Notes under the pieces: generated by a model
Told to the model about the DNA's origin: nothing
Database searches by the model: none
What the model saw: the letters and a program-made list of their open reading frames with translations, nothing else
Made by a program: the position numbers and the translations under genes
Assembly: GCA_026692865.1 (NCBI GenBank)
Contig: JAPLNI010000025.1
Coordinates: 124,001 to 188,000 of the forward strand
Direction: 5' to 3'
Length of the DNA: 64,000 bases
From: Planctomycetota bacterium
Lineage (GTDB): Bacteria; Planctomycetota; Planctomycetia; Pirellulales; Pirellulaceae
In this document: positions 1-64,000 of the stretch, piece after piece
Layout of the letters: each line of letters begins with the position of its first letter
How positions within the stretch are numbered: position 1 is the first letter of the stretch

Positions 1-481
1 TTGGCGATGCGTAGGAGTTCTGTGTGTGAATAGGAGCAGGATTTGCGATGGTTGCTAAAGTTAGCTGCTGTAATATCGCACCGGTGTTGCCATCAATCTC
101 GATTGCAAGAAGCGTAACACTTTCAACGGTTTGAAAATCGAGTGCTCCGTGGGGATTCTCCTCAAGAGTTTCTTCAACGCGATGTTCGATCATGGCAGTT
201 GTCTCGGCAGATGTTAGCCAAATCCGGTTGCCAGAAACCACCGGCGACGACCAACCGCGTCCGGGGATTGTCGTCTTCCATTTTGGCTTATCAAAGATCC
301 CGCCCCACGACACAGGAAGATTTTTTGCGAGCGACGATCCATCGCCTCGCGGACCACGAAACTGTGGCCATTCTTCGGCAGTGGCGGCCATGCTTTGCAT
401 CATCAATGTGCATAGACAAAGCCATCTCATTAATTGATGTTTTTGAAAGTTCGTGTCAATCGATAAGCATGCTCGCATCAT
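1..481 (-). CDS. PQQ-like beta-propeller secreted protein (N-terminal part, runs off window)
   Basis: Reading the minus strand from ATG 481 gives an open frame that continues past base 1, so only about 160 N-terminal residues are seen. A hydrophobic signal peptide (from MRWLCLCTLM, ending near AATA) is followed by EEWPQFRGPRGDGSS, the opening typical of planctomycete PQQ-binding-like (BamB-type) propeller proteins, then a blade-like stretch containing GRGWSSPVVSGNRIW. The start at 481 overlaps the helicase stop as ATGA, which suggests translational coupling. The in-frame ATG at 430 would give a more compact signal peptide and is an alternative start. Substrate and role are unknown; these proteins are extracytoplasmic. 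Confidence 0.85.
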   Translation of the reverse strand, partial: MMRACLSIDTNFQKHQLMRWLCLCTLMMQSMAATAEEWPQFRGPRGDGSSLAKNLPVSWGGIFDKPKWKTTIPGRGWSSPVVSGNRIWLTSAETTAMIEHRVEETLEENPHGALDFQTVESVTLLAIEIDGNTGAILQQLTLATIANPAPIHTQNSYASP

Positions 482-2577
482 GATAGCTCGCTTGCCCATC
501 GTTTGCCTGAGACGTTTGAGACCGAACACTCAGGCAGCGAGTCCAAGAACGTTCTTCCGTAGGGCTTCGTAGTGATTCTCGGGTCCGCGATGACGACCAT
601 ACCGGAGTCGGTTGCCGTTCGTATTAGGCGACCAAAACCTTGACGCAACTTGATGATCGCTTCCGGAAGTTGGTAGTCGCGAAAGGGGTTCCCACCACGA
701 TTGCGGATCGCTTCCAATCGTCCTTCCAGCAGTGGATTGTCGGGCACGCTGAATGGGAGTTTCGTGATGATCACGTTTCGCAATGCATCACCGGGTACAT
801 CAACTCCTTGCCAAAAGCTATCGGTGCCAAACAGGATTCCTTGCGGATGCTTTTTGAAGGCATCGAGAAGCTGTCCACGAGGTGTTCCATCGGCTTGGCT
901 ATAGATTGCAAGATTCATACGCGACATCCAAGGAGTCAATCGATCCACCATCCTTCGGAGCAGATCGTAGCTTGTAAAAAGTACGAACGCATGCCCTTCG
1001 GTCAATCCAGCGTAATGCTGAATGATCGACGGTAACATATTTTCAAACTTCAGTCGTTCGCTAGAAGGGTCGGGTAGGTCTGTCAGTAGAATTAACTCGG
1101 CTTGTTTGCGATAGTTAAACGGGCTTCCGAGTTGCTTGGTCCTGGAGCCGGTTGCTCCGATACGCGATTGGAAGAATTCGAATCCTCCGTTGCGACCACT
1201 GGCGAGTGTGGCGCTGGTCATGATCACGCTCGGGACCTTTTGAAATAGCATCTTTCGTAATGTGGGTCCAACATCGATCGGTGAACAACGCAGTATGATT
1301 TTGCTCCCCATCCGATTGGTCGTTTTCTCCAGCCAATAAACCGCTTCTTCTTGAGATTGCTTGAGCCATGCTTCGAGCGAAGTGGCAAGTGTCGTTAAAC
1401 GATTACTTGCCGAAAGCAGATCTTGCTTCACGGAGGCGACGTCATGATCTTTTCCGTAACGTTCAAGTTGTTTAGCGAGTTCGATGAGCTTGTCCGATAG
1501 AATATTTTCGACGATCTCTTTATCGTGAACTCTGCCATTATGCTTGGGCTTGCCGTCATACCATTGCACAAAGTCATGTATCATTTCATCCAGTCGTTGG
1601 TTGCACTTGTGGCAAAGCTCTTGGACTTGCTTTAGGTCCAGGGCGACAAGAAGGCCCTTTCCGGTATTGGAATTGTATAGCTTTCGAAGTGTGTAATCGA
1701 TTTGCGAGCTACTGACGCTCAGCCCCAAGTGATCGCTTGCAACGGCTTCGATCGTATGACATTCATCAAGAATCACCGCGTCGTAGTTCGGAAGGATGCT
1801 CGCCCCTGCATCGCGAAGGGCTAGATCTGTGAAGAACAGCGCGTGATTGACGATCAGAATTTGTGCGTTGTGAACGCGGCGTCGGGCTTTGTAGTAGAAG
1901 CACTTGTCGTACGTCGGACATTTACGCCCCAAGCAGTTACCGCTGTCACTTGCGACTTCGTCCCATACGGGCATGGTCGGCTTGAACGGCATCGTGCTGC
2001 GTGTTCCATCATCGGTCGCATCAGCCCAATCGACGATCTGCCTTAGTTGGCTGTAATCCGCTTCGTTACCAAAAAGGCTTACCGCACGTGATTTGGCAAG
2101 CTGCATTCTGCGGAGGCTAATATAGTTGCCGCGGCCCTTCACGAGCACTGCGGAAAACTCACGAGGAATCACGGAGTTGAGCAGCGGAATATCCTTGGCC
2201 ATCAATTGCTCTTGAAGGCTTATCGTGTGCGTGCTGATGACAATGCGACGGACTCGATCATCATCGTCTTCTGAAGCCGGGTTGGAAGAAACTTTTTTGT
2301 CTTCTGCGCCTTTGGCTTCTGCTGGTTTTGAGGAAGCAGGCTTGCTTGGCGAAAGCTTTCCTTCGTTACTAGTTGCATGAAGAATCGCGGGGACTAAGTA
2401 AGCGTAACTTTTCCCAACTCCGGTTCCCGCTTCGACAACCAAATGCTTTTGATCTTTTAAGGCATCCGCCACCGTAGCAGCCATCTCCAGTTGCTGCGAG
2501 CGATGTTCATAAGCGGCTATGCGTCTCGAAACGAGCCCCTTAGGTCCGAGTACCGTATTGACCGATAACGTATCCAT
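478..2577 (-). CDS. dinG: DinG/XPD-family (Rad3-like) ATP-dependent DNA helicase
   Basis: Superfamily 2 helicase of about 699 residues, likely acting on damaged or structured DNA. From ATG 2577: Walker A AGTGVGKS at about 50-57, motif Ia around STHTISLQEQ, a cysteine-rich insert (CLGRKCPTYDKC, about 215-226), Walker B as DECH at about 271, and C-terminal motifs FGTDSFWQGVDVPG and QGFGRLIR. Only three of the four usual Fe-S cysteines are seen: the KGRGNYISLRR segment has Ser where XPD/DinG proteins normally have Cys. A charged linker lies between motif I and Ia (about 70-108). The frame is open to 2718, but AGGA 10 nt before ATG 2577 and the family-typical start (NTVLGPKGLVSRR) favour 2577. 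The next gene overlaps its stop by 4 nt. Confidence 0.93.
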   Translation of the reverse strand: MDTLSVNTVLGPKGLVSRRIAAYEHRSQQLEMAATVADALKDQKHLVVEAGTGVGKSYAYLVPAILHATSNEGKLSPSKPASSKPAEAKGAEDKKVSSNPASEDDDDRVRRIVISTHTISLQEQLMAKDIPLLNSVIPREFSAVLVKGRGNYISLRRMQLAKSRAVSLFGNEADYSQLRQIVDWADATDDGTRSTMPFKPTMPVWDEVASDSGNCLGRKCPTYDKCFYYKARRRVHNAQILIVNHALFFTDLALRDAGASILPNYDAVILDECHTIEAVASDHLGLSVSSSQIDYTLRKLYNSNTGKGLLVALDLKQVQELCHKCNQRLDEMIHDFVQWYDGKPKHNGRVHDKEIVENILSDKLIELAKQLERYGKDHDVASVKQDLLSASNRLTTLATSLEAWLKQSQEEAVYWLEKTTNRMGSKIILRCSPIDVGPTLRKMLFQKVPSVIMTSATLASGRNGGFEFFQSRIGATGSRTKQLGSPFNYRKQAELILLTDLPDPSSERLKFENMLPSIIQHYAGLTEGHAFVLFTSYDLLRRMVDRLTPWMSRMNLAIYSQADGTPRGQLLDAFKKHPQGILFGTDSFWQGVDVPGDALRNVIITKLPFSVPDNPLLEGRLEAIRNRGGNPFRDYQLPEAIIKLRQGFGRLIRTATDSGMVVIADPRITTKPYGRTFLDSLPECSVSNVSGKRWASELS

Positions 2578-2808
2578 CCAATCGTTTTCCTGCTGCAAAG
2601 AATTTGTCTCGAAATTGTATACTTCAGAAACGATTTGGGGGTAAACCAATCGAAAAACAGATGCAAATCGATACTTCGTAGCAGCCGACAAGCCTAAGTT
2701 TTCTCGGATCGTTAACATACGTGGTATATGTCGCCCGAGCGTATTTGCTTATAAATAGAATTGCTTGGGTTTCTATGAACGGCTTCTATCAAGGCAAGGG
2801 ATTTTCGA

Positions 2809-5055
2809 ATGGCTGCGTTCAATGTTATGGCAAAAGGCCTCACTCTCCTTCGACAACGAGGTTGCTTTATGCTAGCGAGCTTCGTCGCAGTGTTGGCACT
2901 GGTTGGTAGCTCAGTCAGCGCCGTCGAGCGTCAAAAGTCAGCGGGGACAGTTGCCTCGAGCGGATTGTCGATCGCTCCGGCTGATACGGACATCTACATC
3001 GGTGGTATGAACCTGCTGAAACAATGGAAGAAGTTTGAAGCGACACAACTATATCGCGATGTCCTAGAGAATCGGCTTGTGCAGTCAATTGTTACACGGG
3101 CAAAGGGTGAATGGGAAGCAAAAGAAGGACAAGTTGGCCAAGTTCGCAGAGCCGTCCAAGATCCGAATGTCATGTCGTTGCTCGAGATGGGCGCTGACAT
3201 GTTTACCGAAGAAGTTTTTCTGTTCGCAGACGGTCGTCTTTCCGAGTTAGTTATCCAAGTTAATGAACTGGCCGATGAGGTCAATAATCTAGTATCAAGC
3301 GACGATTCCGATGGAGAAGACATCAAAGAGTTCTTTATGTCGCTTCCAAAATCCGAGGTAGATGAACTGCAAATCCCATTGGTCGTTCAAGGATTCAAGG
3401 TCTCCGACTTGGATCGCGTGCTAGATAAAATCGACCAGTTGGAAGGACTTTTAAGGCTAGGTCTAGGTAGCATTCCAGAAGCGGCTCCATTCGCGGAAGG
3501 ACTTGAACGAGTTGAAGACACACGAGGAACTCGTCTCGCTTGGACAATCGATTCTGAAATGATTCCTTGGGAGCTTTTCGCAGATTCCGACGGCTCAGAC
3601 CCGGACGTAATGGAAAAAATCCAAGACCTTGTCGATGGTCGTCAGTTTTGCTTCACGATCGGTCTGCTCGACAGTTACATTGTGATTGCTCTTAGTGAGT
3701 CGTCCGAAGATGTGTCGGAGCTCGGTGGCAGCGAGTCTCTTCTCACTCATGCAGATATGAAGCCTGTGAAAGATTTGGCATCGCAGGTCGTCACTGGTAT
3801 TAGCTATGTCTCTGACACCTATGCAGATGCCAATTTCCAAGCGAATTTCCAAGACTTCTTCACAAAGAATAGCCGCACGATTCTTCTAGAACTCGAAAAA
3901 AGTATCGAAGGAGATTTTCTTGAAACGCTTGAAGAGCTTCCAGAGGATTTAGCATGGCTCGATCAAGCAATCGGTGACCTCGTCCCTGATTTCAGGGGGC
4001 AAACGGCAGTCTCATACTTGACGGAAAACGGATCAGAATCGGTTATTTACAACAGAACCGAAAACGTTGTTTTTGATTCGCTGAAGCCGCTTACCGTTTT
4101 AAATCACGTTGGGAATGATCCGATCGTATTCCTGTCGGTTCGACTGCAAGATCATCCCGAATACTTTGCGACTTCTCGCGAGATTTTCCAGAGGATGAAG
4201 GTCTATATCGAAGCGTTCTTAGAAAGCGACTATGCCAACGAAGACCAACGCGAAAAGGGAGCTTTTGTGATGGAGAATGGATGGCCGCTTCTCACCGAAC
4301 TTGCTGACATTTGGGAGGAGAAATTCTTACCGGCGATGCGAGATGGACAACATGCTTTTGTTCTTCAAGCTGGCAATCTTGAAAACAAACAATGGTGGAA
4401 GGACATGCCCCCGTCGAATGAGCCGCTTCCTCTACCCGAACTGGCAACGGTCACTGGGATAACAAGCAAAGAAGGAATGATTGAAGCATATGATTCGCTC
4501 TTCAAATGGTTTGATCGTGTTCTCGTTGTCATTCGAAAAAGCGATCCGGATGCCGTTCCAGCCGGTTACGAAATTCCACGGCCAGTCGAATCCAAGGCAG
4601 CAGGCGGTGTTCAGTTTACTTACCCTATTCCAGCAGATTGCCCAGTTCCCGAGTCGATGGCACCCCACGCATTTTTCACCGAAAACTTTATGGTTTCGTC
4701 CTTTAGCACGAAGCAAACGCAATCGCTCATCACCATGCAAAAGAGCAATATTGCAAACCCTTTGCTCAATTCCGAATCACCGAAGGCATCTGCCGCGTAC
4801 ATCAACCTCGGTCGACTATCTCAGTTGGCTTTGCCGTGGATTGTTTACGGCTTCGAATCCCAAGGCACTCCGCTGGACACTGTGGTCGCTCCGGAGGAAG
4901 GCCCCATGCCAGAGGTGAAAGCTCAAGATCTTGTTGACCTATGGAAGACTCTTAAAAATCTTGGTGAGCTAGCCTCAAGCACGGTCGCTGGCGAAGAAGG
5001 CGGCACAGTGACGAAGGCACAATTCTCAATGCCTATGCATTCGGGGAAGAAGTAG
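2809..5055 (+). CDS. Secreted protein of unknown function (748 aa)
   Basis: I do not recognise the family. The start is supported by AAGGGA at 2796-2801, 7 nt before the ATG. The N-terminus has a basic region then a hydrophobic core (LASFVAVLALVGSSVSA), a clear signal peptide with likely cleavage near residue 38. The mature part is acidic, mostly helical by composition, with no cysteine motif or transmembrane segment. It begins with PADTDIYIGGMNLLKQWKKF, which loosely resembles the start of DUF3352-like secreted proteins of planctomycetes; this is a weak guess. It stands alone, divergent from the helicase. A later ATG at 2869 would still leave a short signal peptide. Confidence 0.85.
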   Translation: MAAFNVMAKGLTLLRQRGCFMLASFVAVLALVGSSVSAVERQKSAGTVASSGLSIAPADTDIYIGGMNLLKQWKKFEATQLYRDVLENRLVQSIVTRAKGEWEAKEGQVGQVRRAVQDPNVMSLLEMGADMFTEEVFLFADGRLSELVIQVNELADEVNNLVSSDDSDGEDIKEFFMSLPKSEVDELQIPLVVQGFKVSDLDRVLDKIDQLEGLLRLGLGSIPEAAPFAEGLERVEDTRGTRLAWTIDSEMIPWELFADSDGSDPDVMEKIQDLVDGRQFCFTIGLLDSYIVIALSESSEDVSELGGSESLLTHADMKPVKDLASQVVTGISYVSDTYADANFQANFQDFFTKNSRTILLELEKSIEGDFLETLEELPEDLAWLDQAIGDLVPDFRGQTAVSYLTENGSESVIYNRTENVVFDSLKPLTVLNHVGNDPIVFLSVRLQDHPEYFATSREIFQRMKVYIEAFLESDYANEDQREKGAFVMENGWPLLTELADIWEEKFLPAMRDGQHAFVLQAGNLENKQWWKDMPPSNEPLPLPELATVTGITSKEGMIEAYDSLFKWFDRVLVVIRKSDPDAVPAGYEIPRPVESKAAGGVQFTYPIPADCPVPESMAPHAFFTENFMVSSFSTKQTQSLITMQKSNIANPLLNSESPKASAAYINLGRLSQLALPWIVYGFESQGTPLDTVVAPEEGPMPEVKAQDLVDLWKTLKNLGELASSTVAGEEGGTVTKAQFSMPMHSGKK

Positions 5056-5119
5056 CATTCTGCAATATGTTGCGCGATCTTCCGCGCATCATCGCTGAAG
5101 ATCTGAAAACAGACTTAAC

Positions 5120-5146
5120 CCTGCCTGCGATCAATTCGCAAGCAGG
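5120..5146. terminator. Hairpin between two convergent genes
   Basis: CCTGCCTGCGA (5120-5130) and TCGCAAGCAGG (5136-5146) pair over 11 positions with one mismatch and a 5-nt loop. It lies between the stops of the secreted protein (5055) and the convergent DinB_2 gene (5196). There is no strong T-run on either side, so termination is an inference from position. Confidence 0.35.
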
Positions 5147-5195
5147 TTCTGCGGTGGCTTCCTGTGAATACTCTGATACGTCTTTTGTCTGAAAC

Positions 5196-5681
5196 TTAGT
5201 TTTTAGACTTATAGAGATTCAGGGTGATGTGTGCTTGGCCTTGGTGATGGGCTTCGTGCCAGGAGATGACTTGCAGAACGGTTCGAAGCGTCCAGCCCCG
5301 CTGTGCAAATGCTGCGGGAATCATCTCAAGGTCCTGGTCGGAGAAAGTCGCAAGGGTCGCAAGCAAATGAGTGCGAGCCCAAGAAAGCGTCTCTCTGATT
5401 TCATCATTGGAAGGAATAACCTCGTCGGGAGTACTTCCACCGCGAAACCTCTCGACCAACTCGGGGAATGCCGGATCTGTTCCAAGTAAACGCGACGTAG
5501 AAAACACTTCTTCAGTGATCGCGACATGCATGAATTGCCATGCAGCATGAGCTCGACCTATGCCAGGACGAAATGCAAGAGCCTCCAAAGGCGATGATTG
5601 CTTCTCGAATTCAGCAAGTGTCGCCAAGGTCTTCGTGCGATTGAATTGAAAGGCTTGGATATAAGTTTGGATTTCGGACAT
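5196..5681 (-). CDS. DinB-like (DinB_2 / YfiT superfamily) putative metal-dependent protein
   Basis: A 161-residue protein of the DinB four-helix-bundle superfamily (not DNA polymerase IV). The helical pattern and histidines fit a metal site: QFMHVAITEEV near residue 48 and WHEAHHQGQAHITL near 138-151. Members of the superfamily are thiol-transferases or metal-dependent hydrolases; the substrate here cannot be told. Length is normal for the family. No good ribosome binding site precedes the ATG, as for many genes in this window. Divergent or convergent neighbours on both sides suggest a monocistronic gene. Confidence 0.85.
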   Translation of the reverse strand: MSEIQTYIQAFQFNRTKTLATLAEFEKQSSPLEALAFRPGIGRAHAAWQFMHVAITEEVFSTSRLLGTDPAFPELVERFRGGSTPDEVIPSNDEIRETLSWARTHLLATLATFSDQDLEMIPAAFAQRGWTLRTVLQVISWHEAHHQGQAHITLNLYKSKN

Positions 5682-5891
5682 GGTTGGTGTTCTTTTTGTA
5701 AATGGGAGAGGTATTAGGGTGGCATGAAAAAACTGAGCTAATATCGCTAACCACGGGTGTTGATTTTGCTAAAGCCTGCCATTAAGCACGTAAGGCCACG
5801 GCTCACGATAAACTTCATATTCATCAGCCTAAGTCTGGGTGAGGAAAAATTAAATTTGTAAAGGTCGCTGAGATTAATTGTGTTAAACCAA

Positions 5892-5921
5892 AAGCGTTGT
5901 GAGTTGAAAATTACAACGCTT
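5892..5921 (-). terminator. Probable intrinsic terminator of rsmD
   Basis: A perfect 9-bp stem (AAGCGTTGT at 5892-5900 with ACAACGCTT at 5913-5921, 12-nt loop) overlaps the rsmD stop codon at 5911-5913. Read on the minus strand the stem is followed by the T-rich TTGGTTTAA, consistent with rho-independent termination. Confidence 0.55.
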
Positions 5922-6582
5922 GTGAAGCCGATAATTCCGTTTTTTCGCCAATCGCAACCAGCGCCGGACGATAGAGTCGCTTCTGCCAATCGATCCAGAT
6001 CGGCAAAACTTCGGGTGGGGTTGTTTGATCGAGTTCAACGGCAAAAAGCGACCCAACAGGAGCCGAGTCGATCCACTTTTCGAGAAGAAGCGTCATCTCT
6101 TCCAGATTTGTTTCCCAAAGCTGGTATGGAGGGCAAACAAAAACACACCAACGATCTTCCAAGAAAGCTGGGATTCGTAGGCTCATTTGCCGAAACTGAT
6201 CGGGCAAATCCTGGTGCCATTTGAATGTGTCACCGCGATGAACAATCAACTTGTTAATGACTCCAAGACGCGTCGCATTCGAACGAATCTCGCTTGCAGC
6301 TCGATCGAGCAACTCAATTGCGACCGCCGCTGTTGCTCCACGCGATATAGCTTCAATGGCAAGAATACCCGAACCGGCAAACAAATCGCAAGCAATGAAG
6401 CCTTCCAAATCGGACCCCAAGAGATTGAACATCGCCTCCCGAGTTCGATCTTTCATCGGCCGCGTCCGGGGATCGGTTTGGAATTCGAGGGTTCGCGAAC
6501 GGAGATCGCCTCCAATGACACGAAGCTTCCCGACAAGGTCCGAGCTGTTGGCTTTCGATCTTTTAGGGGGTTGCTTAGTCAT
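5911..6582 (-). CDS. rsmD: 16S rRNA (guanine966-N2)-methyltransferase RsmD
   Basis: SAM-dependent methyltransferase that modifies G966 of 16S rRNA. Family motifs in order: LRVIGGDLRSR at the N-terminus, RPMKDRTREAMFNLL, the SAM-binding DLFAGSGILAIEA, and the catalytic (D/N/S)PPY position seen here as VCPPYQLW. The usual Asp/Asn is therefore a Cys, worth checking but in an otherwise complete gene. The frame is open to GTG 6690, but that adds 36 residues without family resemblance, so ATG 6582 (223 aa) is preferred. A terminator hairpin overlaps the stop. It is divergently arranged from glnB. Confidence 0.9.
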   Translation of the reverse strand: MTKQPPKRSKANSSDLVGKLRVIGGDLRSRTLEFQTDPRTRPMKDRTREAMFNLLGSDLEGFIACDLFAGSGILAIEAISRGATAAVAIELLDRAASEIRSNATRLGVINKLIVHRGDTFKWHQDLPDQFRQMSLRIPAFLEDRWCVFVCPPYQLWETNLEEMTLLLEKWIDSAPVGSLFAVELDQTTPPEVLPIWIDWQKRLYRPALVAIGEKTELSASQAL

Positions 6583-6794
6583 TCGAACAGATGCTGATCT
6601 GAGGCGTTTAGATAAATTTTTGATGGAGTTATCGCAAACCTGCCATTGGTCTTTGCCCCTGTTAAACTTGGAAAAAAGGAAAGACTTCACCAGTGACCCG
6701 TTTTGCGGGGATTGCGACTCAGTTACACTGTATATGGAAATTTGGTTTTGAGGAGAGTAGGCATCGCATACTTGCGGTGTCGGGTAAATCGCCC

Positions 6795-6818
6795 TAGCTG
6801 GCTATTTTTGTCCAGCTA
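6795..6818 (+). promoter_or_regulatory. Hairpin in the leader region of glnB
   Basis: TAGCTGG (6795-6801) and CCAGCTA (6812-6818) form a perfect 7-bp inverted repeat around a T-rich loop, about 40 nt before the glnB start. It could be an operator or RNA hairpin. I could not identify a sigma-54 (GG-N10-GC) or NtrC site nearby. Confidence 0.3.
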
Positions 6819-6859
6819 TACCCCACTAAGCCGGCTCGGTACACCTCGGAGTTTGTTGA

Positions 6860-7198
<339 letters not shown>

Positions 7199-7201
7199 GT
7201 C

Positions 7202-9856
7202 GTGCCCATCTTGAATGGCTCCTCTCCAAATCCGATCGCCAAGGCACTTTTATCAGAAGTTGTCTCGGCTCGTGCCACTTTGCTGGAAGGCAGGCTCAAA
7301 ACCAGCCAGCAACATGCCGAGGGGGCTCCCGGGTTACAAGTCTGTTATCGGTGGACCTCGATAGTTGACGATGTAGTTCGATCCCTGATAGAAGCGGCTA
7401 TACGCGAATCAGGATGTGAATCGCTTAGGAACTCTTTTGCTTTTGTTGCTCATAGCGGCTATGGTCGACGTGACTTAGCACCGTACTCAGATATCGACAT
7501 CATGCTTCTATATGATGGGATATCCGAAGAACGCATCACTCCGCTGGCACGGGCTTTCTCGCTTATGATCGTCGATGCGGGACTGCAACCCGGGTATTCT
7601 ATTCGAACTCCCAGGCAAGCGATCAAACTGTCGGCTCGAGACGCAACGATCTTGACTGCGCTTGTCGAGTGTCGCACTCTCGCGGGCAACGAAGAAATGG
7701 CTCGATCATTTCACGCCAAGTTCCAGCGCTTCGTCCACACGAATCAACGTCGGTTTGTCCGCATGATAGTCGACGCTCGAGTGGAGGAACGTCAAAAATT
7801 TGGTGAGACCGTTTACTTGCTTCATCCCAATTTGAAGCGATCGCAAGGCTGCCTACGAGATATTCAATTGGTTCGGTGGATCGGTTTTGTCTGTTACGGC
7901 GAATCAGATCCGGAACAACTGGTTCAAAAAGGCTTGTTGATGCCCGAGGACTTTCGTTCCCTTCGGATCGGATACCAGTACCTTCTTCGCCTCAGAAACC
8001 AATTGCACTTTGATGCTGGCCGCAGCCAAGATTCTCTCGACCGATCTCAGCAAGTCCGCCTTGCAAGCACGTTCGGATTCCAAGGCAAAGAAGGCCTGCT
8101 TCCGGTCGAGGAATTCATGCAAGAGTACTTCGAACGAACGAGCGAGATACGCTATTCATCCGCCCACTTTGTCGACTCCTCTGAAGTCGGATCGCCCACA
8201 TTACGGGCGATGGCAAAAATGATTGCCCGCCCGATAGGTAACGATTTTTGGCTCGGACTGCGTGAGATATGGGCAAACAAGCGAGGCTTAGAGGAACTGA
8301 AAGTCTCTCCGGTCAAAGTCCTGGAACTGATGACCCTTGCAAATCGTTTTAACCGTCGTATCGAAGACCGAACCTGGCGAGCCATTCGAACTGGGATGCT
8401 ACGGCTTGAGCCCCAAACTTTGTCAGATGAACTTATCACTAAGTTCATGGCCCTGATGGAGCATCCTTCCGGGCTTGCACGAATGCTCCGTAGGCTGCAT
8501 GAACTCCGAGTTCTAGAACAAATTATTCCTGCGATGAAGCATGCTCGGTATCTGATTCAATTCAACGAGTACCACAAGTACACGGTCGACGCGCATTGCA
8601 TTCGCGCTGTCGAAACTGCATTTGAGTTTCAAAGACAAAACTCAATACTTGGTGAGACCTATCGAGCGATAAGACCCAAGGCGATTTTGCACCTAGCGCT
8701 TCTTTTGCACGATCTCGGAAAAGGGTTTGTCGAAGACCACAGCGATGTCGGTAAACGCATCGCTGAAGAAACCGCCAACGAACTAAAGCTAACAACCGCC
8801 CAGCGAGAGTTGTTAGTGTTCTTGGTTCACCAACATCTGCTGATGGCACACTCAGCATTCCGTTATGACCTGACCGAAAAAGGGACCGTGGTTCAGTTTG
8901 CCGCGCAGGTCGGTTCTATCGAACATCTAGAGCAGTTGTTTGTCCTCACCTGCGCCGATCTCGCAGCCGTCGGGCCTGGTGCACTCAATGACTGGAAGAT
9001 GAAGCTGATCGTCGAACTCTTCGAAGCGACAGCGGCTAAGTTCGGTGATAACAAGCATGCCACAGGACTTAAAGACGAACTGCAACAAAGAAAAAATGCA
9101 GTGCTTCGATTCCTATCGAAAAAAGATGATCTCCCGTGGTATCGCGAGCAGGTTGAAAGCCTTCCGACTACGTATCTCTTCCAAGTAGATGCTTTGGAAG
9201 TTGTCAACGAGCTAAGGAAACTCCACGAGGTATCTCTGCTTCAATCGCCAATGGCATGGGGAGCCTACCATAGTGAGACCGAAGCCATTCAATACACAGT
9301 CGCAGTTAAACAACGCGAGCCAATCGGACTTTTTCATCGCATTAGCGGAGCCCTCAGTAGTCAGGGATTGCGAATTTTGTCGGCTGAGATTCATACCCAA
9401 CCGGGAGACATCGCTTGGGATCGATTCCTCGTCGCTGACGATGATTACTTGGGGCCACCTCCTAGTCACCGAATCAATGCGGTTTGTGAGAAAATTGTCC
9501 AGGCGATTACTCCGGCAAAGGCAATCCCCCCGACCTTTCGTCGTGTTTGGCGAGTTCGTTCCGGTAGCGAAGAAGCCATTCGAAACCAGCCTACCCAAGT
9601 CCGCTTCGATAACAGCACGTCAGACCGATTCACGATCATCTCGGTATTCGCTTATGACCGGCTTGGCTTGCTCTACGATATTGCAAAAGCAATCTATGAC
9701 GCGCGATTGATCCTCCACATCGCAAAGATTAGTACGCACCTAGATCAGATCGTGGACGTTTTCTACGTTACCGACCTTGATGGGAAGAAGATTGTCATTC
9801 CGACGCGGCTCTACACAGTTCGACAACTCTTATTGCGCGCCATCGAAACAAAATAG
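7202..9856 (+). CDS. glnD: Bifunctional uridylyltransferase/uridylyl-removing enzyme GlnD
   Basis: The 884-residue enzyme adds and removes UMP on PII according to glutamine level. Domains in order: nucleotidyltransferase with GYGRRDLAPYSDIDIMLL at about 86-103; a helical GlnE-like linker; HD phosphohydrolase domain with HLALLLHDLGKGF near 495-507; and two C-terminal ACT domains (roughly 695-775 and 810-884) that sense glutamine. The length matches the family. It uses a GTG start 3 nt after the glnB stop with GAGGA inside the end of glnB. The glnB-glnD pairing makes the function secure. No truncation is seen. Confidence 0.96.
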   Translation: MPILNGSSPNPIAKALLSEVVSARATLLEGRLKTSQQHAEGAPGLQVCYRWTSIVDDVVRSLIEAAIRESGCESLRNSFAFVAHSGYGRRDLAPYSDIDIMLLYDGISEERITPLARAFSLMIVDAGLQPGYSIRTPRQAIKLSARDATILTALVECRTLAGNEEMARSFHAKFQRFVHTNQRRFVRMIVDARVEERQKFGETVYLLHPNLKRSQGCLRDIQLVRWIGFVCYGESDPEQLVQKGLLMPEDFRSLRIGYQYLLRLRNQLHFDAGRSQDSLDRSQQVRLASTFGFQGKEGLLPVEEFMQEYFERTSEIRYSSAHFVDSSEVGSPTLRAMAKMIARPIGNDFWLGLREIWANKRGLEELKVSPVKVLELMTLANRFNRRIEDRTWRAIRTGMLRLEPQTLSDELITKFMALMEHPSGLARMLRRLHELRVLEQIIPAMKHARYLIQFNEYHKYTVDAHCIRAVETAFEFQRQNSILGETYRAIRPKAILHLALLLHDLGKGFVEDHSDVGKRIAEETANELKLTTAQRELLVFLVHQHLLMAHSAFRYDLTEKGTVVQFAAQVGSIEHLEQLFVLTCADLAAVGPGALNDWKMKLIVELFEATAAKFGDNKHATGLKDELQQRKNAVLRFLSKKDDLPWYREQVESLPTTYLFQVDALEVVNELRKLHEVSLLQSPMAWGAYHSETEAIQYTVAVKQREPIGLFHRISGALSSQGLRILSAEIHTQPGDIAWDRFLVADDDYLGPPPSHRINAVCEKIVQAITPAKAIPPTFRRVWRVRSGSEEAIRNQPTQVRFDNSTSDRFTIISVFAYDRLGLLYDIAKAIYDARLILHIAKISTHLDQIVDVFYVTDLDGKKIVIPTRLYTVRQLLLRAIETK

Positions 9857-9980
9857 GCGACTGCGATGGCGCAATCTTAAGGCAATAGTTTCACTTGAAT
9901 ACCGGTTGCGACGCTGAACTGATAAAGTCATAGGACGCCCAAGTCGCAAGCAGTAACGACTAAACAGCTTTAGTAACTAC

Positions 9981-12614
9981 CTATTTCTTCTTCCGCTTCT
10001 TGTTTCGATTTGCGTTTGTGTTACCACTGTTTGCCTGAGCATTTTTGGCTGAATCACTTGAGCCCGCAAAACCATTTGAGGCAGTCTTTTTTGTCCAAGC
10101 ACTTCGGATCGAATCCCAGAGTTCCGTGAGAGTCTCCGGGGATTTGGTCGACGTGTTTGGTCGCTGCTGCTTCTCAACATAGGGTGCAACAACAGCAGTC
10201 ACGCCACTGCCTGTCGCAGTCGTTGTGATCAACGGTGCGGGCATGTATCGCTTAACCAATTGACGCTCTACAAGCGACCAGATGCTGGACGTGATGAAAT
10301 AGATGCACAAACCGGCTGGAACTTTAAAGAACAATACACCCATGAAGACCGTCATGAACATCATCATCTGCTGTGTTAACCGTGTTTGTTCATCGGTAGC
10401 TTTCGGCATCAAGACTTTCTGCTGCACAATGAACAAAATAATGGTAACGATTGGCAGAACGTTCATGAATGGCCCAAACCAACCTGTTCCTCTTCCAGCG
10501 ATAAATTCTGGCATCCAAGTTGGCCACAAGGCAAGCATGTCAGGACCGGCAAGATTGGAGCACCACTGAATCCCAGGAATGAGCGGTTGCTGCCGTAGTT
10601 CGATATCGACCGAAACGCATCGATACAGCCCGATGAAGATTGGCAATTGGATAAACAGTGGCAGACAGGATGCCATCGGGTTGATCTTGTACTTCTTGTA
10701 AAGAGCTTGCATCTCGACACCGCGCTTTTGCATGTCGTCCTTGTAGAGCTCATTAATTCTTTTAAGCTCCGGTTGCATCTCTTGCATGCGGTGCCCCATC
10801 ATTGCAGCTCGCCGCGACAGAGGGAACATACAGCTTCTGACAAGAACTGTTAACATCATGATCGCGATGCCGTAATTTTGGACTAGCCAATAAAATGTAT
10901 GCAAAATTCCGGAAAGTCTTCGTGCAACGAATTCGAAGATCTTCCAGCCAAAGTACAGAGCGTCGCTCAAGCCGTAGTGTTCGAGCGTGTCGATATCCTT
11001 GGGACCGGCAAACAAACGGTACCGCTGCGAGACCTCGCCCTTGGCGGGAAGATCCAAGTTCTTCGTATCAAACCAGAAACCCGTGTTCATCGCGATATCT
11101 TTATAGGGTTTGATCACTCGTGGATCAGCCACAGCCATCGCGTACGCTTGCGATATGTTATTGAGCGAATCGGGTGAATCAGCATGAGGCAAAAAGGCAC
11201 TTGTGAAATACTGCTGATCGACACCAATGTACTTGAGAGATCGCTGCTCGATCGGTGCATCCAAACCAAATAAAAGTCGATCGGGTTGGGCCTGGCTGCT
11301 CAAGGCGTTGGTTTGAATATCACGGCGTGAAATTAACTGATGACCACCTTCTTGACCTGCCAGGATGACATCCCGAGCACCTGCGGGATTGAAGAAGTCG
11401 GGGCTCAACTTAATCGCGTACCACCAAGCTTCAAGCGATAACCCGTTCGTTCCTTCCTGACGTAATGCCACCGTGTGTTCCGAGTCATCCAAGTTTCGAA
11501 CAAGAGTCTCAACATCGATGTGGTACTGGAACTTCTCTACATCATTTGTCTTCAGAAGTTTATAACGCTTCACTAATTCAAGGTTTGCCTTGGAACCTGC
11601 TTGGACAAGCATGCTCTGAAGCGGCAAGGTAAACTCGATACCCGAACCGTTTTCGACTTCGATTACTTTGGACTGCCAATTCCCTTCGAGCGTTTGCTCA
11701 AGACCGGGCATCGATCGGAAGCCAGGCGTTATCTCAAGGTTGTCGACTTTTGCAAGAGTCGTGAGAATCGATTCGCGGAGCTTGTTCCCTTGAACTCCTT
11801 CGGAAGGGTAGTCGTCTTCGTAGCGAACGACGTCCAGTGGTTGCTCATCTAAGACTACTGTGAAGACGAGTGGCTTTGAGTTGGCTTCGACTCGGAGGAC
11901 TTCAACCTCGACGGTTGTTCCCGGCCTACGATTCCCGAGGGCTCGTTCGACATCGAAGGGGCTCTCGATGGAGCGTCCATCCACCTTCAACATCGTGTCA
12001 CCTACTGCGAGACCACCTTGGACTGACGAGTCCTTACAAATAGCAGCCTCTGCGGGGGAACCAATCGGAACGACGCGAATTCGATTGCCAGTGTTGGATG
12101 CCTTTACAGATGAACCCGGAACAGGCTTGTATGGGAAGGAAGCGTCAACTTCACCCGAAGCCGGGTCAGCATTGAGAAAACTCGCCCCGAGTCTTTCCTT
12201 AGACTGTTCGATAGGCAGATCGTCAAGACCGAGGTAGCCCAAATAGCCCCCTTGGTGAGCGAGCGAGCGATACCTGAGTTTTCCGTTGGTGCGGCGTTCG
12301 ACGAGTTCGACGCGACGAATACCAGCTCCTCGATTGGAGAGCGTTACCAGAAGTTGGTACTTATCCTCGGGCTTCATCGTGCCTAATGTGAAGAGCTCCA
12401 AGGGCGGTTCCTGGTATGTCTCCACGTTGACATCACCTAAGAGCTTTGCAGCATTGGCTCTCGCGTTACGAGCGTCAGCCATTTTCTTCGCTTCGAGCTC
12501 AGCAGCTAGACGTTCTTCGATTCTCTTTTGCTGTTCGGCTCTCTGATTCATGCTGGTCCACAGCAAGAAGAGCGACATCGTCAAAAGCATCCACGCGAAA
12601 AATCTTTTGTCCAC
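9981..12614 (-). CDS. yidC: Membrane protein insertase YidC with an inserted PDZ-like domain
   Basis: Inserts and folds inner-membrane proteins. An N-terminal membrane anchor (RFFAWMLLTMSLFLLW) precedes a long periplasmic region. The conserved insertase core follows (YGIAIMMLTVLVRSCMFPLS, NPMASCLPLFIQLPIFIGLY, then helices to about residue 800), ending in a lysine-rich tail (NKKRKKK), typical of ribosome-binding YidC tails. Unusually, the periplasmic region contains a PDZ-like module at bases 11847-12083, with SSVQGGLAVGDTMLKVDGRS and a following FDVERALGNRRPG. I prefer the GTG at 12614 (reading VDKRFF), just before the anchor as in other YidC proteins; the frame is open to ATG 12671. 877 aa is long for YidC because of the insert. 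Confidence 0.96.
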   Translation of the reverse strand: MDKRFFAWMLLTMSLFLLWTSMNQRAEQQKRIEERLAAELEAKKMADARNARANAAKLLGDVNVETYQEPPLELFTLGTMKPEDKYQLLVTLSNRGAGIRRVELVERRTNGKLRYRSLAHQGGYLGYLGLDDLPIEQSKERLGASFLNADPASGEVDASFPYKPVPGSSVKASNTGNRIRVVPIGSPAEAAICKDSSVQGGLAVGDTMLKVDGRSIESPFDVERALGNRRPGTTVEVEVLRVEANSKPLVFTVVLDEQPLDVVRYEDDYPSEGVQGNKLRESILTTLAKVDNLEITPGFRSMPGLEQTLEGNWQSKVIEVENGSGIEFTLPLQSMLVQAGSKANLELVKRYKLLKTNDVEKFQYHIDVETLVRNLDDSEHTVALRQEGTNGLSLEAWWYAIKLSPDFFNPAGARDVILAGQEGGHQLISRRDIQTNALSSQAQPDRLLFGLDAPIEQRSLKYIGVDQQYFTSAFLPHADSPDSLNNISQAYAMAVADPRVIKPYKDIAMNTGFWFDTKNLDLPAKGEVSQRYRLFAGPKDIDTLEHYGLSDALYFGWKIFEFVARRLSGILHTFYWLVQNYGIAIMMLTVLVRSCMFPLSRRAAMMGHRMQEMQPELKRINELYKDDMQKRGVEMQALYKKYKINPMASCLPLFIQLPIFIGLYRCVSVDIELRQQPLIPGIQWCSNLAGPDMLALWPTWMPEFIAGRGTGWFGPFMNVLPIVTIILFIVQQKVLMPKATDEQTRLTQQMMMFMTVFMGVLFFKVPAGLCIYFITSSIWSLVERQLVKRYMPAPLITTTATGSGVTAVVAPYVEKQQRPNTSTKSPETLTELWDSIRSAWTKKTASNGFAGSSDSAKNAQANSGNTNANRNKKRKKK

Positions 12615-12800
12615 GGAAAACAGTTCCCAGGCAATCAAATAGGAGCGATCAAGCGCAGGACCTAAAATCAAGCGCGGAAAGCACTTATTGTGCCCCTAAA
12701 GCTCCCGGGTGACTAGACCAAACCAGGCGGACGTGTACCTGCAATGGACATGGCTTTACCCCATTTCTGGCCAATTTGCTCCCAATCGGAGTAGCTCTTG

Positions 12801-13213
12801 CTACCTACGCAATTCCCAATTTTCAACGGAAAGCATAGGGATTGCGGAAAGGTCGCTGTCGGTCGTTACCACCGTGCAATTCCCAAGCGATAACGCGATG
12901 GAAGCGACCATCATGTCAACCACTTGCATCGGGCGACCACGGCGGCGTAACTCCGCGGCAATTTGCCCGTAAATCTGTGACGCGTTTCGGTCCAGCGCCA
13001 ACAAATGATTCGCCTTAGTGCTCGCTGAAGCCGCACCTTGTTTTCGTCACGGCTCGCACTAAGCTCGATTCCGTAAAACAACTCTGCTAACACTGGCTCG
13101 CAAGTGCCAATCTTACTTCCCTGCAACCTAACTTCGCATAGCCGGGTAGTAAACGGTTCACGATGATTCACGAAAGACGTAATCGCATTGGAATCAAGCA
13201 GATACCGCTTCAT
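12801..13213 (-). pseudogene. vapC: VapC-type PIN-domain toxin, interrupted by a single frameshift
   Basis: Two overlapping minus-strand frames together make one PIN-domain ribonuclease. The first part (13213 down to about 13005) has LLDSNAITSFV with the first acidic residue and PVLAELFYGIE with the conserved Glu. The second part (about 13025 down to 12801) has HLLALDRNASQIYG, VVDMMVASIALSLG and TTDSDLSAIP ending in VENWELRR. The second frame is offset as expected for loss of one base (or a -1 slip) near 13005-13025. All catalytic acidic positions remain on the joined protein, so the lesion is recent or a sequencing error. The 4-nt overlap with the antitoxin gene upstream is the usual vapBC arrangement. 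Confidence 0.8.
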
Positions 13214-13518
13214 CGCCAGTTTTCCGACAGTGCTTTTGCACGGGACTCAAACTGCAAGAATTCCCATTGTTTTCTTGATTTCCGATCGGCATCTAATTCC
13301 AGAAGTTCCTGCTCCGTGAAAACCAAAGGCTCAAGCGATTGACACCAACTTAGCCAATCCGAAACACTGTCGTGCGAGTTATCCCAGTCGGAGTCGCTTA
13401 TCATTGCATCGTCGAGGATCGGGGTCAGCTCCACCAGAACTTCTGTTCCATCTGGAATTTCGGCCGGAGCGTTAAATGTGATTCGCCCGTCAATAATCTT
13501 TGTTCGAATGGCTGCCAT
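13210..13518 (-). CDS. Putative VapB-like antitoxin
   Basis: A 102-residue acidic protein encoded directly before the PIN-domain toxin, with stop and start overlapping as ATGA. The N-terminus (MAAIRTKIIDGRITFNAPAEIPDGTEVLVEL) has the short beta-strand pattern of small planctomycete/cyanobacterial antitoxins ('DGR...aP.dlPdGTeV'). The C-terminal half, rich in Asp, Glu and Trp, probably wraps the toxin. With the toxin gene frameshifted it may now be an orphan antitoxin. Assignment rests on position and the N-terminal pattern. Confidence 0.75.
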   Translation of the reverse strand: MAAIRTKIIDGRITFNAPAEIPDGTEVLVELTPILDDAMISDSDWDNSHDSVSDWLSWCQSLEPLVFTEQELLELDADRKSRKQWEFLQFESRAKALSENWR

Positions 13519-13603
13519 GGACCGTGTCTCCGTGAAACGTCAATTACAACCCCGTAAATTGTAGCACACTTGAAAGCAGGAACATTCAGACTTTTCTAGA
13601 TCC

Positions 13604-14185
13604 TCAACTTGTCGTATCGAGCAATTCAATAAAGGCTCGCATCCAGGCCGGATGGGCGGGCCAAGCGGGTGCGGTTACGAGATTTCCGTCGACGTGGACC
13701 GAGTCCATGCTGTCGGCTGGAGCGACGTACTTGCCGCCGGACTGGGTTACTTCATAGCGCACGGCTGGGTAGCAACTGCAATGCCGTCCGTCGAGTACAC
13801 CTGCGGCTGCCAGAATCTGAGGGCCATGACAGATCGAAGCCACGGGTTTGTTCGCCGAGAAAAAAGCCTTCACGATCTCCAGCACTCGGTCGTTCAATCG
13901 CAGATATTCGGGGGCTCGACCGCCAGGAATCACCAACCCATCAAACTCGGCAACTGAAATAGAATCCATGTCGCCGTTTAAAGTAAATCGATGCCCGGGT
14001 TTTTCGCTGTAAGTTTGGTATCCATCAAAGTCATGAATTGCAGTTTGCACGTAGTCACCAGCTTTCTTGCCAGGACAAACCGCCACACAGTCGCGTCCCA
14101 CCATCAGCAACATCTGCCAAGGAACCATCACTTCGTAGTCCTCAACAAAATCTCCGACCAGGAAAAGAATCTTTTGAACTGCCAT
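13604..14185 (-). CDS. DJ-1/PfpI family protein (class I glutamine amidotransferase-like)
   Basis: A 193-residue single-domain DJ-1/PfpI protein. It begins [20 protein letters not shown], a typical first strand and helix, has [14 protein letters not shown], and the nucleophile elbow [18 protein letters not shown] with the reactive cysteine followed by His. Members act as glyoxalase/deglycase-type or peptidase-like stress proteins; which of these applies cannot be decided from sequence. Complete and of normal length. A MITE-like repeat separates it from the transporter gene. Confidence 0.92.
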
Positions 14186-14228
14186 AGTTTGGGTTTTTTA
14201 CATCCTGAAGATTTTCAAGCGGCGACTA

Positions 14229-14364
14229 TTTCGAGTGGGGCGACTCGTCGCCTCTTTAAGACTTATCTAACTATTATCTATCTCAATCAATCGTTACGCT
14301 AAGCACGACTGATTTTTCGTTGTGTCCAAAGCCCAGAGCTGGGACGAGTCCAAGCACTCCAAAG
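14229..14364. repeat. MITE-like palindromic element, copy 1
   Basis: The ends are TTTCGAGTG (14229) and AGCACTCCAAAG (14353-14364), imperfect terminal inverted repeats. Next to the left end is a hairpin, GGCGAC/GTCGCC (14239-14252); next to the right end another, GCT-GGAC/GTCC-AGC (about 14335-14354). A second copy at 34429-34606 shares the ends and the CTTTAAGACTwATCTA segment after the left hairpin. The hairpin bases differ but stay paired, which points to conserved structure. No coding capacity. It fills the gap between the PfpI gene and the MFS gene. Confidence 0.65.
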
Positions 14365-14367
14365 TAG

Positions 14368-15954
14368 CTAGTGACCACCATTTTCGTCCAGCGCAATTGG
14401 CTTGTATCCACCAATAGTCATGAAGTAAAGAAGCAGCATCAGATAAATGACCGCCATTGCTGCAGGAATGTAAGCATCCGCTTTTAGCGTGTTACGATCA
14501 CCTTTTTGATCTGCAAGAACCACCGCTTCTTGATCAGGAGTTCGAGTCTTGCTTTCCTTTGCTTCGGCGAGCTTGGTTCCGTCTAATCCGTAGATTTCGG
14601 TCGCTTTGAGATTCAAGAACATGCTCGACTTATCTGACTTATAAGCGTCTGCCAGTTCAGGGTTCACGATTCGCAACTCCTGACCAGCAAATCGATCTTT
14701 CGAGTAGCCGAGACCTGGCCCGCCAATTAACCCTGCCGACAACATTCCAATCCCGCCCATGATCGACATCGCGACAGCACCCGTTTGCGGATACCGATCA
14801 CCAACCACTGCAAGCATCGTTGGCCAGAAAAATGTCTTACCGACGGCATAGATTCCCAGTGCAATCAACGCCATGGTAAATGTTTCCATCGTGCTTGCAA
14901 GATTCAACCCCACGCATGCGATGACCGAGCAAACGAGCAATAGCCCAATTGGAGACAGCTTCAATGTACTCTCGATCCAATGCGCACAGAATCGAAGGCT
15001 AAACATAATCACCGAGGTCCAAAGGAATAGGTACTTGCCCTGTTCTGATGTGAACAAATTGCCAGTGATGTTTTGTATCCAGCTGTCCGTTCCTAATTCA
15101 ACCGATCCGACTAATGCGTGGGTTATGAAAAGGATAAACAAGACAAAAGAACCAATCGAAAAATTGGTCAACACGGCAACCGTGATCAACAGCACACCAC
15201 CGATACCATATCCGATCCAAGCCGCGTATTCTGGCGAGATCGACTTGAAGATGTCACCAAAGAACAGGGCGAGCAGATAGCAAGCAACCAAAGAACCAAG
15301 GATACCTACATCCTTATACATATCGACAAAGCTCGATCCTTTGGCAGCTGCCTCGGACTTCGGAAAGAGTTGGCCCCAAAACATAATTGCATACAGAACA
15401 GTCGGAATCAGATAAAGTGATAGCTGAATCTTCCAATTCACTTGCAGTTGGTCATCGAGCAACCAACCCGCGGCAGTCCCGAGAATCATTCCTGCGGGCC
15501 AACTGGCGTGAAGAATGTTTAGGTAGTGAGTCCGATTGTTTGGAAAGACAGTAGCGACGAGCGGATTCGCGACCGCTTCTAAGGTTCCGTTCGCATAAGC
15601 AAAGATAAACATGCCCCAAAACAAAAAGTTGTAAGCGTTCTCAGGAGTCGTCGCTGCAAACGTGACGAAAGCTGAAAGAATGTGACCGATCAAAGCAACC
15701 GCAACGAGCTTTCCATAGCCAATCTTGTCGACAATCACTCCACCAATAATGATTCCAAAGCAGAAACCGGAAAACCCAGCGCCACCGATCGATCCAAGCT
15801 GCGTTGCATTGAATCCGTATTCTTTACTCCAGTTGTCAAAGATTCCTCCTCGAATCGCAAACCCGACGCCGGCGGCGAGAATGGCCATGAAGCCTGCCCA
15901 AAGAAGACGGTACGCGTTTGGAGCTGCTATGGCTCCTGAGTTCGAATTGCTCAT
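14368..15954 (-). CDS. MFS sugar transporter (FucP-like)
   Basis: Integral membrane protein with about 12 hydrophobic segments, e.g. [42 protein letters not shown] (MFS loop 2-3 motif) and [31 protein letters not shown]. This pattern resembles the fucose/glucose:H+ symporter branch (FucP) common in planctomycetes. A hydrophilic loop near the C-terminus (about 410-480) precedes the last segments. The frame is open to ATG 16023, but MSNSNSG at 15954 looks like the normal beginning. Likely a sugar or sugar-acid importer; the substrate is unknown. Divergent from the 16394 gene. Confidence 0.88.
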
Positions 15955-16393
15955 AAGACTTGAAGGTTGTGACGTGAAGGGTCGAGAGGTGGGATGAATC
16001 AGGTCCATCTGCAAAGGCGCCATCCGCCTTGATTGGTTGTAATGTAATCACAGCCGCCACTGCCTGCCATGCTAGGAGAGAAAAAAGCTGGCCATATACT
16101 TCAATCTGACAAGATAAAGCGTTCGCGACCATATCAAGCTCGAGAAAGTACCGATCCGTAAAGTGAGGATCTATGACATTAGGGAAGCTTAAACCGGCAA
16201 ACACATCGAAAGTTGATGAATCTCCATCTTGGTTATGATGATCATGTAATAGAAAAATGGAGTTACAACATCCGAGCAACCCATATGATTCCATCCTCAT
16301 TCGTTAAACTGCTGCAGATAGGATCTAAAAACAACTTCCGGTACGTCCAGATCTCGATTCGCTTGGGGCGACCCGTTTGCTAGGGGTTTTTTC
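15955..16393. other. Intergenic region between divergent genes
   Basis: About 440 bp separating the MFS gene (minus) and the unknown 500-aa gene (plus). I see no RNA gene, repeat or convincing promoter pair. The long minus-strand frame crossing it (to 16300) has no family resemblance. Confidence 0.5.
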
Positions 16394-17896
16394 ATGACGT
16401 CATCTACAGGTGCAAGCTTCCAACAGCGGCTCCCCTTCGCACCGCACTTAACCCAGTTGTCTCAATGGATTGGCTCGCGAAAAGTCATCCTGGAAAACTC
16501 CCCTGCTCAAGTCCAACAGAAACGTTGGCTCGCGATCGTCGCCTCCCATCGCCAATCGAATCGCGAAACCAGTTCTGCTTGGCGCGAGGCAATCGAATCA
16601 GCGATGCGTCGTTGCGGTGCCGAGGAACTGACGCTGCTATTGTGCCGCGAAACTCCCTTGGGAGACTACCTCCTACACGCCGCGAAACGATTCGAGTTAT
16701 CGATCCTTGAGTTGCTTATCCCACCTCCGCATGAATCCTATTCGAATTGGGAGTCGAAGAATCGCTCGCTCCATAAACTTGCGAATGGACCTCCCGATTC
16801 GCAAGCCATCCTTCGCATCTCGCCTCTTATCGAGGAGCCCCTCAGAGCTGGAGGTAATCGAAACATTGTCTCTCTCGATAATACTGATGTCCAAGGTCCA
16901 TTGGCAGATGTTGCGATGATCGCTTTAGCCGACTTTGTTCATGCGATCGATGTACGTAAGAATGGTCGCGTTGATCGTATACTCCGTCATCGACTCACTG
17001 CTTCGATTCATCAGCTAGGGAGCGTTGCTGTTGATCTGACGCCGCCTGCAGAGGATGCCCCGAGGTCCAATACAATGATGGAGTTGATGGACTTGGGTGC
17101 CATTGGATGGTATCGCCCGTCGAAGTATGACTTACCTAGCCCGATGGTCTCAGCCGACGAACCTATTATCTCTGCACAAGAGTCGTTAATACCAAACCGC
17201 GACGATCGCCAATATAATTCGCCCTCGCGAGTCGGCTCGCGAGCGAATCAAGCATTCAGCCCCGTCTTCTCTAATCGGCTGGTTACTTCGAAGACGATTG
17301 GTCCTGTCGATTCTCAGTGGAGCTACCTTACACACTGTACGCGCTCACCGAATGGACCTTGGCCAGATCAATCGCTCGCCGGTTACTACAATGAGATGCT
17401 CACCGAAGTTGATCATAGCCACCCCCTGGATGCGCTTATTCGGATACTAGAACAACAGAGATTGATTGCGACTTCGTATCTCAAACGGACCGATGTCGCA
17501 ACCGTCAGCATGAGTGAAGTTCCATTGCAGGAATTGCTTTCTCGACGAAACTTCCAGCGTCACCTGCATCGATGGGACTGGGAGCCGTATGGAATTTGCG
17601 TACGAAGAAGCTGGCTAACGCAGCGAGGCTGTCGACCGGTAGCTTATGGAACAAAGTTCGATTTCCAAAAATTGCCTCGTGAAGATCAACCGTTCTTCCA
17701 TGTGATACCTGATGGAACAGCATGGAAGGAAGAACGCGAGTGGAGAATCGCTGAAGATCTTCGACTAGCCGACATACCCGCCAAGGACGCTTTTGTTTTC
17801 GTTCCCTCGGTGAGCGAAGGCCGTAGGGTGTCTTCGATCAGTCGTTTTCCGGTTATGATCGTGGAATCATGTATCGAACTGAAACGCCCATCATAA
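16394..17896 (+). CDS. Unknown protein, Rossmann/SLOG-like N-terminus plus EWR-motif C-terminus (500 aa)
   Basis: Not recognised as a named family. The N-terminal third has an alternating strand-helix pattern: RWLAIVASHRQSN, AIESAMRRCGAEELTLLLC, LGDYLLHAAKRFELSILELL, and later VAMIALADFVHAIDVRKNG. This resembles SLOG/LOG-type nucleotide-binding Rossmann folds. A proline/serine-rich linker (about 225-290) follows. The C-terminal part holds YGICVRRSWLTQRGCRPVAYG and WKEEREWRIAEDLRL, similar in style to DUF2971/Abi-type proteins with a conserved E-x-E-W-R. Both comparisons are by eye. No signal peptide. Its end overlaps the start of the hydrolase-like gene by 28 nt, so the two are probably made together. 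Confidence 0.8.
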   Translation: MTSSTGASFQQRLPFAPHLTQLSQWIGSRKVILENSPAQVQQKRWLAIVASHRQSNRETSSAWREAIESAMRRCGAEELTLLLCRETPLGDYLLHAAKRFELSILELLIPPPHESYSNWESKNRSLHKLANGPPDSQAILRISPLIEEPLRAGGNRNIVSLDNTDVQGPLADVAMIALADFVHAIDVRKNGRVDRILRHRLTASIHQLGSVAVDLTPPAEDAPRSNTMMELMDLGAIGWYRPSKYDLPSPMVSADEPIISAQESLIPNRDDRQYNSPSRVGSRANQAFSPVFSNRLVTSKTIGPVDSQWSYLTHCTRSPNGPWPDQSLAGYYNEMLTEVDHSHPLDALIRILEQQRLIATSYLKRTDVATVSMSEVPLQELLSRRNFQRHLHRWDWEPYGICVRRSWLTQRGCRPVAYGTKFDFQKLPREDQPFFHVIPDGTAWKEEREWRIAEDLRLADIPAKDAFVFVPSVSEGRRVSSISRFPVMIVESCIELKRPS

Positions 17897-18657
17897 TGCT
17901 GCCAGGTTTAGGAATGGATGCTCGTATGCTCCAACCTCAGTCCAGCTACTTTCCCAATTCATACGTGATGAAGCTCCCTCAAGAAATTACTTCGGGGACA
18001 ACCGCGGTTTCGCTGGCAGCATTCGCAGACGGACTCTTATCCAACTGGCCAAAGCAGTTACCGTCATGGAACCGCAGCGAAGTCAACAGTCGAAGTCGAA
18101 ATGTCTTCTTAGTCGGTGCAGCATTCGGCGGAATGCTCGCCCTTGAAATCGCTCTTCAAGCTGCCCTTCGACAGTCGCCAACAAACTCGCATCGGATCGC
18201 AGGAGTCCTTCTCATTGGCTCAACGCGATCACACACGAACATCTCTATCTCGTTTAGAGTGCAAGAAAAACTTATAGCACGAATTCCTGTAGCTCTCGGT
18301 CGTGCTGCGATGAAGCGAAGCCTAGCGAAGGTCGCAAACGAGGAGGGCATGACTGTCGAACAAAAGCAGTCGCTCATGGAGATGGCCAACGATGCTGATT
18401 GGAATCAAGTTCGTTGGGGAGCGAACCAAATTGCAAAGTGGGATCGCACTCGATCGAGCTTCGATAACCTGGGCATTCCAGTTCATCAAATTCATGGTCG
18501 GCAAGATCGTGCGATTAAGCCACCATCGATGTCGGACGCAACAATCCTTCTTCATGGACGACACATGATTAATCTTTCGATGGCAACGGAGGTCAATCGC
18601 TGGATTGAAGCGATCCTACGAGATCACGACCTCAAGATTCTCAACGCACAGTTTTAA
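17869..18657 (+). CDS. Alpha/beta-hydrolase fold protein lacking the nucleophile serine
   Basis: A 262-residue alpha/beta-hydrolase: oxyanion segment PIIMLPGLGMDARML at the start, nucleophile elbow LVGAAFGGMLALEIA at about 82-96, acid loop HGRQDRAIKP near 205, and the histidine loop LHGRHMINLS near 225. The elbow should read G-x-S-x-G-G, but codon 85 is GCA (Ala), one base from TCA (Ser); Asp and His remain. The protein is therefore probably a binding or scaffold pseudoenzyme, unless the base is a sequencing error. It overlaps the upstream 500-aa gene by 28 nt and likely works with it. No signal peptide. Confidence 0.87.
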   Translation: MYRTETPIIMLPGLGMDARMLQPQSSYFPNSYVMKLPQEITSGTTAVSLAAFADGLLSNWPKQLPSWNRSEVNSRSRNVFLVGAAFGGMLALEIALQAALRQSPTNSHRIAGVLLIGSTRSHTNISISFRVQEKLIARIPVALGRAAMKRSLAKVANEEGMTVEQKQSLMEMANDADWNQVRWGANQIAKWDRTRSSFDNLGIPVHQIHGRQDRAIKPPSMSDATILLHGRHMINLSMATEVNRWIEAILRDHDLKILNAQF

Positions 18658-18914
18658 ATGCCTGTTTATTTTTAAAAAAATATTCTCTGACAGGTGCATT
18701 TAAGTGCTATCAAAATTAACTGAAAACTCTTTGATATCCTACACTTACGTTAACAAATGGTCGTTTGTCCACCTATCTGCAGCGAGTCAATCAATCAACC
18801 GAAACCTATGAGACGCCTAGGTTTATGCCCGCCCAAACAAAAGAATTTGACACCGTCGGCAAGGTTGATAAACTGACTTCTCGTCGCAATGGCTGGTATT
18901 GATCCTGCCTACCC

Positions 18915-18930
18915 CTACTACATATAGTGG
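18915..18930. promoter_or_regulatory. Possible NrdR-box-like palindrome upstream of nrdJ
   Basis: CTACTACATATAGTGG matches 12 of 16 positions of the NrdR box consensus ACAcwAtATaTwGTGT as I remember it. NrdR usually needs two boxes spaced by whole helical turns, and no second good box was found, so this is tentative. Confidence 0.25.
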
Positions 18931-19028
18931 GTGTTGTGACAAGCGAAACTTTCCCCACGGAATGGTGGATCTCGTGACCAGGGAAAGAGTCGTTCGCCTT
19001 AGGAATCTTAATTCGGGTATGAAACCCT

Positions 19029-19057
19029 TTGGTGAACAAAATGGATTTCTGTATACT
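19029..19057 (+). promoter_or_regulatory. Sigma-70-type promoter for nrdJ
   Basis: TTGGTG at 19029-19034 and TATACT at 19052-19057 with a 17-nt spacer. The -10 is near consensus. Transcription would begin near 19064, giving an 80-nt leader to the ATG at 19148 or a 20-nt leader to the GTG at 19085. Confidence 0.45.
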
Positions 19058-19147
19058 AAGCTACTGGATTTATAGTCAGCATCGGTGGCTGGCTCGCTGG
19101 TAGACTTCTTTCAATCGCAGGCACTTTCGAAAAAGTCGGGACAAGAT

Positions 19148-22100
19148 ATGGCTACAGTAGAAATGGGACGTGAGACAAAAGCTCGAGATCAAACCACGAG
19201 AGAGTTTCGTGGCACCCGAGCGGGTCTGAAAATTCAAACGCGATTTTGCCCAACCGATGTGGCAGATCCGTTCGATACAGTTCAATGGGACATGCGTAAA
19301 GCAAACATCAAGGACGAAAGCGGCAAGGCTCTCTTCGAGCAAACCAATTGCGAAGTTCCGTCTACTTGGTCACAGCTAGCAACAAACGTGGTCGTCAGTA
19401 AGTATTTTTATGGCGACCCGACGAAGCCCGAGCGTGAAAACAGCGTTCGACAACTCATTCATCGTGTCTCGCGAACAATCACAGATTGGGGTGCGGCCGA
19501 TGGGTACTTTGACACGCCTGAAGACAGCGAGAACTTCTATCGAGAACTGACTTGGCTTTGCCTGCACCAGCACGGTGCGTTCAATTCACCCGTTTGGTTC
19601 AATGTCGGTTTGTTTGATCAGTATGGAGTCTCTGGAGCTAAGTGCAACTGGCACTACAACGTCGAATCCGGCGAAGTAGAGCAACCCGACAATTGTTACG
19701 AATATCCGCAAGGGTCCGCATGCTTCATCCAAAGTTGTGATGACAACATGGAAGACATCATGCGACTAGCAACTAGCGAAGCAATGTTGTTTAAGTTCGG
19801 ATCAGGCACCGGGACCGACCTATCGACAATTCGAAGCAGTCGCGAAAAGCTCTCTGGCGGTGGAAAGCCGAGCGGTCCTCTTTCGTTCATGCGTGTTTAT
19901 GATCAGATCGCCGCTGTCGTCAAGTCGGGCGGAAAAACTCGACGAGCCGCAAAGATGCAGTCGATCAAGATTTGGCATCCAGATATTATGGAATTCATCG
20001 AGTGCAAGTGGAAGGAAGAGCAAAAGGCACACGCTCTTATTCGCCAGGGCTACGAATCCAACTTCAACGGCGAAGCTTACTCGTCAGTGATGTTCCAAAA
20101 CGCCAATCTTTCGATTCGTGTGACGGATGAATTCATGGAAGCGGTCAAGGCTGGTAAGCCTTGGAAGACACGTTGGGTCAGCGAAAAATCTGAAGGCGAG
20201 CCACCAACTTACGACGCGAAATCACTTCTGAATCGTATGGCCGAATGTGCATGGCAATGCGGAGATCCAGGTGTTCAATACGATACGACAATCAACCGTT
20301 GGCACACTTGTCCAAACAGCGGTCGTATCAATGCGAGCAACCCTTGCAGCGAATACATGTTCCTCGATAACACCGCCTGCAATTTGTCATCAATCAACTT
20401 GATGAGGTTCCGTAGAGTTGATGGAACCTTTGATGTTGAAGGTTTCACCGCAGCCAGCCGAATTTTCTTCATCGCTCAGGAAATCCTTGTCGATCACGCA
20501 AGTTATCCGACCAATCAAATCGCTCGCAACAGCCACCTTTTCCGACCACTCGGACTTGGCTACGCAAACTTGGGTGCCTTGGCGATGACATCTGGTCTTC
20601 CATACGACTCTGATGGAGCACGCGGTCTTTGCGGTTCGCTGACCGCATTACTCCACGGAACAGCCAACCTCACCAGTGCTGAAATGGCAGGTGTCGTTGG
20701 ACCGTTCGCCGAATACGAGATGAATCGCGAGCCGATGATGCGAGTCATGCAAATGCACCGCAACGCCGTTGAGCAGATCAATGATGCGGGACCTGGATAC
20801 TTGAAAGATGCTGCACGCAACCTTTGGGATCGTGTGCTTGATAGTGGTCGAAACCATGGCTTCCGAAATGCCCAAGCGACCGTGCTCGCCCCAACGGGGA
20901 CTATCAGCTTCATGATGGACTGCGATACAACTGGTATTGAGCCAGACATTGCGTTGGTCAAGTACAAGCAACTAGCCGGTGGTGGCATGATGAAAATCAC
21001 CAACCAAAGCGTTCACTTAGGATTGGCGACCCTGGGCTATGACGATGCGCAAGTTCAAGCGATCGACAAGTTCCTGTCATCCGAAGATACGATCGAAGGT
21101 GCACCGCATATCAAAGATGAACATCTTCCGGTGTTTGATTGTGCTTTCAAAGCGGCCAAGGGAAACCGAAGTATTGCCTGGAAAGCTCACGTTGAAATGA
21201 TGGCTGCTGCTCAACCGTTCCTTTCTGGTGCGATCAGCAAGACAGTCAACATGCCAACCGATTCTTCCGTAGAGGACATTGCTCAAGCCTATACCTGGGG
21301 TTGGGAACTGGGATTAAAGGCCATCGCGATTTATCGTGACGGTTCCAAGCAATCGCAACCGTTGTCTACTAAGACAGAAGCTCAAAAAGAGAAGGACGCT
21401 CAAGAAGCAAAGGATCAAGCTCGCGAGGTTATCGTTGAAAAAGTTATCGAGAAGGTCGTCTATCGACCACGACGCGAACGTCTTCCTGACACTCGCAACT
21501 CGGTAACTCACAAGTTCAACATCGCTGGCCATGAGGGCTATATCAATGTTGGTCTCTATCCAGACGGTCGCCCCGGCGAAGTCTTCATTACGATGGCCAA
21601 AGAAGGAAGCACCATCGGCGGACTGATGGATAGTTTTGGTACTGCGACTTCGATTTCGCTCCAGTACGGGGTGCCTTTGGAAGTCTTGGTTACCAAGTTC
21701 AGCCACACTCGCTTCGAACCAATGGGACATACAACGAACCCAGAAATTCGTATCGCCAAGAGCGTGGTGGACTACATCTTCCGTTGGCTCGGATTAACGT
21801 TCCTTCCACCTGAAGCCAAAGCTGGTCCTTACGGTGAAGATGGCGAGAAGGTTGCGAAGAAGCCGATGCCAACACTTTCGAAGGTTGCTGTAAATGGCAA
21901 CGGTGCAGAAGTGGCAGCAGGTTTCGCTTCCGAAACAGCCTACACCCAAGCCCGATTCGTCGGCGTTAATAGTGAATCACCCGTTTCGAACTCGACACCA
22001 TCGACATCATCCGAAGCTATTAGCTCAAGTACCTCCGCCAAGAAGCCCCAAGTTCGCGATGAGCAATTTGCGAGCTTCCAAAGCGATGCACCAGCTTGCG

Positions 22101-22180
22101 ATAGCTGCGGATCTATTACGGTTCGAAATGGAAACTGTTACCTATGTCACAACTGCGGTAACAGCCTCGGATGTAGCTAA
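19148..22180 (+). CDS. nrdJ: Adenosylcobalamin-dependent (class II) ribonucleotide reductase
   Basis: Reduces ribonucleotides to deoxyribonucleotides using a B12-derived radical, independent of oxygen. Long form of about 1010 residues. Landmarks: FNSPVWFNVGL, FKFGSGTGTDLSTIR, NPCSEYMFLDNTACNLSSINL (active-site cysteine region), APTGTISFMMDCDTTGIEPD, and DGSKQSQPL. A TSCPD-like domain follows after about 770 (NIAGHEGYINVGLYPDGRPGE), then a low-complexity linker and a four-cysteine terminal motif CDSCGS...CYLCHNCGNSLGC, as in B12-dependent RNRs. The frame extends to GTG 19085, but MATVEMGRETK at 19148 resembles family starts. Two hairpins and a repeat lie downstream. Confidence 0.96.
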   Translation: MATVEMGRETKARDQTTREFRGTRAGLKIQTRFCPTDVADPFDTVQWDMRKANIKDESGKALFEQTNCEVPSTWSQLATNVVVSKYFYGDPTKPERENSVRQLIHRVSRTITDWGAADGYFDTPEDSENFYRELTWLCLHQHGAFNSPVWFNVGLFDQYGVSGAKCNWHYNVESGEVEQPDNCYEYPQGSACFIQSCDDNMEDIMRLATSEAMLFKFGSGTGTDLSTIRSSREKLSGGGKPSGPLSFMRVYDQIAAVVKSGGKTRRAAKMQSIKIWHPDIMEFIECKWKEEQKAHALIRQGYESNFNGEAYSSVMFQNANLSIRVTDEFMEAVKAGKPWKTRWVSEKSEGEPPTYDAKSLLNRMAECAWQCGDPGVQYDTTINRWHTCPNSGRINASNPCSEYMFLDNTACNLSSINLMRFRRVDGTFDVEGFTAASRIFFIAQEILVDHASYPTNQIARNSHLFRPLGLGYANLGALAMTSGLPYDSDGARGLCGSLTALLHGTANLTSAEMAGVVGPFAEYEMNREPMMRVMQMHRNAVEQINDAGPGYLKDAARNLWDRVLDSGRNHGFRNAQATVLAPTGTISFMMDCDTTGIEPDIALVKYKQLAGGGMMKITNQSVHLGLATLGYDDAQVQAIDKFLSSEDTIEGAPHIKDEHLPVFDCAFKAAKGNRSIAWKAHVEMMAAAQPFLSGAISKTVNMPTDSSVEDIAQAYTWGWELGLKAIAIYRDGSKQSQPLSTKTEAQKEKDAQEAKDQAREVIVEKVIEKVVYRPRRERLPDTRNSVTHKFNIAGHEGYINVGLYPDGRPGEVFITMAKEGSTIGGLMDSFGTATSISLQYGVPLEVLVTKFSHTRFEPMGHTTNPEIRIAKSVVDYIFRWLGLTFLPPEAKAGPYGEDGEKVAKKPMPTLSKVAVNGNGAEVAAGFASETAYTQARFVGVNSESPVSNSTPSTSSEAISSSTSAKKPQVRDEQFASFQSDAPACDSCGSITVRNGNCYLCHNCGNSLGCS

Positions 22181-22201
22181 GTAATCGAAATCAATCATTT
22201 A

Positions 22202-22224
22202 GCTGTGTCTCCGCGAGACACAGC
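22202..22224 (+). terminator. Strong hairpin after nrdJ
   Basis: GCTGTGTCTC (22202-22211) and GAGACACAGC (22215-22224) form a perfect 10-bp stem with a 3-nt loop, 21 nt after the nrdJ stop. There is no T-run after it, so it may protect or pause the transcript rather than end it; a canonical terminator lies further downstream. Confidence 0.4.
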
Positions 22225-22278
22225 ATTGCTGGCGCCTTCGAAAAAACGTGGCTAGGTGAGAAGTAGAAGATGCTTTGG

Positions 22279-22369
22279 GCCGCTGGCCTTAGCCGCGTTA
22301 TTGGTTGTTAGACGTTGTTGCGCAAGCGAGTGGTGAGTCGAGCAAACTCGGCTAGCGCCTCAAGCTCAG
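22279..22369. repeat. Intergenic palindromic repeat, family 1, copy A
   Basis: The arms are GGCCTTAGCCGCGTTA (about 22285-22300) and AAACTCGGCTAGCGCC (22344-22359), separated by a loop containing TGCGCAAGCGAGTGGTGAGTC. Copy B at 54619-54701 has the same arms and a recognisably related loop (TGCGCAAGCG.GT.GT.AGTC). The motif GAGCCG...GCGCTAGCC also forms the arm of the element inside tilS. Non-coding; between nrdJ and a convergent sulfatase gene. Confidence 0.65.
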
Positions 22370-22412
22370 AGGTTTTCGAGCTTCGTATAATGACGATTAT
22401 CAAAATCTTTCA

Positions 22413-22447
22413 CGGTGGCATGGCTTCAACCATGCCACCGTTTTTTG
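22413..22447 (+). terminator. Intrinsic terminator (nrdJ transcript)
   Basis: CGGTGGCATGG and CCATGCCACCG form a perfect 11-bp stem (22413-22440) with a 6-nt loop, followed directly by TTTTTTG. This is a textbook rho-independent terminator on the plus strand. On the minus strand the tail is not T-rich, so it mainly serves nrdJ. Confidence 0.8.
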
Positions 22448-22462
22448 TTGCCTTGCAGTAAC

Positions 22463-24118
22463 TTATTTTCCGGAGCCCACAAACTCGCTTTCGCTCAGTT
22501 GGTTGTCTTTGTTGACATCGAACTTGGGAAAACGCGCTGGAGCTTTATCTGGGTCAGGTTGCTTGTCGAGAAATTCATCGCGACTTAGGAAACCATCTTT
22601 GTTGATATCGCGTTTAAGGAACATCGCGCGTCGATCTTGAGATGGCTTGGACGCTAGGCTTTTTGGCTCAGACTTCTCTTTGATCTGAGGTTTTGCGGAT
22701 GGATGAGTGGACAGAATCTTCTGAAGTTCGGCAACCACTTGAGGCTGCGAGCTTGCAACGTTGACGGTCTCTGCAGGATCTTTTAGGTAATCGTAGAGTT
22801 CTAAGTCAACAACTTCATCAGGTGCTGAAAAATCTCGCCACTCAACCAATCGATACTGCGAGGTTCGGATGGCTCGGCCAAGCTTACTGCCGCGTGGGTA
22901 AACGTGGCTGATATAGTTCCTCGGTTGATACGGTTTGTTGTTGAGAAGATTGGCAAAGCTGCGTCCATCTAGATTTGACGGAGGCGTAAAACCGGCTAGC
23001 TCGCACAGCGTTGGATAGATATCGACCGATTCGACAAATGAATCCTGCTTGGAACCGTTTGCATTACCTAACATTGAAGGCATGGCAACGATGATTGGAA
23101 TTCTGGTTGCTTGCTCAAAGTTCGTATGCTTGCACCAGTAGCCGTGATCTCCGAGATGCCAGCCATGGTCCCCCCAAAGGACAACGATCGTGTTTTTGGA
23201 GAGGTCCGATTTCTCGAGTGCTTCAAGCACGCGCCCGACTTGTGCATCCATATAGCTGGTGCTTGCATAGTAGCCATGAATCAAAGTCTTTTGCAAAGCG
23301 TGGGGTAAGTCTCCATCCGCTGGTATACCGGCGTAGGACCGCAGTTCGCCACCGCTCTGCCCTGCATAAGACGGAGCGTCTTTCGGATCAACACAAACTG
23401 CAGCCGTTTCAAAAGGAGTTTCGTCATGCATCTTCCAGTATTTTTCAGGAGCGCAAAACGGAAGATGGGGTTTGAGGAAACCAACACCAAGAAAGAACGG
23501 TTTGTTAGGCTCGTTTTTAAGTGCCTCAATTCGCTTGATCGCCTCGTCAGCCATTACTCCATCTGAATACGAATTGTCAGCAACATCTGCTCGTTCGTAA
23601 GCCGCACCCTTGGGAGCTTCGCCGGCTTTCGCTCGCCCTCCTTTAGCGCTTTCATCATTGGCATAAAGTCCCTTCGCAGGACGGAAATGAGGAACGCTCC
23701 ACGAAGCAGCATCTTCGCCGTTACCATGACCAACGTGAAAAAGTTTTCCGAGAGCTTGGCACTGGTAACCGTTCGCTTTAAAGAGTTGAGGCAGCGTCAC
23801 TGCGTCTGGTCGCGATTTTCGAAAATTGGTTGGTAGATCGTAAATACCTAGCGTTTCAGGTCGAAGTCCAACAAGCAGAGCGTTCCGCGATGGCGAGCAA
23901 ACAGCTTGGTTACAATAAGCACGCTGAAACAAAAAGCTTCGCTGAGCAAGACGATCGATATTGGGCGTCTTCGCAAGCGTGTCACCATAACATCCAAGAT
24001 TCGGCTTCAAATCATCGACGCAAATCAAAAGCACATTCGGCTTTTCAGCCGCAATCAAGTTTGCGTTAGGTCGATAGATCCCTATCGCAATAAAAAAAAC
24101 GAGCAAGGTATAACGCAT
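22463..24118 (-). CDS. Secreted sulfatase (iduronate-2-sulfatase-like) with C-terminal EF-hands
   Basis: Hydrolyses sulfate esters, probably on polysaccharides, outside the cytoplasm. Signal peptide MRYTLLVFFIAIGIYRPNANLIAA, then PNVLLICVDDLKPNLGCYGD (metal-binding Asp pair) and the formylglycine signature CSPSRNALLVGLRPET. HGYYASTSYMDAQVGRVLEALE and LWGDHGWHLGDHGYWCKHTN follow, the latter close to iduronate-2-sulfatases. The C-terminus carries two EF-hand-like loops (DINKDGFLSRDE, DVNKDNQLSESE) after a Lys/Ser linker, probably calcium-binding. GGAG 8 nt before ATG 24118 supports this start over 24202. Divergent from a second sulfatase gene. Confidence 0.93.
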   Translation of the reverse strand: MRYTLLVFFIAIGIYRPNANLIAAEKPNVLLICVDDLKPNLGCYGDTLAKTPNIDRLAQRSFLFQRAYCNQAVCSPSRNALLVGLRPETLGIYDLPTNFRKSRPDAVTLPQLFKANGYQCQALGKLFHVGHGNGEDAASWSVPHFRPAKGLYANDESAKGGRAKAGEAPKGAAYERADVADNSYSDGVMADEAIKRIEALKNEPNKPFFLGVGFLKPHLPFCAPEKYWKMHDETPFETAAVCVDPKDAPSYAGQSGGELRSYAGIPADGDLPHALQKTLIHGYYASTSYMDAQVGRVLEALEKSDLSKNTIVVLWGDHGWHLGDHGYWCKHTNFEQATRIPIIVAMPSMLGNANGSKQDSFVESVDIYPTLCELAGFTPPSNLDGRSFANLLNNKPYQPRNYISHVYPRGSKLGRAIRTSQYRLVEWRDFSAPDEVVDLELYDYLKDPAETVNVASSQPQVVAELQKILSTHPSAKPQIKEKSEPKSLASKPSQDRRAMFLKRDINKDGFLSRDEFLDKQPDPDKAPARFPKFDVNKDNQLSESEFVGSGK

Positions 24119-24336
24119 GTCGCAGCTCCGAAAGGGGAGTAGAATGGAAGGAAGTTGCCACCGAGAAAACGGTTCGAGGTGCCTAGCGTTTTGCTGCCAC
24201 ACCCAATACCGAAACAGAATTTACCAACTCAGTTGACTGCCTCAGTATAACCCGCCATTCTCGCGAACGTATCGCGATACTTTTTCGTCGTTCCCACACT
24301 GCACTTTTCTCTCACTACCGTTTTGAAAGCCCTCTC

Positions 24337-25947
24337 ATGCTTCTTTTTCGAACGTTAGCTTTGGTTATTGTTTATTTTTCTTTGTACACTTCACTGAATA
24401 GTTTGTCAGCAAATGAAAAACGCCCGAATATTGTTTTTGCGTTTGCGGATGACTGGGGTCGATGTGCAAGTATTTATGGCAAAATCGATGGCCCTGGCAG
24501 CTTCAATGATATTGTCAAAACTCCAAATTTTGATCGTCTTGCGACCGAAGGTGTCTTGTTTCGACACGCGTTTGTATCAGCTCCCAGTTGCACCCCATGT
24601 CGCAGTGCTTTACTTTCGGGACAGCACTTTTGGAGAACTGGTCGAGGATCTATTCTTTTGGGAGCCGTATGGGATGAATCGATTCCTGCGTATCCATTGT
24701 TGCTAAAAGACGCGGGCTACCACATTGGGAAATCGCATAAGGTTTGGGGGCCTGGCAAGCCAAACAACGCTCCTTATGGGGGCGAACGTTTCGCATATGA
24801 GAAACAAGGAAGGCGATTTAATCAGTTCTCACAGAATGTAACAAAAGCAAGCGACGCATCGAAGTCTATAGATGCGAGCAAGGAAGAACTTTATGCGGAA
24901 GTCTCTGGAAACTTCAACGCGTTCCTCGCAGACCGAAAGCCAGATCAACCCTTTTGCTATTGGTTTGGACCGACCAACACCCATCGCAAATGGATCAAAG
25001 GCTCAGGAAAAAAACTGTGGGGAATCGATCCAGACTCGCTTCAAGGTAAGCTTCCCACGTTTCTGCCTGATTGTCCGGAGGTCCGAGAAGACTTCGCGGA
25101 CTACCTCGGCGAGGTACAAGCAGTGGACGCTTCCCTGGGTATCTTGATGAAGAGATTGGAAGAGATTGGCGAACTAGAAAACACAATTATTGTCGCGAGT
25201 GGCGACCATGGACCGCCTGGTTTCCCACACGGAAAATGTAACCTATACGATTTTGGATCTAGCGTTTCGTTGGCCGTGCGATGGGGTAAAGCAAAAGGCA
25301 ATCGTGTGGTCGATGATCTCATCAGCCTGACCGATTTAGCTCCAACATTTCTTGAAGCGGCTGTTGTCCCAATTCCAACAACGATGACAGGAAAAAGCCT
25401 TGTCCCTCTCTTACAAAGCGAACTCTCGGGACTAGTTGATCCATCCCGTAATGCCGTGTTCATTGGGCGCGAGCGGCATGTCGATCGAGCGCGGTCCGAC
25501 TACATGCCATACCCACAACGAGCGATCCGAACGCAAGACTTTCTCTTCATCGTTAACTTTCAACCAGACCGATGGCCGCAAGGTGATCCATATCGAATTT
25601 CCCAAGGAGATACACCAACGATCGAAGAACTCACCGAAGAAACCTACACCACTTTCCCGGACGAAGACGCTGGTCCAACAAAAGCTTGGCTGGTTACTCA
25701 GCGCGATAACCCAAAGTGGAAACCCTATTTCGAGCGAGCTTATGGTAAACGACCTCGTGAAGAGTTGTATGACCTAAGCAAGGATCCCGACCAAGTCAAC
25801 AACGTCGCGAATGACGATGCATATGCAAAAGTCAAACTTGAAATGGAGCAACGCTTGCTCGATGAACTGAATCGCACGGGCGATCCACGAATGATCGACA
25901 ACGGCAAGTTTTATGAAAACCCACCGATGTCTGGTCCAGCTAGATAG
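24337..25947 (+). CDS. Secreted sulfatase (SGSH / heparan N-sulfatase-like)
   Basis: A 536-residue sulfatase with an N-terminal signal peptide (LLFRTLALVIVYFSLYTSLNSLSA), PNIVFAFADDWGRCASIYG, and the active-site signature SCTPCRSALLSGQHFWRTG, in which the first Cys after Ser would become formylglycine (C-x-P-x-R). The metal-site motif VASGDHGPPGFPHGKC is intact. The overall pattern is that of the sulfamidase-like S1 subfamily common in planctomycetes. It probably removes sulfate from algal or animal polysaccharides in the periplasm. Divergently oriented from the other sulfatase with about 220 bp between, so both may be controlled together. Confidence 0.93.
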   Translation: MLLFRTLALVIVYFSLYTSLNSLSANEKRPNIVFAFADDWGRCASIYGKIDGPGSFNDIVKTPNFDRLATEGVLFRHAFVSAPSCTPCRSALLSGQHFWRTGRGSILLGAVWDESIPAYPLLLKDAGYHIGKSHKVWGPGKPNNAPYGGERFAYEKQGRRFNQFSQNVTKASDASKSIDASKEELYAEVSGNFNAFLADRKPDQPFCYWFGPTNTHRKWIKGSGKKLWGIDPDSLQGKLPTFLPDCPEVREDFADYLGEVQAVDASLGILMKRLEEIGELENTIIVASGDHGPPGFPHGKCNLYDFGSSVSLAVRWGKAKGNRVVDDLISLTDLAPTFLEAAVVPIPTTMTGKSLVPLLQSELSGLVDPSRNAVFIGRERHVDRARSDYMPYPQRAIRTQDFLFIVNFQPDRWPQGDPYRISQGDTPTIEELTEETYTTFPDEDAGPTKAWLVTQRDNPKWKPYFERAYGKRPREELYDLSKDPDQVNNVANDDAYAKVKLEMEQRLLDELNRTGDPRMIDNGKFYENPPMSGPAR

Positions 25948-26082
25948 TGGAGTAACATGCTGCTCCGAATCGAGCTTTACTCGCAAGCGTAGCCCCTTTA
26001 GAAAACATCTACGCGGGCTATCGGCAGCGATCTGCGACTGCTTTAGCTCGCAGAAGCAACGAGAATCCGTTATCATCGACGC

Positions 26083-27264
26083 ATGATTTTGCACGTCGAT
26101 ATGGATGCATTTTATGCATCGGTGGAACAACGCGATAATCCTTCGTTGATTGGTAAGCCAGTCATCGTAGGCGGATCGGCAGACGGTCGTGGAGTTGTAG
26201 CTGCTTCCAGTTACGAAGCAAGAAAGTTCGGCATCTTCAGCGCGATGTCCGCTCATCGGGCCAGGCAACTCTGCCCCACCGCAATCTTTATTCGGCCTCG
26301 TATCGACTACTACGCAAAGGTCTCACGGGAACTGCGACAAATATTCGAAGAGTTCACTCCGATAATCGAACCGCTTTCGCTGGACGAAGCGTTCCTGGAT
26401 GTCACTGGGTGCATGCAAGCGAAAGGATCGGCAGTTCACATTGGGAGAGAGATCAAGTCGCTGGTTCGTGAAAGATTAAACTTGACTGCCTCTGTCGGAG
26501 TCGCTCCGAATAAATTCGTTTCAAAGATCGCCAGTGATCTTGAGAAACCAAACGGCTTTGTCGTGGTGATGCCTGAACAGGTTCAGGCATTTCTAGATCC
26601 GTTGCCAGTCAGCAGAATTTGGGGCGTTGGAAAAGTCAAAGAGCAGATGTTCAAGCGCTTTGCGATTTCCACAATTGGCCAACTGCGCTGCATGTCACTG
26701 GAAACACTTCAGCAACTCTTCGGAACCTCTGCAGAGCATTACTGGACACTATCGCACGGGATCGACCATCGCGATGTTGTACCGGATCGTGACGCCAAGT
26801 CGATTTCAAATGAGACTACCTTCGCAGAAGATTTGCACGACACAGAGGACTTGAAAGCTTGGTTAGTGTTGCTCGTTGAACAAGTCAGCCAACGACTCAG
26901 GCGACTCGATCGCATCGGAAAAACCATCGAGCTTAAGATCCGTTTCGCAAGTTTCAAAACAATCACCCGTTCCTTAACGCTTCGTCGTCCAACTAACGTT
27001 ACTAAGGAACTGCTTGAAGGAGCCCTGCAGGTGTTCAGCAGCCAACATTTGCATGACCAGGAATCAATTCGGCTTATTGGATTTGGCGTATCCAATCTGA
27101 GTCCCGATGGATTGGTCCAATTAGAATTATTCGACCAAGCGGAAAGAGAACAGCAAAAAAGCATCGATAAGGTTACAGACGAAATCGCCAAAAAGTTTGG
27201 CAAGCACGCTCTGCATCGAGCAACGGCGGTCAAGAAGCCTTCCAAAGGAAATGAACCCGAGTGA
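26083..27264 (+). CDS. dinB: DNA polymerase IV (Y-family)
   Basis: Error-prone translesion polymerase of 393 residues, the usual length. The catalytic core is intact: ILHVDMDAFYASVEQ at the start, YEARKFGIFSAMSAHRA, and SLDEAFLDVTG with the acidic pair. A helix-hairpin-helix thumb region (WGVGKVKEQMFKRFAISTIGQL) and a little-finger domain follow. The C-terminus contains LVQLELFDQAEREQQK, which may act as a beta-clamp binding motif (QLELF-like). It stands alone; no SOS box was identified with confidence. Confidence 0.95.
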   Translation: MILHVDMDAFYASVEQRDNPSLIGKPVIVGGSADGRGVVAASSYEARKFGIFSAMSAHRARQLCPTAIFIRPRIDYYAKVSRELRQIFEEFTPIIEPLSLDEAFLDVTGCMQAKGSAVHIGREIKSLVRERLNLTASVGVAPNKFVSKIASDLEKPNGFVVVMPEQVQAFLDPLPVSRIWGVGKVKEQMFKRFAISTIGQLRCMSLETLQQLFGTSAEHYWTLSHGIDHRDVVPDRDAKSISNETTFAEDLHDTEDLKAWLVLLVEQVSQRLRRLDRIGKTIELKIRFASFKTITRSLTLRRPTNVTKELLEGALQVFSSQHLHDQESIRLIGFGVSNLSPDGLVQLELFDQAEREQQKSIDKVTDEIAKKFGKHALHRATAVKKPSKGNEPE

Positions 27265-27386
27265 GGTTAGTGATCTATATCGTTGCCCGACCCTCACATT
27301 TCAGTAACTAAAGACGTTGGCTATACTCAAAGCTAATAAGCATAAATCGAAAGCGTAAAAGGTAAACGTGCAACAAAGGCATTTGA

Positions 27387-27632
27387 ATGATGGATAAAAC
27401 GCTTCGCATATTTGACAACTTTATGGATGCCGAAGCTGCCGAACGCGTCGATGACGATCAGTTAACGTATCAGGAGCGATTTCGAATTTTCATGCAATTG
27501 ATGGCACCGTACTATGCAACTTCCCCAAGACTTCAAAGAATTTATCGCGTTGATGATCTCTACGCACGTTCGATTTGTGATGATTGGGGGATACGCTTAC
27601 AACCTCTACCGAAATCCACGGGCGACCGGTGA
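27387..27632 (+). CDS. Small protein paired with nucleotidyltransferase
   Basis: An 81-residue protein: LRIFDNFMDAEAAERVDDDQLTYQERFRIFMQLMAPYY is followed by SPRLQRIYRVDDL. This pattern ('RIF.s..eAdeAd...y..lt..eRl.i...L', ending in 'R..RVyRVv.L') is what I remember for small proteins encoded just before AbiEii-like nucleotidyltransferases in planctomycetes and relatives. AAGG lies 8 nt before the ATG. It overlaps the nucleotidyltransferase frame by 119 nt, a large but frequent overlap for this pair. Probably an antitoxin-like or accessory subunit; this is inference. Confidence 0.65.
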   Translation: MMDKTLRIFDNFMDAEAAERVDDDQLTYQERFRIFMQLMAPYYATSPRLQRIYRVDDLYARSICDDWGIRLQPLPKSTGDR

Positions 27633-27969
27633 TATCGATTTTTTTGTTGCCATTTCAGACGAAAACGAGCAACGCCTCCGAAATATTTTGACTGATTTTG
27701 GATTTGGTGAGTCACTTCCTAATTTGTCCACACCGATTCTAGTTTTAGGCAAAGTATTGATGTTAGGGCGTCCCCCTTTGCGGATCGATATTCTCACCAA
27801 GATCGATGGTGTAACTTTCAACGAAGTGGAATCGACATGCCTCTTCATCGATTTGGAAGGGCTTCGTATCCCAGTCATATCTCCTGAAATGTTACTTCGC
27901 AATAAAGAATCGACTGGTCGTGCCAAGGATGCCAGCGACGCTCTCGAGCTACGAAGAATGATGAAGTAA
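27514..27969 (+). CDS. Nucleotidyltransferase (AbiEii/DUF6036-like)
   Basis: A 151-residue nucleotidyltransferase-fold protein: DFKEFIALMISTHVRFVMIGGYAYNLYRNPRATGDIDFFV contains the GG motif and the D-x-D catalytic pair, followed by LRIDILTKIDGVTFNEV (third acidic residue) and a C-terminal KDASDALELRRM helix. The length is typical of stand-alone AbiEii/DUF6036 proteins. With the overlapping small gene it may form a toxin-antitoxin or defence-type module; the catalytic residues appear intact. No direct proof of toxicity comes from the sequence. Confidence 0.82.
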   Translation: MQLPQDFKEFIALMISTHVRFVMIGGYAYNLYRNPRATGDIDFFVAISDENEQRLRNILTDFGFGESLPNLSTPILVLGKVLMLGRPPLRIDILTKIDGVTFNEVESTCLFIDLEGLRIPVISPEMLLRNKESTGRAKDASDALELRRMMK

Positions 27970-28158
27970 CATTTTTTGTAATCGATCCTATAATTACGAA
28001 GGTCGACTCACGCGTAGCCTAAATTTAATTGTATTCTTCAAGTTACGATGAGAATATTCACGAATGTTGCGATTGCTACAGATCGAGTAAAATCAGCAAC
28101 CGTCCCAAAGCTCGACGGATCATGTATTACATTTTGGTATTCACGGTAGACAGATTTT

Positions 28159-29454
28159 ATGGCCCTCGATATTCGCAGACCGCTTTTAGAACGCTTTCTT
28201 CGTTATGTCAAGCTGGGAACCTCGGCAGACCCGACCAGTGAAACGTATCCAAGTAGTTCCTCGCAGTTAGTTGTAGGAAAACTGTTATGCGATGAGCTGA
28301 TAGCGATGGGGGTTCGTGATTGTACGCAGGATGAGTTTGGGATGGTTTGGGCTACGATCCCTGCGTCCTCTCATGAGTTTGCAAACTCTCCCATGATACT
28401 TTTGAATTCGCACGTGGATACATCACCCGAAGCGCCTGGGGAGAACGTGAAGCCGCAAGTGATTGAGAACTTCGATGGAAAGCCGATAACGCTTGGTTCT
28501 TCCGGGGCTGTTATTGACCCGGCGAGTTGTCCGGACATGTTGAATTTGATCGGGAAAACACTTGTGGTAACCGACGGAACAACGTTGCTTGGGGGAGATG
28601 ACAAAGCAGGTGTCGCGGTGATCATGCAGTTGGCTGAATATCTCACTAGCCAAACCGGAATCGAACACAAAATCGAACACGGGCCCGTTCGCATTCTCTT
28701 CACTTGCGACGAAGAAATTGGACAAGGCACGCGGCACATCACGCTGAAAAAGCTTGCCGCGCGTTCGCTGGGTGAGCAACCGATTGCGCCATTGGTTGGT
28801 TATACGCTTGATGGTGGCGATCAAGGTCAGATTGATGAAGAGACTTTTTCAGCTGATATGGCAATCGTTCGTTTCAAAGGCTCGAACATTCACCCGGCAA
28901 TTGCAAAGGGACGCATGATCAACGCCGTGCGTGCGGCAGCCATGTTTGTCGATTTACTTCCAACAGATCGCTTTTCGCCCGAATCCACCGAAGGCCGCGA
29001 AGGCTTTCTCCATCCCTACGACCTCCACGCAGTAGTTGGCGAAGCAACTGTTCAATTGATCCTACGTGATTTTGACGAAGCTAAGCTCCATGAGTACAAG
29101 TCGCTCCTAGACCGCATTGGAGAAGAAGTCATGCTGCAATTGCCGGGGCTTCAGATCGAAATTGAAACCAAAGAACAATATCGCAATATGGCAGCGGGAA
29201 TCGCAAAGCTTCCGGAAGCGGTTCTCTACGCTGAAGAAGCTTACAAAGCGCTGGATGTATCATGCCAACGAACAATCGTTCGCGGAGGCACCGACGGATC
29301 ATTGTTAACCGCGATGGGATTACCGACGCCAAACTTATCAGTCGGACAACATAACATCCACGCAGTGACCGAATTCGCATGCCTGGATCAAATGGTAGTT
29401 GCAGTAGAACATTTGATTGAACTTCTAAAGCGATGGTCGAAGCATAAATCTTAA
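28159..29454 (+). CDS. pepT: Peptidase T (aminotripeptidase, M20 family)
   Basis: Zinc aminopeptidase releasing N-terminal residues from tripeptides in the cytoplasm; 431 residues. M20B motifs are present: LLNSHVDTSPEAPG (first metal His/Asp), TTLLGGDDKAGVAVIM (bridging Asp), ILFTCDEEIGQG (catalytic Glu pair), YTLDGGDQG and RGGTDGSLL (PepT-specific), and a final metal His in SVGQHNIHAV. No signal peptide. It stands alone, convergent with pepF. Confidence 0.94.
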   Translation: MALDIRRPLLERFLRYVKLGTSADPTSETYPSSSSQLVVGKLLCDELIAMGVRDCTQDEFGMVWATIPASSHEFANSPMILLNSHVDTSPEAPGENVKPQVIENFDGKPITLGSSGAVIDPASCPDMLNLIGKTLVVTDGTTLLGGDDKAGVAVIMQLAEYLTSQTGIEHKIEHGPVRILFTCDEEIGQGTRHITLKKLAARSLGEQPIAPLVGYTLDGGDQGQIDEETFSADMAIVRFKGSNIHPAIAKGRMINAVRAAAMFVDLLPTDRFSPESTEGREGFLHPYDLHAVVGEATVQLILRDFDEAKLHEYKSLLDRIGEEVMLQLPGLQIEIETKEQYRNMAAGIAKLPEAVLYAEEAYKALDVSCQRTIVRGGTDGSLLTAMGLPTPNLSVGQHNIHAVTEFACLDQMVVAVEHLIELLKRWSKHKS

Positions 29455-29534
29455 GTCGAGGAACCAACCGTGGGCTAGCAGGAAAGACCGACCAGCCTTG
29501 GGTATTCGATCGCACATGTGAGTCACCTCTTTTG

Positions 29535-31349
29535 CTATACCAACTCTTCAAGTTGTTTTACGAGCGTTCCAAAATGATTCAGTGCGGTTTCGATTGGTTC
29601 GGGCGTTGCCATGTCGACGCCAGCACCTTTGAGCAGGTCGAGCGGGTCTTTGCTGCATCCGCTAGATAGAAAGTTGAGGTAGTCTTTCAGTTCGCTCGCA
29701 CCCCCTTCTAGGACTCGTCGCGATAGAGCGATCGCGGCTGCGAGACCGGTTGAATATTTATAAACATAAAACGCTCGATAGAAATGTGGGATACGGAAAC
29801 ACTCGAGGCTCAACTGGTCATCGATGATAAAGTTGGGGCCGAAGTAAGCATCGAGCAACTCGCGATAGACAGCTCGGATCGATTGCACTGTGAGGGCTTC
29901 TCCGGCTTCGGCCATCGCATGCGTTCGCATCTCAAATTCAGCGAACATGGTTTGTCGAACGATCGTCGCGCGAATGCTGTCGACTTCATGATTGATCAGA
30001 GCTGCTAAGTCGGCTGGCTTTTTTGCTTTCTTCATCAAGTGGTGAGCAAGCAATTGCTCGTTGAAAGTACTGGCGACCTCGGCAACAAAAATCGTGTAGT
30101 TGTAATATGTGAAGGGCTGCTTCTTAGACGACATATAGCTGTGCATCGAATGGCCAGCTTCATGCGTTAGCGTAAAGACATCGTTCAAGACTTTCGGCTT
30201 GAAGTTCATCATGATGTAAGGATCGGCGTCGTAGGTACCGCAACTGAAGGCACCACTTTGCTTTCCGACGTTCGGATACCGATCGCACCACCGACCACGA
30301 AGACCTTTTTCAAGGACACCGCAATATTCGCTACCGAGCGGTTGCAGCGATTCCATCACGACATCGGTCGCTTGGTCCCATGTGTGTGTCTGTTGATTGT
30401 CGGCGAGAATTGGAACGTAAGTGTCATAATGATGAATGGTCTTAATTTTCATCTTCTTGCGACGCATCTCTAGGTAACGATGCACGCTAGGGAGGTGGCT
30501 CCGAACGGTGCTGATCAGATTTTCGTAGACACTGATTGGAACGTTGTCGGGAAAGAGAGCTTGTTGCAAGGCTGAATCGTAGCCACGTGCCTTCGCGTAG
30601 TAGACTCCCGTGTGAATGCTTCCGCGGAGTGTTGCCGACAGGGTGTTTTCATGTGCTTGGAATCCATCGTAATACTGATGGAAGGCAGCTTTACGAACTT
30701 TACGATCAGGCGAAAGCAAGAAGCTTGTGAAATTCGCGTTCGTGAGTTCGACCAATTGGCCTTCATCGTTTTTGAGCGAACCAAACTTGAGGTCGGCGTC
30801 GTTAAGTTGCCGAAATGTGTGCGACGCCGTTGAAGCCATCTCACTCTGCATCGCGAGCAATCGTTCCTCTTTGCGCGAAAGAGTGTACTTTTTGTAGCGA
30901 ACGATCCGCTGAAGGACCAACTTGAAGGGCTTCAGCGTTGGCGACTCAATCCACTCGTCGATGGTGGCTTTGGGGATCGCAAGTATCTCTGGACGAATGT
31001 AACTGGCGGCTTGTCCAGCTTGCGAAGCCACGCTTTGAAAACGTGCAACCAGACCTTGATAATGGCTGTTGGCTTGATCCTCTGCCGTTTTTAGAAACGC
31101 ATAGGTACCAAGTTTTTCGGCGAGACGGTCCAGCTTGAGATCGAACTTTAGACAATTTGCGATCGCTTCCGGGGAGTCCTTGAGGGTCCCTTCGAAATCG
31201 GCATAGTCTTTGAATTCCTTCTGGAACTTTGCAAAATCCTTTTCCCAGTCCGCATCGGACTTATACAGCGAGCTCAAATCCCAAGTGTCACCCACGGCGA
31301 CCTCAGAGCGAATGGGCGTTTTGTTTGATACAGAGGTTTTAGTAGCCAT
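29535..31349 (-). CDS. pepF: Oligoendopeptidase F (M3 family)
   Basis: Zinc metallopeptidase of 604 residues, typical for PepF, which cuts short peptides in the cytoplasm. The active site TLTHEAGHSMHSY (HExxH) lies near residue 387, with the downstream Glu in IFVAEVASTFNEQLL. The N-terminal oligoendopeptidase domain (WDLSSLYKSDADWEKDFAKF) is complete, as is the C-terminal FYVYKYSTGLAAAIAL. No signal peptide. Convergent with pepT, so two cytosolic peptide-degrading enzymes are adjacent but not co-transcribed. Confidence 0.95.
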   Translation of the reverse strand: MATKTSVSNKTPIRSEVAVGDTWDLSSLYKSDADWEKDFAKFQKEFKDYADFEGTLKDSPEAIANCLKFDLKLDRLAEKLGTYAFLKTAEDQANSHYQGLVARFQSVASQAGQAASYIRPEILAIPKATIDEWIESPTLKPFKLVLQRIVRYKKYTLSRKEERLLAMQSEMASTASHTFRQLNDADLKFGSLKNDEGQLVELTNANFTSFLLSPDRKVRKAAFHQYYDGFQAHENTLSATLRGSIHTGVYYAKARGYDSALQQALFPDNVPISVYENLISTVRSHLPSVHRYLEMRRKKMKIKTIHHYDTYVPILADNQQTHTWDQATDVVMESLQPLGSEYCGVLEKGLRGRWCDRYPNVGKQSGAFSCGTYDADPYIMMNFKPKVLNDVFTLTHEAGHSMHSYMSSKKQPFTYYNYTIFVAEVASTFNEQLLAHHLMKKAKKPADLAALINHEVDSIRATIVRQTMFAEFEMRTHAMAEAGEALTVQSIRAVYRELLDAYFGPNFIIDDQLSLECFRIPHFYRAFYVYKYSTGLAAAIALSRRVLEGGASELKDYLNFLSSGCSKDPLDLLKGAGVDMATPEPIETALNHFGTLVKQLEELV

Positions 31350-31384
31350 GCGAGGTGTACATTATTGAGAAGAGGCGTGTAAGC

Positions 31385-31494
31385 GATTGCCGGAAATCAG
31401 CAAAATTTGGCTCAACCAAATTTGTTGAGCTATCAGGATGGCAATCCGGCTGCATCCTTGCAAGACCGGCTTTCTGCTGATTCCACCGCCGCAA
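31385..31494. other. Structured intergenic element with two mutually exclusive hairpins
   Basis: Outer pairing: ATTGC (31385) with GCAAT (31494) and GGAAATCAGCA (31391-31401) with TGCTGATTCC (31474-31483). Inside, AAATTTGG/CCAAATTT (31402-31422, 8 bp) competes with GCTCAAC/GTTGAGC (31409-31429, 7 bp). A further stem AGGATG/CATCCT spans 31434-31457. It lies between the divergent starts of pepF and the DUF2237 gene. It could be a structured leader, a small RNA or another palindromic repeat. Confidence 0.45.
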
Positions 31495-31573
31495 TACTGA
31501 AAATGGAAATTTGCGGGTAGAATAGGGACTGGATTTTGTTTGGATCATTTCAGCACCGTAAGGAGAACGAGGA

Positions 31574-31954
31574 ATGAAGTCAGGGAAAAATGTCTTAGGT
31601 GGTGAATTGGGTATGTGCAGTACCGATCCAATGACCGGATTCTTTCGAGATGGATGCTGTAATACTGGAGTTGACGATCAGGGTTTGCATTTGGTTTGTT
31701 CGGTGATGACAGATGACTTTCTGAAGTTTTCAAAAGCTCGCGGCAACGACTTGAGCACACCGATGCCTGCGTATCGTTTTCCGGGACTTCAAGACGGCGA
31801 TCGATGGTGTTTGTGCGTGTTGGGGTGGAAGGAAGCGTTCGAAGCGGGCAAAGCTCCCAAGGTGGTCCTCGCATCGACTCACATGTCGACACTGGAGTTT
31901 GTGGACTTGGAAGACCTGAAAAAATTCGCGGTTGATTCGGTGGACGAAGAATGA
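31574..31954 (+). CDS. DUF2237 family protein
   Basis: A 126-residue protein with the family's hallmark order: KNVLGGELGMCSTDPMTGFFRDGCC at the start (conserved cysteines), GLHLVCSVMTDDFLKFSKARGNDLSTP, and PGLQDGDRWCLCVLGWKEAFEAGKAPKVVLASTH. Function is unknown; the conserved cysteines could bind metal or act in redox chemistry. AAGGAGAACGAGG just upstream is an unusually strong ribosome binding region for this window. Its stop overlaps the scpB start as ATGA, so the two are translationally coupled. Confidence 0.92.
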   Translation: MKSGKNVLGGELGMCSTDPMTGFFRDGCCNTGVDDQGLHLVCSVMTDDFLKFSKARGNDLSTPMPAYRFPGLQDGDRWCLCVLGWKEAFEAGKAPKVVLASTHMSTLEFVDLEDLKKFAVDSVDEE

Positions 31955-32826
31955 GAGCCGGAAGAGGTGTTCAACGGATTGAAACGCACGAGAACGAACC
32001 CGTTCTTGGAGCCGAGCTACCGAGCCTGGAAGATGATTCGTTGTCTCTTGAGCAATTAGGCAAAGTCTATGCGGATATGCTTGCGAGTAGCTCAAGTAAC
32101 CCCTCGATCACAGCCTCTCAAGATTATCCATCCGAAGATTCTGCAAGTTCCCCAAGCTTGAAGAGCCATGCCGGATCACTGAGTGAAGCTTCCAGATCAA
32201 CTGCCGATATGGCTTCGGATTTAGCCCCTGGGCCATTGAATTCGGAACCTTCTAACGATGAGTTTGCGATTACACCCGAGCGAATTGTAGAGGCTCTGTT
32301 GTTTGTGGGGCAGCCTGATTCCAAACCGATGACAAATCACCAGCTCGCGAGCACCATGCGAGGAGTCCACGCGGATGAGGTCCCTAGCTTCGTCGATCGA
32401 TTGAACCTGCTTTACCAATCCACCGGACGAGTGATGCGGATTGAGCAACGCGATGCTGGCTACGTATTGTGTGTCGCTCCAGAATTCCAGCGATCAACCA
32501 ACTCGATCCAGGGAAAATTGCGGGAGACTCGACTTCCACCTGCGGCCGTAGATTGCTTGGCTTTGGTCGCTTACAACCCGGGTGCGACGCGTGAGGAGAT
32601 TGAGAAGCTTTGGAATCGATCTGCCTCATCTATGTTGAATCTATTAGTGCGAAAGGAATTGCTCGAGATTGTTCGAGAAGAAAAACCTACGCCCAAAAAC
32701 GCATCGAAATCCGCAAGTAAAAATCAAAAAGCCACCCCTGCTCGTTATCATCCCACAGAACGATTTCTAAATTTACTAGGACTATCGTCTCTTCAAGATC
32801 TCCCGCGCGTCGATAGTGACCTGTAA
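31951..32826 (+). CDS. scpB: Segregation and condensation protein B
   Basis: Partner of SMC and ScpA in chromosome condensation. The winged-helix core starts near residue 108: ITPERIVEALLFVGQPDSKPMT, then RVMRIEQRDAGYVLCVAPEF, LRETRLPPAAVDCLALVAYNPGATREEIEKL, and the terminal TERFLNLLGLSSLQDLP. An N-terminal extension of about 100 acidic, Ser-rich residues is not part of the usual protein. A basic linker (KNASKSASKNQK) lies before the last helix. Translation is coupled to the DUF2237 gene; truB follows after 175 bp. Confidence 0.93.
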   Translation: MRAGRGVQRIETHENEPVLGAELPSLEDDSLSLEQLGKVYADMLASSSSNPSITASQDYPSEDSASSPSLKSHAGSLSEASRSTADMASDLAPGPLNSEPSNDEFAITPERIVEALLFVGQPDSKPMTNHQLASTMRGVHADEVPSFVDRLNLLYQSTGRVMRIEQRDAGYVLCVAPEFQRSTNSIQGKLRETRLPPAAVDCLALVAYNPGATREEIEKLWNRSASSMLNLLVRKELLEIVREEKPTPKNASKSASKNQKATPARYHPTERFLNLLGLSSLQDLPRVDSDL

Positions 32827-33001
32827 TTTGAATTGAAAATCGATAACCTACTCTAAGTGGTTGGAGAATAAAGATTTTTGGATCGGATAGCATCTCGGGC
32901 TCAATGTTTTGGCAAAGCTCGCGGGGCTGGATGGCACGGTATATTTTGTTGGCCGCTTGACTAATTGCTCGACTTCTTTGAAATTTTTCCTGAAATACTG
33001 A

Positions 33002-33901
33002 ATGTTTGGAATTCTGAATTTTCATAAGCCCATCGGTGTAACGAGTCGCGATTGCGTGAATCAAATCCAACGGATAATTCGACCGATTAAGTGTGGTCAC
33101 GCTGGTACGTTAGACCCGATCGCTGAAGGGGTTTTGCTGATTGGCGTCGGGCAGGCTGTACGATTAGTCGATTGGATTCATTTGTTGCCGAAGACTTACT
33201 TAGCAGATTTTCAACTCGGTAAGACCAGCCCCTCGGTGGACTGCGAAACAGAAGTGACTGATGTGTTGAATGGTCACGTTCCAAGCATTGCCGAGCTTGA
33301 GAAAGCACTTATAAGTTTTCAGGGCCCCATTCTTCAAACTCCACCTATCTATTCAGCGATTCGCATCGATGGCAAACGAGCACATGAGCTTGCACGCGCT
33401 GGAAAACGTGTCGAGATTCCACCGCGTACTGTCGAGATCCATCGATTTAAAATCATTCGCTATTCCTATCCAGATTTGCGAGTCGAGATCGACTGCAGCA
33501 CGGGTACTTATGTACGCAGTTTGGGTCGCGATCTCGCTCGTTGCGTTGGTACCGACGCGATCATGACTGCTCTCGTGCGAACACGTGTTGGAGACTTTGG
33601 TGTTGAGACCGCTACCAGCGCGGCATCGCTGACTACGGTGGAGGATATTCAATTGTCATTGGTGAATCCGCTTCTCGCCTTGACTACTATTCCTCGCGTC
33701 ACATTACACAACGATCAAGTCATGGCAGTACTTCAAGGAAAGCAAATCCTGCTAGACGATTACTCGATCGACCAGGCTTGTGGAGAAGTGGCCATCAGCA
33801 ATCAAGCCGGCGTCTTACAAAGCATCGTTTGTCGTCGTTACGATAATAATCAAAAGTGGTCCGCAAAACGCAACTTTCATGCAGAACTGGTAAGTGAATA
33901 G
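33002..33901 (+). CDS. truB: tRNA pseudouridine-55 synthase
   Basis: Makes pseudouridine at position 55 of the T-loop in tRNAs. 299 residues with family motifs: FGILNFHKPIGVTSRDCVNQI, the catalytic GHAGTLDPIAEGVLLIGVG (Asp nucleophile), KTYLADFQLGKTS, and CSTGTYVRSLGRDLA. C-terminal region is normal. tadA begins 3 nt after the stop, so the two tRNA-modifying enzymes are in one operon, probably also with DUF2237-scpB upstream. Confidence 0.96.
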   Translation: MFGILNFHKPIGVTSRDCVNQIQRIIRPIKCGHAGTLDPIAEGVLLIGVGQAVRLVDWIHLLPKTYLADFQLGKTSPSVDCETEVTDVLNGHVPSIAELEKALISFQGPILQTPPIYSAIRIDGKRAHELARAGKRVEIPPRTVEIHRFKIIRYSYPDLRVEIDCSTGTYVRSLGRDLARCVGTDAIMTALVRTRVGDFGVETATSAASLTTVEDIQLSLVNPLLALTTIPRVTLHNDQVMAVLQGKQILLDDYSIDQACGEVAISNQAGVLQSIVCRRYDNNQKWSAKRNFHAELVSE

Positions 33902-33904
33902 GCT

Positions 33905-34426
33905 ATGTCAGAAATCGATTTTTCCATGTGGGACGACGAATCCCTTGAGAGTCTCATTCATGGTGGTTCGGACGAAGCCTGGATGCGACGGGCCTTGCGA
34001 TTAGCAGAAGAAGCCGCCGAACAAGATGAAGTTCCAGTGGGTGCGATTGTAGTACACAAGCATAAAATCATTGGGACTGGAGCAAACCAGCGAGAACAAC
34101 TCAACGACCCAACCGCGCACGCAGAAATGATTGCGATCACTCAAGCAGCGGCGTCGATTGAGTCCTGGAGACTGATCGATTGTACGCTGTACGTCACGCT
34201 TGAACCGTGTCCAATGTGTGCTGGAGCGATCCTGCAGTCACGCATCCCGCGAGTTGTGTTTGGTGCTTCGGACCCCAAAGCGGGCGCGGTTCAATCACTG
34301 TTTCAACTATTGAACGATCCGCGACTTAATCACACCGCAGACGTAACCGGAGGCGTACTTGGTTTTGAATGCGGACAAATACTGACCGCATTCTTCGAAG
34401 CAAAGAGACGTCTTGGAAAAAAGTAA
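33905..34426 (+). CDS. tadA: tRNA-specific adenosine deaminase
   Basis: Converts A34 of tRNA-Arg(ACG) to inosine. Zinc-binding and catalytic motifs are complete: [13 protein letters not shown] (His and Glu) and [12 protein letters not shown] (two Cys), followed by [17 protein letters not shown] 25-residue acidic N-terminal leader precedes the family start ([25 protein letters not shown]). It starts 3 nt after truB. The stop is followed almost at once by a MITE-like element whose first hairpin plus TTT may serve as terminator. Confidence 0.96.
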
Positions 34427-34428
34427 GC

Positions 34429-34606
34429 CTTTTTGGAGTGCTCCGGCTCGGCGGAGCTTTAAGACTAATCTATCGGTTGTCGATCTGAGTCATCGTCGAT
34501 CTGAGTCATCTTTGTGAAGCGAAAATCGTTCAATCCAGCGCGAGCTCTTTCCCTATCGTCATATCGCTCGCCCGAAAGCTGTGACAAGTCACAGCACTCC
34601 AAAGAG
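34429..34606. repeat. MITE-like palindromic element, copy 2
   Basis: Terminal inverted repeats are CTTTTTGGAGTGCT (34429-34442) and AGCACTCCAAAGAG (34593-34606), 13 of 14 positions complementary. Each end carries a hairpin: GCTCCG/CGGAGC (34440-34457) and GCTGTGA/TCACAGC (about 34578-34595). The centre includes a short tandem repeat, CGTCGATCTGAGTCAT-like (34487-34510). It is related to the copy at 14229-14364. I recall hairpins of the form TTTGGAGTGC...GCACTCCAAA as common in planctomycete and verrucomicrobial genomes; this is memory, not a search. Confidence 0.7.
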
Positions 34607-34613
34607 TCGTTCG

Positions 34614-35819
34614 TTACGCTCCGAACTTGCCCATTCGGCCGGCATTAGACATCGCGAGCGCCATTAAATACTTAGCTTCGAATTGACCAAGGCCGCCGGT
34701 GATGCAGGTTGTTTCACTGAACGTTTTATGTGGATCTGGACGGCAGCAATCGCTCACCAGCAGCGTCGGTACGGGGTGCCATGAGTGGCTTTGAAGATAG
34801 CTTGGTGTGCTATGGTCGCCGGTGACAATCAAGACGGTTGGTTCAAGCGAGGCAATGTTTTGAACTGCTGCATCCAGCTCCTCGATCCGCTTGACCTTCT
34901 CATTGAAGTTACCATCTTCGCCAGTGCTGTCGGTATACTTGAAGTGAATAAAGAAGAAATCATATTGGTCCCAAGAACTCTTCATTACATCGATTTGTTC
35001 AGCCAGGGTTTTGGCATCGCCGACGATGTCCATTCCGACCAATCTCGCCAGTCCCTTGTACATCGGATACACGGCGATTGCAGCAGATCGAAGACCGTAG
35101 ACTTCGTTCATCGAAGGGAGAGCTGGCTTAGCCGCAAATCCACGCATGGTGTGGAAATTGGCTTTCGGGTGCCCGGCGAGAATTTGTTTTGCTTGACGGA
35201 GAAACTCCTTTGCAACTTCGGCAGTTTTCTTGCTCGCAGCATCGCTTCCAATTGGATCTAGAGGCGGAACACCCGTTTGTTGCGGGTCGGTATCGGCGAC
35301 GCTATCGCCAAGCCCTTGACCGCGAAAAACAACGACGAAGCGATGCTCTTTGACAGGTTCGACAAAGACTTCGACGCCAGCAATTTTGATTTGGCGGAGC
35401 GAGATTGCGAGCGGTGCGCTCTCTTCGCTGCTGATTCTTCCAGCTCGACGATCCGAGATATTTCCGTTGGAATCTAGCGTGCAGAAATTACAGCGAATTG
35501 CAACGTCGCCTTCTTTGAGTTCAAAGCCGATTCCGGTTGCTTCCAGAGCCCCTCGACCAATTTGGTATTGAAGCGGATCGTATCCGAAAAGTCCTAGGTG
35601 GCCGGGTCCGCTGCCTGGAGCGATTCCTGGTTTAACAGGGATACTGGCTCCCTGGACTCCACGAGCTGCAAGAGCGTCAAGATTGGGCGTCTTGGCCGTC
35701 TCCAGCTCTGTTAGCCCACCTGGTTGCATCGGGAGGCCGCCAAGTCCGTCGGCAACCAACATGATAATTTTACTATCGTTTTTTACATGCAGTTCGCGGG
35801 TTAGGTCGTGTAGATCCAT
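34614..35819 (-). CDS. apgM: 2,3-bisphosphoglycerate-independent phosphoglycerate mutase (archaeal type)
   Basis: Interconverts 3- and 2-phosphoglycerate in glycolysis; belongs to the alkaline-phosphatase superfamily ApgM branch. Motifs: IIMLVADGLGGLPMQ (metal Asp), LETAKTPNLDALAARG, the GIAPGSGPGHLGLFGYDP loop with the phosphorylated Ser region, GYDPLQYQIGRGALEA, and IVTGDHSTPSYLQSHSWHPVP (metal Asp/His). About 401 aa from ATG 35819, the normal length; the frame is open to 35948 but the extra segment has no resemblance to the family. Divergent from the NSS transporter. Confidence 0.93.
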   Translation of the reverse strand: MDLHDLTRELHVKNDSKIIMLVADGLGGLPMQPGGLTELETAKTPNLDALAARGVQGASIPVKPGIAPGSGPGHLGLFGYDPLQYQIGRGALEATGIGFELKEGDVAIRCNFCTLDSNGNISDRRAGRISSEESAPLAISLRQIKIAGVEVFVEPVKEHRFVVVFRGQGLGDSVADTDPQQTGVPPLDPIGSDAASKKTAEVAKEFLRQAKQILAGHPKANFHTMRGFAAKPALPSMNEVYGLRSAAIAVYPMYKGLARLVGMDIVGDAKTLAEQIDVMKSSWDQYDFFFIHFKYTDSTGEDGNFNEKVKRIEELDAAVQNIASLEPTVLIVTGDHSTPSYLQSHSWHPVPTLLVSDCCRPDPHKTFSETTCITGGLGQFEAKYLMALAMSNAGRMGKFGA

Positions 35820-35939
35820 AGTCAATTGCGTTGGTCGGATGTACTGAAGGGAACGCTTGGGGTAAAAGAGGATTCTCAGGTCGCGTAAGTGTCTACCAGA
35901 ATTGTGCCAATTGACAAGCCGGAGTGGAGTAAGCAGGAC

Positions 35940-37757
35940 ATGAGTCAAACAAAAAAAGAGCGATGGGGAACGAGATTGGGGCTAGTCCTGGCGGTTGCCG
36001 GGAATGCGATCGGTTTGGGGAATTTTCTTCGTTTTCCTCGTTTGGCAGCCGAGTATGGAGGGGGATCTTTTCTGGTACCGTACTTTATAGCCCTCGTACT
36101 ACTGGGCATTCCAGTGATGTGGATTGAATGGTCCATGGGCCGCTATGGTGGGATTTTTGGACACCACTCGACTCCCGGGATGTTCGCTCGGATGACCAAG
36201 TCGCGTTGGGGTACGATTATTGGGTCACTGGGCGTCTCGTTGCCGCTACTGTTTGCGATCTATTACACTTACATCGAATCATGGACGCTGGCATATGCAA
36301 CGTTCTCCGCTACAGGACAATACTTTACGCCAAATGAAGAATCGCTGAAGGCTTCGCTTCCTCCAGAGGTTGCGAACGTCACTTATTATGGTTTGTTGGA
36401 TTCTCTTAAAAGCGAGCCCGCAGAAGGGACTCGGGCAATTGGTCCCGAGAAATGGACGGGCAGTCGTGAGGACTTCGACCGACTCGATCTCAGTCGCGAT
36501 GGTCGATTGGAGGAAAAGGAGTTGGAGAAACTTATCACACCACTGAAGAGCATTCACACGATGCAATTCTTGCGTGACTATCAAGGTGTCACGCCAGCTG
36601 AAGATCGAGTTCACTTTTATACGATCTTTACCGCATTCGCATTTTGGACCGTTACCGTCGCTGCCAATTGCTATATTCTTTCACGAGGCATCAAGGGTGG
36701 TATCGAGTTGCTCGCAAAGATTGCAATGCCATTGCTGTTTGTGTTCGGAGTTCTTCTCGTAGTAGCAGTTCTCAGTATGGGAACGCCTGATCCAAGCATT
36801 CCCGCTCGGAACGTTTGGGCCGGGCTCGACTTCGTTTGGAAGCCTCGTTTCGAATCGCTCTTGAATCCACAGGTTTGGCTTGCAGCAGCGGGACAAATCT
36901 TCTTCACGCTATCGATCGGGACGGGATCGATTCAGGCTTACTCCTGCTATCTACGCAAGGACGAGGACACTGCTCTTACAGGGCTAGCCACGGTCACCAC
37001 AAACGAATTTGCCGAAGTAGTCCTTGGCGCAACGATCGCGATTCCAGTCGCGGTCGCAAGCTTCGGATTAGTCGCAACGCAAGCCATCGCGGCGAGCGGT
37101 TCATTCGACTTAGGCTTCGTTGCAATGCCCGTGATCTTCCAGCAGATGCCGCTGGGCCGCGTGCTTGGAGCGATGTGGTTTGGGCTTTTGTTTTTTGCCG
37201 GAATCACATCCTCTGTTGGCCTATGCCAACCCGTGATGGCATTCATGCAAGAGGCTTTTGGTTGGACTCGACAGAAAAGTTCCATTCTATGCGGAGCCAT
37301 GCTTTACGTGTTCGGTTTTCCAATCGTCATGCTCGTTGGACGGGGCTACTTGGATGAGTACGACACATGGGCGGGGACTGTCCTTCTGATCGTCCTAGCA
37401 TTGATCGAAACATTGATTTTTGCTTGGATTTTTGGGCTTAAAAACATGAAAGAGGAATTGACGCGAGGCAGCGAGATTCGCATCCCTTCGATCTTCTTCC
37501 CGATCATAAGATATGTTGTTCCGCTATTCTTAGTTGTGATCTTGACTAGCTGGTTACTTACGAACCTGTCATCGGTACTCTTCCTAACCGGAATTCCCGT
37601 AGAAAACCACTCGTCGATTTGGTTAGCTCGCGGAACCATTTTGTTCTTGATCGGACTGTTTGCTTACTTAACAATCATCAGTCCGAAACTTCGCAACGCA
37701 CATTGCAGCAATACACTTCCTGAACAGGAGCCAGACCATGATCATGATGTCGATTAG
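35940..37757 (+). CDS. Neurotransmitter:sodium symporter (NSS) family transporter with EF-hand loop
   Basis: Sodium-coupled importer, probably of amino acids or similar compounds; about 605 residues and 11-12 membrane segments. TM1 carries the Na+/substrate motif LAVAGNAIGLGNFLRFPRL, and IFFTLSIGTGSIQAYSCYL matches TM6. The large loop after TM3 (about 125-225) contains DLSRDGRLEEKE, a canonical 12-residue EF-hand calcium loop (bases 36486-36521), absent from typical NSS proteins. GGAG 9 nt before ATG 35940 supports this start over 35889. The C-terminal tail is His/Asp-rich (EPDHDHDVD). The prolyl oligopeptidase gene follows closely. Confidence 0.92.
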   Translation: MSQTKKERWGTRLGLVLAVAGNAIGLGNFLRFPRLAAEYGGGSFLVPYFIALVLLGIPVMWIEWSMGRYGGIFGHHSTPGMFARMTKSRWGTIIGSLGVSLPLLFAIYYTYIESWTLAYATFSATGQYFTPNEESLKASLPPEVANVTYYGLLDSLKSEPAEGTRAIGPEKWTGSREDFDRLDLSRDGRLEEKELEKLITPLKSIHTMQFLRDYQGVTPAEDRVHFYTIFTAFAFWTVTVAANCYILSRGIKGGIELLAKIAMPLLFVFGVLLVVAVLSMGTPDPSIPARNVWAGLDFVWKPRFESLLNPQVWLAAAGQIFFTLSIGTGSIQAYSCYLRKDEDTALTGLATVTTNEFAEVVLGATIAIPVAVASFGLVATQAIAASGSFDLGFVAMPVIFQQMPLGRVLGAMWFGLLFFAGITSSVGLCQPVMAFMQEAFGWTRQKSSILCGAMLYVFGFPIVMLVGRGYLDEYDTWAGTVLLIVLALIETLIFAWIFGLKNMKEELTRGSEIRIPSIFFPIIRYVVPLFLVVILTSWLLTNLSSVLFLTGIPVENHSSIWLARGTILFLIGLFAYLTIISPKLRNAHCSNTLPEQEPDHDHDVD

Positions 37758-37830
37758 AAACGATGATGTACTAAACATGGCCAAACCTCATAAGTCGCGG
37801 GCGTTTAATCTATCCTCGCAGGATGGATCT

Positions 37831-40041
37831 ATGTTGCGGTCTTGCACGCAGTCGATAATGCATCGTCGTAGGGTCATTCCTGTGTTGATGTGTATCTCGG
37901 TAGTCGCTGCCTTCGCTGGGCAATGCTTAAGTCAAATAACCGACGAAAAAACAAAAAGTATGATGAAGTCCAAATCAGAATCGATAAGTTATCCAGTCAC
38001 CAAACAAGTGGAAGTTTCCGACGACTATCACGGTACGACAATTCGAGATCCGTATCGATGGCTAGAAGACACCGAGTCCTCCGAAACAGCTTCGTGGGTT
38101 GAAGCTCAGAACAAAACAACCTTTGGATATCTCGAAACGATTCCGCTTCGGGAGAAACTTCGCGAGCGACTTACCAAGCTCTGGAACTATGAAAGATATG
38201 GTCAACCCATCAGGTATGGCTCGCGATACTTCTTCACACACAACAACGGTCTGCAAAACCAAAGTGTTCTTTACACTGCTGAGTCGATTGAATCGCCGCG
38301 ACAGCTACTCCTAGACCCCAATACACTTCGTGATGATGGTACCGTCGCGTTGTCGGGTTGGGTTCCAAGCGATGACGGCAAATATCTCGCTTATGGTTTG
38401 GCCGCCGCCGGAAGCGACTGGAACACGTGGACCATCCGCGACGTGGCAACGCAAAAAGATCTTCCAGAGAAACTTGAATGGATCAAATTCAGCAGCGTGT
38501 CTTGGACCAAGGATGGCAAGGGGTTTTTCTACGGTCGATACGACGCACCTGAAGCTGGAAAAGAATTTAGCGGCGTCAACTATTTTCAAAAACTCTACTA
38601 CCATCGAGTTGGCACGACTCAAGCAGAAGACATTTTGATCTACAAACGCGATGACCAAAAAGAATGGGGATTTGGAGCCACGGTTTCAGAGGATGGCGAC
38701 TACGCAATCATTACCGTTTGGCGCGGTACCGAAGACAAAAAACTCGTTTTTTTCATGAAGCTTCCTGGCGGTTCGCTTCCAGAAAAACCAGAAGTTGTGG
38801 AGCTTATCTCTGATTTCGAATTCGAGTACAGCTTCATCGGAAACGATGGAGGTAAATTCTATTTCTTTACCGATAACAATGCTGCGAAAGGGAAGCTGAT
38901 CGCGATCGATATTGCAAAACCGACTCCCAAAGATTGGCAGACTCTAATCCCCGAAAAAGATGAAGCTATCGAGGCCATCTCGCTGCTTGGCAATGTCTTT
39001 TTCGTAAGCTACTTGCAAGATGCAACCAGCCTGATTCGACGTTTTACTGTTTCAGGACAACCGATAGGCGACCTCAAGTTGCCAGGCCTGGGCACTGTTG
39101 TTGGCTTTGGCGGCCATCGAGACACCAAGGAAACTTTTTACTCGTTCACGAACTACATTACACCGCCCACGATCTTTCGACTGGATCTAACAAACGACCA
39201 GAGTACCGTTTGGCGTAAGCCCGATCTAGATTTCGATAGCTCTCAGTTTGAGACGACTCGAGTTTTCTATAACAGCAAAGATGGTACTCGCATTCCAATG
39301 ATCTTGTCTCACAAGAAGGGAATCGCAATCGATAGCAACAATCCGACGATGCTTTATGCATATGGTGGTTTCAATATCTCGTTGACACCCAGCTTCTCAC
39401 CCGCAAACCTTGTCTGGATGGAGATGGGAGGCATCTACGCAGTTCCCAATCTACGTGGCGGTGGGGAATATGGACGTGAGTGGCACGAAGCGGGCATGCT
39501 CGATCGAAAGCAAAACGTGTTCGACGACTTTATTGGAGCTGCTAAGTTTCTTATCGATTCCAAGTACACTCAGCCGAAACGCCTTGCTATTAGCGGGGGT
39601 AGCAACGGCGGACTTTTGGTTGGTGCTACGATGACACAGCGCCCCGATTTGTTTGCTGCTGCGTTGCCCAAAGTAGGTGTGCTTGACATGCTCCGCTTCC
39701 ATAAGTTCACCATCGGTTGGGCTTGGGTAAACGAATACGGAAGCAGCGACGATGTGAAACAGTTCGCAAATCTTGTGCGCTACTCGCCACTGCATAACCT
39801 GAAGGATGGCACATTATATCCAGCGACAATGGTCATGACAGCAGATCACGATGATCGTGTCGTGCCTGGACACAGCTTTAAGTTTGCTGCGAAACTTCAA
39901 GAAGCCCATACCGGTTCTGCTCCGGTGCTTATTCGCATTGAAACGCGTTCCGGTCACGGCGCAGGCACACCGGTTACAAAGCTCATCGAAGCTGCCGCCG
40001 ATAGCTGGGCGTTTATAGCAAAAAACCTAGGGATGAATTAG
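37831..40041 (+). CDS. Secreted prolyl oligopeptidase (S9A)
   Basis: Serine peptidase that cleaves peptides after proline. It opens with a signal peptide (MHRRRVIPVLMCISVVAAFAGQCLS), then the family N-terminus VSDDYHGTTIRDPYRWLEDTES, a beta-propeller region, and the C-terminal catalytic domain. The triad is complete: Ser in ISGGSNGGLLVGA, Asp in TADHDDRVVPGHSF, His in ETRSGHGAGTPVTK. PNLRGGGEYGREWHEAG is also characteristic. AGGA 7 nt before ATG 37831 favours this start; the frame is open to 37738, overlapping the transporter. Export suggests periplasmic peptide use, possibly feeding the transporter upstream. Confidence 0.94.
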   Translation: MLRSCTQSIMHRRRVIPVLMCISVVAAFAGQCLSQITDEKTKSMMKSKSESISYPVTKQVEVSDDYHGTTIRDPYRWLEDTESSETASWVEAQNKTTFGYLETIPLREKLRERLTKLWNYERYGQPIRYGSRYFFTHNNGLQNQSVLYTAESIESPRQLLLDPNTLRDDGTVALSGWVPSDDGKYLAYGLAAAGSDWNTWTIRDVATQKDLPEKLEWIKFSSVSWTKDGKGFFYGRYDAPEAGKEFSGVNYFQKLYYHRVGTTQAEDILIYKRDDQKEWGFGATVSEDGDYAIITVWRGTEDKKLVFFMKLPGGSLPEKPEVVELISDFEFEYSFIGNDGGKFYFFTDNNAAKGKLIAIDIAKPTPKDWQTLIPEKDEAIEAISLLGNVFFVSYLQDATSLIRRFTVSGQPIGDLKLPGLGTVVGFGGHRDTKETFYSFTNYITPPTIFRLDLTNDQSTVWRKPDLDFDSSQFETTRVFYNSKDGTRIPMILSHKKGIAIDSNNPTMLYAYGGFNISLTPSFSPANLVWMEMGGIYAVPNLRGGGEYGREWHEAGMLDRKQNVFDDFIGAAKFLIDSKYTQPKRLAISGGSNGGLLVGATMTQRPDLFAAALPKVGVLDMLRFHKFTIGWAWVNEYGSSDDVKQFANLVRYSPLHNLKDGTLYPATMVMTADHDDRVVPGHSFKFAAKLQEAHTGSAPVLIRIETRSGHGAGTPVTKLIEAAADSWAFIAKNLGMN

Positions 40042-40056
40042 ATTCAACACATGTAG

Positions 40057-40078
40057 CGGTGGCTCTCAGCAGCCACCG
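40057..40078 (+). terminator. Hairpin after the prolyl oligopeptidase gene
   Basis: CGGTGGCT (40057-40064) and AGCCACCG (40071-40078) form a perfect 8-bp stem with a 6-nt loop, 16 nt after the stop. No T-run follows. The rest of the gap to tilS (to 40306) shows nothing else I can name. Confidence 0.4.
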
Positions 40079-40306
40079 AATCCAAACCAACCTACAAGCA
40101 AAGTACTCAAACAATTGGTGTATGGGACAGCGCTGCCCGACATATCTATTCTTCAAATATTGCATCGTTTGGGACCAAGTTCGAGCTATTAAGCTATGTT
40201 TTTAAAAGTCGTGTCTAAACGGCCAAATTGCCGCCTTTCGCTTCGCTAAAAATCGCGTCCGGATTCTACGAGTTTATAGTACCCGCGAAATACTTGCCAC
40301 ATACCG

Positions 40307-41497
40307 ATGATTGAGAGAAAGATACTCACGCGATGGCCTATCGAACGATGGTCGAACTTGACTGTCGTTGCTGGCTGCAGTGGTGGTGCCGATTCGACCG
40401 CATTGTTGGTTGCTCTTCATCGATTATGTCTACCAACAACAACGATTGTGGTTGCGCACTTCAATCACAAGCTTCGCGGGGCTGAAACCGAGGCCGATGC
40501 GTCCTTTGTGCGAAATCTAGCGGAACGTTTGCAGCTCCAGCTAGTCGAAGGACAACCCGGAGTTTTCCCACAAAAAACTGAGCCGATAGCGCTAGCCACG
40601 GGTAGCGGAGGTACCGACTTTCCATCTGAGAGACAATCCACACCCGAGGCTAACGCCTACGGCTCAGGGAAAGAAAGTTCTTCATCAATCCAGCCTAAGT
40701 CAGGCGTCGAAGAAACAACCACCGAAGGGCAATTGGTAGATGAAGCTTCCCTTCGTGGGATACGTTATCAATTTCTAGAACGCACTGCCTTGCAACTCGG
40801 AGCACGTTATGTTGCTGTCGGCCATCACGCCGATGATCAAGTAGAAACCGTATTGCATAATCTGTTTCGCGGATCTGGATTGTCAGGTCTTCGAGGGATG
40901 TCCGCATTTCGAGGCCTGGGGAAGGATCTTGTTCTCGTTAGACCGATGATCGATGCGTGGCGAGAGGAAGTGATCGACTATTTGAAGTCTCATCGCCAGT
41001 CATTTCGTAGTGACAGTAGCAACGCGAGCGAATCGTATACGCGTAACCGAATTCGCAATCGGTTGCTTCCACTCATTCAAGAGCATTATGGTCGTGACGT
41101 TCGATCTGCTGTAGCTAACGCTGCCGATTTATTGGGCGATGTATTTGTAGATGTAGACCTACAATCAAAGCGATGGTCTTCTGAGAACCTAGTGCATCTG
41201 AATGAGCAACAATTCAGCATCCCGTACCCAATTAAAGCATCGCCCGCATGGCATATCGTTCAACAGTCGATCGTCAATGAGTATCATCGTCGTGGATGGT
41301 CTCTTGGAGGCTACAGTCGTGCGCATTGGCATGCGTTGCAAGCTTTCTTAAGTGGCAAACATGCATCTACCAGTGCAGGCATGTCGATGCTGCCCGATCA
41401 CGTTACTGTTCGAAAGACTGCCGATGGTTTCGTCTTCGAACGTATTACGACCAGAGACGTCTTGCCACCGGTCGTTCGTGTTGCTGAGTCGGATTGA
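40307..41497 (+). CDS. tilS: tRNA(Ile)-lysidine synthetase with a repeat-derived insert
   Basis: Modifies C34 of tRNA-Ile2 to lysidine so that it reads AUA; essential. PP-loop VAGCSGGADSTALL at 21-34, then HFNHKLRGAETEADASFVRNLAERLQL and GHHADDQVETVLHNLFRGSGLSGLRGM. The core is N-type TilS (about 396 aa with a short C-terminal part). Between LVEGQPGVFP (about 79-88) and DEASLRGIRYQFLE (about 145) there is an insert of roughly 55 residues, which family members lack. About 30 of them (91-121, EPIALATGSGG...PEANAYGSG) are encoded by a palindromic repeat at 40578-40667. The 3' end overlaps the convergent rhomboid gene by 53 bp. Confidence 0.94.
   Translation: MIERKILTRWPIERWSNLTVVAGCSGGADSTALLVALHRLCLPTTTIVVAHFNHKLRGAETEADASFVRNLAERLQLQLVEGQPGVFPQKTEPIALATGSGGTDFPSERQSTPEANAYGSGKESSSSIQPKSGVEETTTEGQLVDEASLRGIRYQFLERTALQLGARYVAVGHHADDQVETVLHNLFRGSGLSGLRGMSAFRGLGKDLVLVRPMIDAWREEVIDYLKSHRQSFRSDSSNASESYTRNRIRNRLLPLIQEHYGRDVRSAVANAADLLGDVFVDVDLQSKRWSSENLVHLNEQQFSIPYPIKASPAWHIVQQSIVNEYHRRGWSLGGYSRAHWHALQAFLSGKHASTSAGMSMLPDHVTVRKTADGFVFERITTRDVLPPVVRVAESD
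40578..40667 (+). repeat. Palindromic repeat embedded in frame in tilS (family 1, copy C)
   Basis: The arms are CTGAGCCGATAGCGCTAGCC extended by ACGGGT (40578-40603) and its imperfect reverse complement (40642-40667, reading ACCCGAGGCTAACGCC then TACGGCTCAG). 21 of 26 positions pair across a 38-nt loop. The element is 90 bp, a multiple of three, with no stop in the used frame. A related copy in the same reading frame lies in the gene at 55551-55910, and the arm motif recurs in the intergenic copies A and B. Confidence 0.7.
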
Positions 41498-42236
41498 CCT
41501 GAAGCAAGAGAACAACTCCCGCCCAAATAACACCGGCTACAAAACCGCCAACGTGAGCCCACCAAGCAACGCCGCCAGAAGAGCTACTGCTGCTGGCTCC
41601 CTGGAAGACCTGAATCGCAAACCAAATTCCAAGGAAAATCGGAGCTGGCACGGAGAAGGAACCGAAAATAATTGGAAGCGGAATGATCGCTTCGACCACT
41701 GCTTTGGGGTAGAGAACAATATAAGCACCCATCACGCCGGCTATTGCCCCACTGGCACCAATGGTTGGTATCAGCGAGCCTGGATCAGAGAACAAATGAG
41801 TTGCAGCCGCAGCGACTCCTGCAGTCAAGTACATCACAGCATATCCCACATGCCCAAATCTATCTTCGACGTTGTCGCCGAAAATATGCAAGAACCACAT
41901 GTTGCCTGCGATGTGCATCAAACCTCCATGAAGAAACATACACGTAAAAAGCGTCAGCCAATCGGAAACTGCAGCCGGATAGATGGGCCTTGCAACTTCG
42001 ACAACTTGCTGGCCAAATGGAGTCGACACGATTGCGGCGCGATTGACTACAAGCTCCGCTTCCGTCGATGATTCGGTAAGTAAACGAGCGGGAACCATAC
42101 CCCATCTTTCCACAAGTACGTCTCCGTTCGGACCCGCCCACATCTGCACCAAGAACGCGGCAGAACAGGCTGCGATGATTCCGTAAGTTACATAAGGGAA
42201 TGACTGCGGTTGAATATTATCGTGAAGCGGAAACAT
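41445..42236 (-). CDS. Rhomboid family intramembrane serine protease
   Basis: Cleaves membrane proteins within the bilayer. 263 residues with six or more hydrophobic segments. Key motifs: MFLHGGLMHIAGNMWFLHIFG (the H-x-x-x-N region of helix 2), the nucleophile in IGASGAIAGVMGAY, and the catalytic His in WWAHVGGFVAGV. A loop of about 50 residues after TM1 is typical of this prokaryotic subgroup with the N-terminus FPLHDNIQPQSFPYVT. Convergent with tilS, overlapping 53 bp. Complete. Confidence 0.95.
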   Translation of the reverse strand: MFPLHDNIQPQSFPYVTYGIIAACSAAFLVQMWAGPNGDVLVERWGMVPARLLTESSTEAELVVNRAAIVSTPFGQQVVEVARPIYPAAVSDWLTLFTCMFLHGGLMHIAGNMWFLHIFGDNVEDRFGHVGYAVMYLTAGVAAAATHLFSDPGSLIPTIGASGAIAGVMGAYIVLYPKAVVEAIIPLPIIFGSFSVPAPIFLGIWFAIQVFQGASSSSSSGGVAWWAHVGGFVAGVIWAGVVLLLQVNPTQQHERPVARRLWS

Positions 42237-42262
42237 AGACGAAGTTTGTTTTCTATCGGAAA

Positions 42263-44380
42263 TTATTTACGAGGCTTAGGTATGCGTTTACCCATACCGT
42301 TAAGGGACTTTTTGCGTTGACGACCAACATGTTTTCGATTCTCGTCGTCGTTGTCCTCGTCGATCGGTTGACCGATGCATTGACGTCCATTGACGATCTT
42401 GTCGCGCAGCATTGCTGCGCGTTCAAACTCCAATCCCTCAGCGGCGGCAAGCATTTCTTCTTCAAGGCCCTTCAAGTATACCTCGGTGATAACTTGTGAG
42501 CCAGCTTCTTGCCGAATGAGATTACGAGCTTGCTTACGAACTTTTGCAGCCGATTCGATACCTTGACGAATATTACTGACAACGTTTTGAGGAGTAATTC
42601 CGTGCTGTTCATTGTAAGCATGCTGAATCTGACGGCGTCGCTCGGTTTCTCGAATCGCATGCTCCATCGATTCGGTAACCTTGTCCGCATACAAGATAAC
42701 TTTCGAGTCAACATTCCGTGCGGCTCGTCCGATTGTTTGAATCAAGGAAGTTTCGCTACGCAGGAAACCTTCTTTGTCTGCATCTAAAATCGCAACCAAG
42801 GAAACCTCGGGCAAATCCAAGCCTTCTCGAAGCAGGTTCACACCAACTAAAACATCGCAACGTCCCTCGCGCAAGTCTTTCAGCAAAGCCACCCGCTCGA
42901 ATGCATCCAGCTCACTATGGAGCCATCGACATCGTACATCGTTATCCGTAAAGAAAGTTGCTAGGTCTTCCGCAAGACGTTTGGTCAAAGCGGTGATCAG
43001 CGTGCGGTGCCCCATCTTGGTGCGCAAGCGAATTTCACCAAGCAAATGAGCAACTTGACCACGAGCGGGTTGAATCTCGATAATCGGGTCCAGTAGTCCA
43101 GTTGGACGAATAATCTGCTCGACAACTTCTCCGCCAGTGGAATCCAGCTCGTACTGCGCAGGTGTTGCCGACACGAAAATAACCTGATTGATCTTTTGCT
43201 CCCACTCTTCAAACTTCATTGGACGATTGTCCAAAGCACACGGCAGTCGGAACCCGTGATCAACGAGCGTCGTCTTGCGGCTGCGATCTCCGGCATACAT
43301 GGCTCGCACCTGTGGCAACGTCACATGCGACTCGTCGACGAGAAGCAAAAAGTCTTTTGGAAAGAAATCGTAGAGCGTGTCGGGCGCAGAACCGGGGGCC
43401 TTGCCCGATAGCGGCCTTGAGTAATTCTCAATTCCCGGGCAATGCCCAACTTCTTGCATCATCTCAATATCAAATCGAACTCGCGCATTGAGTCTTTGTG
43501 CTTCGAGTATCTTTCCTTCCTGCTTAAACTTCTCCAGCTGATCCTCGAGCTCTTTTCGAATCTCAACCAATGCAGAAGCCATTCTTCCTTCGGATGTTAC
43601 GAAGTGCTTTGCAGGATAAATGTAAACATCGTCAACTTGTGAAATTGTCTGTCCACTGGTTGGGTTGATGATGGAGATTTTCTCGATCTCGTCGCCCCAC
43701 ATTTCGATGCGGTACGCAAACTCCTCATAGCTGGGCCAGAGCTCCATCGTGTCTCCCCGAACACGAAAACGAGAACGCTCAAAAGCCATATCGTTTCGTT
43801 CATATTGAATTTCAATCAGCCTCATAATCACTTCATCGCGTTGTATTCGTTCTCCCACGCGAAATGGAACGACCATCCGTTTGTAATCTTCAGGCGAACC
43901 TAAACCATAGATACACGAAACGCTTGCAACAATGATCGTATCGCGTCTGGAGACCAATGCACTGGTCGCAGCCAATCTCAAGCGGTCGATCTCTTCATTG
44001 ATCGATGCGTCTTTCTCGATGTAGATATCGCGCTGCGGAATGTATGCTTCTGGCTGATAGTAATCGTAGTAGCTAACAAAGTAGTGGACCGCGTTGCGAG
44101 GAAAAAACTCCTTGAATTCAGAGTAAAGCTGTGCGGCAAGCGTTTTGTTATGACTCAGGATCAGCGTTGGTCGCTGAACGGCTTGAATAACGTTCGCCAT
44201 CGTGAAGGTTTTTCCGGAACCGGTCACCCCCATAAGCGTCTGGGATCTAGTTCCACGTTTAAGTCCTCGAACGAGCTGAGCAATTGCTTGAGGTTGATCG
44301 CCGGCCGGTTGAAAGCGGCTTTCAATTTCAAAACCGACCTCTTCTTCGCCGACATCTTTTGCATTGATGACTTCACTCAT
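42263..44380 (-). CDS. uvrB: Excinuclease ABC subunit B
   Basis: Damage-verifying helicase-like subunit of nucleotide excision repair; 705 residues. It begins [21 protein letters not shown], Walker [18 protein letters not shown], the beta-hairpin [34 protein letters not shown] (DEAD-like box), then [27 protein letters not shown] and QTIGRAARN. The C-terminal UVR motif ([24 protein letters not shown]) needed for UvrC contact is intact. Basic C-terminal tail. It overlaps the end of the upstream HhH gene by 8 nt. Confidence 0.97.
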
Positions 44381-44939
44381 CCGTTGCTTGCGCCTTTGTT
44401 TGTATTTTGGTGGAAGACGATTTGGCTTTTTTGCTCTTCACTTGCTGCTTGGTGGAATGCGGTGCGACGTTGCTGACGTAAGGCTTCAATTTCTCCGCGC
44501 GAATGGCACCAACTCCGTGAAGATCCTCGAGTGATGTAATCGGACCTGATTCATTTCGCCACGTGCTGGCAGTCTTTTCGCCAACACCGGGTAAGAGCAT
44601 CCACTCCTCGTTGGAAGCGTTCGGTATCTCGGTCAGAAAAATCGGTGGACGAACGAGCGATTCTGGTGTGCGAACGGGTGAGCTTTGGAGAAGATAATTT
44701 ACGATCGAAAACACCATTGCTAAACCTGCTAAACACCCCATCGCGAGCCGTTGGTTCGCTGCTATCGTTGTCTGTCCTGTTGTGGAACTCTCAGCGCGAT
44801 CGTTTACTCCGCCGTCGGCATGCAGTTTCTTAAAAGACTTGGTTGGGGATAGCCGAATATCAGCTTGGCTTTCAGATTCAACATTATCAATGCGGACCGA
44901 TTCGACGTGCGTTGAGACGCTATTTGTTAAACCATCCAT
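44373..44939 (-). CDS. Membrane-anchored helix-hairpin-helix (ComEA-like) protein
   Basis: About 188 residues: a polar N-terminal cytosolic region, one transmembrane helix ([20 protein letters not shown]), then a double HhH DNA-binding unit ([20 protein letters not shown] and [20 protein letters not shown]) and a lysine-rich tail. ComEA binds incoming DNA during transformation; here the N-terminal part is longer and the location may differ, so a DNA-uptake role is only possible. AAGGAG 8 nt before ATG 44939 is a strong start signal; the frame is open to 45017. It overlaps uvrB by 8 nt, which suggests co-expression with repair. Confidence 0.85.
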
Positions 44940-45083
44940 TTTGTCGCTCCTTCGCTTACCGTTGAATTTCGACCTCAAGGCAAATCTCGTGAGGTACTCT
45001 CTGAATCTTACTCCCATACTATACTTTTAACCACCTATCGGTAATATGCATGCGGGGACGATTTTTCTTTAACGAGTACGACT

Positions 45084-46007
45084 ATGGCAAGAGATTTTAG
45101 ACCTCAGACAATCAACTCCGAACTCCTCGAAGATTTGTCGCGATTAGTGAGGATGGCTATCCAGGAAGACCTTGGACGCACCGCCGATTTGACAACCCTA
45201 GCCTTGGTGCCGCCAGGAAAAGAGGGTCGAGCGGCTGTTGTCGCCAGGAAGCCGGGGATTGCTTCTGGGATCGACTTGATCGAAGCCATGCTCAAAGAGA
45301 TGGATGCCCCGATTCAGGTTGAAATGTTGGTTGGCGATTCGGAACCGTTTCTGGCAGCTAAGCAACTCGCGATTTTAACGGGCGACTCGCGATCGCTTCT
45401 GACGTGCGAGCGAACGATTTTGAATTTTCTCGGGCGTTTATGCGGCATCGCAACGGGAACGGGACATTACGTCGCCGAAATCGGTGGATATCCCTCGCGA
45501 ATTTATGACACTCGAAAAACAACGCCCGGTTGGAGAAGACTTGAGAAGTATGCCGTGCGATGTGGTGGCGGACATACGCATCGATTGGGGCTTTGTGATG
45601 CAATCCTTATAAAGGACAACCATCTTGCTTGCAGGGCGGATGCCGGCGGCAACTTACTTAATTCGAGACAGGCGGTCGAACAGGCTCGGGCATTTTTGCA
45701 ATCCGGTGCGTTTACCTTTGTTGAAACGCCTATCATCGAAATCGAAATCGATTCTTTAGACCAGCTCGAAGACGCTCTATCTGCATCTCCAGACATTGTT
45801 CTCTTGGACAACATGAACATAGAGCAATTAAAGCAAGCGATCCTCACCAGGAACATCCAAGCTCCCTCAGTCGAGCTTGAAGCCTCCGGAGGGGTCAATT
45901 TGGGGACCATTCGTGAGATTGCTTCCACGGGTATTGACCGAATTAGCGTTGGTTCGCTCACGCACTCGGCAGTCAATCTCGACTTAGGACTCGATTGGTT
46001 GTTTTGA
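45084..46007 (+). CDS. nadC: Quinolinate phosphoribosyltransferase (decarboxylating)
   Basis: Makes nicotinate mononucleotide from quinolinate and PRPP in NAD synthesis. 307 residues, slightly long at the N-terminus. Signatures: VVARKPGIASGIDLIEAML, LNFLGRLCGIATGTGHYV, YDTRKTTPGWRRLEKYAVRCGGGHTHR (substrate-binding Arg/His cluster), ILIKDNHL, and VELEASGGVNLGTIREIASTGIDRIS. No nadA/nadB nearby. Divergent from the HhH gene with about 140 bp between. Confidence 0.95.
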   Translation: MARDFRPQTINSELLEDLSRLVRMAIQEDLGRTADLTTLALVPPGKEGRAAVVARKPGIASGIDLIEAMLKEMDAPIQVEMLVGDSEPFLAAKQLAILTGDSRSLLTCERTILNFLGRLCGIATGTGHYVAEIGGYPSRIYDTRKTTPGWRRLEKYAVRCGGGHTHRLGLCDAILIKDNHLACRADAGGNLLNSRQAVEQARAFLQSGAFTFVETPIIEIEIDSLDQLEDALSASPDIVLLDNMNIEQLKQAILTRNIQAPSVELEASGGVNLGTIREIASTGIDRISVGSLTHSAVNLDLGLDWLF

Positions 46008-46207
46008 TTTGTGCTAGCGTTCGAAGAGCCAGCAGCATGAAGCAAGATGATAAAGCCATTATTCGAGCGGAATCGACATAGAAGCAATCCGCCCAATCTG
46101 CTAAGACACCTAGTTGTGGATGATTGATGGTGGGTGGATGCTGGTTTATATCTCACCCGCTGAATGATGTGGAATATTGACAAAAATTAAATCCCCCGAT
46201 TTTGGTA

Positions 46208-48022
46208 ATGGCTTTGGCAAGGGCTTCGTCAACGAATTTCAGGATGACATTCACGTTGAGCTTATTGAGACGAAAGATACGGTTTGCATGGACTGCGATT
46301 GTGGTTGCAACCGGTTCGCTGATGTTCGTCTCGGTCACCAAGCCAATTTTTGCCGACAACCCAACAAAGCCCAAAGAAGCTTCGACTGCTAGCCAATCCA
46401 CACCAGATCCTAAGCTCGTCGCAATCGACTCGGCTCGAAAAGCTCCACAGCCTAAAGCTTCACTGCCAAACGCTGAGGATCCTAATGCAATTCCCAGTTT
46501 GATTACTCCTCAAGTTGCGAGCGTCGATGGTGCCAAGTCCCGCATTCGATGGATTAAATCAACTTTAGATACGATCCCATCGCTTTCGTGGCAATCGATC
46601 AGCAGTAGTGGTTCAATCGCACCGATGCCCACTTCGTTTAAAGAAGGCGTATTTCTGCTTACAGGCGTCGACCCTAGTGGTAAACAATGGTTAGTCGCAG
46701 TCAATTCGCTTCCGTGGTTAGAACAATTCGAATGCCATTGGAAAGAGAACTCGCCAGGCCGCTCGGAAGAGACTACTGGTTTGAAGAACTCGAATGCTCA
46801 GGGAGTAACTGATCAAAGTACTTTATCGATTGTCGCAGAGACTCATAACGCGGAAGTCGAGCGATTCCAAGTAACCCCTGCCGCAAGCAACTCTCCCACG
46901 TCGACGAACTCCGCGATAGTAGATGAAGTGAGCGACTCCCAAAAAACTACTTTGCAGCTTGTTAACGCTCATGATGGATGGCGATTTCGACTACCAGCGA
47001 TGTCGATGACGGCATGGACATGGACTGGCGAATATCCGATCGCGGGTTGGACACATCTGGCTTCGCCGGAAGGTGTGGATCTGATGACGGAGAACGTCAC
47101 TGCGATCAGCGATGTGATTCAACTAATGACAAACTTTCGCACGGACTTCGGACACCAGATGGACGGTAGCTTTGAAAGCACAAAAGCAGGGCAATCATCC
47201 GCTATATCTTCAACTTGGTTTTTCTCGATGAATCCAACTGTGACTTGGAGCAATAATGCGGACCAATCACATGAGCCTGGGCTATCGTTGCAATACGAAT
47301 CCTTCAACGATCAAGCAAACGGATGGATCCAAACACGCTCTATGCCAAGACGCGTCAAGTGGCCGTTGGCCGTTGAAGTCTGGATCAAGATCGACAGCCA
47401 ACCGAATCGCCCCAAAGTGCGACTGATCACAACGGGATCGCTAGGAGATAAAAAGTGGACCGAGTCGAAGCAAATCGATACACCGGAGTACAAAGACGGG
47501 GTTGCTGACTCGTGGAAGCGTTACGAGTTCCCAACACTGCGTAAAAACTCAAACGCCGACTCAACGCCAGCATCGACCACAAATCAGGGACTCGCAGCAC
47601 CGCCGGTCGCCTCGCCCTCCGAACTGTTGCAGTGGACCATCGAAGTCACTGGCGCGGGAAAATTATGGATCGACGACGTTGGGTTGAGTCCTCTGGTGCT
47701 AACGGACGAGGAGCGGCGTTTACTGCGGAGTCAGCTGTTTGTCGCTAAACGCGAGCTCGAACAAAAGAGACCCGCGAAAGCGATCGAATGGATCGAGTCG
47801 CCGCTAGTCGTTCGAATACTCCAACTCTCGCAAGAATGCCCGCCTGACTTTTTGAAGCCCGTGTCCCGCCCGATCAAGCCAGTCGCCCAAACAAAGCGTC
47901 GAACTTTTCTTCAGTCCACGAGCGGTTGGTTCTGGCGTCCTGGAAAAGCAGATTTGGAACCCGCCCGGGTCCGAATTGTCGATGGAATGCCTGCGGCTCC
48001 CAATGCTTCACTCAAGCGGTAG
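46208..48022 (+). CDS. Secreted protein of unknown function (about 604 aa)
   Basis: Not recognised. A basic N-terminus and hydrophobic stretch (RFAWTAIVVATGSLMFVSV) ending near PIFADN indicate a signal peptide. A Ser/Thr/Pro-rich region follows. The central part has Trp-rich beta-type sequence (DGWRFRLPAMSMTAWTWTGEYPIAGWTHL) and the part around 380-500 (RRVKWPLAVEVWIKIDSQPNRPKVRL, then LLQWTIEVTGAGKLWIDDVGLSPL) looks like a jelly-roll, carbohydrate-binding-like fold ending in 'W.DDV.L'. The start is uncertain: ATG 46208, ATG 46244 and TTG 46202 are possible and none has a good ribosome site. Confidence 0.75.
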   Translation: MALARASSTNFRMTFTLSLLRRKIRFAWTAIVVATGSLMFVSVTKPIFADNPTKPKEASTASQSTPDPKLVAIDSARKAPQPKASLPNAEDPNAIPSLITPQVASVDGAKSRIRWIKSTLDTIPSLSWQSISSSGSIAPMPTSFKEGVFLLTGVDPSGKQWLVAVNSLPWLEQFECHWKENSPGRSEETTGLKNSNAQGVTDQSTLSIVAETHNAEVERFQVTPAASNSPTSTNSAIVDEVSDSQKTTLQLVNAHDGWRFRLPAMSMTAWTWTGEYPIAGWTHLASPEGVDLMTENVTAISDVIQLMTNFRTDFGHQMDGSFESTKAGQSSAISSTWFFSMNPTVTWSNNADQSHEPGLSLQYESFNDQANGWIQTRSMPRRVKWPLAVEVWIKIDSQPNRPKVRLITTGSLGDKKWTESKQIDTPEYKDGVADSWKRYEFPTLRKNSNADSTPASTTNQGLAAPPVASPSELLQWTIEVTGAGKLWIDDVGLSPLVLTDEERRLLRSQLFVAKRELEQKRPAKAIEWIESPLVVRILQLSQECPPDFLKPVSRPIKPVAQTKRRTFLQSTSGWFWRPGKADLEPARVRIVDGMPAAPNASLKR

Positions 48023-48333
48023 CGCTCCAAAATCATCTCAAACGTTACTCCCTGCCGCCAACGCCTAAACCTCTTCACGCCAGCGGGGCCCATCTCAAAA
48101 GCGAGTCGCATTACCGTCCTGGCCAGATGAGAATGCCATTTATACGCTTTAGTTTGATGCTTGCCTCGCGCGGAATCTAGAAAACAGTGACGTAAAGCCC
48201 GCGTGGCAGGGGTCATCGAAGCATTTTTCTTTGGACTACACAACTCCCCAACGAGCTATAAACCTGACCTACAACTCCTTGGCTGCAATCCGTTGACGGA
48301 TCAGCAGCGGATGACTACAAATAGAACTCACAC
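48023..48333. other. Intergenic region before tRNA-His
   Basis: 311 bp between the secreted protein and the tRNA. Apart from the tRNA promoter at its end I see no gene. Frames crossing it have no resemblance to known families. Confidence 0.5.
48293..48321 (+). promoter_or_regulatory. Sigma-70 promoter of tRNA-His
   Basis: TTGACG at 48293-48298 and TACAAA at 48316-48321 with a 17-nt spacer. Transcription would start near 48328, about 6 nt before the tRNA, which fits a single tRNA gene with a short leader. Confidence 0.6.
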
Positions 48334-48408
48334 GGTGGTTGTAGCTCAGTTGGTTAGAGCGTCGGATTGTGGTTCCGAATGTCGGGGGTTCGAGTCCCCT
48401 CATCCACC
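48334..48408 (+). tRNA. tRNA-His (anticodon GTG)
   Basis: Full cloverleaf: extra 5' G (48334, G-1, diagnostic of tRNA-His) facing C73; D arm GCTC-AGTTGGTTA-GAGC; anticodon arm TCGGA-TTGTGGT-TCCGA with anticodon GTG; T arm GGGGG-TTCGAGT-CCCCT. The acceptor stem GTGGTTG/CATCCAC pairs except for a U-U mismatch at position 5:68. CCA is not encoded (CTT follows C73), so it must be added by the CCA-adding enzyme. Confidence 0.95.
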
Positions 48409-48566
48409 CTTGAAGAAATTTTCGAAAACACGTCAGACCCCTGGCATGATTTCCGGTAGAAATCGATTAGTATTCTTGTTATTGTTTTGGGGTCACTGTT
48501 CTTATCGCACGCCCTCTCCCCGCGCGATTCCTTGTCAATCCATCTATGGTTTCGGGGAGTTTTTTC

Positions 48567-49886
48567 GTGCTGTGTGCTGATGATTTGAAGGTCAAGACAC
48601 TGGGGAATTGCCGCGTCGATTCTCCCCTGATTCCACTGCTCGACAAACGTATGAACTCGGTGCACTATGCCGACGAGTCAGACCGAGTGATGATCGCAAC
48701 GACTGCTTCCGAGTTAAAGGCTTACGATTGCTCTATCGATGATATTCCGGGATTGGAGCCCGCAGGCGCTAGACGGAAGATCTATTTCGATCCCTCGAAG
48801 ACACGTGCTGGAATTGTTACTTGCGGCGGCCTGTGCCCAGGATTAAACGATGTGATTCGTGCGCTCGCGCTAGAACTGACGCGGCTGTATGGCGTTCAAA
48901 AAGTCTACGGATTTTGTAACGGCTTTCAAGGTTTTATCCCAAGCTTCGGCCGACCGGTGATAGAGCTAACACCGTCCTTTGTCGATACGATCAATGAACA
49001 CGGTGGAACGATTCTTGGTTCTTCTCGCGGTCAACAAGACCCCGTAGAAATTGTCGACTGTTTGGAACGAATGGGAATCAATATTCTGTTCGTGATCGGT
49101 GGCGATGGGAGCATGCGTGGTGCAATGTCGATCATCAAAGAGGTTGACAATCGAGGCGCTAAGATCGCAGTGGTTGGAATTCCAAAAACGATCGACAATG
49201 ACATCATGTTCATCGATCAAAGCTTCGGATTCCAGACCGCCTTCAGCGAAGCTGCTAAAGCAATTCGAGCTGCTCACGTCGAAGCCACTGGTGCTCCCAA
49301 CGGCGTCGGCTTAGTCAAGCTCATGGGGCGTCACAGCGGGTTTATCGCGTGCTATGCGTCACTTGCGATGAGTGATGCAAACTTCGTGTTGATTCCTGAG
49401 GTTCCCTTTCAACTCGAAGGCGAACAAGGTCTTTTAAAGATGCTGAAAAAGCGACTCGATAAACGAGGGCATGCGGTGATCGTTGTTGCCGAAGGGGCAG
49501 GACAAAATTTACTCCCATCGACTCAAGCAACCGACGCATCTGGAAACAAAAAGCTAGTTGATATCGGAATCTTTTTGAAAGACATCTTTACCGACTACTT
49601 CAAGCAACAATCGACCGAATTGAATCTGAAGTACATCGACCCGAGTTACGTCATTCGCAGCGTACCAGCAAATCCCTACGACAGCGTTTTCTGCACTCGA
49701 CTAGCTCACAACGCGGTCCACGCAGCGATGAGTGGGCGAACTGAAATGATTGTGAGCCGACTACACATGCGATTCGTCAACGTCCCAATGCCGCTCGCCA
49801 TCCGACAACGTAACAACGTCGATCCTCACGGCGATCTGTGGATGACCGTGTTGGAATCAACTGGCCAACCCGCCGAGTTTTGTTAA
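48567..49886 (+). CDS. pfkA: 6-phosphofructokinase (ATP-type group, plant/TP0108-like)
   Basis: Phosphorylates fructose 6-phosphate in glycolysis. About 439 residues, longer than E. coli PfkA and like the plant/spirochaete group. Motifs: AGIVTCGGLCPGLNDVIRAL, LGSSRGQQDP, FVIGGDGSMRGA, VGIPKTIDNDIMFID, and VKLMGRHSGFIA. The GGDGS Gly suggests ATP use, while Lys in PKTIDND is the residue seen in PPi enzymes; this mixed Gly/Lys pattern is known in ATP-using members, but the donor should be tested. GGGGAG 7 nt before GTG 48567 selects this start; ATG 48546 is also in frame. Confidence 0.92.
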   Translation: MLCADDLKVKTLGNCRVDSPLIPLLDKRMNSVHYADESDRVMIATTASELKAYDCSIDDIPGLEPAGARRKIYFDPSKTRAGIVTCGGLCPGLNDVIRALALELTRLYGVQKVYGFCNGFQGFIPSFGRPVIELTPSFVDTINEHGGTILGSSRGQQDPVEIVDCLERMGINILFVIGGDGSMRGAMSIIKEVDNRGAKIAVVGIPKTIDNDIMFIDQSFGFQTAFSEAAKAIRAAHVEATGAPNGVGLVKLMGRHSGFIACYASLAMSDANFVLIPEVPFQLEGEQGLLKMLKKRLDKRGHAVIVVAEGAGQNLLPSTQATDASGNKKLVDIGIFLKDIFTDYFKQQSTELNLKYIDPSYVIRSVPANPYDSVFCTRLAHNAVHAAMSGRTEMIVSRLHMRFVNVPMPLAIRQRNNVDPHGDLWMTVLESTGQPAEFC

Positions 49887-49945
49887 CACATGCCCAGCAG
49901 CGAGTCGTAGCCGAACTCGTAATAGTTCTGAATCAAGGGTTGTGG

Positions 49946-49967
49946 GCAGAAGTCTTACGACTTCTGC
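49946..49967. terminator. Hairpin between convergent pfkA and ThuA-cytochrome genes
   Basis: GCAGAAGTC (49946-49954) and GACTTCTGC (49959-49967) form a perfect 9-bp stem with loop TTAC, between two convergent stops (49886 and 49990). It is symmetric and could act in both directions, although neither side has a clear T-run. Confidence 0.5.
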
Positions 49968-49989
49968 TACTGGGGTTGCGGTTATTGCG

Positions 49990-52900
49990 TTAGACGCGTT
50001 TCTTGAGGCTTACTAAGTATTCAATTAGATCCACGAGACCTTGTTCGTCCATTGTTTCCTGGAGGTTTTCAGGCATCAATGACTTTTCTTGCTTCTTGTA
50101 TGCTTCGATCTCGTTGCGGTTCATTGAACGTTCAATTCCCTTTGAATCTTTCAGGATCACGGTCGATTCAGTTTCTGACACCAACAATCCCGTAACAACG
50201 CTGTCATCTTCCATAAGCGCCGTATAGGCTTCGAAGTTGTGGCTGATTCCGGCGCTGGGGTCTAAGATAGAAACGTACATTGCTTCTCTGGAAAGCTTGT
50301 CGCCGATCTCAGTGAGCGCTGGCCCAACGTTTTTACCTTGACTCCCTACCATGTGACATTGGCCGCAAGTTGCAACGCCATCGAAGAGCATCTTGCCTTG
50401 CGTCAAATCTCCGGTCCGTTTGGCAAGTTCCGTGACAGGTGGAAGATTTGCTTTGGAAGTTTTCATAGCAGGGAAAAGCTGGTTCGCTGCGGACTTGACT
50501 GATTCATCTTGCGAGGCTCTCAATACGGGTCCGATCAGAAGCTTTGCCTCAGCCGGTAACTTGCCTGATTTAGCAAGTTCAATCAAGAATTTCTGACCCG
50601 CGACGCTATCGGCGAGTCCTATCGCGGCGTCCATTCGTACTTGAGAAATTGTTGTTGAGTCGACGAGAACTTTTTTGAGAATGTTCTTGGCATCACCACG
50701 TTTACTCAAGCCAAGTAGTTTTGCAAAATTGATTTCGGTCGCGGACGCATTGGCTGCACCCAACTTCTTTTCCAACTCCGGTCCAACGCCTTGTTCTAAT
50801 GCAATATCAAGCGACTGGACAGCCTGAGTCGACTGTCCCCAAATAGTCGCAAGTTCCAGAAGCCGATTGGTCATTCCCGCTATCTTCAATTGCTTGATGA
50901 TTTTGAGCTGCTTTGGATCGTCGCCGAGGGTTGCTACGTATCTTCTCACAGCCAACGCAAGTCGCGGGTCCTTGTTCACATCGACGTCGCCCAGTCTCAG
51001 TGCGGACTCGGCAACTATACGATCTCGTTGTGCAGAAGTTGCATTGGAATCGGTAGCGACAAGACGATTTCGATTAACAGTCGTCGAACTTGCGACCGTT
51101 GCCATCTCGACTAGGCTTCTCAGGGCTTTGACACGCGATTCTTCATCCTGAAAATCCAACGCACGAAAGAACCGATCCACCTCATCGCTGGGCAAAGAGG
51201 GCATTTCAAGAACTTGAGCGATTACGGGCGCTGCCAGCTTCGAACGGCTCCGCCAAACAATATCGCGAGTCGCTTTTTCACCGAGACTACTTTGAGCTTT
51301 CGGTAGCCAAGCTTTCAAGCAATCGTCCCAGCGGTCCATCGCCGCAATCCCAAGAGCCTCCAACATCCAGCGGTCTTTGCCTTCGTATCGATTTGCAAGT
51401 GCTGTCCAGTAGGTAGGCATCTGCTCAGATCGATCTTCGCGAAGAGCCACTGCGATTTCTCGAAGGACCGCCGGGGAAGTATCTTTGAGCAACGAGGGAA
51501 CATAATCCGCGGTTGCAAGGTTTGCTTGACGAGCCATTCTAATGCCGGCACAACGCAGGTCGGGATGATCGCTTCCAAGTGCTTGACGAATGTATTTGGT
51601 GCCGATTTCTGGCATTTTGCTGAGCAGCCACAGCGCTCGTGCTTGCAGTCTCGGATTGGTATCCCCGGCAAGTTTCGCTAAACCTAGTTCAGCCGATTTG
51701 CCTATCTTCATTAAAGCGTGCCACGCCATATATCGTACTGAAGTACAAGGATTCCTCATTGCTTCCAAGCAATCATCTAGTTTCGCAAAGTCATACTTAG
51801 GAACGTCATACTTCGTATTTGGAGGAGCGATGCGGAACAGTCGGCCTCGTTCAGTATCCCCCATCAAGTGCCCGCCGACACCTGGGTCGTACCAATCGCT
51901 TACAAACAACGAACCGTCTGGGGCCACGCAAACATCGGCTGGTCTGAACCAACGATCGCGTGAGCCTTCGACAACGTTTTCAACCGTTGCCGAGTATCCA
52001 GCCCCATCGGCTTTCGTTGGATAAGCACGAACAACGTTCGGTCCCGCGTCGCAGTGAATGATTTGATCCCAGAATACTTCCGGAAGCAGTCGCCCTTCGT
52101 AAGTCGCGATCCCTGTTGGCGAGCCAGCACCGGTGATATACATCGTCGGAACAACACCGGGATCGTTCAGGTGCCAATGTCGTTGCGGAATCGTGCTTTC
52201 CCAGCCGGTCCGTTCGCTTTGCCAACCAGCACCTGTTATTTCATCGGTGTAACCATAGTTACCAAACTCCATGACAAAGTTGATGCGGGTTGCTCTATTA
52301 CCATCGTCGTCGTTATCAGATTGCCAAAGAGCGCCGTTGGAATCGACGGTCGCTTCGTAGTTATTTCGGAAGTTGTTTCCGACAACTTCCATATCCGAAA
52401 AATCTTCGTTGCAGCGAAAGAGCATTCCTTGTCGGTAAGGCTTTCCCGAGTCGTTGATGTCTCGGCCCCAGCGATCCTTGACAGGTTTCCCTGCTGCATC
52501 GCAAAGCTGCTTACCCGTGTTCCCAAAGTTGAAGTAAAGCTTGCCATCGGGCCCGAAAACAAAGCTATGAACCGAGTGATCATGCTGAGGTGTACCAGTA
52601 TTTGTAAAGACAGATTTCTTGCTATCAGGAATATCGTCACCGTTGGTGTCTATGAACTCGATGATGGTCGGAGCCACGCTGACGAGCACTCGATTGCCCA
52701 AGACGCAAATGCCTAGAGCCGAGTCGATATCGCGCCCTTGATAGAAGACTTTGCTGGTGTCGGTGACTCCATCATGATCTGTATCTTCCAAGATAAGAAT
52801 GCGATCTCCTTCCGGGCGATCTTCTTTATGCTTGCGATAGTTAACGACTTCACAGACCCAGACGCGACCGCGATGATCGATATCTATATTAGTGAGGCTC

Positions 52901-54474
52901 TTCAAGGTAGGTTCGGAAGCGGCGAGTGTTGCTTCGACGCCCGAGTGAGTGTCGAGTCCAGCGACTGCGTTTTCGACCGCACGTTGGTTGCCGAGTGACT
53001 CATCGATAGCCATTGCATCAGCGGGCAGTGAGTCTTTGTAAATTGCAAATCGAACCGAAGTCTTGTCTCCTTGCGAAGTTCCACCGGTATCGAGTGCGCA
53101 GTTTACTTCGAACTTCTCAGCACCTTCCGGAACACGAAACTCGATCACACTGTTCGCGTGCGTTCCAATTCCGCTACCAACATCTTTGCCTCGAACCGTT
53201 AGCGGCCCACCGATAGCGTTTTGATTCTTCCGAACCTTTCCGAATCCCGTAGTCGCTTGGACCCAATCGAGATCAAGAGCGGAAGTTTTTTTATCTTCCG
53301 CGATAAACATCGGATTCATCCAATTTGCCCAATCGGAATTGAATCCGTCGCCAGCATCCGTGACGACCAAGAAGAGCGACTTGGCTCCGTTGAGGTTGAC
53401 TTCAACATCGACCGAGTGCCGTGATGTCTTTGTGTCAACCAGGGGTGAGAGATAAAGGAGGTTCGGGTGCTTCGCTGCACTGCTGACTGACGCTTTTGTC
53501 GTGACAACCTTTGGACGCTTCAGCTCAAAATCCTTTTCAATCTTCTCGGGACTGAAATCCGCAGGGACTTTGTCATCTTGGTTTTCTTTTAGCTTGTCGA
53601 TACTCGTTTCCATTGTTACTAATCCCGTTTGGGGGACATCGCCTTTGGCTGACCATATGATCGCGTTGGTGACAAGTCTCTGCATCTCCGGTCGGCCCCA
53701 GTTCCAGTGGTAGTGCCCTCCAGTAAAGCCGAACGAGCGGCCTCCATTGGAACGATCAAACGCCCATGCGACGTGCTGAGGTTCTTTCGCAGCAACAGCC
53801 TTTCTCGCATCAGGATTACCGCTGTGACGCCCGTCAGGCCGACTCATTGTTGAATCAGGAGCAATCGCCGTCAGGATTGGCGTGACACCTTTCATCTGAT
53901 CGACAAACCGCATGTGAAAGTACCATTCATCATTAGTCGCAAAAGGTGAGACACCTGTTGTGATTGGGTGACTTGGAAGCGTTTTAAATTCAGCTACCCA
54001 GTGCGGATTGACTGACCAAAACGGCTCGAAGTAACCCCCCAAAAACGTTTTGAATTCAGTACCGCGTTCATCTTTGGGGAATTCGACTGCGTAGTGCAAA
54101 CAAACCAACCCTGCGCCGCGATTCATTTGCTTTCGCAGGGTGTCCATGTGCTTGTAGGCGGGATGACGCTCACCACCGTCGGCGTAAATGACTATCGTAT
54201 CCGCATCATCGAGAATCGAATCGTCCTCGGGCCACCCGTTGCGAACAATCTCGCATTTCGCATTCACGTTATTGGCATGGATAATATCAGCAAGCAGACG
54301 ACAACCAGCGTAGTGTTCGTGGTCTCCATATTTATGACTAGCAGAACCGGCGATCATCACAATTTTTTTCTTTCCGTCAGCCGCGATTGATTCTTTCAGT
54401 GTTGAAATGTCAAACAGAACGCCAATGGCAACGAACACGAGCAGTCGAGTAATGATACCGGGACGATTTTGCAT
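49990..54474 (-). CDS. Secreted ThuA / NPCBM / beta-propeller / HEAT / cytochrome c protein (about 1494 aa)
   Basis: Very large periplasmic protein. From ATG 54474: signal peptide (IITRLLVFVAIGVLFDIS...), a ThuA-like domain (about 35-275, KKIVMIAGSASHKYGDHEHY, GGHYHWNWGRPEMQRLVTNAI), an NPCBM-like beta-sandwich (about 355-500, IGTHANSVIEFRVPEGAEKF), and a PVC-type dehydrogenase propeller (about 515-900, LTNIDIDHRGRVWVCEVVNYR). HEAT-like repeats (about 925-1340) and a C-terminal heme domain with CGQCH follow. Such proteins probably oxidise sugars or sugar alcohols outside the cytoplasm; the substrate is unknown. AAGGTGA before ATG 54474 supports this start over 54612. Confidence 0.92.
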   Translation of the reverse strand: MQNRPGIITRLLVFVAIGVLFDISTLKESIAADGKKKIVMIAGSASHKYGDHEHYAGCRLLADIIHANNVNAKCEIVRNGWPEDDSILDDADTIVIYADGGERHPAYKHMDTLRKQMNRGAGLVCLHYAVEFPKDERGTEFKTFLGGYFEPFWSVNPHWVAEFKTLPSHPITTGVSPFATNDEWYFHMRFVDQMKGVTPILTAIAPDSTMSRPDGRHSGNPDARKAVAAKEPQHVAWAFDRSNGGRSFGFTGGHYHWNWGRPEMQRLVTNAIIWSAKGDVPQTGLVTMETSIDKLKENQDDKVPADFSPEKIEKDFELKRPKVVTTKASVSSAAKHPNLLYLSPLVDTKTSRHSVDVEVNLNGAKSLFLVVTDAGDGFNSDWANWMNPMFIAEDKKTSALDLDWVQATTGFGKVRKNQNAIGGPLTVRGKDVGSGIGTHANSVIEFRVPEGAEKFEVNCALDTGGTSQGDKTSVRFAIYKDSLPADAMAIDESLGNQRAVENAVAGLDTHSGVEATLAASEPTLKSLTNIDIDHRGRVWVCEVVNYRKHKEDRPEGDRILILEDTDHDGVTDTSKVFYQGRDIDSALGICVLGNRVLVSVAPTIIEFIDTNGDDIPDSKKSVFTNTGTPQHDHSVHSFVFGPDGKLYFNFGNTGKQLCDAAGKPVKDRWGRDINDSGKPYRQGMLFRCNEDFSDMEVVGNNFRNNYEATVDSNGALWQSDNDDDGNRATRINFVMEFGNYGYTDEITGAGWQSERTGWESTIPQRHWHLNDPGVVPTMYITGAGSPTGIATYEGRLLPEVFWDQIIHCDAGPNVVRAYPTKADGAGYSATVENVVEGSRDRWFRPADVCVAPDGSLFVSDWYDPGVGGHLMGDTERGRLFRIAPPNTKYDVPKYDFAKLDDCLEAMRNPCTSVRYMAWHALMKIGKSAELGLAKLAGDTNPRLQARALWLLSKMPEIGTKYIRQALGSDHPDLRCAGIRMARQANLATADYVPSLLKDTSPAVLREIAVALREDRSEQMPTYWTALANRYEGKDRWMLEALGIAAMDRWDDCLKAWLPKAQSSLGEKATRDIVWRSRSKLAAPVIAQVLEMPSLPSDEVDRFFRALDFQDEESRVKALRSLVEMATVASSTTVNRNRLVATDSNATSAQRDRIVAESALRLGDVDVNKDPRLALAVRRYVATLGDDPKQLKIIKQLKIAGMTNRLLELATIWGQSTQAVQSLDIALEQGVGPELEKKLGAANASATEINFAKLLGLSKRGDAKNILKKVLVDSTTISQVRMDAAIGLADSVAGQKFLIELAKSGKLPAEAKLLIGPVLRASQDESVKSAANQLFPAMKTSKANLPPVTELAKRTGDLTQGKMLFDGVATCGQCHMVGSQGKNVGPALTEIGDKLSREAMYVSILDPSAGISHNFEAYTALMEDDSVVTGLLVSETESTVILKDSKGIERSMNRNEIEAYKKQEKSLMPENLQETMDEQGLVDLIEYLVSLKKRV

Positions 54475-54618
54475 AGAAGGATCACCTTGCGTTGAGGCAG
54501 GACCAAATTGCGATGGGGGGGAAAGTCTACGATAAATGATAACTGAATTTTCGAGACGAAAGACATTCATCCGAATCATTTTGCAGATATATAAAATGAC
54601 GTTAAAAGCCAATTTCTC

Positions 54619-54701
54619 GAGCCGCCGGCGCTAGCCGCGTTAGTGGACGTTCCTGCGCAAGCGGGTAGTTAGTCTTTTGAACTCGGCTAGCGCAGGAGGC
54701 T
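54619..54701. repeat. Intergenic palindromic repeat, family 1, copy B
   Basis: GAGCCGCCGGCGCTAGCC followed by GCGTT (54619-54641) faces AACTCGGCTAGCGC (54680-54693). GCGCTAGCCGCGTT pairs with that right arm at 13 of 14 positions. The loop TGCGCAAGCGGGTAGTTAGTC matches copy A (22279-22369) closely. It lies between the ThuA-cytochrome gene start and the TatD-like gene stop. Confidence 0.65.
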
Positions 54702-54704
54702 TCG

Positions 54705-55526
54705 TTAACGATTGACTTCGTCAACGATTGACTTCCATTTTTGGCTTTGCTGGAAGAATTGATTTGGATTTTGGTAGACGATTTTTTCGATCAGGGCGCG
54801 AGGATGACCGCGTTGCTTGAGTTCGAGAATCAGATCCGGGATTGCGGTCGGTTTGCTTGGTCCCCAGTCACCAGCACTATTGGCCATGAGTCGCTCGGTG
54901 CCATAGGTTTCGATCATGTCAGCGGCTCGTTGCGGTGTGCATTTTGAGATCGGATACATCGTCATGCCCGCCCAAAAACCTCGGTCAAGCACTTCGCGAA
55001 TCGTGTGCTCTTCTACGTGGTCCACAAGAACACGTGAGGGATCGATTCGAGAATCTTGAGTCAGCATATCCAAGATCATTCGCGTTCCTTGATACTTGTC
55101 TTCAAGGTGTGGCGTGTGAATCAAAATTTGTTGATTGTATTTGACCGCTAGTTCAACGTGCTCGAGAAAGATGGTCGCTTCGTTACGAGTATTTTTGTTG
55201 AGCCCGATCTCTCCGATTCCCAAGACGTTGGGTGCGTCCAGAAACTCCGGGATCATCGCAATTACCTCTCGCGAGAGCGAAACATTTTCGGCTTCTTTGG
55301 CGTTAATACAGAGCCATGTGTAATGGCGTATTCCGTATTGAGCAGCTCGCTTGGGTTCGAAGTCGGTCAATTGTCGAAAGTAATCGCGAAAGCTTTCAAC
55401 ACTTCCGCGATCGAAGCCTGCCCAAAACGCAGGTTCGCTCATCGCTACGCAACCCATCTTGGCAAGCGTCTCGTAGTCGTCGGTCGTCCGCGAGACCATG
55501 TGGATATGAGGATCGATGTAGTCCAT
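54705..55526 (-). CDS. TatD-like metal-dependent hydrolase
   Basis: A 273-residue amidohydrolase-fold protein. Metal ligands are visible as IDPHIHMVSRT (H-x-H) at 4-14, GIGEIGLN (Glu), QILIHTPHLEDK (His) and VLVDHVEEHT (His), with a late Asp in NSAGDWGPS. The closest type is the TatD/EboB-like branch of TIM-barrel hydrolases; substrate unknown. It follows the small gene at 55551-55910 with 24 nt between, forming a two-gene unit. A 16-bp tandem duplication (54704-54735) sits across its stop codon. No other ebo-cluster gene is present. Confidence 0.88.
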   Translation of the reverse strand: MDYIDPHIHMVSRTTDDYETLAKMGCVAMSEPAFWAGFDRGSVESFRDYFRQLTDFEPKRAAQYGIRHYTWLCINAKEAENVSLSREVIAMIPEFLDAPNVLGIGEIGLNKNTRNEATIFLEHVELAVKYNQQILIHTPHLEDKYQGTRMILDMLTQDSRIDPSRVLVDHVEEHTIREVLDRGFWAGMTMYPISKCTPQRAADMIETYGTERLMANSAGDWGPSKPTAIPDLILELKQRGHPRALIEKIVYQNPNQFFQQSQKWKSIVDEVNR

Positions 55527-55550
55527 GAGTGTTTGCTTGGTTTGAACGAA

Positions 55551-55910
55551 TCAGTTCGCAGGGAGTTGAAACTGCTGCATCCAGTCTGGTGTGTAAGGCC
55601 GACTCAAGAGCTCCTGGATACGTCGCGTTTTGTCAGGTAGTCTGTCGCTTAAAATAGCGATAGCGTTTTGGATTTTTTGATAGGACGGATCGGAATAGAC
55701 GGCATTACCTGAGGAGGCGCTAGCCTCGGGTGACGCATCGCTACGTGGTGGAACGCCAGAACCCGTGTTTAGCGTCGACTGCTTAGCGTGTGCTTCTGCC
55801 GAACTAGCGGCAGCCCGATCGATTCGGTCCAAGACAGCCGCGACCTCGATAATCTTCGCACGGGCGATCAGATAGTCGTTTTGCAGAATTTGTTGTGGTG
55901 ATCTGACCAT
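55551..55910 (-). CDS. Small unknown protein with a repeat-derived segment (119 aa)
   Basis: Not recognised. From ATG 55910: a helical N-terminus (VRSPQQILQNDYLIARAKIIEVAAVLDRIDRA), a Ser/Ala-rich middle (about 38-70), and a helical C-terminus (KIQNAIAILSDRLPDKTRRIQELLSRPYTPDWMQQF). The middle, residues about 45-68 (TLNTGSGVPPRSDASPEASA), is encoded by a palindromic repeat related to the one inside tilS. Bracketing helical parts look conserved and the repeat looks like a tolerated linker. The frame is open to 56087, but the extra part looks non-coding. Followed by the TatD-like gene, which suggests a joint function. Confidence 0.7.
   Translation of the reverse strand: MVRSPQQILQNDYLIARAKIIEVAAVLDRIDRAAASSAEAHAKQSTLNTGSGVPPRSDASPEASASSGNAVYSDPSYQKIQNAIAILSDRLPDKTRRIQELLSRPYTPDWMQQFQLPAN
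55708..55776 (-). repeat. Palindromic repeat embedded in frame in the gene at 55551-55910 (family 1, copy D)
   Basis: GGCGCTAGCCTCGGGT (55716-55731) and ACCCGTGTTTAGCGTC (55761-55776) pair at 12 of 16 positions. Read in gene sense it gives CTAAACACGGGTTCTGGC...CACCCGAGGCTAGCGCC, alignable with the tilS element CTAGCCACGGGTAGCGGA...CACCCGAGGCTAACGCC. Both give peptides of the form L-x-T-G-S-G ... P-E-A-x-A-x-(G)-S-G. Confidence 0.65.
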
Positions 55911-56255
55911 GAGAGAATCATACGGAAGATGGCAGGTGAGACTCCTCATTTTACTTGTGTATCTGATTTTGTTTAGGTACTCAACCTGAAATCGGAAGTT
56001 TTCGGAAGTAACCCAAGGCAAATCAAGCGGCTTTGCAATGGAAAAGTGGTACGACTTGCCCTGAATCGCGTACCACTTTGCGTTCAAGATACACCCGTCA
56101 CTAAGGTGTGTTGTGGCGTCGCGTAAACCGTAGGAATCGGTTAAAATTTCAGGGTGAGCAGCCTCCCACTGGAGGCTCGAATTCCGAATGAAATCGGCGG
56201 CCCAGATCGTGACCTTTTAGAAGCGACGGGCGGACCAACTTTTTGAAGGCATCTA
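55911..56255 (+). promoter_or_regulatory. Upstream region of gyrB
   Basis: About 345 bp between the divergent small gene and gyrB. It contains a perfect 7-bp hairpin, AGCCTCC/GGAGGCT with a 4-nt loop (56160-56177), probably in the gyrB leader, and AAGG 7-8 nt before the gyrB ATG. No dnaA, recF or origin-type DnaA-box cluster was noticed. Confidence 0.45.
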
Positions 56256-58820
56256 ATGAGCGAAATCCAGCCTGAAAACCTCTCTGTTTCTGATGAGAAA
56301 TCCACCGACTTGGCCCTTGAGCCAGCACCTTTCGGATCGAACTATAACGCAGACGACTTAAAGCACCTCAGCGACTTGGAGCACGTCCGAGAACGCCCGG
56401 GGATGTACATCGGTGACACCACACTCAAAGGCCTTCACCACCTTGTCTACGAAGTCGTCGACAATTCCATCGATGAAGCGATGGCAAAATATGCCAAAAC
56501 CGTTTCTGTCGCTATTAATGCGGACGGCTCCTGTTCGGTGGAAGATGATGGCCGGGGAATTCCAACCAGTCGACACGCTCAACTATCCGAACTGCTACAG
56601 CGCGAAGTCAGCACGCTGGAAGGTGTAATGACGGTTCTCAAGTTTGGTGGCAAATTCGAGAAGAAGGCTTATCAAGCTTCCGGCGGCCTTCACGGCGTTG
56701 GTGTGACCGTGGTTAACTTTCTGTCTCAGTGGTGCGAAGTAGAAGTGCACCGCGAAGGTAAAGTTTGGACACAGTCTTATGAGCATGGTGTTCCGACTGG
56801 ACCGGTTCGAGAGGCCGGAACAACGACGCGTCGAGGCACCAAGACTACCTTCAAGCCCGATGGCCAAATTTTCCAAAATACGAAGTTCGTTTATGACACA
56901 CTCGTCAAACGTCTCCAGGACTTAGCGTTCCTGAATAGCGGCGTCCGTATTAAATGCCGCGATGATCGTAACAACCAAGTAGACGAATTTTACTATGAGC
57001 GCGGTATCGTCGAATTTGTTGAGCACTTGAATCGAGCCAGCGATGTCATTCACAAAGACGTGATCTTTATCGAAGGCGAAAAAGATGGGACTTCCTACGC
57101 GGTTGCTCTCCAGTACTCAGAAGAGTACACCGAAAATCTGCAATCGTATGTGAATAACATTCACACCATCGAAGGCGGCACGCACGTATCAGGTTTCCGC
57201 GCGGCATTAACGCGAACGCTCAACACATACGGCAAGAAGGAAAACCTCTTCAAAGACCTCACGCCCTTGGGCGAAGACTTCCGCGAAGGCCTCACCGCGG
57301 TCATTGCGATGAAGGTTCCTAACCCACAGTTCGAAGGTCAGACGAAGACGAAGCTTGGCAACGGTGAAATTGATGGGCTCATGAACACGGCAGTCGGTGA
57401 AGGACTGACGAAGTTCTTGGAAGAGAACCCCAAAGTAGCAAAAGCCATTGTTCGCAAGGGATTACTCGCAGCCGAAGCACGCGAGGCGGCTCGCAAGGCA
57501 AAGGACGCTCTTCGTAAACGCAAGGACGTTCTCGGTGGTGGCGGGCTGCCCGGGAAACTTCGCGACTGCATTAGTAATAAAATGGAAGAGTGCGAGCTGT
57601 ACCTTGTGGAAGGAGACTCCGCTGGTGGATCGGCTGAAGGCGGAAGATTCCGCGACACGCAAGCGATCCTGCCACTGCGAGGTAAAATCATCAACGCTTA
57701 CAAGAGTCGCGACGATAAGGTCCTTGCCAACGAGGAAGTCCTGTCGATGATTCAAGCGATCGGTTGTGGTATCGGTACCGATCAAGACGTAGGAAAACGT
57801 CGCTATAACCGTATCATCATCATGACCGATGCCGACGTCGATGGTTCTCACATCCGGACGCTTTTGCTGTGCTTCTTCTATCGACAAATGTACCAATTGG
57901 TCGCTGGTGGGCACGTCTATGTTGCTATGCCTCCGCTGTTCCGAGTCGTGCGTGGCAAGAAGGAAAAGTACTACGTTCAGACCGAAGAAGAGATGCGATT
58001 GCAATTGATGGAGAAAGGTCTCTCCGATAGCCGGTTCATCCATGAAAGTGGTGAAATGATCGATGGCGAGCGAATGCGAAAGCTTTGCCAAACTCTCGCG
58101 AGTATGGAAGATGCACTTCTAACACTGGAGCGTCGCGGAATTTCTCTTCGAGTCCATGCGGAAAGAATGGAAGTCGAAACCGGTCGCATGCCCGTATTCC
58201 ATTTGGACATGGGGAACGAAGATCATTGGTTCGTCACTCGAAATCAACTGGACGAATTTGTCGAATCGCGAAATCTTTCGCTCGATGACGCTTCGGCAAG
58301 TGTTGATAATCCGCTGGATGGACCTCCGGCTAGCGATGCATCGTCCACGCCAAGCGAAGGTGCGGATGGCTCCGAGGAAAATCTCCCGCATGCTCCACAC
58401 ATTATAGAAATCTACGAAGTGCGTACGATTAACGCTGGGCTCAAGGAACTCGAAGCCTTCGGTTTCACGATCGACGATTTAATTCCTAAGGATCGAACAG
58501 GTCAAACCGATTCGCGATTTAAACTCATTCGTGAGGAAGCCGAAATCGGGCTCGAAGATCTGCGAGGCCTTCTTCCGGCGATTCGTGCCGCTGGTGAAAA
58601 GGGACTTCAAATCACGCGATTTAAAGGACTGGGTGAAATGAACGCGGAAGAACTTCGAGAAACAACGCTTGATCCAAGTATTCGAAGTATGATTAAGGTA
58701 ACGCTCACAGACGCAGCCGCAGCCGACGAAATGTTTCGCGTGCTGATGGGAGATAAGGTGGAACCACGTCGTAAGTTTATCGAAAAGCACGCCCTCGAAG
58801 TAACGAACCTGGACGTCTAG
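56256..58820 (+). CDS. gyrB: DNA gyrase subunit B
   Basis: ATPase and TOPRIM subunit of gyrase; 854 residues. GHKL ATPase motifs: EVVDNSIDEAMA, DDGRGIPTSRH, GGLHGVGVTVVNFLS. Transducer QTKTKLGNGE, TOPRIM LYLVEGDSAGGSA and IMTDADVDGSHIRTLLL, and the C-terminal ITRFKGLGEMNAEELRETTLDP are all intact. The QTKTKLGN form (rather than the ParE-type QTK.KL.S) and PGMYIGD fit gyrase. An acidic, Ser/Pro-rich stretch (DASASVDNPLDGPPASDASS) sits in the insert between TOPRIM and the end. Followed after 31 nt by the J-domain-like gene, likely in the same operon. Confidence 0.96.
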   Translation: MSEIQPENLSVSDEKSTDLALEPAPFGSNYNADDLKHLSDLEHVRERPGMYIGDTTLKGLHHLVYEVVDNSIDEAMAKYAKTVSVAINADGSCSVEDDGRGIPTSRHAQLSELLQREVSTLEGVMTVLKFGGKFEKKAYQASGGLHGVGVTVVNFLSQWCEVEVHREGKVWTQSYEHGVPTGPVREAGTTTRRGTKTTFKPDGQIFQNTKFVYDTLVKRLQDLAFLNSGVRIKCRDDRNNQVDEFYYERGIVEFVEHLNRASDVIHKDVIFIEGEKDGTSYAVALQYSEEYTENLQSYVNNIHTIEGGTHVSGFRAALTRTLNTYGKKENLFKDLTPLGEDFREGLTAVIAMKVPNPQFEGQTKTKLGNGEIDGLMNTAVGEGLTKFLEENPKVAKAIVRKGLLAAEAREAARKAKDALRKRKDVLGGGGLPGKLRDCISNKMEECELYLVEGDSAGGSAEGGRFRDTQAILPLRGKIINAYKSRDDKVLANEEVLSMIQAIGCGIGTDQDVGKRRYNRIIIMTDADVDGSHIRTLLLCFFYRQMYQLVAGGHVYVAMPPLFRVVRGKKEKYYVQTEEEMRLQLMEKGLSDSRFIHESGEMIDGERMRKLCQTLASMEDALLTLERRGISLRVHAERMEVETGRMPVFHLDMGNEDHWFVTRNQLDEFVESRNLSLDDASASVDNPLDGPPASDASSTPSEGADGSEENLPHAPHIIEIYEVRTINAGLKELEAFGFTIDDLIPKDRTGQTDSRFKLIREEAEIGLEDLRGLLPAIRAAGEKGLQITRFKGLGEMNAEELRETTLDPSIRSMIKVTLTDAAAADEMFRVLMGDKVEPRRKFIEKHALEVTNLDV

Positions 58821-58851
58821 GATTTAGGACCGAAACCGAAAGCATCCTTCC

Positions 58852-60519
58852 ATGGCCGACCTGACTCCGCTTGTTCAAAAATATATCGGCCCAATAAACA
58901 AGCCTAAGCATTTGAACTACTACTCGGCACTCGGGTTGGCGGAGTTGACGGAGGATCGCAGCGCGATTGCACTGGCGATCGAGGTGGCGATTGAGAAGCT
59001 GAAAAGGGCAGATCGTTCGCACGACCCCAAGGGTTTCGAGGAAGTCGTCAAGATTGTGCGACACGCCCGCGTGACGCTTTTGGACGGAGAAAAGAAAGCT
59101 CCCTACGATACTCAACTCAAGAGTTTGCTTCGGAAAGTTGCACCAAGCGTTTTAGGCGAAGATAGTCAACTGCTTACCGAATCGGCTCGACTGAAAGAGC
59201 TTTTGCCAAGCGGTGACCCATCGGCACCATTCTCGCTTACGGATTTCCTAAAGTCGCGTCCGGAAGATATCGAGTACGAAACGGTTGCTCAGCGGCAAGA
59301 TGCTCTCCGCCCCCTACTGGCCGCTAATCCGTTCGATATGACCGGCTCTCAAAGCAAAGGGCTGTCAAGCCCTGTTGCCGAACCCGCTTCGCAGCCGGCT
59401 TTGCTACAACCTGGATTACTACCACTGGGGGCGGCTAAATCTTCGCGGTCCCAGGCTTCATCTTCGAAGTCGCTGCAAGAAGAACTACTTCGCAATCGAA
59501 GGCAAAAAAATCTGATTTCAGGTGGTATCGCGATTGGTGGAGCGTGTGTGCTGGTAGGATTCGGGCTATGGATGTTTATGAGCAGCCGCGCCCAGCAGCA
59601 AGAGATGCTAGCTCAGCGAGCCGCAAACGAAAATGCGATTGCAAACCAGCAACAAGCCGTACCGGTAAACAATCCAATTGTTGCAAACCAAACCAACTCC
59701 GCTTCTCCCAACAAACTTGGTTCTCCCAAACTGGGCAAGCAAGAGCCCAAGCGGATGAACCTTGGGATCCGTCGCGATGCCAACTCCTCTTCGACCGATT
59801 CAGCAACGCCGATGCAACTACCGACAGTAGGTGCCGGTGATGCCAGTGCGAATACTTCCGAGAAAACGACCGAATCTCCTGCCATGAATGCCCAGCCGAC
59901 TGCAATGCCGACAGATATTGCCAAGGAAATGCCCATTAATCAGTCCATGAACGAGGCCAAACCGGCAAGCAAACCAAGCATGGAATCGAAAAAGTCCGAG
60001 TCGTGGTCCATCGCCATGAACGCTGCTTTAAATGCAATCAAGAAGCGAGATACCAAACTGTTTGAAACCGAAATGGAGAAAGCGTTCGCAGCGACCGAAG
60101 ATCCTCAAAGAATTGCCCAAAGCGAAAGCCTAAACTTTATGGGTCAATTGGTCCCGATGAGCGAAAAAGCTTTTTCTGATGCTTACGCAAGTCTTCGTGC
60201 TACGAATGCCATTTCGTTAGGCAGTTCTGGACAAGCGAGCATCGTTGAAGTGACTCCAGAATCACTCGTCATGCGAATCAAGGGAAATAACGAACGATTC
60301 GAATTCGATGAATTACCGATGGAATGGGTCTTAGAAATCGCCAACTTGGAGCTCTCAGACACTCCAATCGACGATGCTGTTCGCGGTACTTTATTGCAGT
60401 GGAACCAACGTGCCACCGCCGAATCAAAGACAGCGGCGAAAAAATTCTTCGACAAAGCAAGTTCGAAAGACAAAAAGTTCTCGAACCTCGACGGCATCAT
60501 CAACCGCCAATACAAGTAA
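58852..60519 (+). CDS. Single-pass membrane protein with degenerate J-domain-like N-terminus (555 aa)
   Basis: Unknown lineage-specific protein. The N-terminus (NYYSALGLAELTEDRSAIALAIEVAIEKLK ... VVKIVRHARVTLLDGEKKAPYDTQL) has the spacing of a J-domain ('YY..LGl' ... 'l.a...L.d...R..YD') but lacks the HPD motif needed to stimulate Hsp70. One transmembrane helix (LISGGIAIGGACVLVGFGLWMFM, about 222-244) follows a Ser-rich linker. After it comes a long low-complexity Asn/Gln/Ser/Pro region, then a folded C-terminal domain (about 380-555). The gap of 31 nt to gyrB suggests co-transcription. Confidence 0.82.
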   Translation: MADLTPLVQKYIGPINKPKHLNYYSALGLAELTEDRSAIALAIEVAIEKLKRADRSHDPKGFEEVVKIVRHARVTLLDGEKKAPYDTQLKSLLRKVAPSVLGEDSQLLTESARLKELLPSGDPSAPFSLTDFLKSRPEDIEYETVAQRQDALRPLLAANPFDMTGSQSKGLSSPVAEPASQPALLQPGLLPLGAAKSSRSQASSSKSLQEELLRNRRQKNLISGGIAIGGACVLVGFGLWMFMSSRAQQQEMLAQRAANENAIANQQQAVPVNNPIVANQTNSASPNKLGSPKLGKQEPKRMNLGIRRDANSSSTDSATPMQLPTVGAGDASANTSEKTTESPAMNAQPTAMPTDIAKEMPINQSMNEAKPASKPSMESKKSESWSIAMNAALNAIKKRDTKLFETEMEKAFAATEDPQRIAQSESLNFMGQLVPMSEKAFSDAYASLRATNAISLGSSGQASIVEVTPESLVMRIKGNNERFEFDELPMEWVLEIANLELSDTPIDDAVRGTLLQWNQRATAESKTAAKKFFDKASSKDKKFSNLDGIINRQYK

Positions 60520-60763
60520 GCGAAGTTCTTAGTTAGCCAAGTGACAGATTAAAATATCACTAATGAGCCTGACATTGTCATCTGCTCACCGTCTTAGGCT
60601 ACTTCCGCCGCACCCCTACAATCGCTACGAGCGACAGAGGTTAACTCCTTTGGGGGATTACGTTGCGTAGAGGACGGCTAGGTTTTGCACTTCTAAGTTT
60701 TTGAACGTAAGGTTCAACGGACTCTAGCATCAACTGATTCGATTCCACTTCTTCTGTCTATTC
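60520..60763 (+). promoter_or_regulatory. Upstream region of the diaminobutyrate aminotransferase gene
   Basis: 244 bp. TTGAAC/GTTCAA (60701-60717, 5-nt loop) forms a small hairpin about 47 nt before the start, and CTACG...CGTAG (about 60625-60670) may pair around it. I recognise no riboswitch or operator. Confidence 0.3.
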
Positions 60764-62095
60764 ATGGTTCAACAAACAATTAATCACCTTGAATCAGATA
60801 TTCGAGGCTATGTTCGAACTTTTCCGACGGTATTCAAGTCGGCCAGCGGCTCGTGGTTGGTCGATCAGGATGGCCGTCGCTTCCTGGACTTCTTTGCTGG
60901 CGCAGGGACTCTCAACTACGGCCATAACAATCCGTCAGTAAAAAAGGCTCTCTTGTCGTATATCGAGAGCGACGGAGTTATGCACGGTTTGGATACGGCT
61001 ACTGTTGCAAAGGTCGAGTTGCTCAAGGGGATCGAGGAGATCCTGCTGAAGCCTCGAAACATGGACTACAAGGTGCAGTTCACTGGACCAACGGGTACAA
61101 ACGCTGTCGAAGCAGCGGTCAAACTTGCACGCAAATCGAAGCAACGTTCTCATGTCGTTGCCTTCACCAACGCCTATCACGGACATTCGTTGGGATCATT
61201 AGCCCTTACCGGTAACCAGTATTATCACGACATTAGTTATGGTTCGCATAACAACGTGTCGCACTTGCCTTTTGATGGCTACCTGGGGAAAGTCGACACA
61301 TCCGAACTTCTTGAAAAAATGCTTTCCGATGTTAGTAGCGGGTTACCAATTCCCGCTGCGATTATTCTAGAAACAGTTCAGGGCGAAGGCGGCATCAATG
61401 TCGCTAGTTTCGATTGGCTTCGACGAATCGAACGTATTTGTCGTCGTCACGATATCCTGCTGATTGCAGACGACATTCAAGTTGGAAACGGCCGCACCGG
61501 TTCGTTCTTCTCCTTTGAACCTGCTGGAATTGAACCAGATATCATCTGCATCTCCAAAGCATTCGGTGGCGGCCTTCCGATGTCGTTGCTACTGATGCGA
61601 AGAGAATGCGACACATGGAAACCGGGAGAGCACACAGGAACCTTTCGTGGAAATAATCTCGCTTTCGTAGCCGCTCGAGTTCTCTTGGAGTATTGGCGAG
61701 ACAACCAACTGAGTCTTCAAATCCAAGAACACGCGAAGTTCATCGAACAAAAACTCAAGCAACTATTAAGTCAGTTTAGCTCCACGTGCTCCGATGTTCG
61801 TGGTCGTGGAATGATTTGGGGAATTGAATTCTCGAATGCCGAAATGGCTTCACTGGTCTGCCGAAAAGCTTTTGAAAAAGGATTGTTGATCGAGACCTCG
61901 GGTGCGCGAGACCACGTTGTCAAGCTACTTCCGCCGTTAACAATCTCTTCTGAGGACTTACGTTATGGATTGTCGATCGTGAAAGATTCTATTGAGTCAG
62001 TCCTTGAGGAAGAGAAGAAGCCTTCGGTTTGCTTCTTGCCGAAAATGGATGCATTGGAATTAGGTCTGCCTATCGGATCTTTTGCTTCATTCTAG
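60764..62095 (+). CDS. Diaminobutyrate--2-oxoglutarate aminotransferase (EctB/PvdH-like)
   Basis: PLP enzyme making L-2,4-diaminobutyrate from aspartate semialdehyde. 443 residues, class III fold. EctB-type N-terminus ESDIRGYVRTFPTVFKSASG and FLDFFAGAGTLNYGHNNP, then VQFTGPTGTNAVEAAVKLAR, AYHGHSLGSLALTGN, ETVQGEGGINVAS, the PLP Asp in LLIADDIQVGNGRTGSFFSFE, and the Schiff-base Lys in ICISKAFGGGLPMS. No ectA or ectC is adjacent; instead an NRPS gene starts 56 bp downstream. So the diaminobutyrate more likely enters a non-ribosomal product or siderophore than ectoine. Confidence 0.93.
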   Translation: MVQQTINHLESDIRGYVRTFPTVFKSASGSWLVDQDGRRFLDFFAGAGTLNYGHNNPSVKKALLSYIESDGVMHGLDTATVAKVELLKGIEEILLKPRNMDYKVQFTGPTGTNAVEAAVKLARKSKQRSHVVAFTNAYHGHSLGSLALTGNQYYHDISYGSHNNVSHLPFDGYLGKVDTSELLEKMLSDVSSGLPIPAAIILETVQGEGGINVASFDWLRRIERICRRHDILLIADDIQVGNGRTGSFFSFEPAGIEPDIICISKAFGGGLPMSLLLMRRECDTWKPGEHTGTFRGNNLAFVAARVLLEYWRDNQLSLQIQEHAKFIEQKLKQLLSQFSSTCSDVRGRGMIWGIEFSNAEMASLVCRKAFEKGLLIETSGARDHVVKLLPPLTISSEDLRYGLSIVKDSIESVLEEEKKPSVCFLPKMDALELGLPIGSFASF

Positions 62096-62151
62096 GCAAA
62101 CTACCGCGTCTAACTTAACATTCAGAAGCTTCGACAAGCGATGGGCTTTTC

Positions 62152-64000
62152 ATGCTTAGTTGTTCGGAAAACGAAATTTCATCTACAGAACAAATCGGCA
62201 CCTACGCGAGTTACTTTGAGAGGCAAGTTCTCAAAACTCCAAACTCAGTAGCCATCGAATTCGAAGGCAACCAGTGGACCTACGCCGATACCAATTCTCA
62301 AGCGAACCAAATTGCTCGGTTTTTGCTGAAGCATGGATTCCAGCACGATGACCGTGTCGGTATCTGTATGGATCGATCCGCGACGGCAATTATAACTATG
62401 CTTGGCATCCTCAAGTCGGGTTGCGCATTTGTTCCTCTTGACCCCGAATTCCCGAAAGACCGACTCGCTTTTATCGTTGACGACGCTTCGATTCAACTGA
62501 TCTTTTGCGATTCGGCTTATCGTGATTTGTATGATGTTTCGGGCACAAATGCACCTCGGTTTATCGATCCCTTAGATACGCAACTTCGCGATCATGAGAC
62601 GGAAGATCTCGACGCAGACATTCCCGATACGTCCCTTGCCTACGTGATGTATACATCGGGCTCTACTGGAAAACCCAAGGGAGTTCAAATCGAGCATCGT
62701 TCGTTAACAACATACTGCTTGGCAGATGTCGAACTTTATCAACTGAGGTCCGATGATCGGACGCTCCAATTTTCTACGCTCAATTTTGACATTGCGATTG
62801 AAGAGATATTCCCTCCGTTGATGGTGGGAAGCGCCGTGGTCGTCCGGCCTCGTGAGCGTGCTGAAGTGTTTAATGAACTGTCGCACTTGGTTGAATCCAA
62901 TGCGATTACTGCTCTTCATATTGCAACCGCTTACTGGAATGAATGGGTTGATTTGCTGGTCGCTTCCGAGTCCTCGGTCCCGAGCACTTTGCGACTGGTT
63001 ATTGCAACAGGCGAAAAGATATCGGTTGAACATTATCGAAGGTGGAAGCAACACTGCAACCATGAAGTCTTGTGGTGCAACGCTTATGGCCCGACAGAAA
63101 CAACAGTGACTTGCACAGCATTTGTTCCGGATCGCGACTGGGACGCTCTGCAAATGCCAATCGGAAAGCCTCTTCTTCATTATTCAGCCCATATCCTTAA
63201 CGATCATAACAAAACCGTTGCACCGGGAGAAACAGGGCAATTATTCATAAGCGGGCCGGCACTTGCACGCGGTTATCTCAATCGGCCAGATCGGAATGAG
63301 CAGGCGTTCATCCATGTGCTACTCGACGGTGACACGGAGCCGACGCGACTATATCGCACGGGCGATTTAGCAAGATGGCTTCCTTCGGGAGATATCGAGT
63401 TCTCTGGTCGAGTCGATCATCAAATGAAGATAGGTTCTTATCGGATCGAGCCCGGTGAGATTGAAGCCGTGTTGTCGCAATGTGAAGCCGTTCGAGAGTC
63501 GCTGGTCATTGGTGCTGAGCGAGAAGGGCAAAAGTTTCTCGCGGCGTACGTAGTACTGAATCAACCTAACTATTCAGCTTTTGAGCTGGCTAGTTATCTA
63601 CGAGGCAGATTGCCCGTTTACATGGTTCCGTCCCGTTACATTTTCTTGGATTCCTTGCCAAAAACGATCAATGGAAAGATCGATCGAGTAGCCCTCCCGC
63701 CTGCCGAAACAGGCGAAATACCAAGGGAAAACTCCTACCGAGAAGCCGAGACCGAGCTCGAGCGAAGCCTATCTGCGATCTGGTCCAGTGTTTTAAACAT
63801 ACCTTGTGTAGGACGCGATGACGATTTTTTCCAGCTCGGAGGAAGCTCACTCTTGGTGACTCGTGTCATTGCACAGATGGCAGGAAAGCTCGATTGCGCG
63901 ATCCCGGTCAGAGACTTCTTCGCGAATCCAACCATCGCCAGTTTAAGCCGACACCTTGCGTCCATCAGCGGAAAAACTTCTTCCGAAATCAAGGATCAAG
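62152..64000 (+). CDS. Non-ribosomal peptide synthetase, adenylation plus carrier domain (runs off window)
   Basis: The frame opens at ATG 62152 and continues past the window end (616 residues seen). The adenylation domain has its core motifs: YVMYTSGSTGKPKGV (A3), FDIAIEEIF (A4), NAYGPTETTV (A5), LYRTGDLARW (A7), GRVDHQMKIGSYRIEPGEIE (A8), and LPKTINGKIDRVAL (A10, catalytic Lys). A carrier domain follows (DDFFQLGGSSLLVTRVI) with the phosphopantetheine Ser. No condensation domain precedes it, so this is a loading or stand-alone A-T module; what follows is unseen. The specificity pocket starts with the usual Asp (FD); the substrate is not predicted. Confidence 0.93.
   Translation, partial: MLSCSENEISSTEQIGTYASYFERQVLKTPNSVAIEFEGNQWTYADTNSQANQIARFLLKHGFQHDDRVGICMDRSATAIITMLGILKSGCAFVPLDPEFPKDRLAFIVDDASIQLIFCDSAYRDLYDVSGTNAPRFIDPLDTQLRDHETEDLDADIPDTSLAYVMYTSGSTGKPKGVQIEHRSLTTYCLADVELYQLRSDDRTLQFSTLNFDIAIEEIFPPLMVGSAVVVRPRERAEVFNELSHLVESNAITALHIATAYWNEWVDLLVASESSVPSTLRLVIATGEKISVEHYRRWKQHCNHEVLWCNAYGPTETTVTCTAFVPDRDWDALQMPIGKPLLHYSAHILNDHNKTVAPGETGQLFISGPALARGYLNRPDRNEQAFIHVLLDGDTEPTRLYRTGDLARWLPSGDIEFSGRVDHQMKIGSYRIEPGEIEAVLSQCEAVRESLVIGAEREGQKFLAAYVVLNQPNYSAFELASYLRGRLPVYMVPSRYIFLDSLPKTINGKIDRVALPPAETGEIPRENSYREAETELERSLSAIWSSVLNIPCVGRDDDFFQLGGSSLLVTRVIAQMAGKLDCAIPVRDFFANPTIASLSRHLASISGKTSSEIKDQ

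Follow-up and report, generated by a model that had tools for sequence, protein, structure and literature searches.

The essential tilS gene, which encodes the tRNA-Ile lysidine synthetase, is located on the forward strand at 40307..41497 of the analysed 64,000-nucleotide stretch of planctomycete DNA (the window). Its 396-residue open reading frame (ORF) matches TIGR02432 and PF01171 and constitutes the sole full-length TilS match in the genome (G000). An earlier note described a 90-bp palindrome at 40578..40667 (+), with 26-nt arms forming 21 pairs, free of stop codons and encoding TilS residues 91-121, all of which was verified on the sequence. The palindrome is a head-to-head REP doublet read in frame. 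By motif match, arm A (type AT..A) lies in sense orientation at 40580..40601 (+) and encodes EPIALAT, and arm B (type TA..T) is inverted at 40644..40665 (-); the linker is of the GDA...SDRQ type and the spacing is 64. The RNA of the insert region is predicted to fold with z = -5.8, and 0 of 200 shuffles folded equally well. As the earlier note had proposed, tilS was compared with a close relative, the sister species G001, which is the one other species of this genus compared here. Its TilS gene has no insert and is 162 nt (54 codons) shorter at this position, the remainder being 82-87% identical. While the 90-bp palindrome as such is correctly described, the whole feature is therefore larger and includes a right tail of 27 nt (40666..40692, +), of which the last 13 nt (40680-40692) form the right terminal inverted repeat with 10/13 identity to TGGGCTGATGAAA. 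At the place of the left end (40564..40579, +) the terminal repeat is decayed (5/13). An imperfect direct repeat, composed of GTCGAAGGA (40544..40552, +) and, 162 nt downstream, GTCGAAGAA (40706..40714, +), may be the trace of a target duplication, as the distance equals the length absent from the sister gene; its halves lie outside the expected ends of the element, which leaves the target duplication of this copy ambiguous. The insert had been placed after the PP-loop domain. However, the PF01171 and TIGR02432 matches are each split into two stretches around it and solved TilS structures align on both of its sides, so that it lies in a loop inside this domain.

The window contains further copies. 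A related element in the same reading frame of another gene, as claimed earlier, does exist at 55708..55785 (-) within the ORF 55551-56087 (-), in the same sense frame, but it is a degenerate doublet with 5 mismatches per arm and the ORF is a weak gene call (coding score 6.9). The arm motif was also said to occur in intergenic repeats; copies are indeed present at 22277..22368 (+) and 54619..54703 (+), yet both doublets belong to a divergent class, the arms of the latter ending CGCGT. A decayed intergenic copy of the element with the 77-bp core, showing 5 arm mismatches and a right tail ending CATCAGCC, is found at 5735..5829 (+).

The genome-wide search for the arm motif suggested in the earlier note yielded 392 copies at up to 2 mismatches in G000, compared with 4 for a reversed-pattern control. 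At up to 1 mismatch, 154 copies were found in G001 and 172 in G027, a genome of another genus; in most of 60 relatives the motif is rare or absent. Neither an insert universal among relatives nor a lack of further copies, the two outcomes considered there to speak against a repeat element, was thus observed, the sister being without the insert and further copies numbering in the hundreds. A chance origin of the repeats is ruled out by the motif counts relative to the control and by the fold relative to shuffles. Arms frequently form head-to-head pairs (75 pairs and 52 singles in 1.14 Mb). Within the 22-nt arm, positions 8 and 19 covary in 146 copies (TA 76, AT 38, CG 13, GC 5, the rest being wobble TG in 6 and non-pairs in 8) and thereby pair in 138 of the 146 with four Watson-Crick types. 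Each arm can fold alone as CCG-n-b-GGC-GCTA-GCC-b'-CGG. As positions 8 and 19 pair within the arm and mismatch between the arms of a typical pair, the unit is a single, REP-like hairpin; the long palindrome as unit was rejected on the same grounds, position 7 also mismatching between paired arms.

A Y1_Tnp gene in G000 (C24:48051, HUH motif NHVHVVV) carries arms on both flanks. Its closest relative (G020 C1:1437864, 59% identical) is likewise arm-flanked, as is a related RAYT gene of Planctomycetes bacterium K23_9. This position ties the arms to a family of putative RAYT (HUH) transposases. A GTAG or CGTC tag before the hairpin is absent, the arms beginning with GAGC, and they are therefore named REP-type and kept outside the GTAG and CGTC super-families. 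In the draft genome G027, which holds 172 arms, no match to a RAYT gene was obtained; this genome contains many single arms of one type, and its RAYT gene may have been lost or may lie in an unassembled part. RAYT-like genes of other planctomycetes (L122, L123 and L130) are flanked by different, related hairpins (GAGCCGGAAGCGTCAGCGACGG, TAGCCCGCAGCGTTAGCAAGGG), which suggests that REP and RAYT types change together.

Listing the copies with their flanks revealed that the conserved sequence extends past the palindrome. The consensus element comprises 120 bp, i.e., TGGGCTGATGAAACCT, a 77-bp doublet and AGGAAAAATGCCCTTTTCATCACCCCA, and is bounded by 13-bp terminal inverted repeats, which match perfectly in the best copies and lie at a fixed distance from the arms. 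Exact copies of the terminal repeat adjoin an arm in 18 of 19 cases; the exact 77-bp pattern had no match in the genome contigs and a looser pattern retrieved 40 loci. Exact 9-bp direct repeats were detected at C26:35528 (GTCCGAGTC), C58:199362 (CCCTGTGTC) and C25:70343 (CAGGCGGAC) and a repeat of 8/9 at C38:20431, while a match of at least 7/9 is reached in 0.4% of random pairings between flanks of different copies. In the sister, the site of C26:35528 lacks the element, has a single GTCCGAGTC and is shorter by 129 bp, and the site of C23:68798 is also 129 bp shorter, the raw computed length differences having a constant excess of one base that is seen as 1 at equal-length sites. Element and target duplication together account for 120 + 9 = 129 bp, equalling 43 codons, and of the six frames of the element solely +1 is open (GLMKPEPMALATGFDFATICPIAPEASAYGSGKMPFSSP). 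An autonomous partner was found neither around exact terminal repeats nor around DDE_Tnp_1 loci (the assembly of G001 being incomplete); as no insertion sequence with matching ends was detected, the element is named MITE-like. It is specific to this lineage, combining a REP doublet with a MITE-like element, and tilS carries an old copy of it. Tandem copies occur as well. In one 459-aa ORF (L096, G000 C45:9450-9784), three in-frame copies follow each other at an exact spacing of 129 bp (43 codons), so that copies of a mobile element form a protein repeat, and an intergenic array (L073, G000 C26:202883-203219) consists of three copies at 130-bp spacing with the same flank co-amplified.

Genes were called by our own ORF and codon-usage predictions, not taken from annotation. 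On this basis, 91 of 186 arms in G000 and 25 of 44 in G001 are genic and all 116 are read in one frame. The fractions are sample-based: the 91/186 (49%) stems from a larger, partly targeted sample, and contiguous stretches that were not picked for genic copies give 29/83 (35%). Use of a single frame follows from composition: the other sense frames are closed by a TAG within the arm or by the TGA of the conserved T-GAG, and the opposite orientation by TAG in arm B. The spacing of all 33 genic pairs is congruent to 1 mod 3; with the commonest spacing of 55 excluded, this holds for 16/16 genic vs 4/22 intergenic pairs (Fisher P = 2e-7), a frame and spacing result that is partly conditional as open frames help to define the genic class. 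The comparison with the sister is independent of this definition: nine sites are common to both species in frame, six are empty in G001, and the length differences at the compared sites are multiples of three. Doublets of the spacing-64 class, to which the tilS copy belongs, are genic in 16 cases vs 1 intergenic, as would be expected if genes shield copies from decay and intergenic ones are lost.

Among the host genes are tilS, ileS, polA, purL, mfd and hrpB as well as those for PxpC, CusA, CcsB, an inositol monophosphatase and FPP synthase, the last with two inserts. The farnesyl diphosphate synthase gene (L100, G000 C22:2508-3683) contains two separate in-frame doublets. Across seven well-aligned shared inserts dN/dS, computed by hand from per-locus counts, is ~0.64 vs 0.11 in the flanks of the same genes; if two misaligned loci are added, the values are 0.70 and 0.18. 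In most shared inserts, synonymous divergence (dS) falls below that of the flanks, several-fold so in several, which points to arms that are homogenised or conserved at the nucleotide level, as though under constraint as DNA or RNA. The insert peptide is loosely constrained while the frame is kept, and the genic copies look like tolerated selfish insertions.

The genic habit differs between genera. In G027, 1 of 30 arms is genic, and in Candidatus Laterigemmans, Dive96_bin2.49, M_MetaBat.1, M_MetaBat.57 and K23_9 together 1 of 38 doublets, with four further doublets overlapping a gene end. In this genus, 54 of 109 doublets are genic (Fisher P ~3e-8 vs the other genera, run with 1/37), and H1_MAG_00040, which is apparently identical to G001, shows 6 of 8. 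Within G000, the RAYT-flanking doublet class (spacing 72-76) comprises 1 genic and 18 intergenic copies vs 22 and 22 for the 77-bp class (P = 6e-4). Both contrasts indicate that the genic habit is linked to the composite element that this genus carries in frame; the extragenic location of REPs holds in the other genera and fails for this element.

Most probably, the tilS insert derives from an old insertion of a non-autonomous mobile element, which has spread in the genus, is built around a REP-doublet core and is tolerated in frame. The core consists of head-to-head REP hairpins of the kind that flanks a RAYT (IS200-like, HUH) transposase gene. In its best-preserved form the element is the 120-bp unit with 13-bp terminal inverted repeats that duplicates 9 bp of its target upon insertion, as the empty and occupied sites show, and the size of this duplication would point to a DDE-type transposase acting in trans. 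Insertion in the open orientation and frame adds approximately 43 codons of a Pro/Ala/Ser/Gly-rich linker and leaves the gene intact: since 129 bp is a multiple of three and one frame is free of stops, such an insertion does not break the gene, for which the frame data and the sister orthologues without insert provide direct support. Insertions in other frames would meet TAG or TGA and be removed by selection, while survivors occupy positions at which essential and other proteins tolerate them, which in TilS is the loop inside the PP-loop domain. Maintenance extends solely to the open frame and a length in threes, the peptide being weakly constrained. With a coding density of 0.825 and 1/6 of the frames tolerated, at most ~44% of copies are expected to be genic, provided that insertion is random and all copies are equally detectable; since 35-49% are observed, most insertions in the correct frame seem to survive. 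Clear terminal repeats are lacking in many genic copies of the spacing class to which tilS belongs, and some may therefore have arrived as bare doublets by another route. One further-reaching possibility, which we regard as doubtful, is that the element evolved for coding DNA, i.e., that a REP doublet was captured into an element whose length and duplication together come in threes, that its single clean frame was selected, and that genes became a habitat in which repeat segments are added to essential proteins.

A different origin would be that ordinary, BIME-like REP doublets moved by a RAYT transposase landed in genes, the terminal repeats and the duplication being incidental. The arms flanking RAYT genes fit this explanation, as do genic copies without terminal repeats and the empty site of C26:46213, which is just 90 bp shorter. 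It is nevertheless unlikely, given the exact 9-bp duplications and the conserved outer repeats at a fixed distance from the arms; IS200-type HUH enzymes are, to our knowledge, not known for target duplications, the RAYT-flanking class itself is nearly absent from genes, and the REPs of other RAYT/REP genera stay outside them. It is considerably less probable still that selection keeps the insert peptide in many proteins as a functional module such as a linker or an interaction segment. Such a role could explain nine sites common to two species and a spacing class that is nearly all genic (16 to 1), whereas the relaxed dN/dS of the shared inserts compared with their flanks, the unrelated host proteins, the sister lacking several inserts and a peptide without Pfam match argue against it. 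That the insert is cut from the RNA or skipped by the ribosome and hence absent from the protein could be imagined from the strong hairpin predicted for the transcript, but is barely conceivable: a removed or skipped element needs neither an open frame nor lengths in threes, yet every genic arm is read in the same open frame, and lengths differ solely in threes within genes but not between them.

Compared with known systems, the element resembles the Rickettsia palindromic elements (RPEs), palindromes that occur between genes and in frame in many unrelated genes with the peptide being tolerated (PMC10969869). Size, palindromic nature, presence both in unrelated genes and between genes, one fixed frame and peptide tolerance are alike, so that the element works like RPEs, and the analogy drawn in the earlier note holds well to this extent. 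It differs in sequence and phylum and by its REP/RAYT-type hairpins, terminal repeats, 9-bp duplication, 129-bp insertion length and a genic habit that, among the genomes compared, is confined to this genus; phylum and REP/RAYT association make homology to a described RPE family unlikely. Intragenic REP singles and dimers were reported in Opitutus terrae, in Rickettsia conorii (RPE-4, RPE-6) and in others, most of them in Opitutus terrae, encoding 20-30 residues also within DNA repair and tRNA-related genes (Di Nocera et al., 2013; PMC3733652). The copies described here are alike in these traits; however, the REPs of that study have a GTAG or CGTC tag and lie mostly between genes, while here the arms begin with GAGC, the doublet is carried by a composite element with its own ends and the genic share is much larger. 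As in REP/RAYT systems with BIMEs, head-to-head hairpins flank a RAYT gene and have many genomic copies, but REPs usually lie outside genes, which also holds for the related genera tested. Bacterial MITEs and the enterobacterial RU-1, RU-2 and RU-3 are non-autonomous and have occasional translated in-frame copies (PMC10969869; PMC2759123). The element is similarly below 500 bp and non-autonomous, with terminal inverted repeats, target duplication and some in-frame copies; in contrast to those mainly intergenic elements, its length and duplication come in threes, one frame is used and a third to half of its arms are genic.

As intragenic REP dimers have already been described for Opitutus terrae and as RPE-4 and RPE-6, the kind of insertion is known; new, as far as the searched literature extends (mostly outside subscription journals), are the composite with an insertion length in threes, the scale and the comparative context. 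So far, palindromes that code for protein segments were a peculiarity of Rickettsia and a few further bacteria, their means of spread being unclear. Here, the same outcome is met in a different phylum and with a readable anatomy, namely a likely hairpin origin (REP/RAYT), defined ends and a target duplication, to which empty sister sites and related genera with hairpins outside genes are added. Thereby, the entry of mobile DNA into essential proteins without breakage becomes testable by strain comparison.

Follow-up and report, generated by a model that had tools for sequence, protein, structure and literature searches.

A REPIN-like palindrome dispersed in a planctomycete genome lies in a single codon phase within genes

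The genome of a planctomycete carries several hundred copies of a dispersed, short, non-autonomous mobile palindrome, and copies of this element lie within protein-coding genes. The host is placed among the planctomycetes by its PSCyt and PSD proteins and by the names of its relatives that bear a RAYT gene. Two such genes, tilS and a gene of 119 codons, are found in the 64,000-nt stretch of DNA analyzed here (the window). The element very probably consists of a REPIN-like core, to which many copies add MITE-like ends, and its landings in genes would be tolerated when they are in phase, with the inserts drifting afterward.

The core of the element is 85 nt long and is built from an arm CCTGAGCCGATGGCGCTAGCCACGGGT, a loop of ~29 nt, and a second arm CACCCGAGGCTAGCGCCTACGGCTCAGG, the two 26-nt arms being inverted and able to pair with each other. 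The element shares with REPINs two short imperfect palindromic arms that are inverted and present in many copies. By inspection, no GT[AG]G is found at the hairpin foot in the consensus, where the arms begin CCTGAGCC, and the element is therefore called REPIN-like and not a canonical GTAG REP. The 16-nt core pattern GCGYTAGCCTCGGGTG has 40 exact matches genome-wide (reversed control, 0). With up to two mismatches, the arm patterns CACCCGAGGCTAGCGCC and GGCGCTAGCCACGGGT, which overlap so that their counts are not additive, have 260 (reversed control, 0) and 305 (control, 6) matches in the genome, respectively. A covariance model, R1, was built from 20 genomic copies, including the copy in tilS (L017) but not the copy in the 119-aa gene. 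An extended form of ~120 nt has inverted ends TGGGCTGATGAAA, and longer copies carry TGGGCTGATGAA 5′ of the core and AAAATGCCCTTTTCATCAGCCCA 3′ of it (consensus of the 54 best copies). Within the sequence of this genome (G000) that was examined, all 15 exact matches to TGGGCTGATGAAA and 28 of the 37 matches with one mismatch are no more than 60 nt away from a core. Some copies also have direct repeats (GTCCGAGTC, CTAGTGCTG, ACCGTAAGGC, CCCTGTGTCTG) that end 9–13 nt before the core and start 20–26 nt after it. At these expected offsets, 7 of 75 copies (some from the congener G001, with the tandem loci L107 and L150 left out) have direct repeats that are 8 nt or longer, compared with 12 of 1471 mispaired flanks, and 68 of the 75 copies have no such repeat. 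A looser search that included tandem arrays found repeats of this length in 13 of 54 copies and 13 of 197 mispaired flanks. With inverted ends and, in some copies, direct repeats, the element thus resembles a REP-type palindrome with MITE-type ends.

Variants and other repeats accompany these copies. Tandem arrays of three copies ~130 nt apart occur at L107:4080–4424 and L150:5047–5389, the L150 trio lying within one ORF, and three closely spaced copies of a variant with a longer loop (112–114 nt) occur within two ORFs at L152:1583–2697 and are shared with G001. In the window, positions 22273–22371 and 54615–54706 hold another repeat pair (GCCGCCGGCGCTAGCC...AACTCGGCTAGCGC), 76–81% alike and both between long ORFs; their matches to R1 are weak, and they are probably a second palindromic repeat family. 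A possible degenerate third window copy of the element itself lies at 5731–5808 on the plus strand (R1 E 0.0073, window search). At gathering thresholds, Rfam finds a single tRNA and nothing else in the 64-kb window.

The gene of 119 codons lies on the minus strand at 55551–55910. Its ORF spans 178 aa if the most upstream start is taken and 119 aa from the ATG at 55910, the start that agrees with the orthologues. The protein has no match in Pfam or NCBIfam, and its translation across the repeat reads ...STLNTGSGVPPRSDASPEASASSG..., with the element between conserved N-terminal and C-terminal parts. The earlier note had placed the repeat at 55708–55776, a span that takes in the right arm and the greater part of the loop, within a full core at 55707–55788 on the minus strand. 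R1 matches this degenerate copy with an E of 5.2e-7 and the tilS copy with 8.2e-19, and translation places both window copies in the same frame, so the claims of the earlier note that the two repeats belong to one family and share a frame hold. The hairpin of the 55.7-kb copy is lost (the fold is no better than that of shuffled sequence, z 0.28), and this degeneracy is what chance similarity between short GC-rich stretches would have in its favor. Such an explanation has a negligible probability given the E value of 5e-7, the 260 arm matches against none for the reversed control, and the better-kept orthologous copy in the congener (L210:1654–1738), relative to which the window copy is 3 nt shorter. 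The insert is absent from all 13 of the more distant orthologues aligned (alignment A3, which covers 13 of the 23 further genomes that gave a match). A single-sequence AlphaFold2 prediction of the 119-aa protein is a poor model (pLDDT 58.5) with a low-confidence coil at about residues 47–74, at the element. The copy that the earlier note offered as a finding is thus a real one, but it is judged from these alignments to be older than the tilS copy, as it is common to the congener; the copy absent there is the one in tilS.

The gene tilS, encoding tRNA(Ile)-lysidine synthetase (TIGR02432, E 1e-46), occupies 40307–41494 on the plus strand, with the stop codon next (ORF to 41497). Its core copy, at 40576–40669 on the plus strand, has an intact palindrome (R1 E 8.2e-19, the copy being in the model) and a DNA fold z of −4.9 relative to shuffled sequence. 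Comparison with the congener locus L237 delimits an inserted segment at 40545–40714 (plus strand) with a 7–8-nt direct repeat (TCGAAGGA / TCGAAGAA); the net insertion is 162 nt and is absent from the congener. The translation across the repeat reads ...EPIALATGSGGTDFPSERQSTPEANAYGSG..., PF01171 matches on both sides of the insert, and the insertion site is a loop of variable length among the 25–26 aligned orthologues (alignment A4). AlphaFold2 gives a poor model of TilS alone (pLDDT 38).

The comparison of orthologues with and without the element, proposed in the earlier note, identified empty sites in G001 for four in-gene copies. Besides TilS, these are the carboxyltransferase gene L099:2025 (net 129 nt), the ORF L141:2028, which has no Pfam match (net 129 nt), and the PSCyt2 gene L123 (net 135 nt). 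All four net lengths are multiples of three, and the congener ORFs run through all four empty sites, which shows that the element has moved. At L099, the 9-nt GTCCGAGTC is single in the empty site of G001 and double in the filled site. Locus L195 (123 nt) was rejected as an empty site, its left flank being unaligned up to the junction.

A census was made of 0.85 Mb of the 5.55-Mb genome, comprising the window, the surroundings of known matches, and another 12 stretches (226 kb) without a previously known match. At E ≤ 0.01, R1 finds 166 places in these 0.85 Mb, both strands of one place being counted once; the 12 further stretches contain six weak places, one of them within a long ORF. The true copy number genome-wide is higher, since only 150 of 2153 candidates were scored in the model search. 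In 54 of the 166 copies (50 ORFs), the core is crossed by an ORF of at least 200 aa, taken from its most upstream start codon, that extends 45 nt or more beyond the core on each side, and 112 copies lie elsewhere; these limits on ORF length and distance replaced a stricter first coding filter that passed 2 of the 166. All 54 in-ORF copies are in codon phase 2, with 51 in plus and 3 in minus (mirror) orientation, the palindrome making the two orientations nearly equivalent. The dominance of a single frame, which the earlier note had put forward as a test of its reading, is therefore borne out among the 166 copies in 0.85 Mb.

In plus orientation, the main frame of the element encodes xPEPMALATG...APEASAYGSG, and stops in the other frames come from CTGAG, GCTAGC or, on the minus strand, CCGTAGG. 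Over the 166 copies, the main frame is open in 118 and the mirror frame in 27, with 29 open copy-frames among the remaining four frames. ORFs of at least 200 aa use none of the 29 open copy-frames in phase 0 or 1 but use the main frame in 51 of the 118 copies where it is open (p 1.2e-6), although copies with other open frames tend toward lower scores. The dominance of one frame is due to stops in the arms, which close the rest. The earlier note had attributed the frame preference to a stop-free frame rich in Ser, Gly, and Pro; the stop-free part of that account stands, and the amino acid composition drops out as a reason. Among copies with a core length other than 85, 20 of 23 in-gene copies have an offset that is a multiple of three (thus three in-gene copies depart from the rule), as do 17 of 69 other copies. 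Sorted by their right arm, 34 of 77 copies with CGAGGCTA, 2 of 21 with CCGGAGCTA, the type that flanks RAYT, and 18 of 68 with other right arms are in long ORFs.

The ORFs that contain inserts include genes for recognizable enzymes. In a Pfam scan of the 50 ORFs, the insert falls within a match or between matches on both sides in 16. It lies inside a match in inositol monophosphatase, amidohydrolase, AMP-binding enzyme, PSCyt2, AcrB, TilS, polyprenyl synthetase, pectic acid lyase, and carboxyltransferase, and when the far side is scanned separately it matches the same family in carboxyltransferase, TilS, polyprenyl synthetase, and pectic acid lyase. It lies between matches in an M24 peptidase, a SpoU methylase, a GTPase (with a DUF697 match slightly below the cut-off), HrpB, a PSD protein, a ResB/CcsA-type protein, and a PD40/M28 peptidase. 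Left out of the 16 are L138 and L173, with no Pfam support N-terminal of the insert, and L076, where C-terminal Pfam support reaches only E 0.02. The repeats might instead be intergenic or leader elements, with the ORFs through them mostly spurious. The 112 copies outside such ORFs fit this account, as do the 18 of 54 inserts that start in codons 1–80 counted from the most upstream start; translation may really begin further downstream in these cases, and the 18 early inserts may be untranslated leader. This account is nevertheless very improbable in view of the Pfam matches that surround the insert in 16 of 50 ORFs, the uninterrupted congener ORFs at all four empty sites, the low dN/dS of the flanks given below, and the 32 copies that lie at least 100 codons past the most upstream start and at least 40 codons before the ORF end (31 in plus and 1 in minus orientation, phase 2).

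Copies shared with the congener show how the inserts evolve. Nonzero length differences between shared copies are multiples of three in 9 of 10 cases within ORFs, the exception being the pair at L080, which differs by −14 nt, compared with 3 of 11 outside ORFs (p 0.0075; L135:1829, L159:3738, and L175:1958 are included among the 11). In 15 cleanly aligned pairs of in-gene copies, taken without L141:2028 (an empty site) and L080, dN/dS is 0.83 over 469 insert codons and 0.12 over 2970 flank codons, the flanks being up to 120 codons on each side. Substitutions are spread nearly evenly over the three codon positions in the insert (70/56/76), as opposed to 257/174/883 in the flanks. The arms diverge alike in genes and elsewhere (mismatch 0.099 and 0.094), as does the loop (0.196 and 0.199), in a count made without L135:1829, L141:2028, L159:3738, and L175:1958, which are badly aligned or empty. 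The dN/dS of the inserts, together with the equal divergence of arms and loop in and out of genes, indicates that the peptide is nearly free to change. However, the same 15 pairs have a synonymous divergence of 0.162 in the insert and 0.401 in the flanks, a deficit at odds with the element being simply neutral DNA. Gene conversion among copies and constraint at the DNA level are both candidate explanations for this low divergence, and the remaining conservation seems to act on DNA.

These results bear on the proposal of the earlier note that a mobile element spreads linker-like peptides into proteins. The mobility of the element is upheld by the empty sites; given the little selection on the peptide, its spread is to be read as passive tolerance of insertions and not as selection for linkers. 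That the peptide is useful, selection having kept it in many proteins as a linker or tag, might be suggested by its likeness across many unrelated proteins and its retention in both species at the 15 cleanly aligned orthologous sites, but we regard this as improbable: the inserts show the relaxed dN/dS and nearly even codon-position pattern described above, arms and loop diverge in genes as they do outside, and orthologues without the insert exist. Since the peptide is hardly constrained and the arms and loop diverge alike in and out of genes, the element is best described as selfish DNA tolerated as a spacer.

Under this reading of a REPIN-like element tolerated in phase, most copies leave a single codon phase without stops. 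A landing within a gene in the open phase would, if its net length is a multiple of three, add a flexible peptide, predicted at 43–54 residues in the four measured cases, and translation would continue through it; such inserts are probably translated and harmless. Other insertions in genes would truncate the protein and are presumably purged by selection. Surviving inserts would then drift, the palindrome decaying and the peptide changing almost freely while indels stay multiples of three. The open frame could even be an adaptation of a selfish palindrome linked to REP/RAYT, with the lengths of the ends and loop summing to multiples of three, a tentative idea that we consider rather unlikely. 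If it were true, the element would be one that colonizes planctomycete coding DNA and continually adds in-frame spacers to core enzymes.

The RAYT (Y1/HUH) transposase family is a candidate mover of the element, though another enzyme may move it instead. The Y1 transposase family has five matches in the genome, and a RAYT (Y1 transposase) gene at L041/L090 (PF01797, 28.2 bits; cut-off, 23) has R1-type repeats to either side of it. R1 matches (E ≤ 0.05) also lie on both sides of a RAYT relative at 6 of 19 named planctomycete loci (L296–L300, L309). Among 40 genomes including this one, 9 have both the element and a RAYT homologue, 2 the element only, 7 the homologue only, and 22 neither (p 0.0025); the two genomes with R1 matches in which no RAYT homologue was detected are G007 and G030, and the seven with a homologue have no R1 match. 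The congener, 87% complete, matches R1 about as often (at least 95 times, compared with at least 110 in G000, of 113 scored) but has only a distant RAYT, with 39% identity. At the site of the G000 RAYT gene (L090:1339–2127), 793 nt separate the flanks, compared with 104 nt at L351 of G001, which has no RAYT there and keeps one flanking repeat. Target duplications are not expected of RAYT. The genomes that have one of element and RAYT but not the other, the lack of an orthologous RAYT in the congener, and the short target duplications of some copies thus weaken the case for RAYT as the mover.

A competing view, to which we give slightly less than an even chance, is that the extended 120-nt form is a MITE that carries REP-like arms and is moved by the DDE-type transposase of some insertion sequence, not by RAYT. 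It draws on the TGGGCTGATGAAA ends adjoining the cores, on the excess of direct repeats over mispaired flanks, and on the repeat that is single in the empty and double in the filled L099 site. It has to contend with the R1-type repeats that flank RAYT genes in several genomes, with the 68 of 75 copies that have no such duplication, and with the fact that the 0.85 Mb examined contain no parent element with TGGGCTGATGAAA ends.

The REPIN-like element can be compared with several known systems, as each is described in portions of the papers cited here. REPs and REPINs are inverted pairs of short imperfect palindromes, present in hundreds of copies and flanking a RAYT (TnpA-REP) gene (PMC3733652, PMC6006769). 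REPs within ORFs of other bacteria have already been described (PMC3733652, section 15), the RAYT gene itself has been reported to take up REP insertions without a change of frame (PMC6006769), and REPs in Planctomycetes have been mentioned (PMC3733652). The planctomycete element likewise has inverted arm pairs in hundreds and a RAYT gene flanked by repeats, but it differs in the absence of the GT[AG]G foot, in its conserved outer ends and some short target duplications, and in the 54 of 166 examined copies that lie in long ORFs. The NEMIS/Correia, ERIC, and YPAL MITEs have inverted ends, target duplications, and an open frame that fuses in frame (PMC2229807). For instance, the open 107-bp form of NEMIS occurs in genes, whereas the 155-bp form, closed in all frames, is absent from genes apart from one exception (PMC2229807). 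The planctomycete element resembles the open 107-bp form in fusing in frame with genes, although its sequence and ends differ from those of these MITEs (which have 5′-TA termini), for which no REP-like arms or RAYT are described in the relevant portions of PMC2229807.

The best-known palindromes that invade proteins are those of Rickettsia, whose members live as obligate intracellular bacteria. The Rickettsia palindromic elements (RPEs) are dispersed palindromes of ~105–150 nt, many of them in frame in conserved genes, with orthologous inserts common to several species (PMC2229807, PMC10969869, PMC3767692). The planctomycete element is similarly a palindrome of 100–150 nt inserted in frame in conserved genes and acts as the RPEs do, a likeness that we do not extend to membership in the RPEs. 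It differs in its host, which belongs to another phylum, has a larger genome (5.55 Mb), and is presumably free-living, and in its link to REP-like arms and a RAYT gene. In-frame palindromes of planctomycetes are absent among the matches listed in a literature search. In this planctomycete genus, with a 5.5-Mb genome, dozens of palindromes lie within genes, some of them as empty and filled pairs between two species; with these natural pairs and a candidate transposase family, the coding compatibility of mobile DNA and its cost to proteins become testable.
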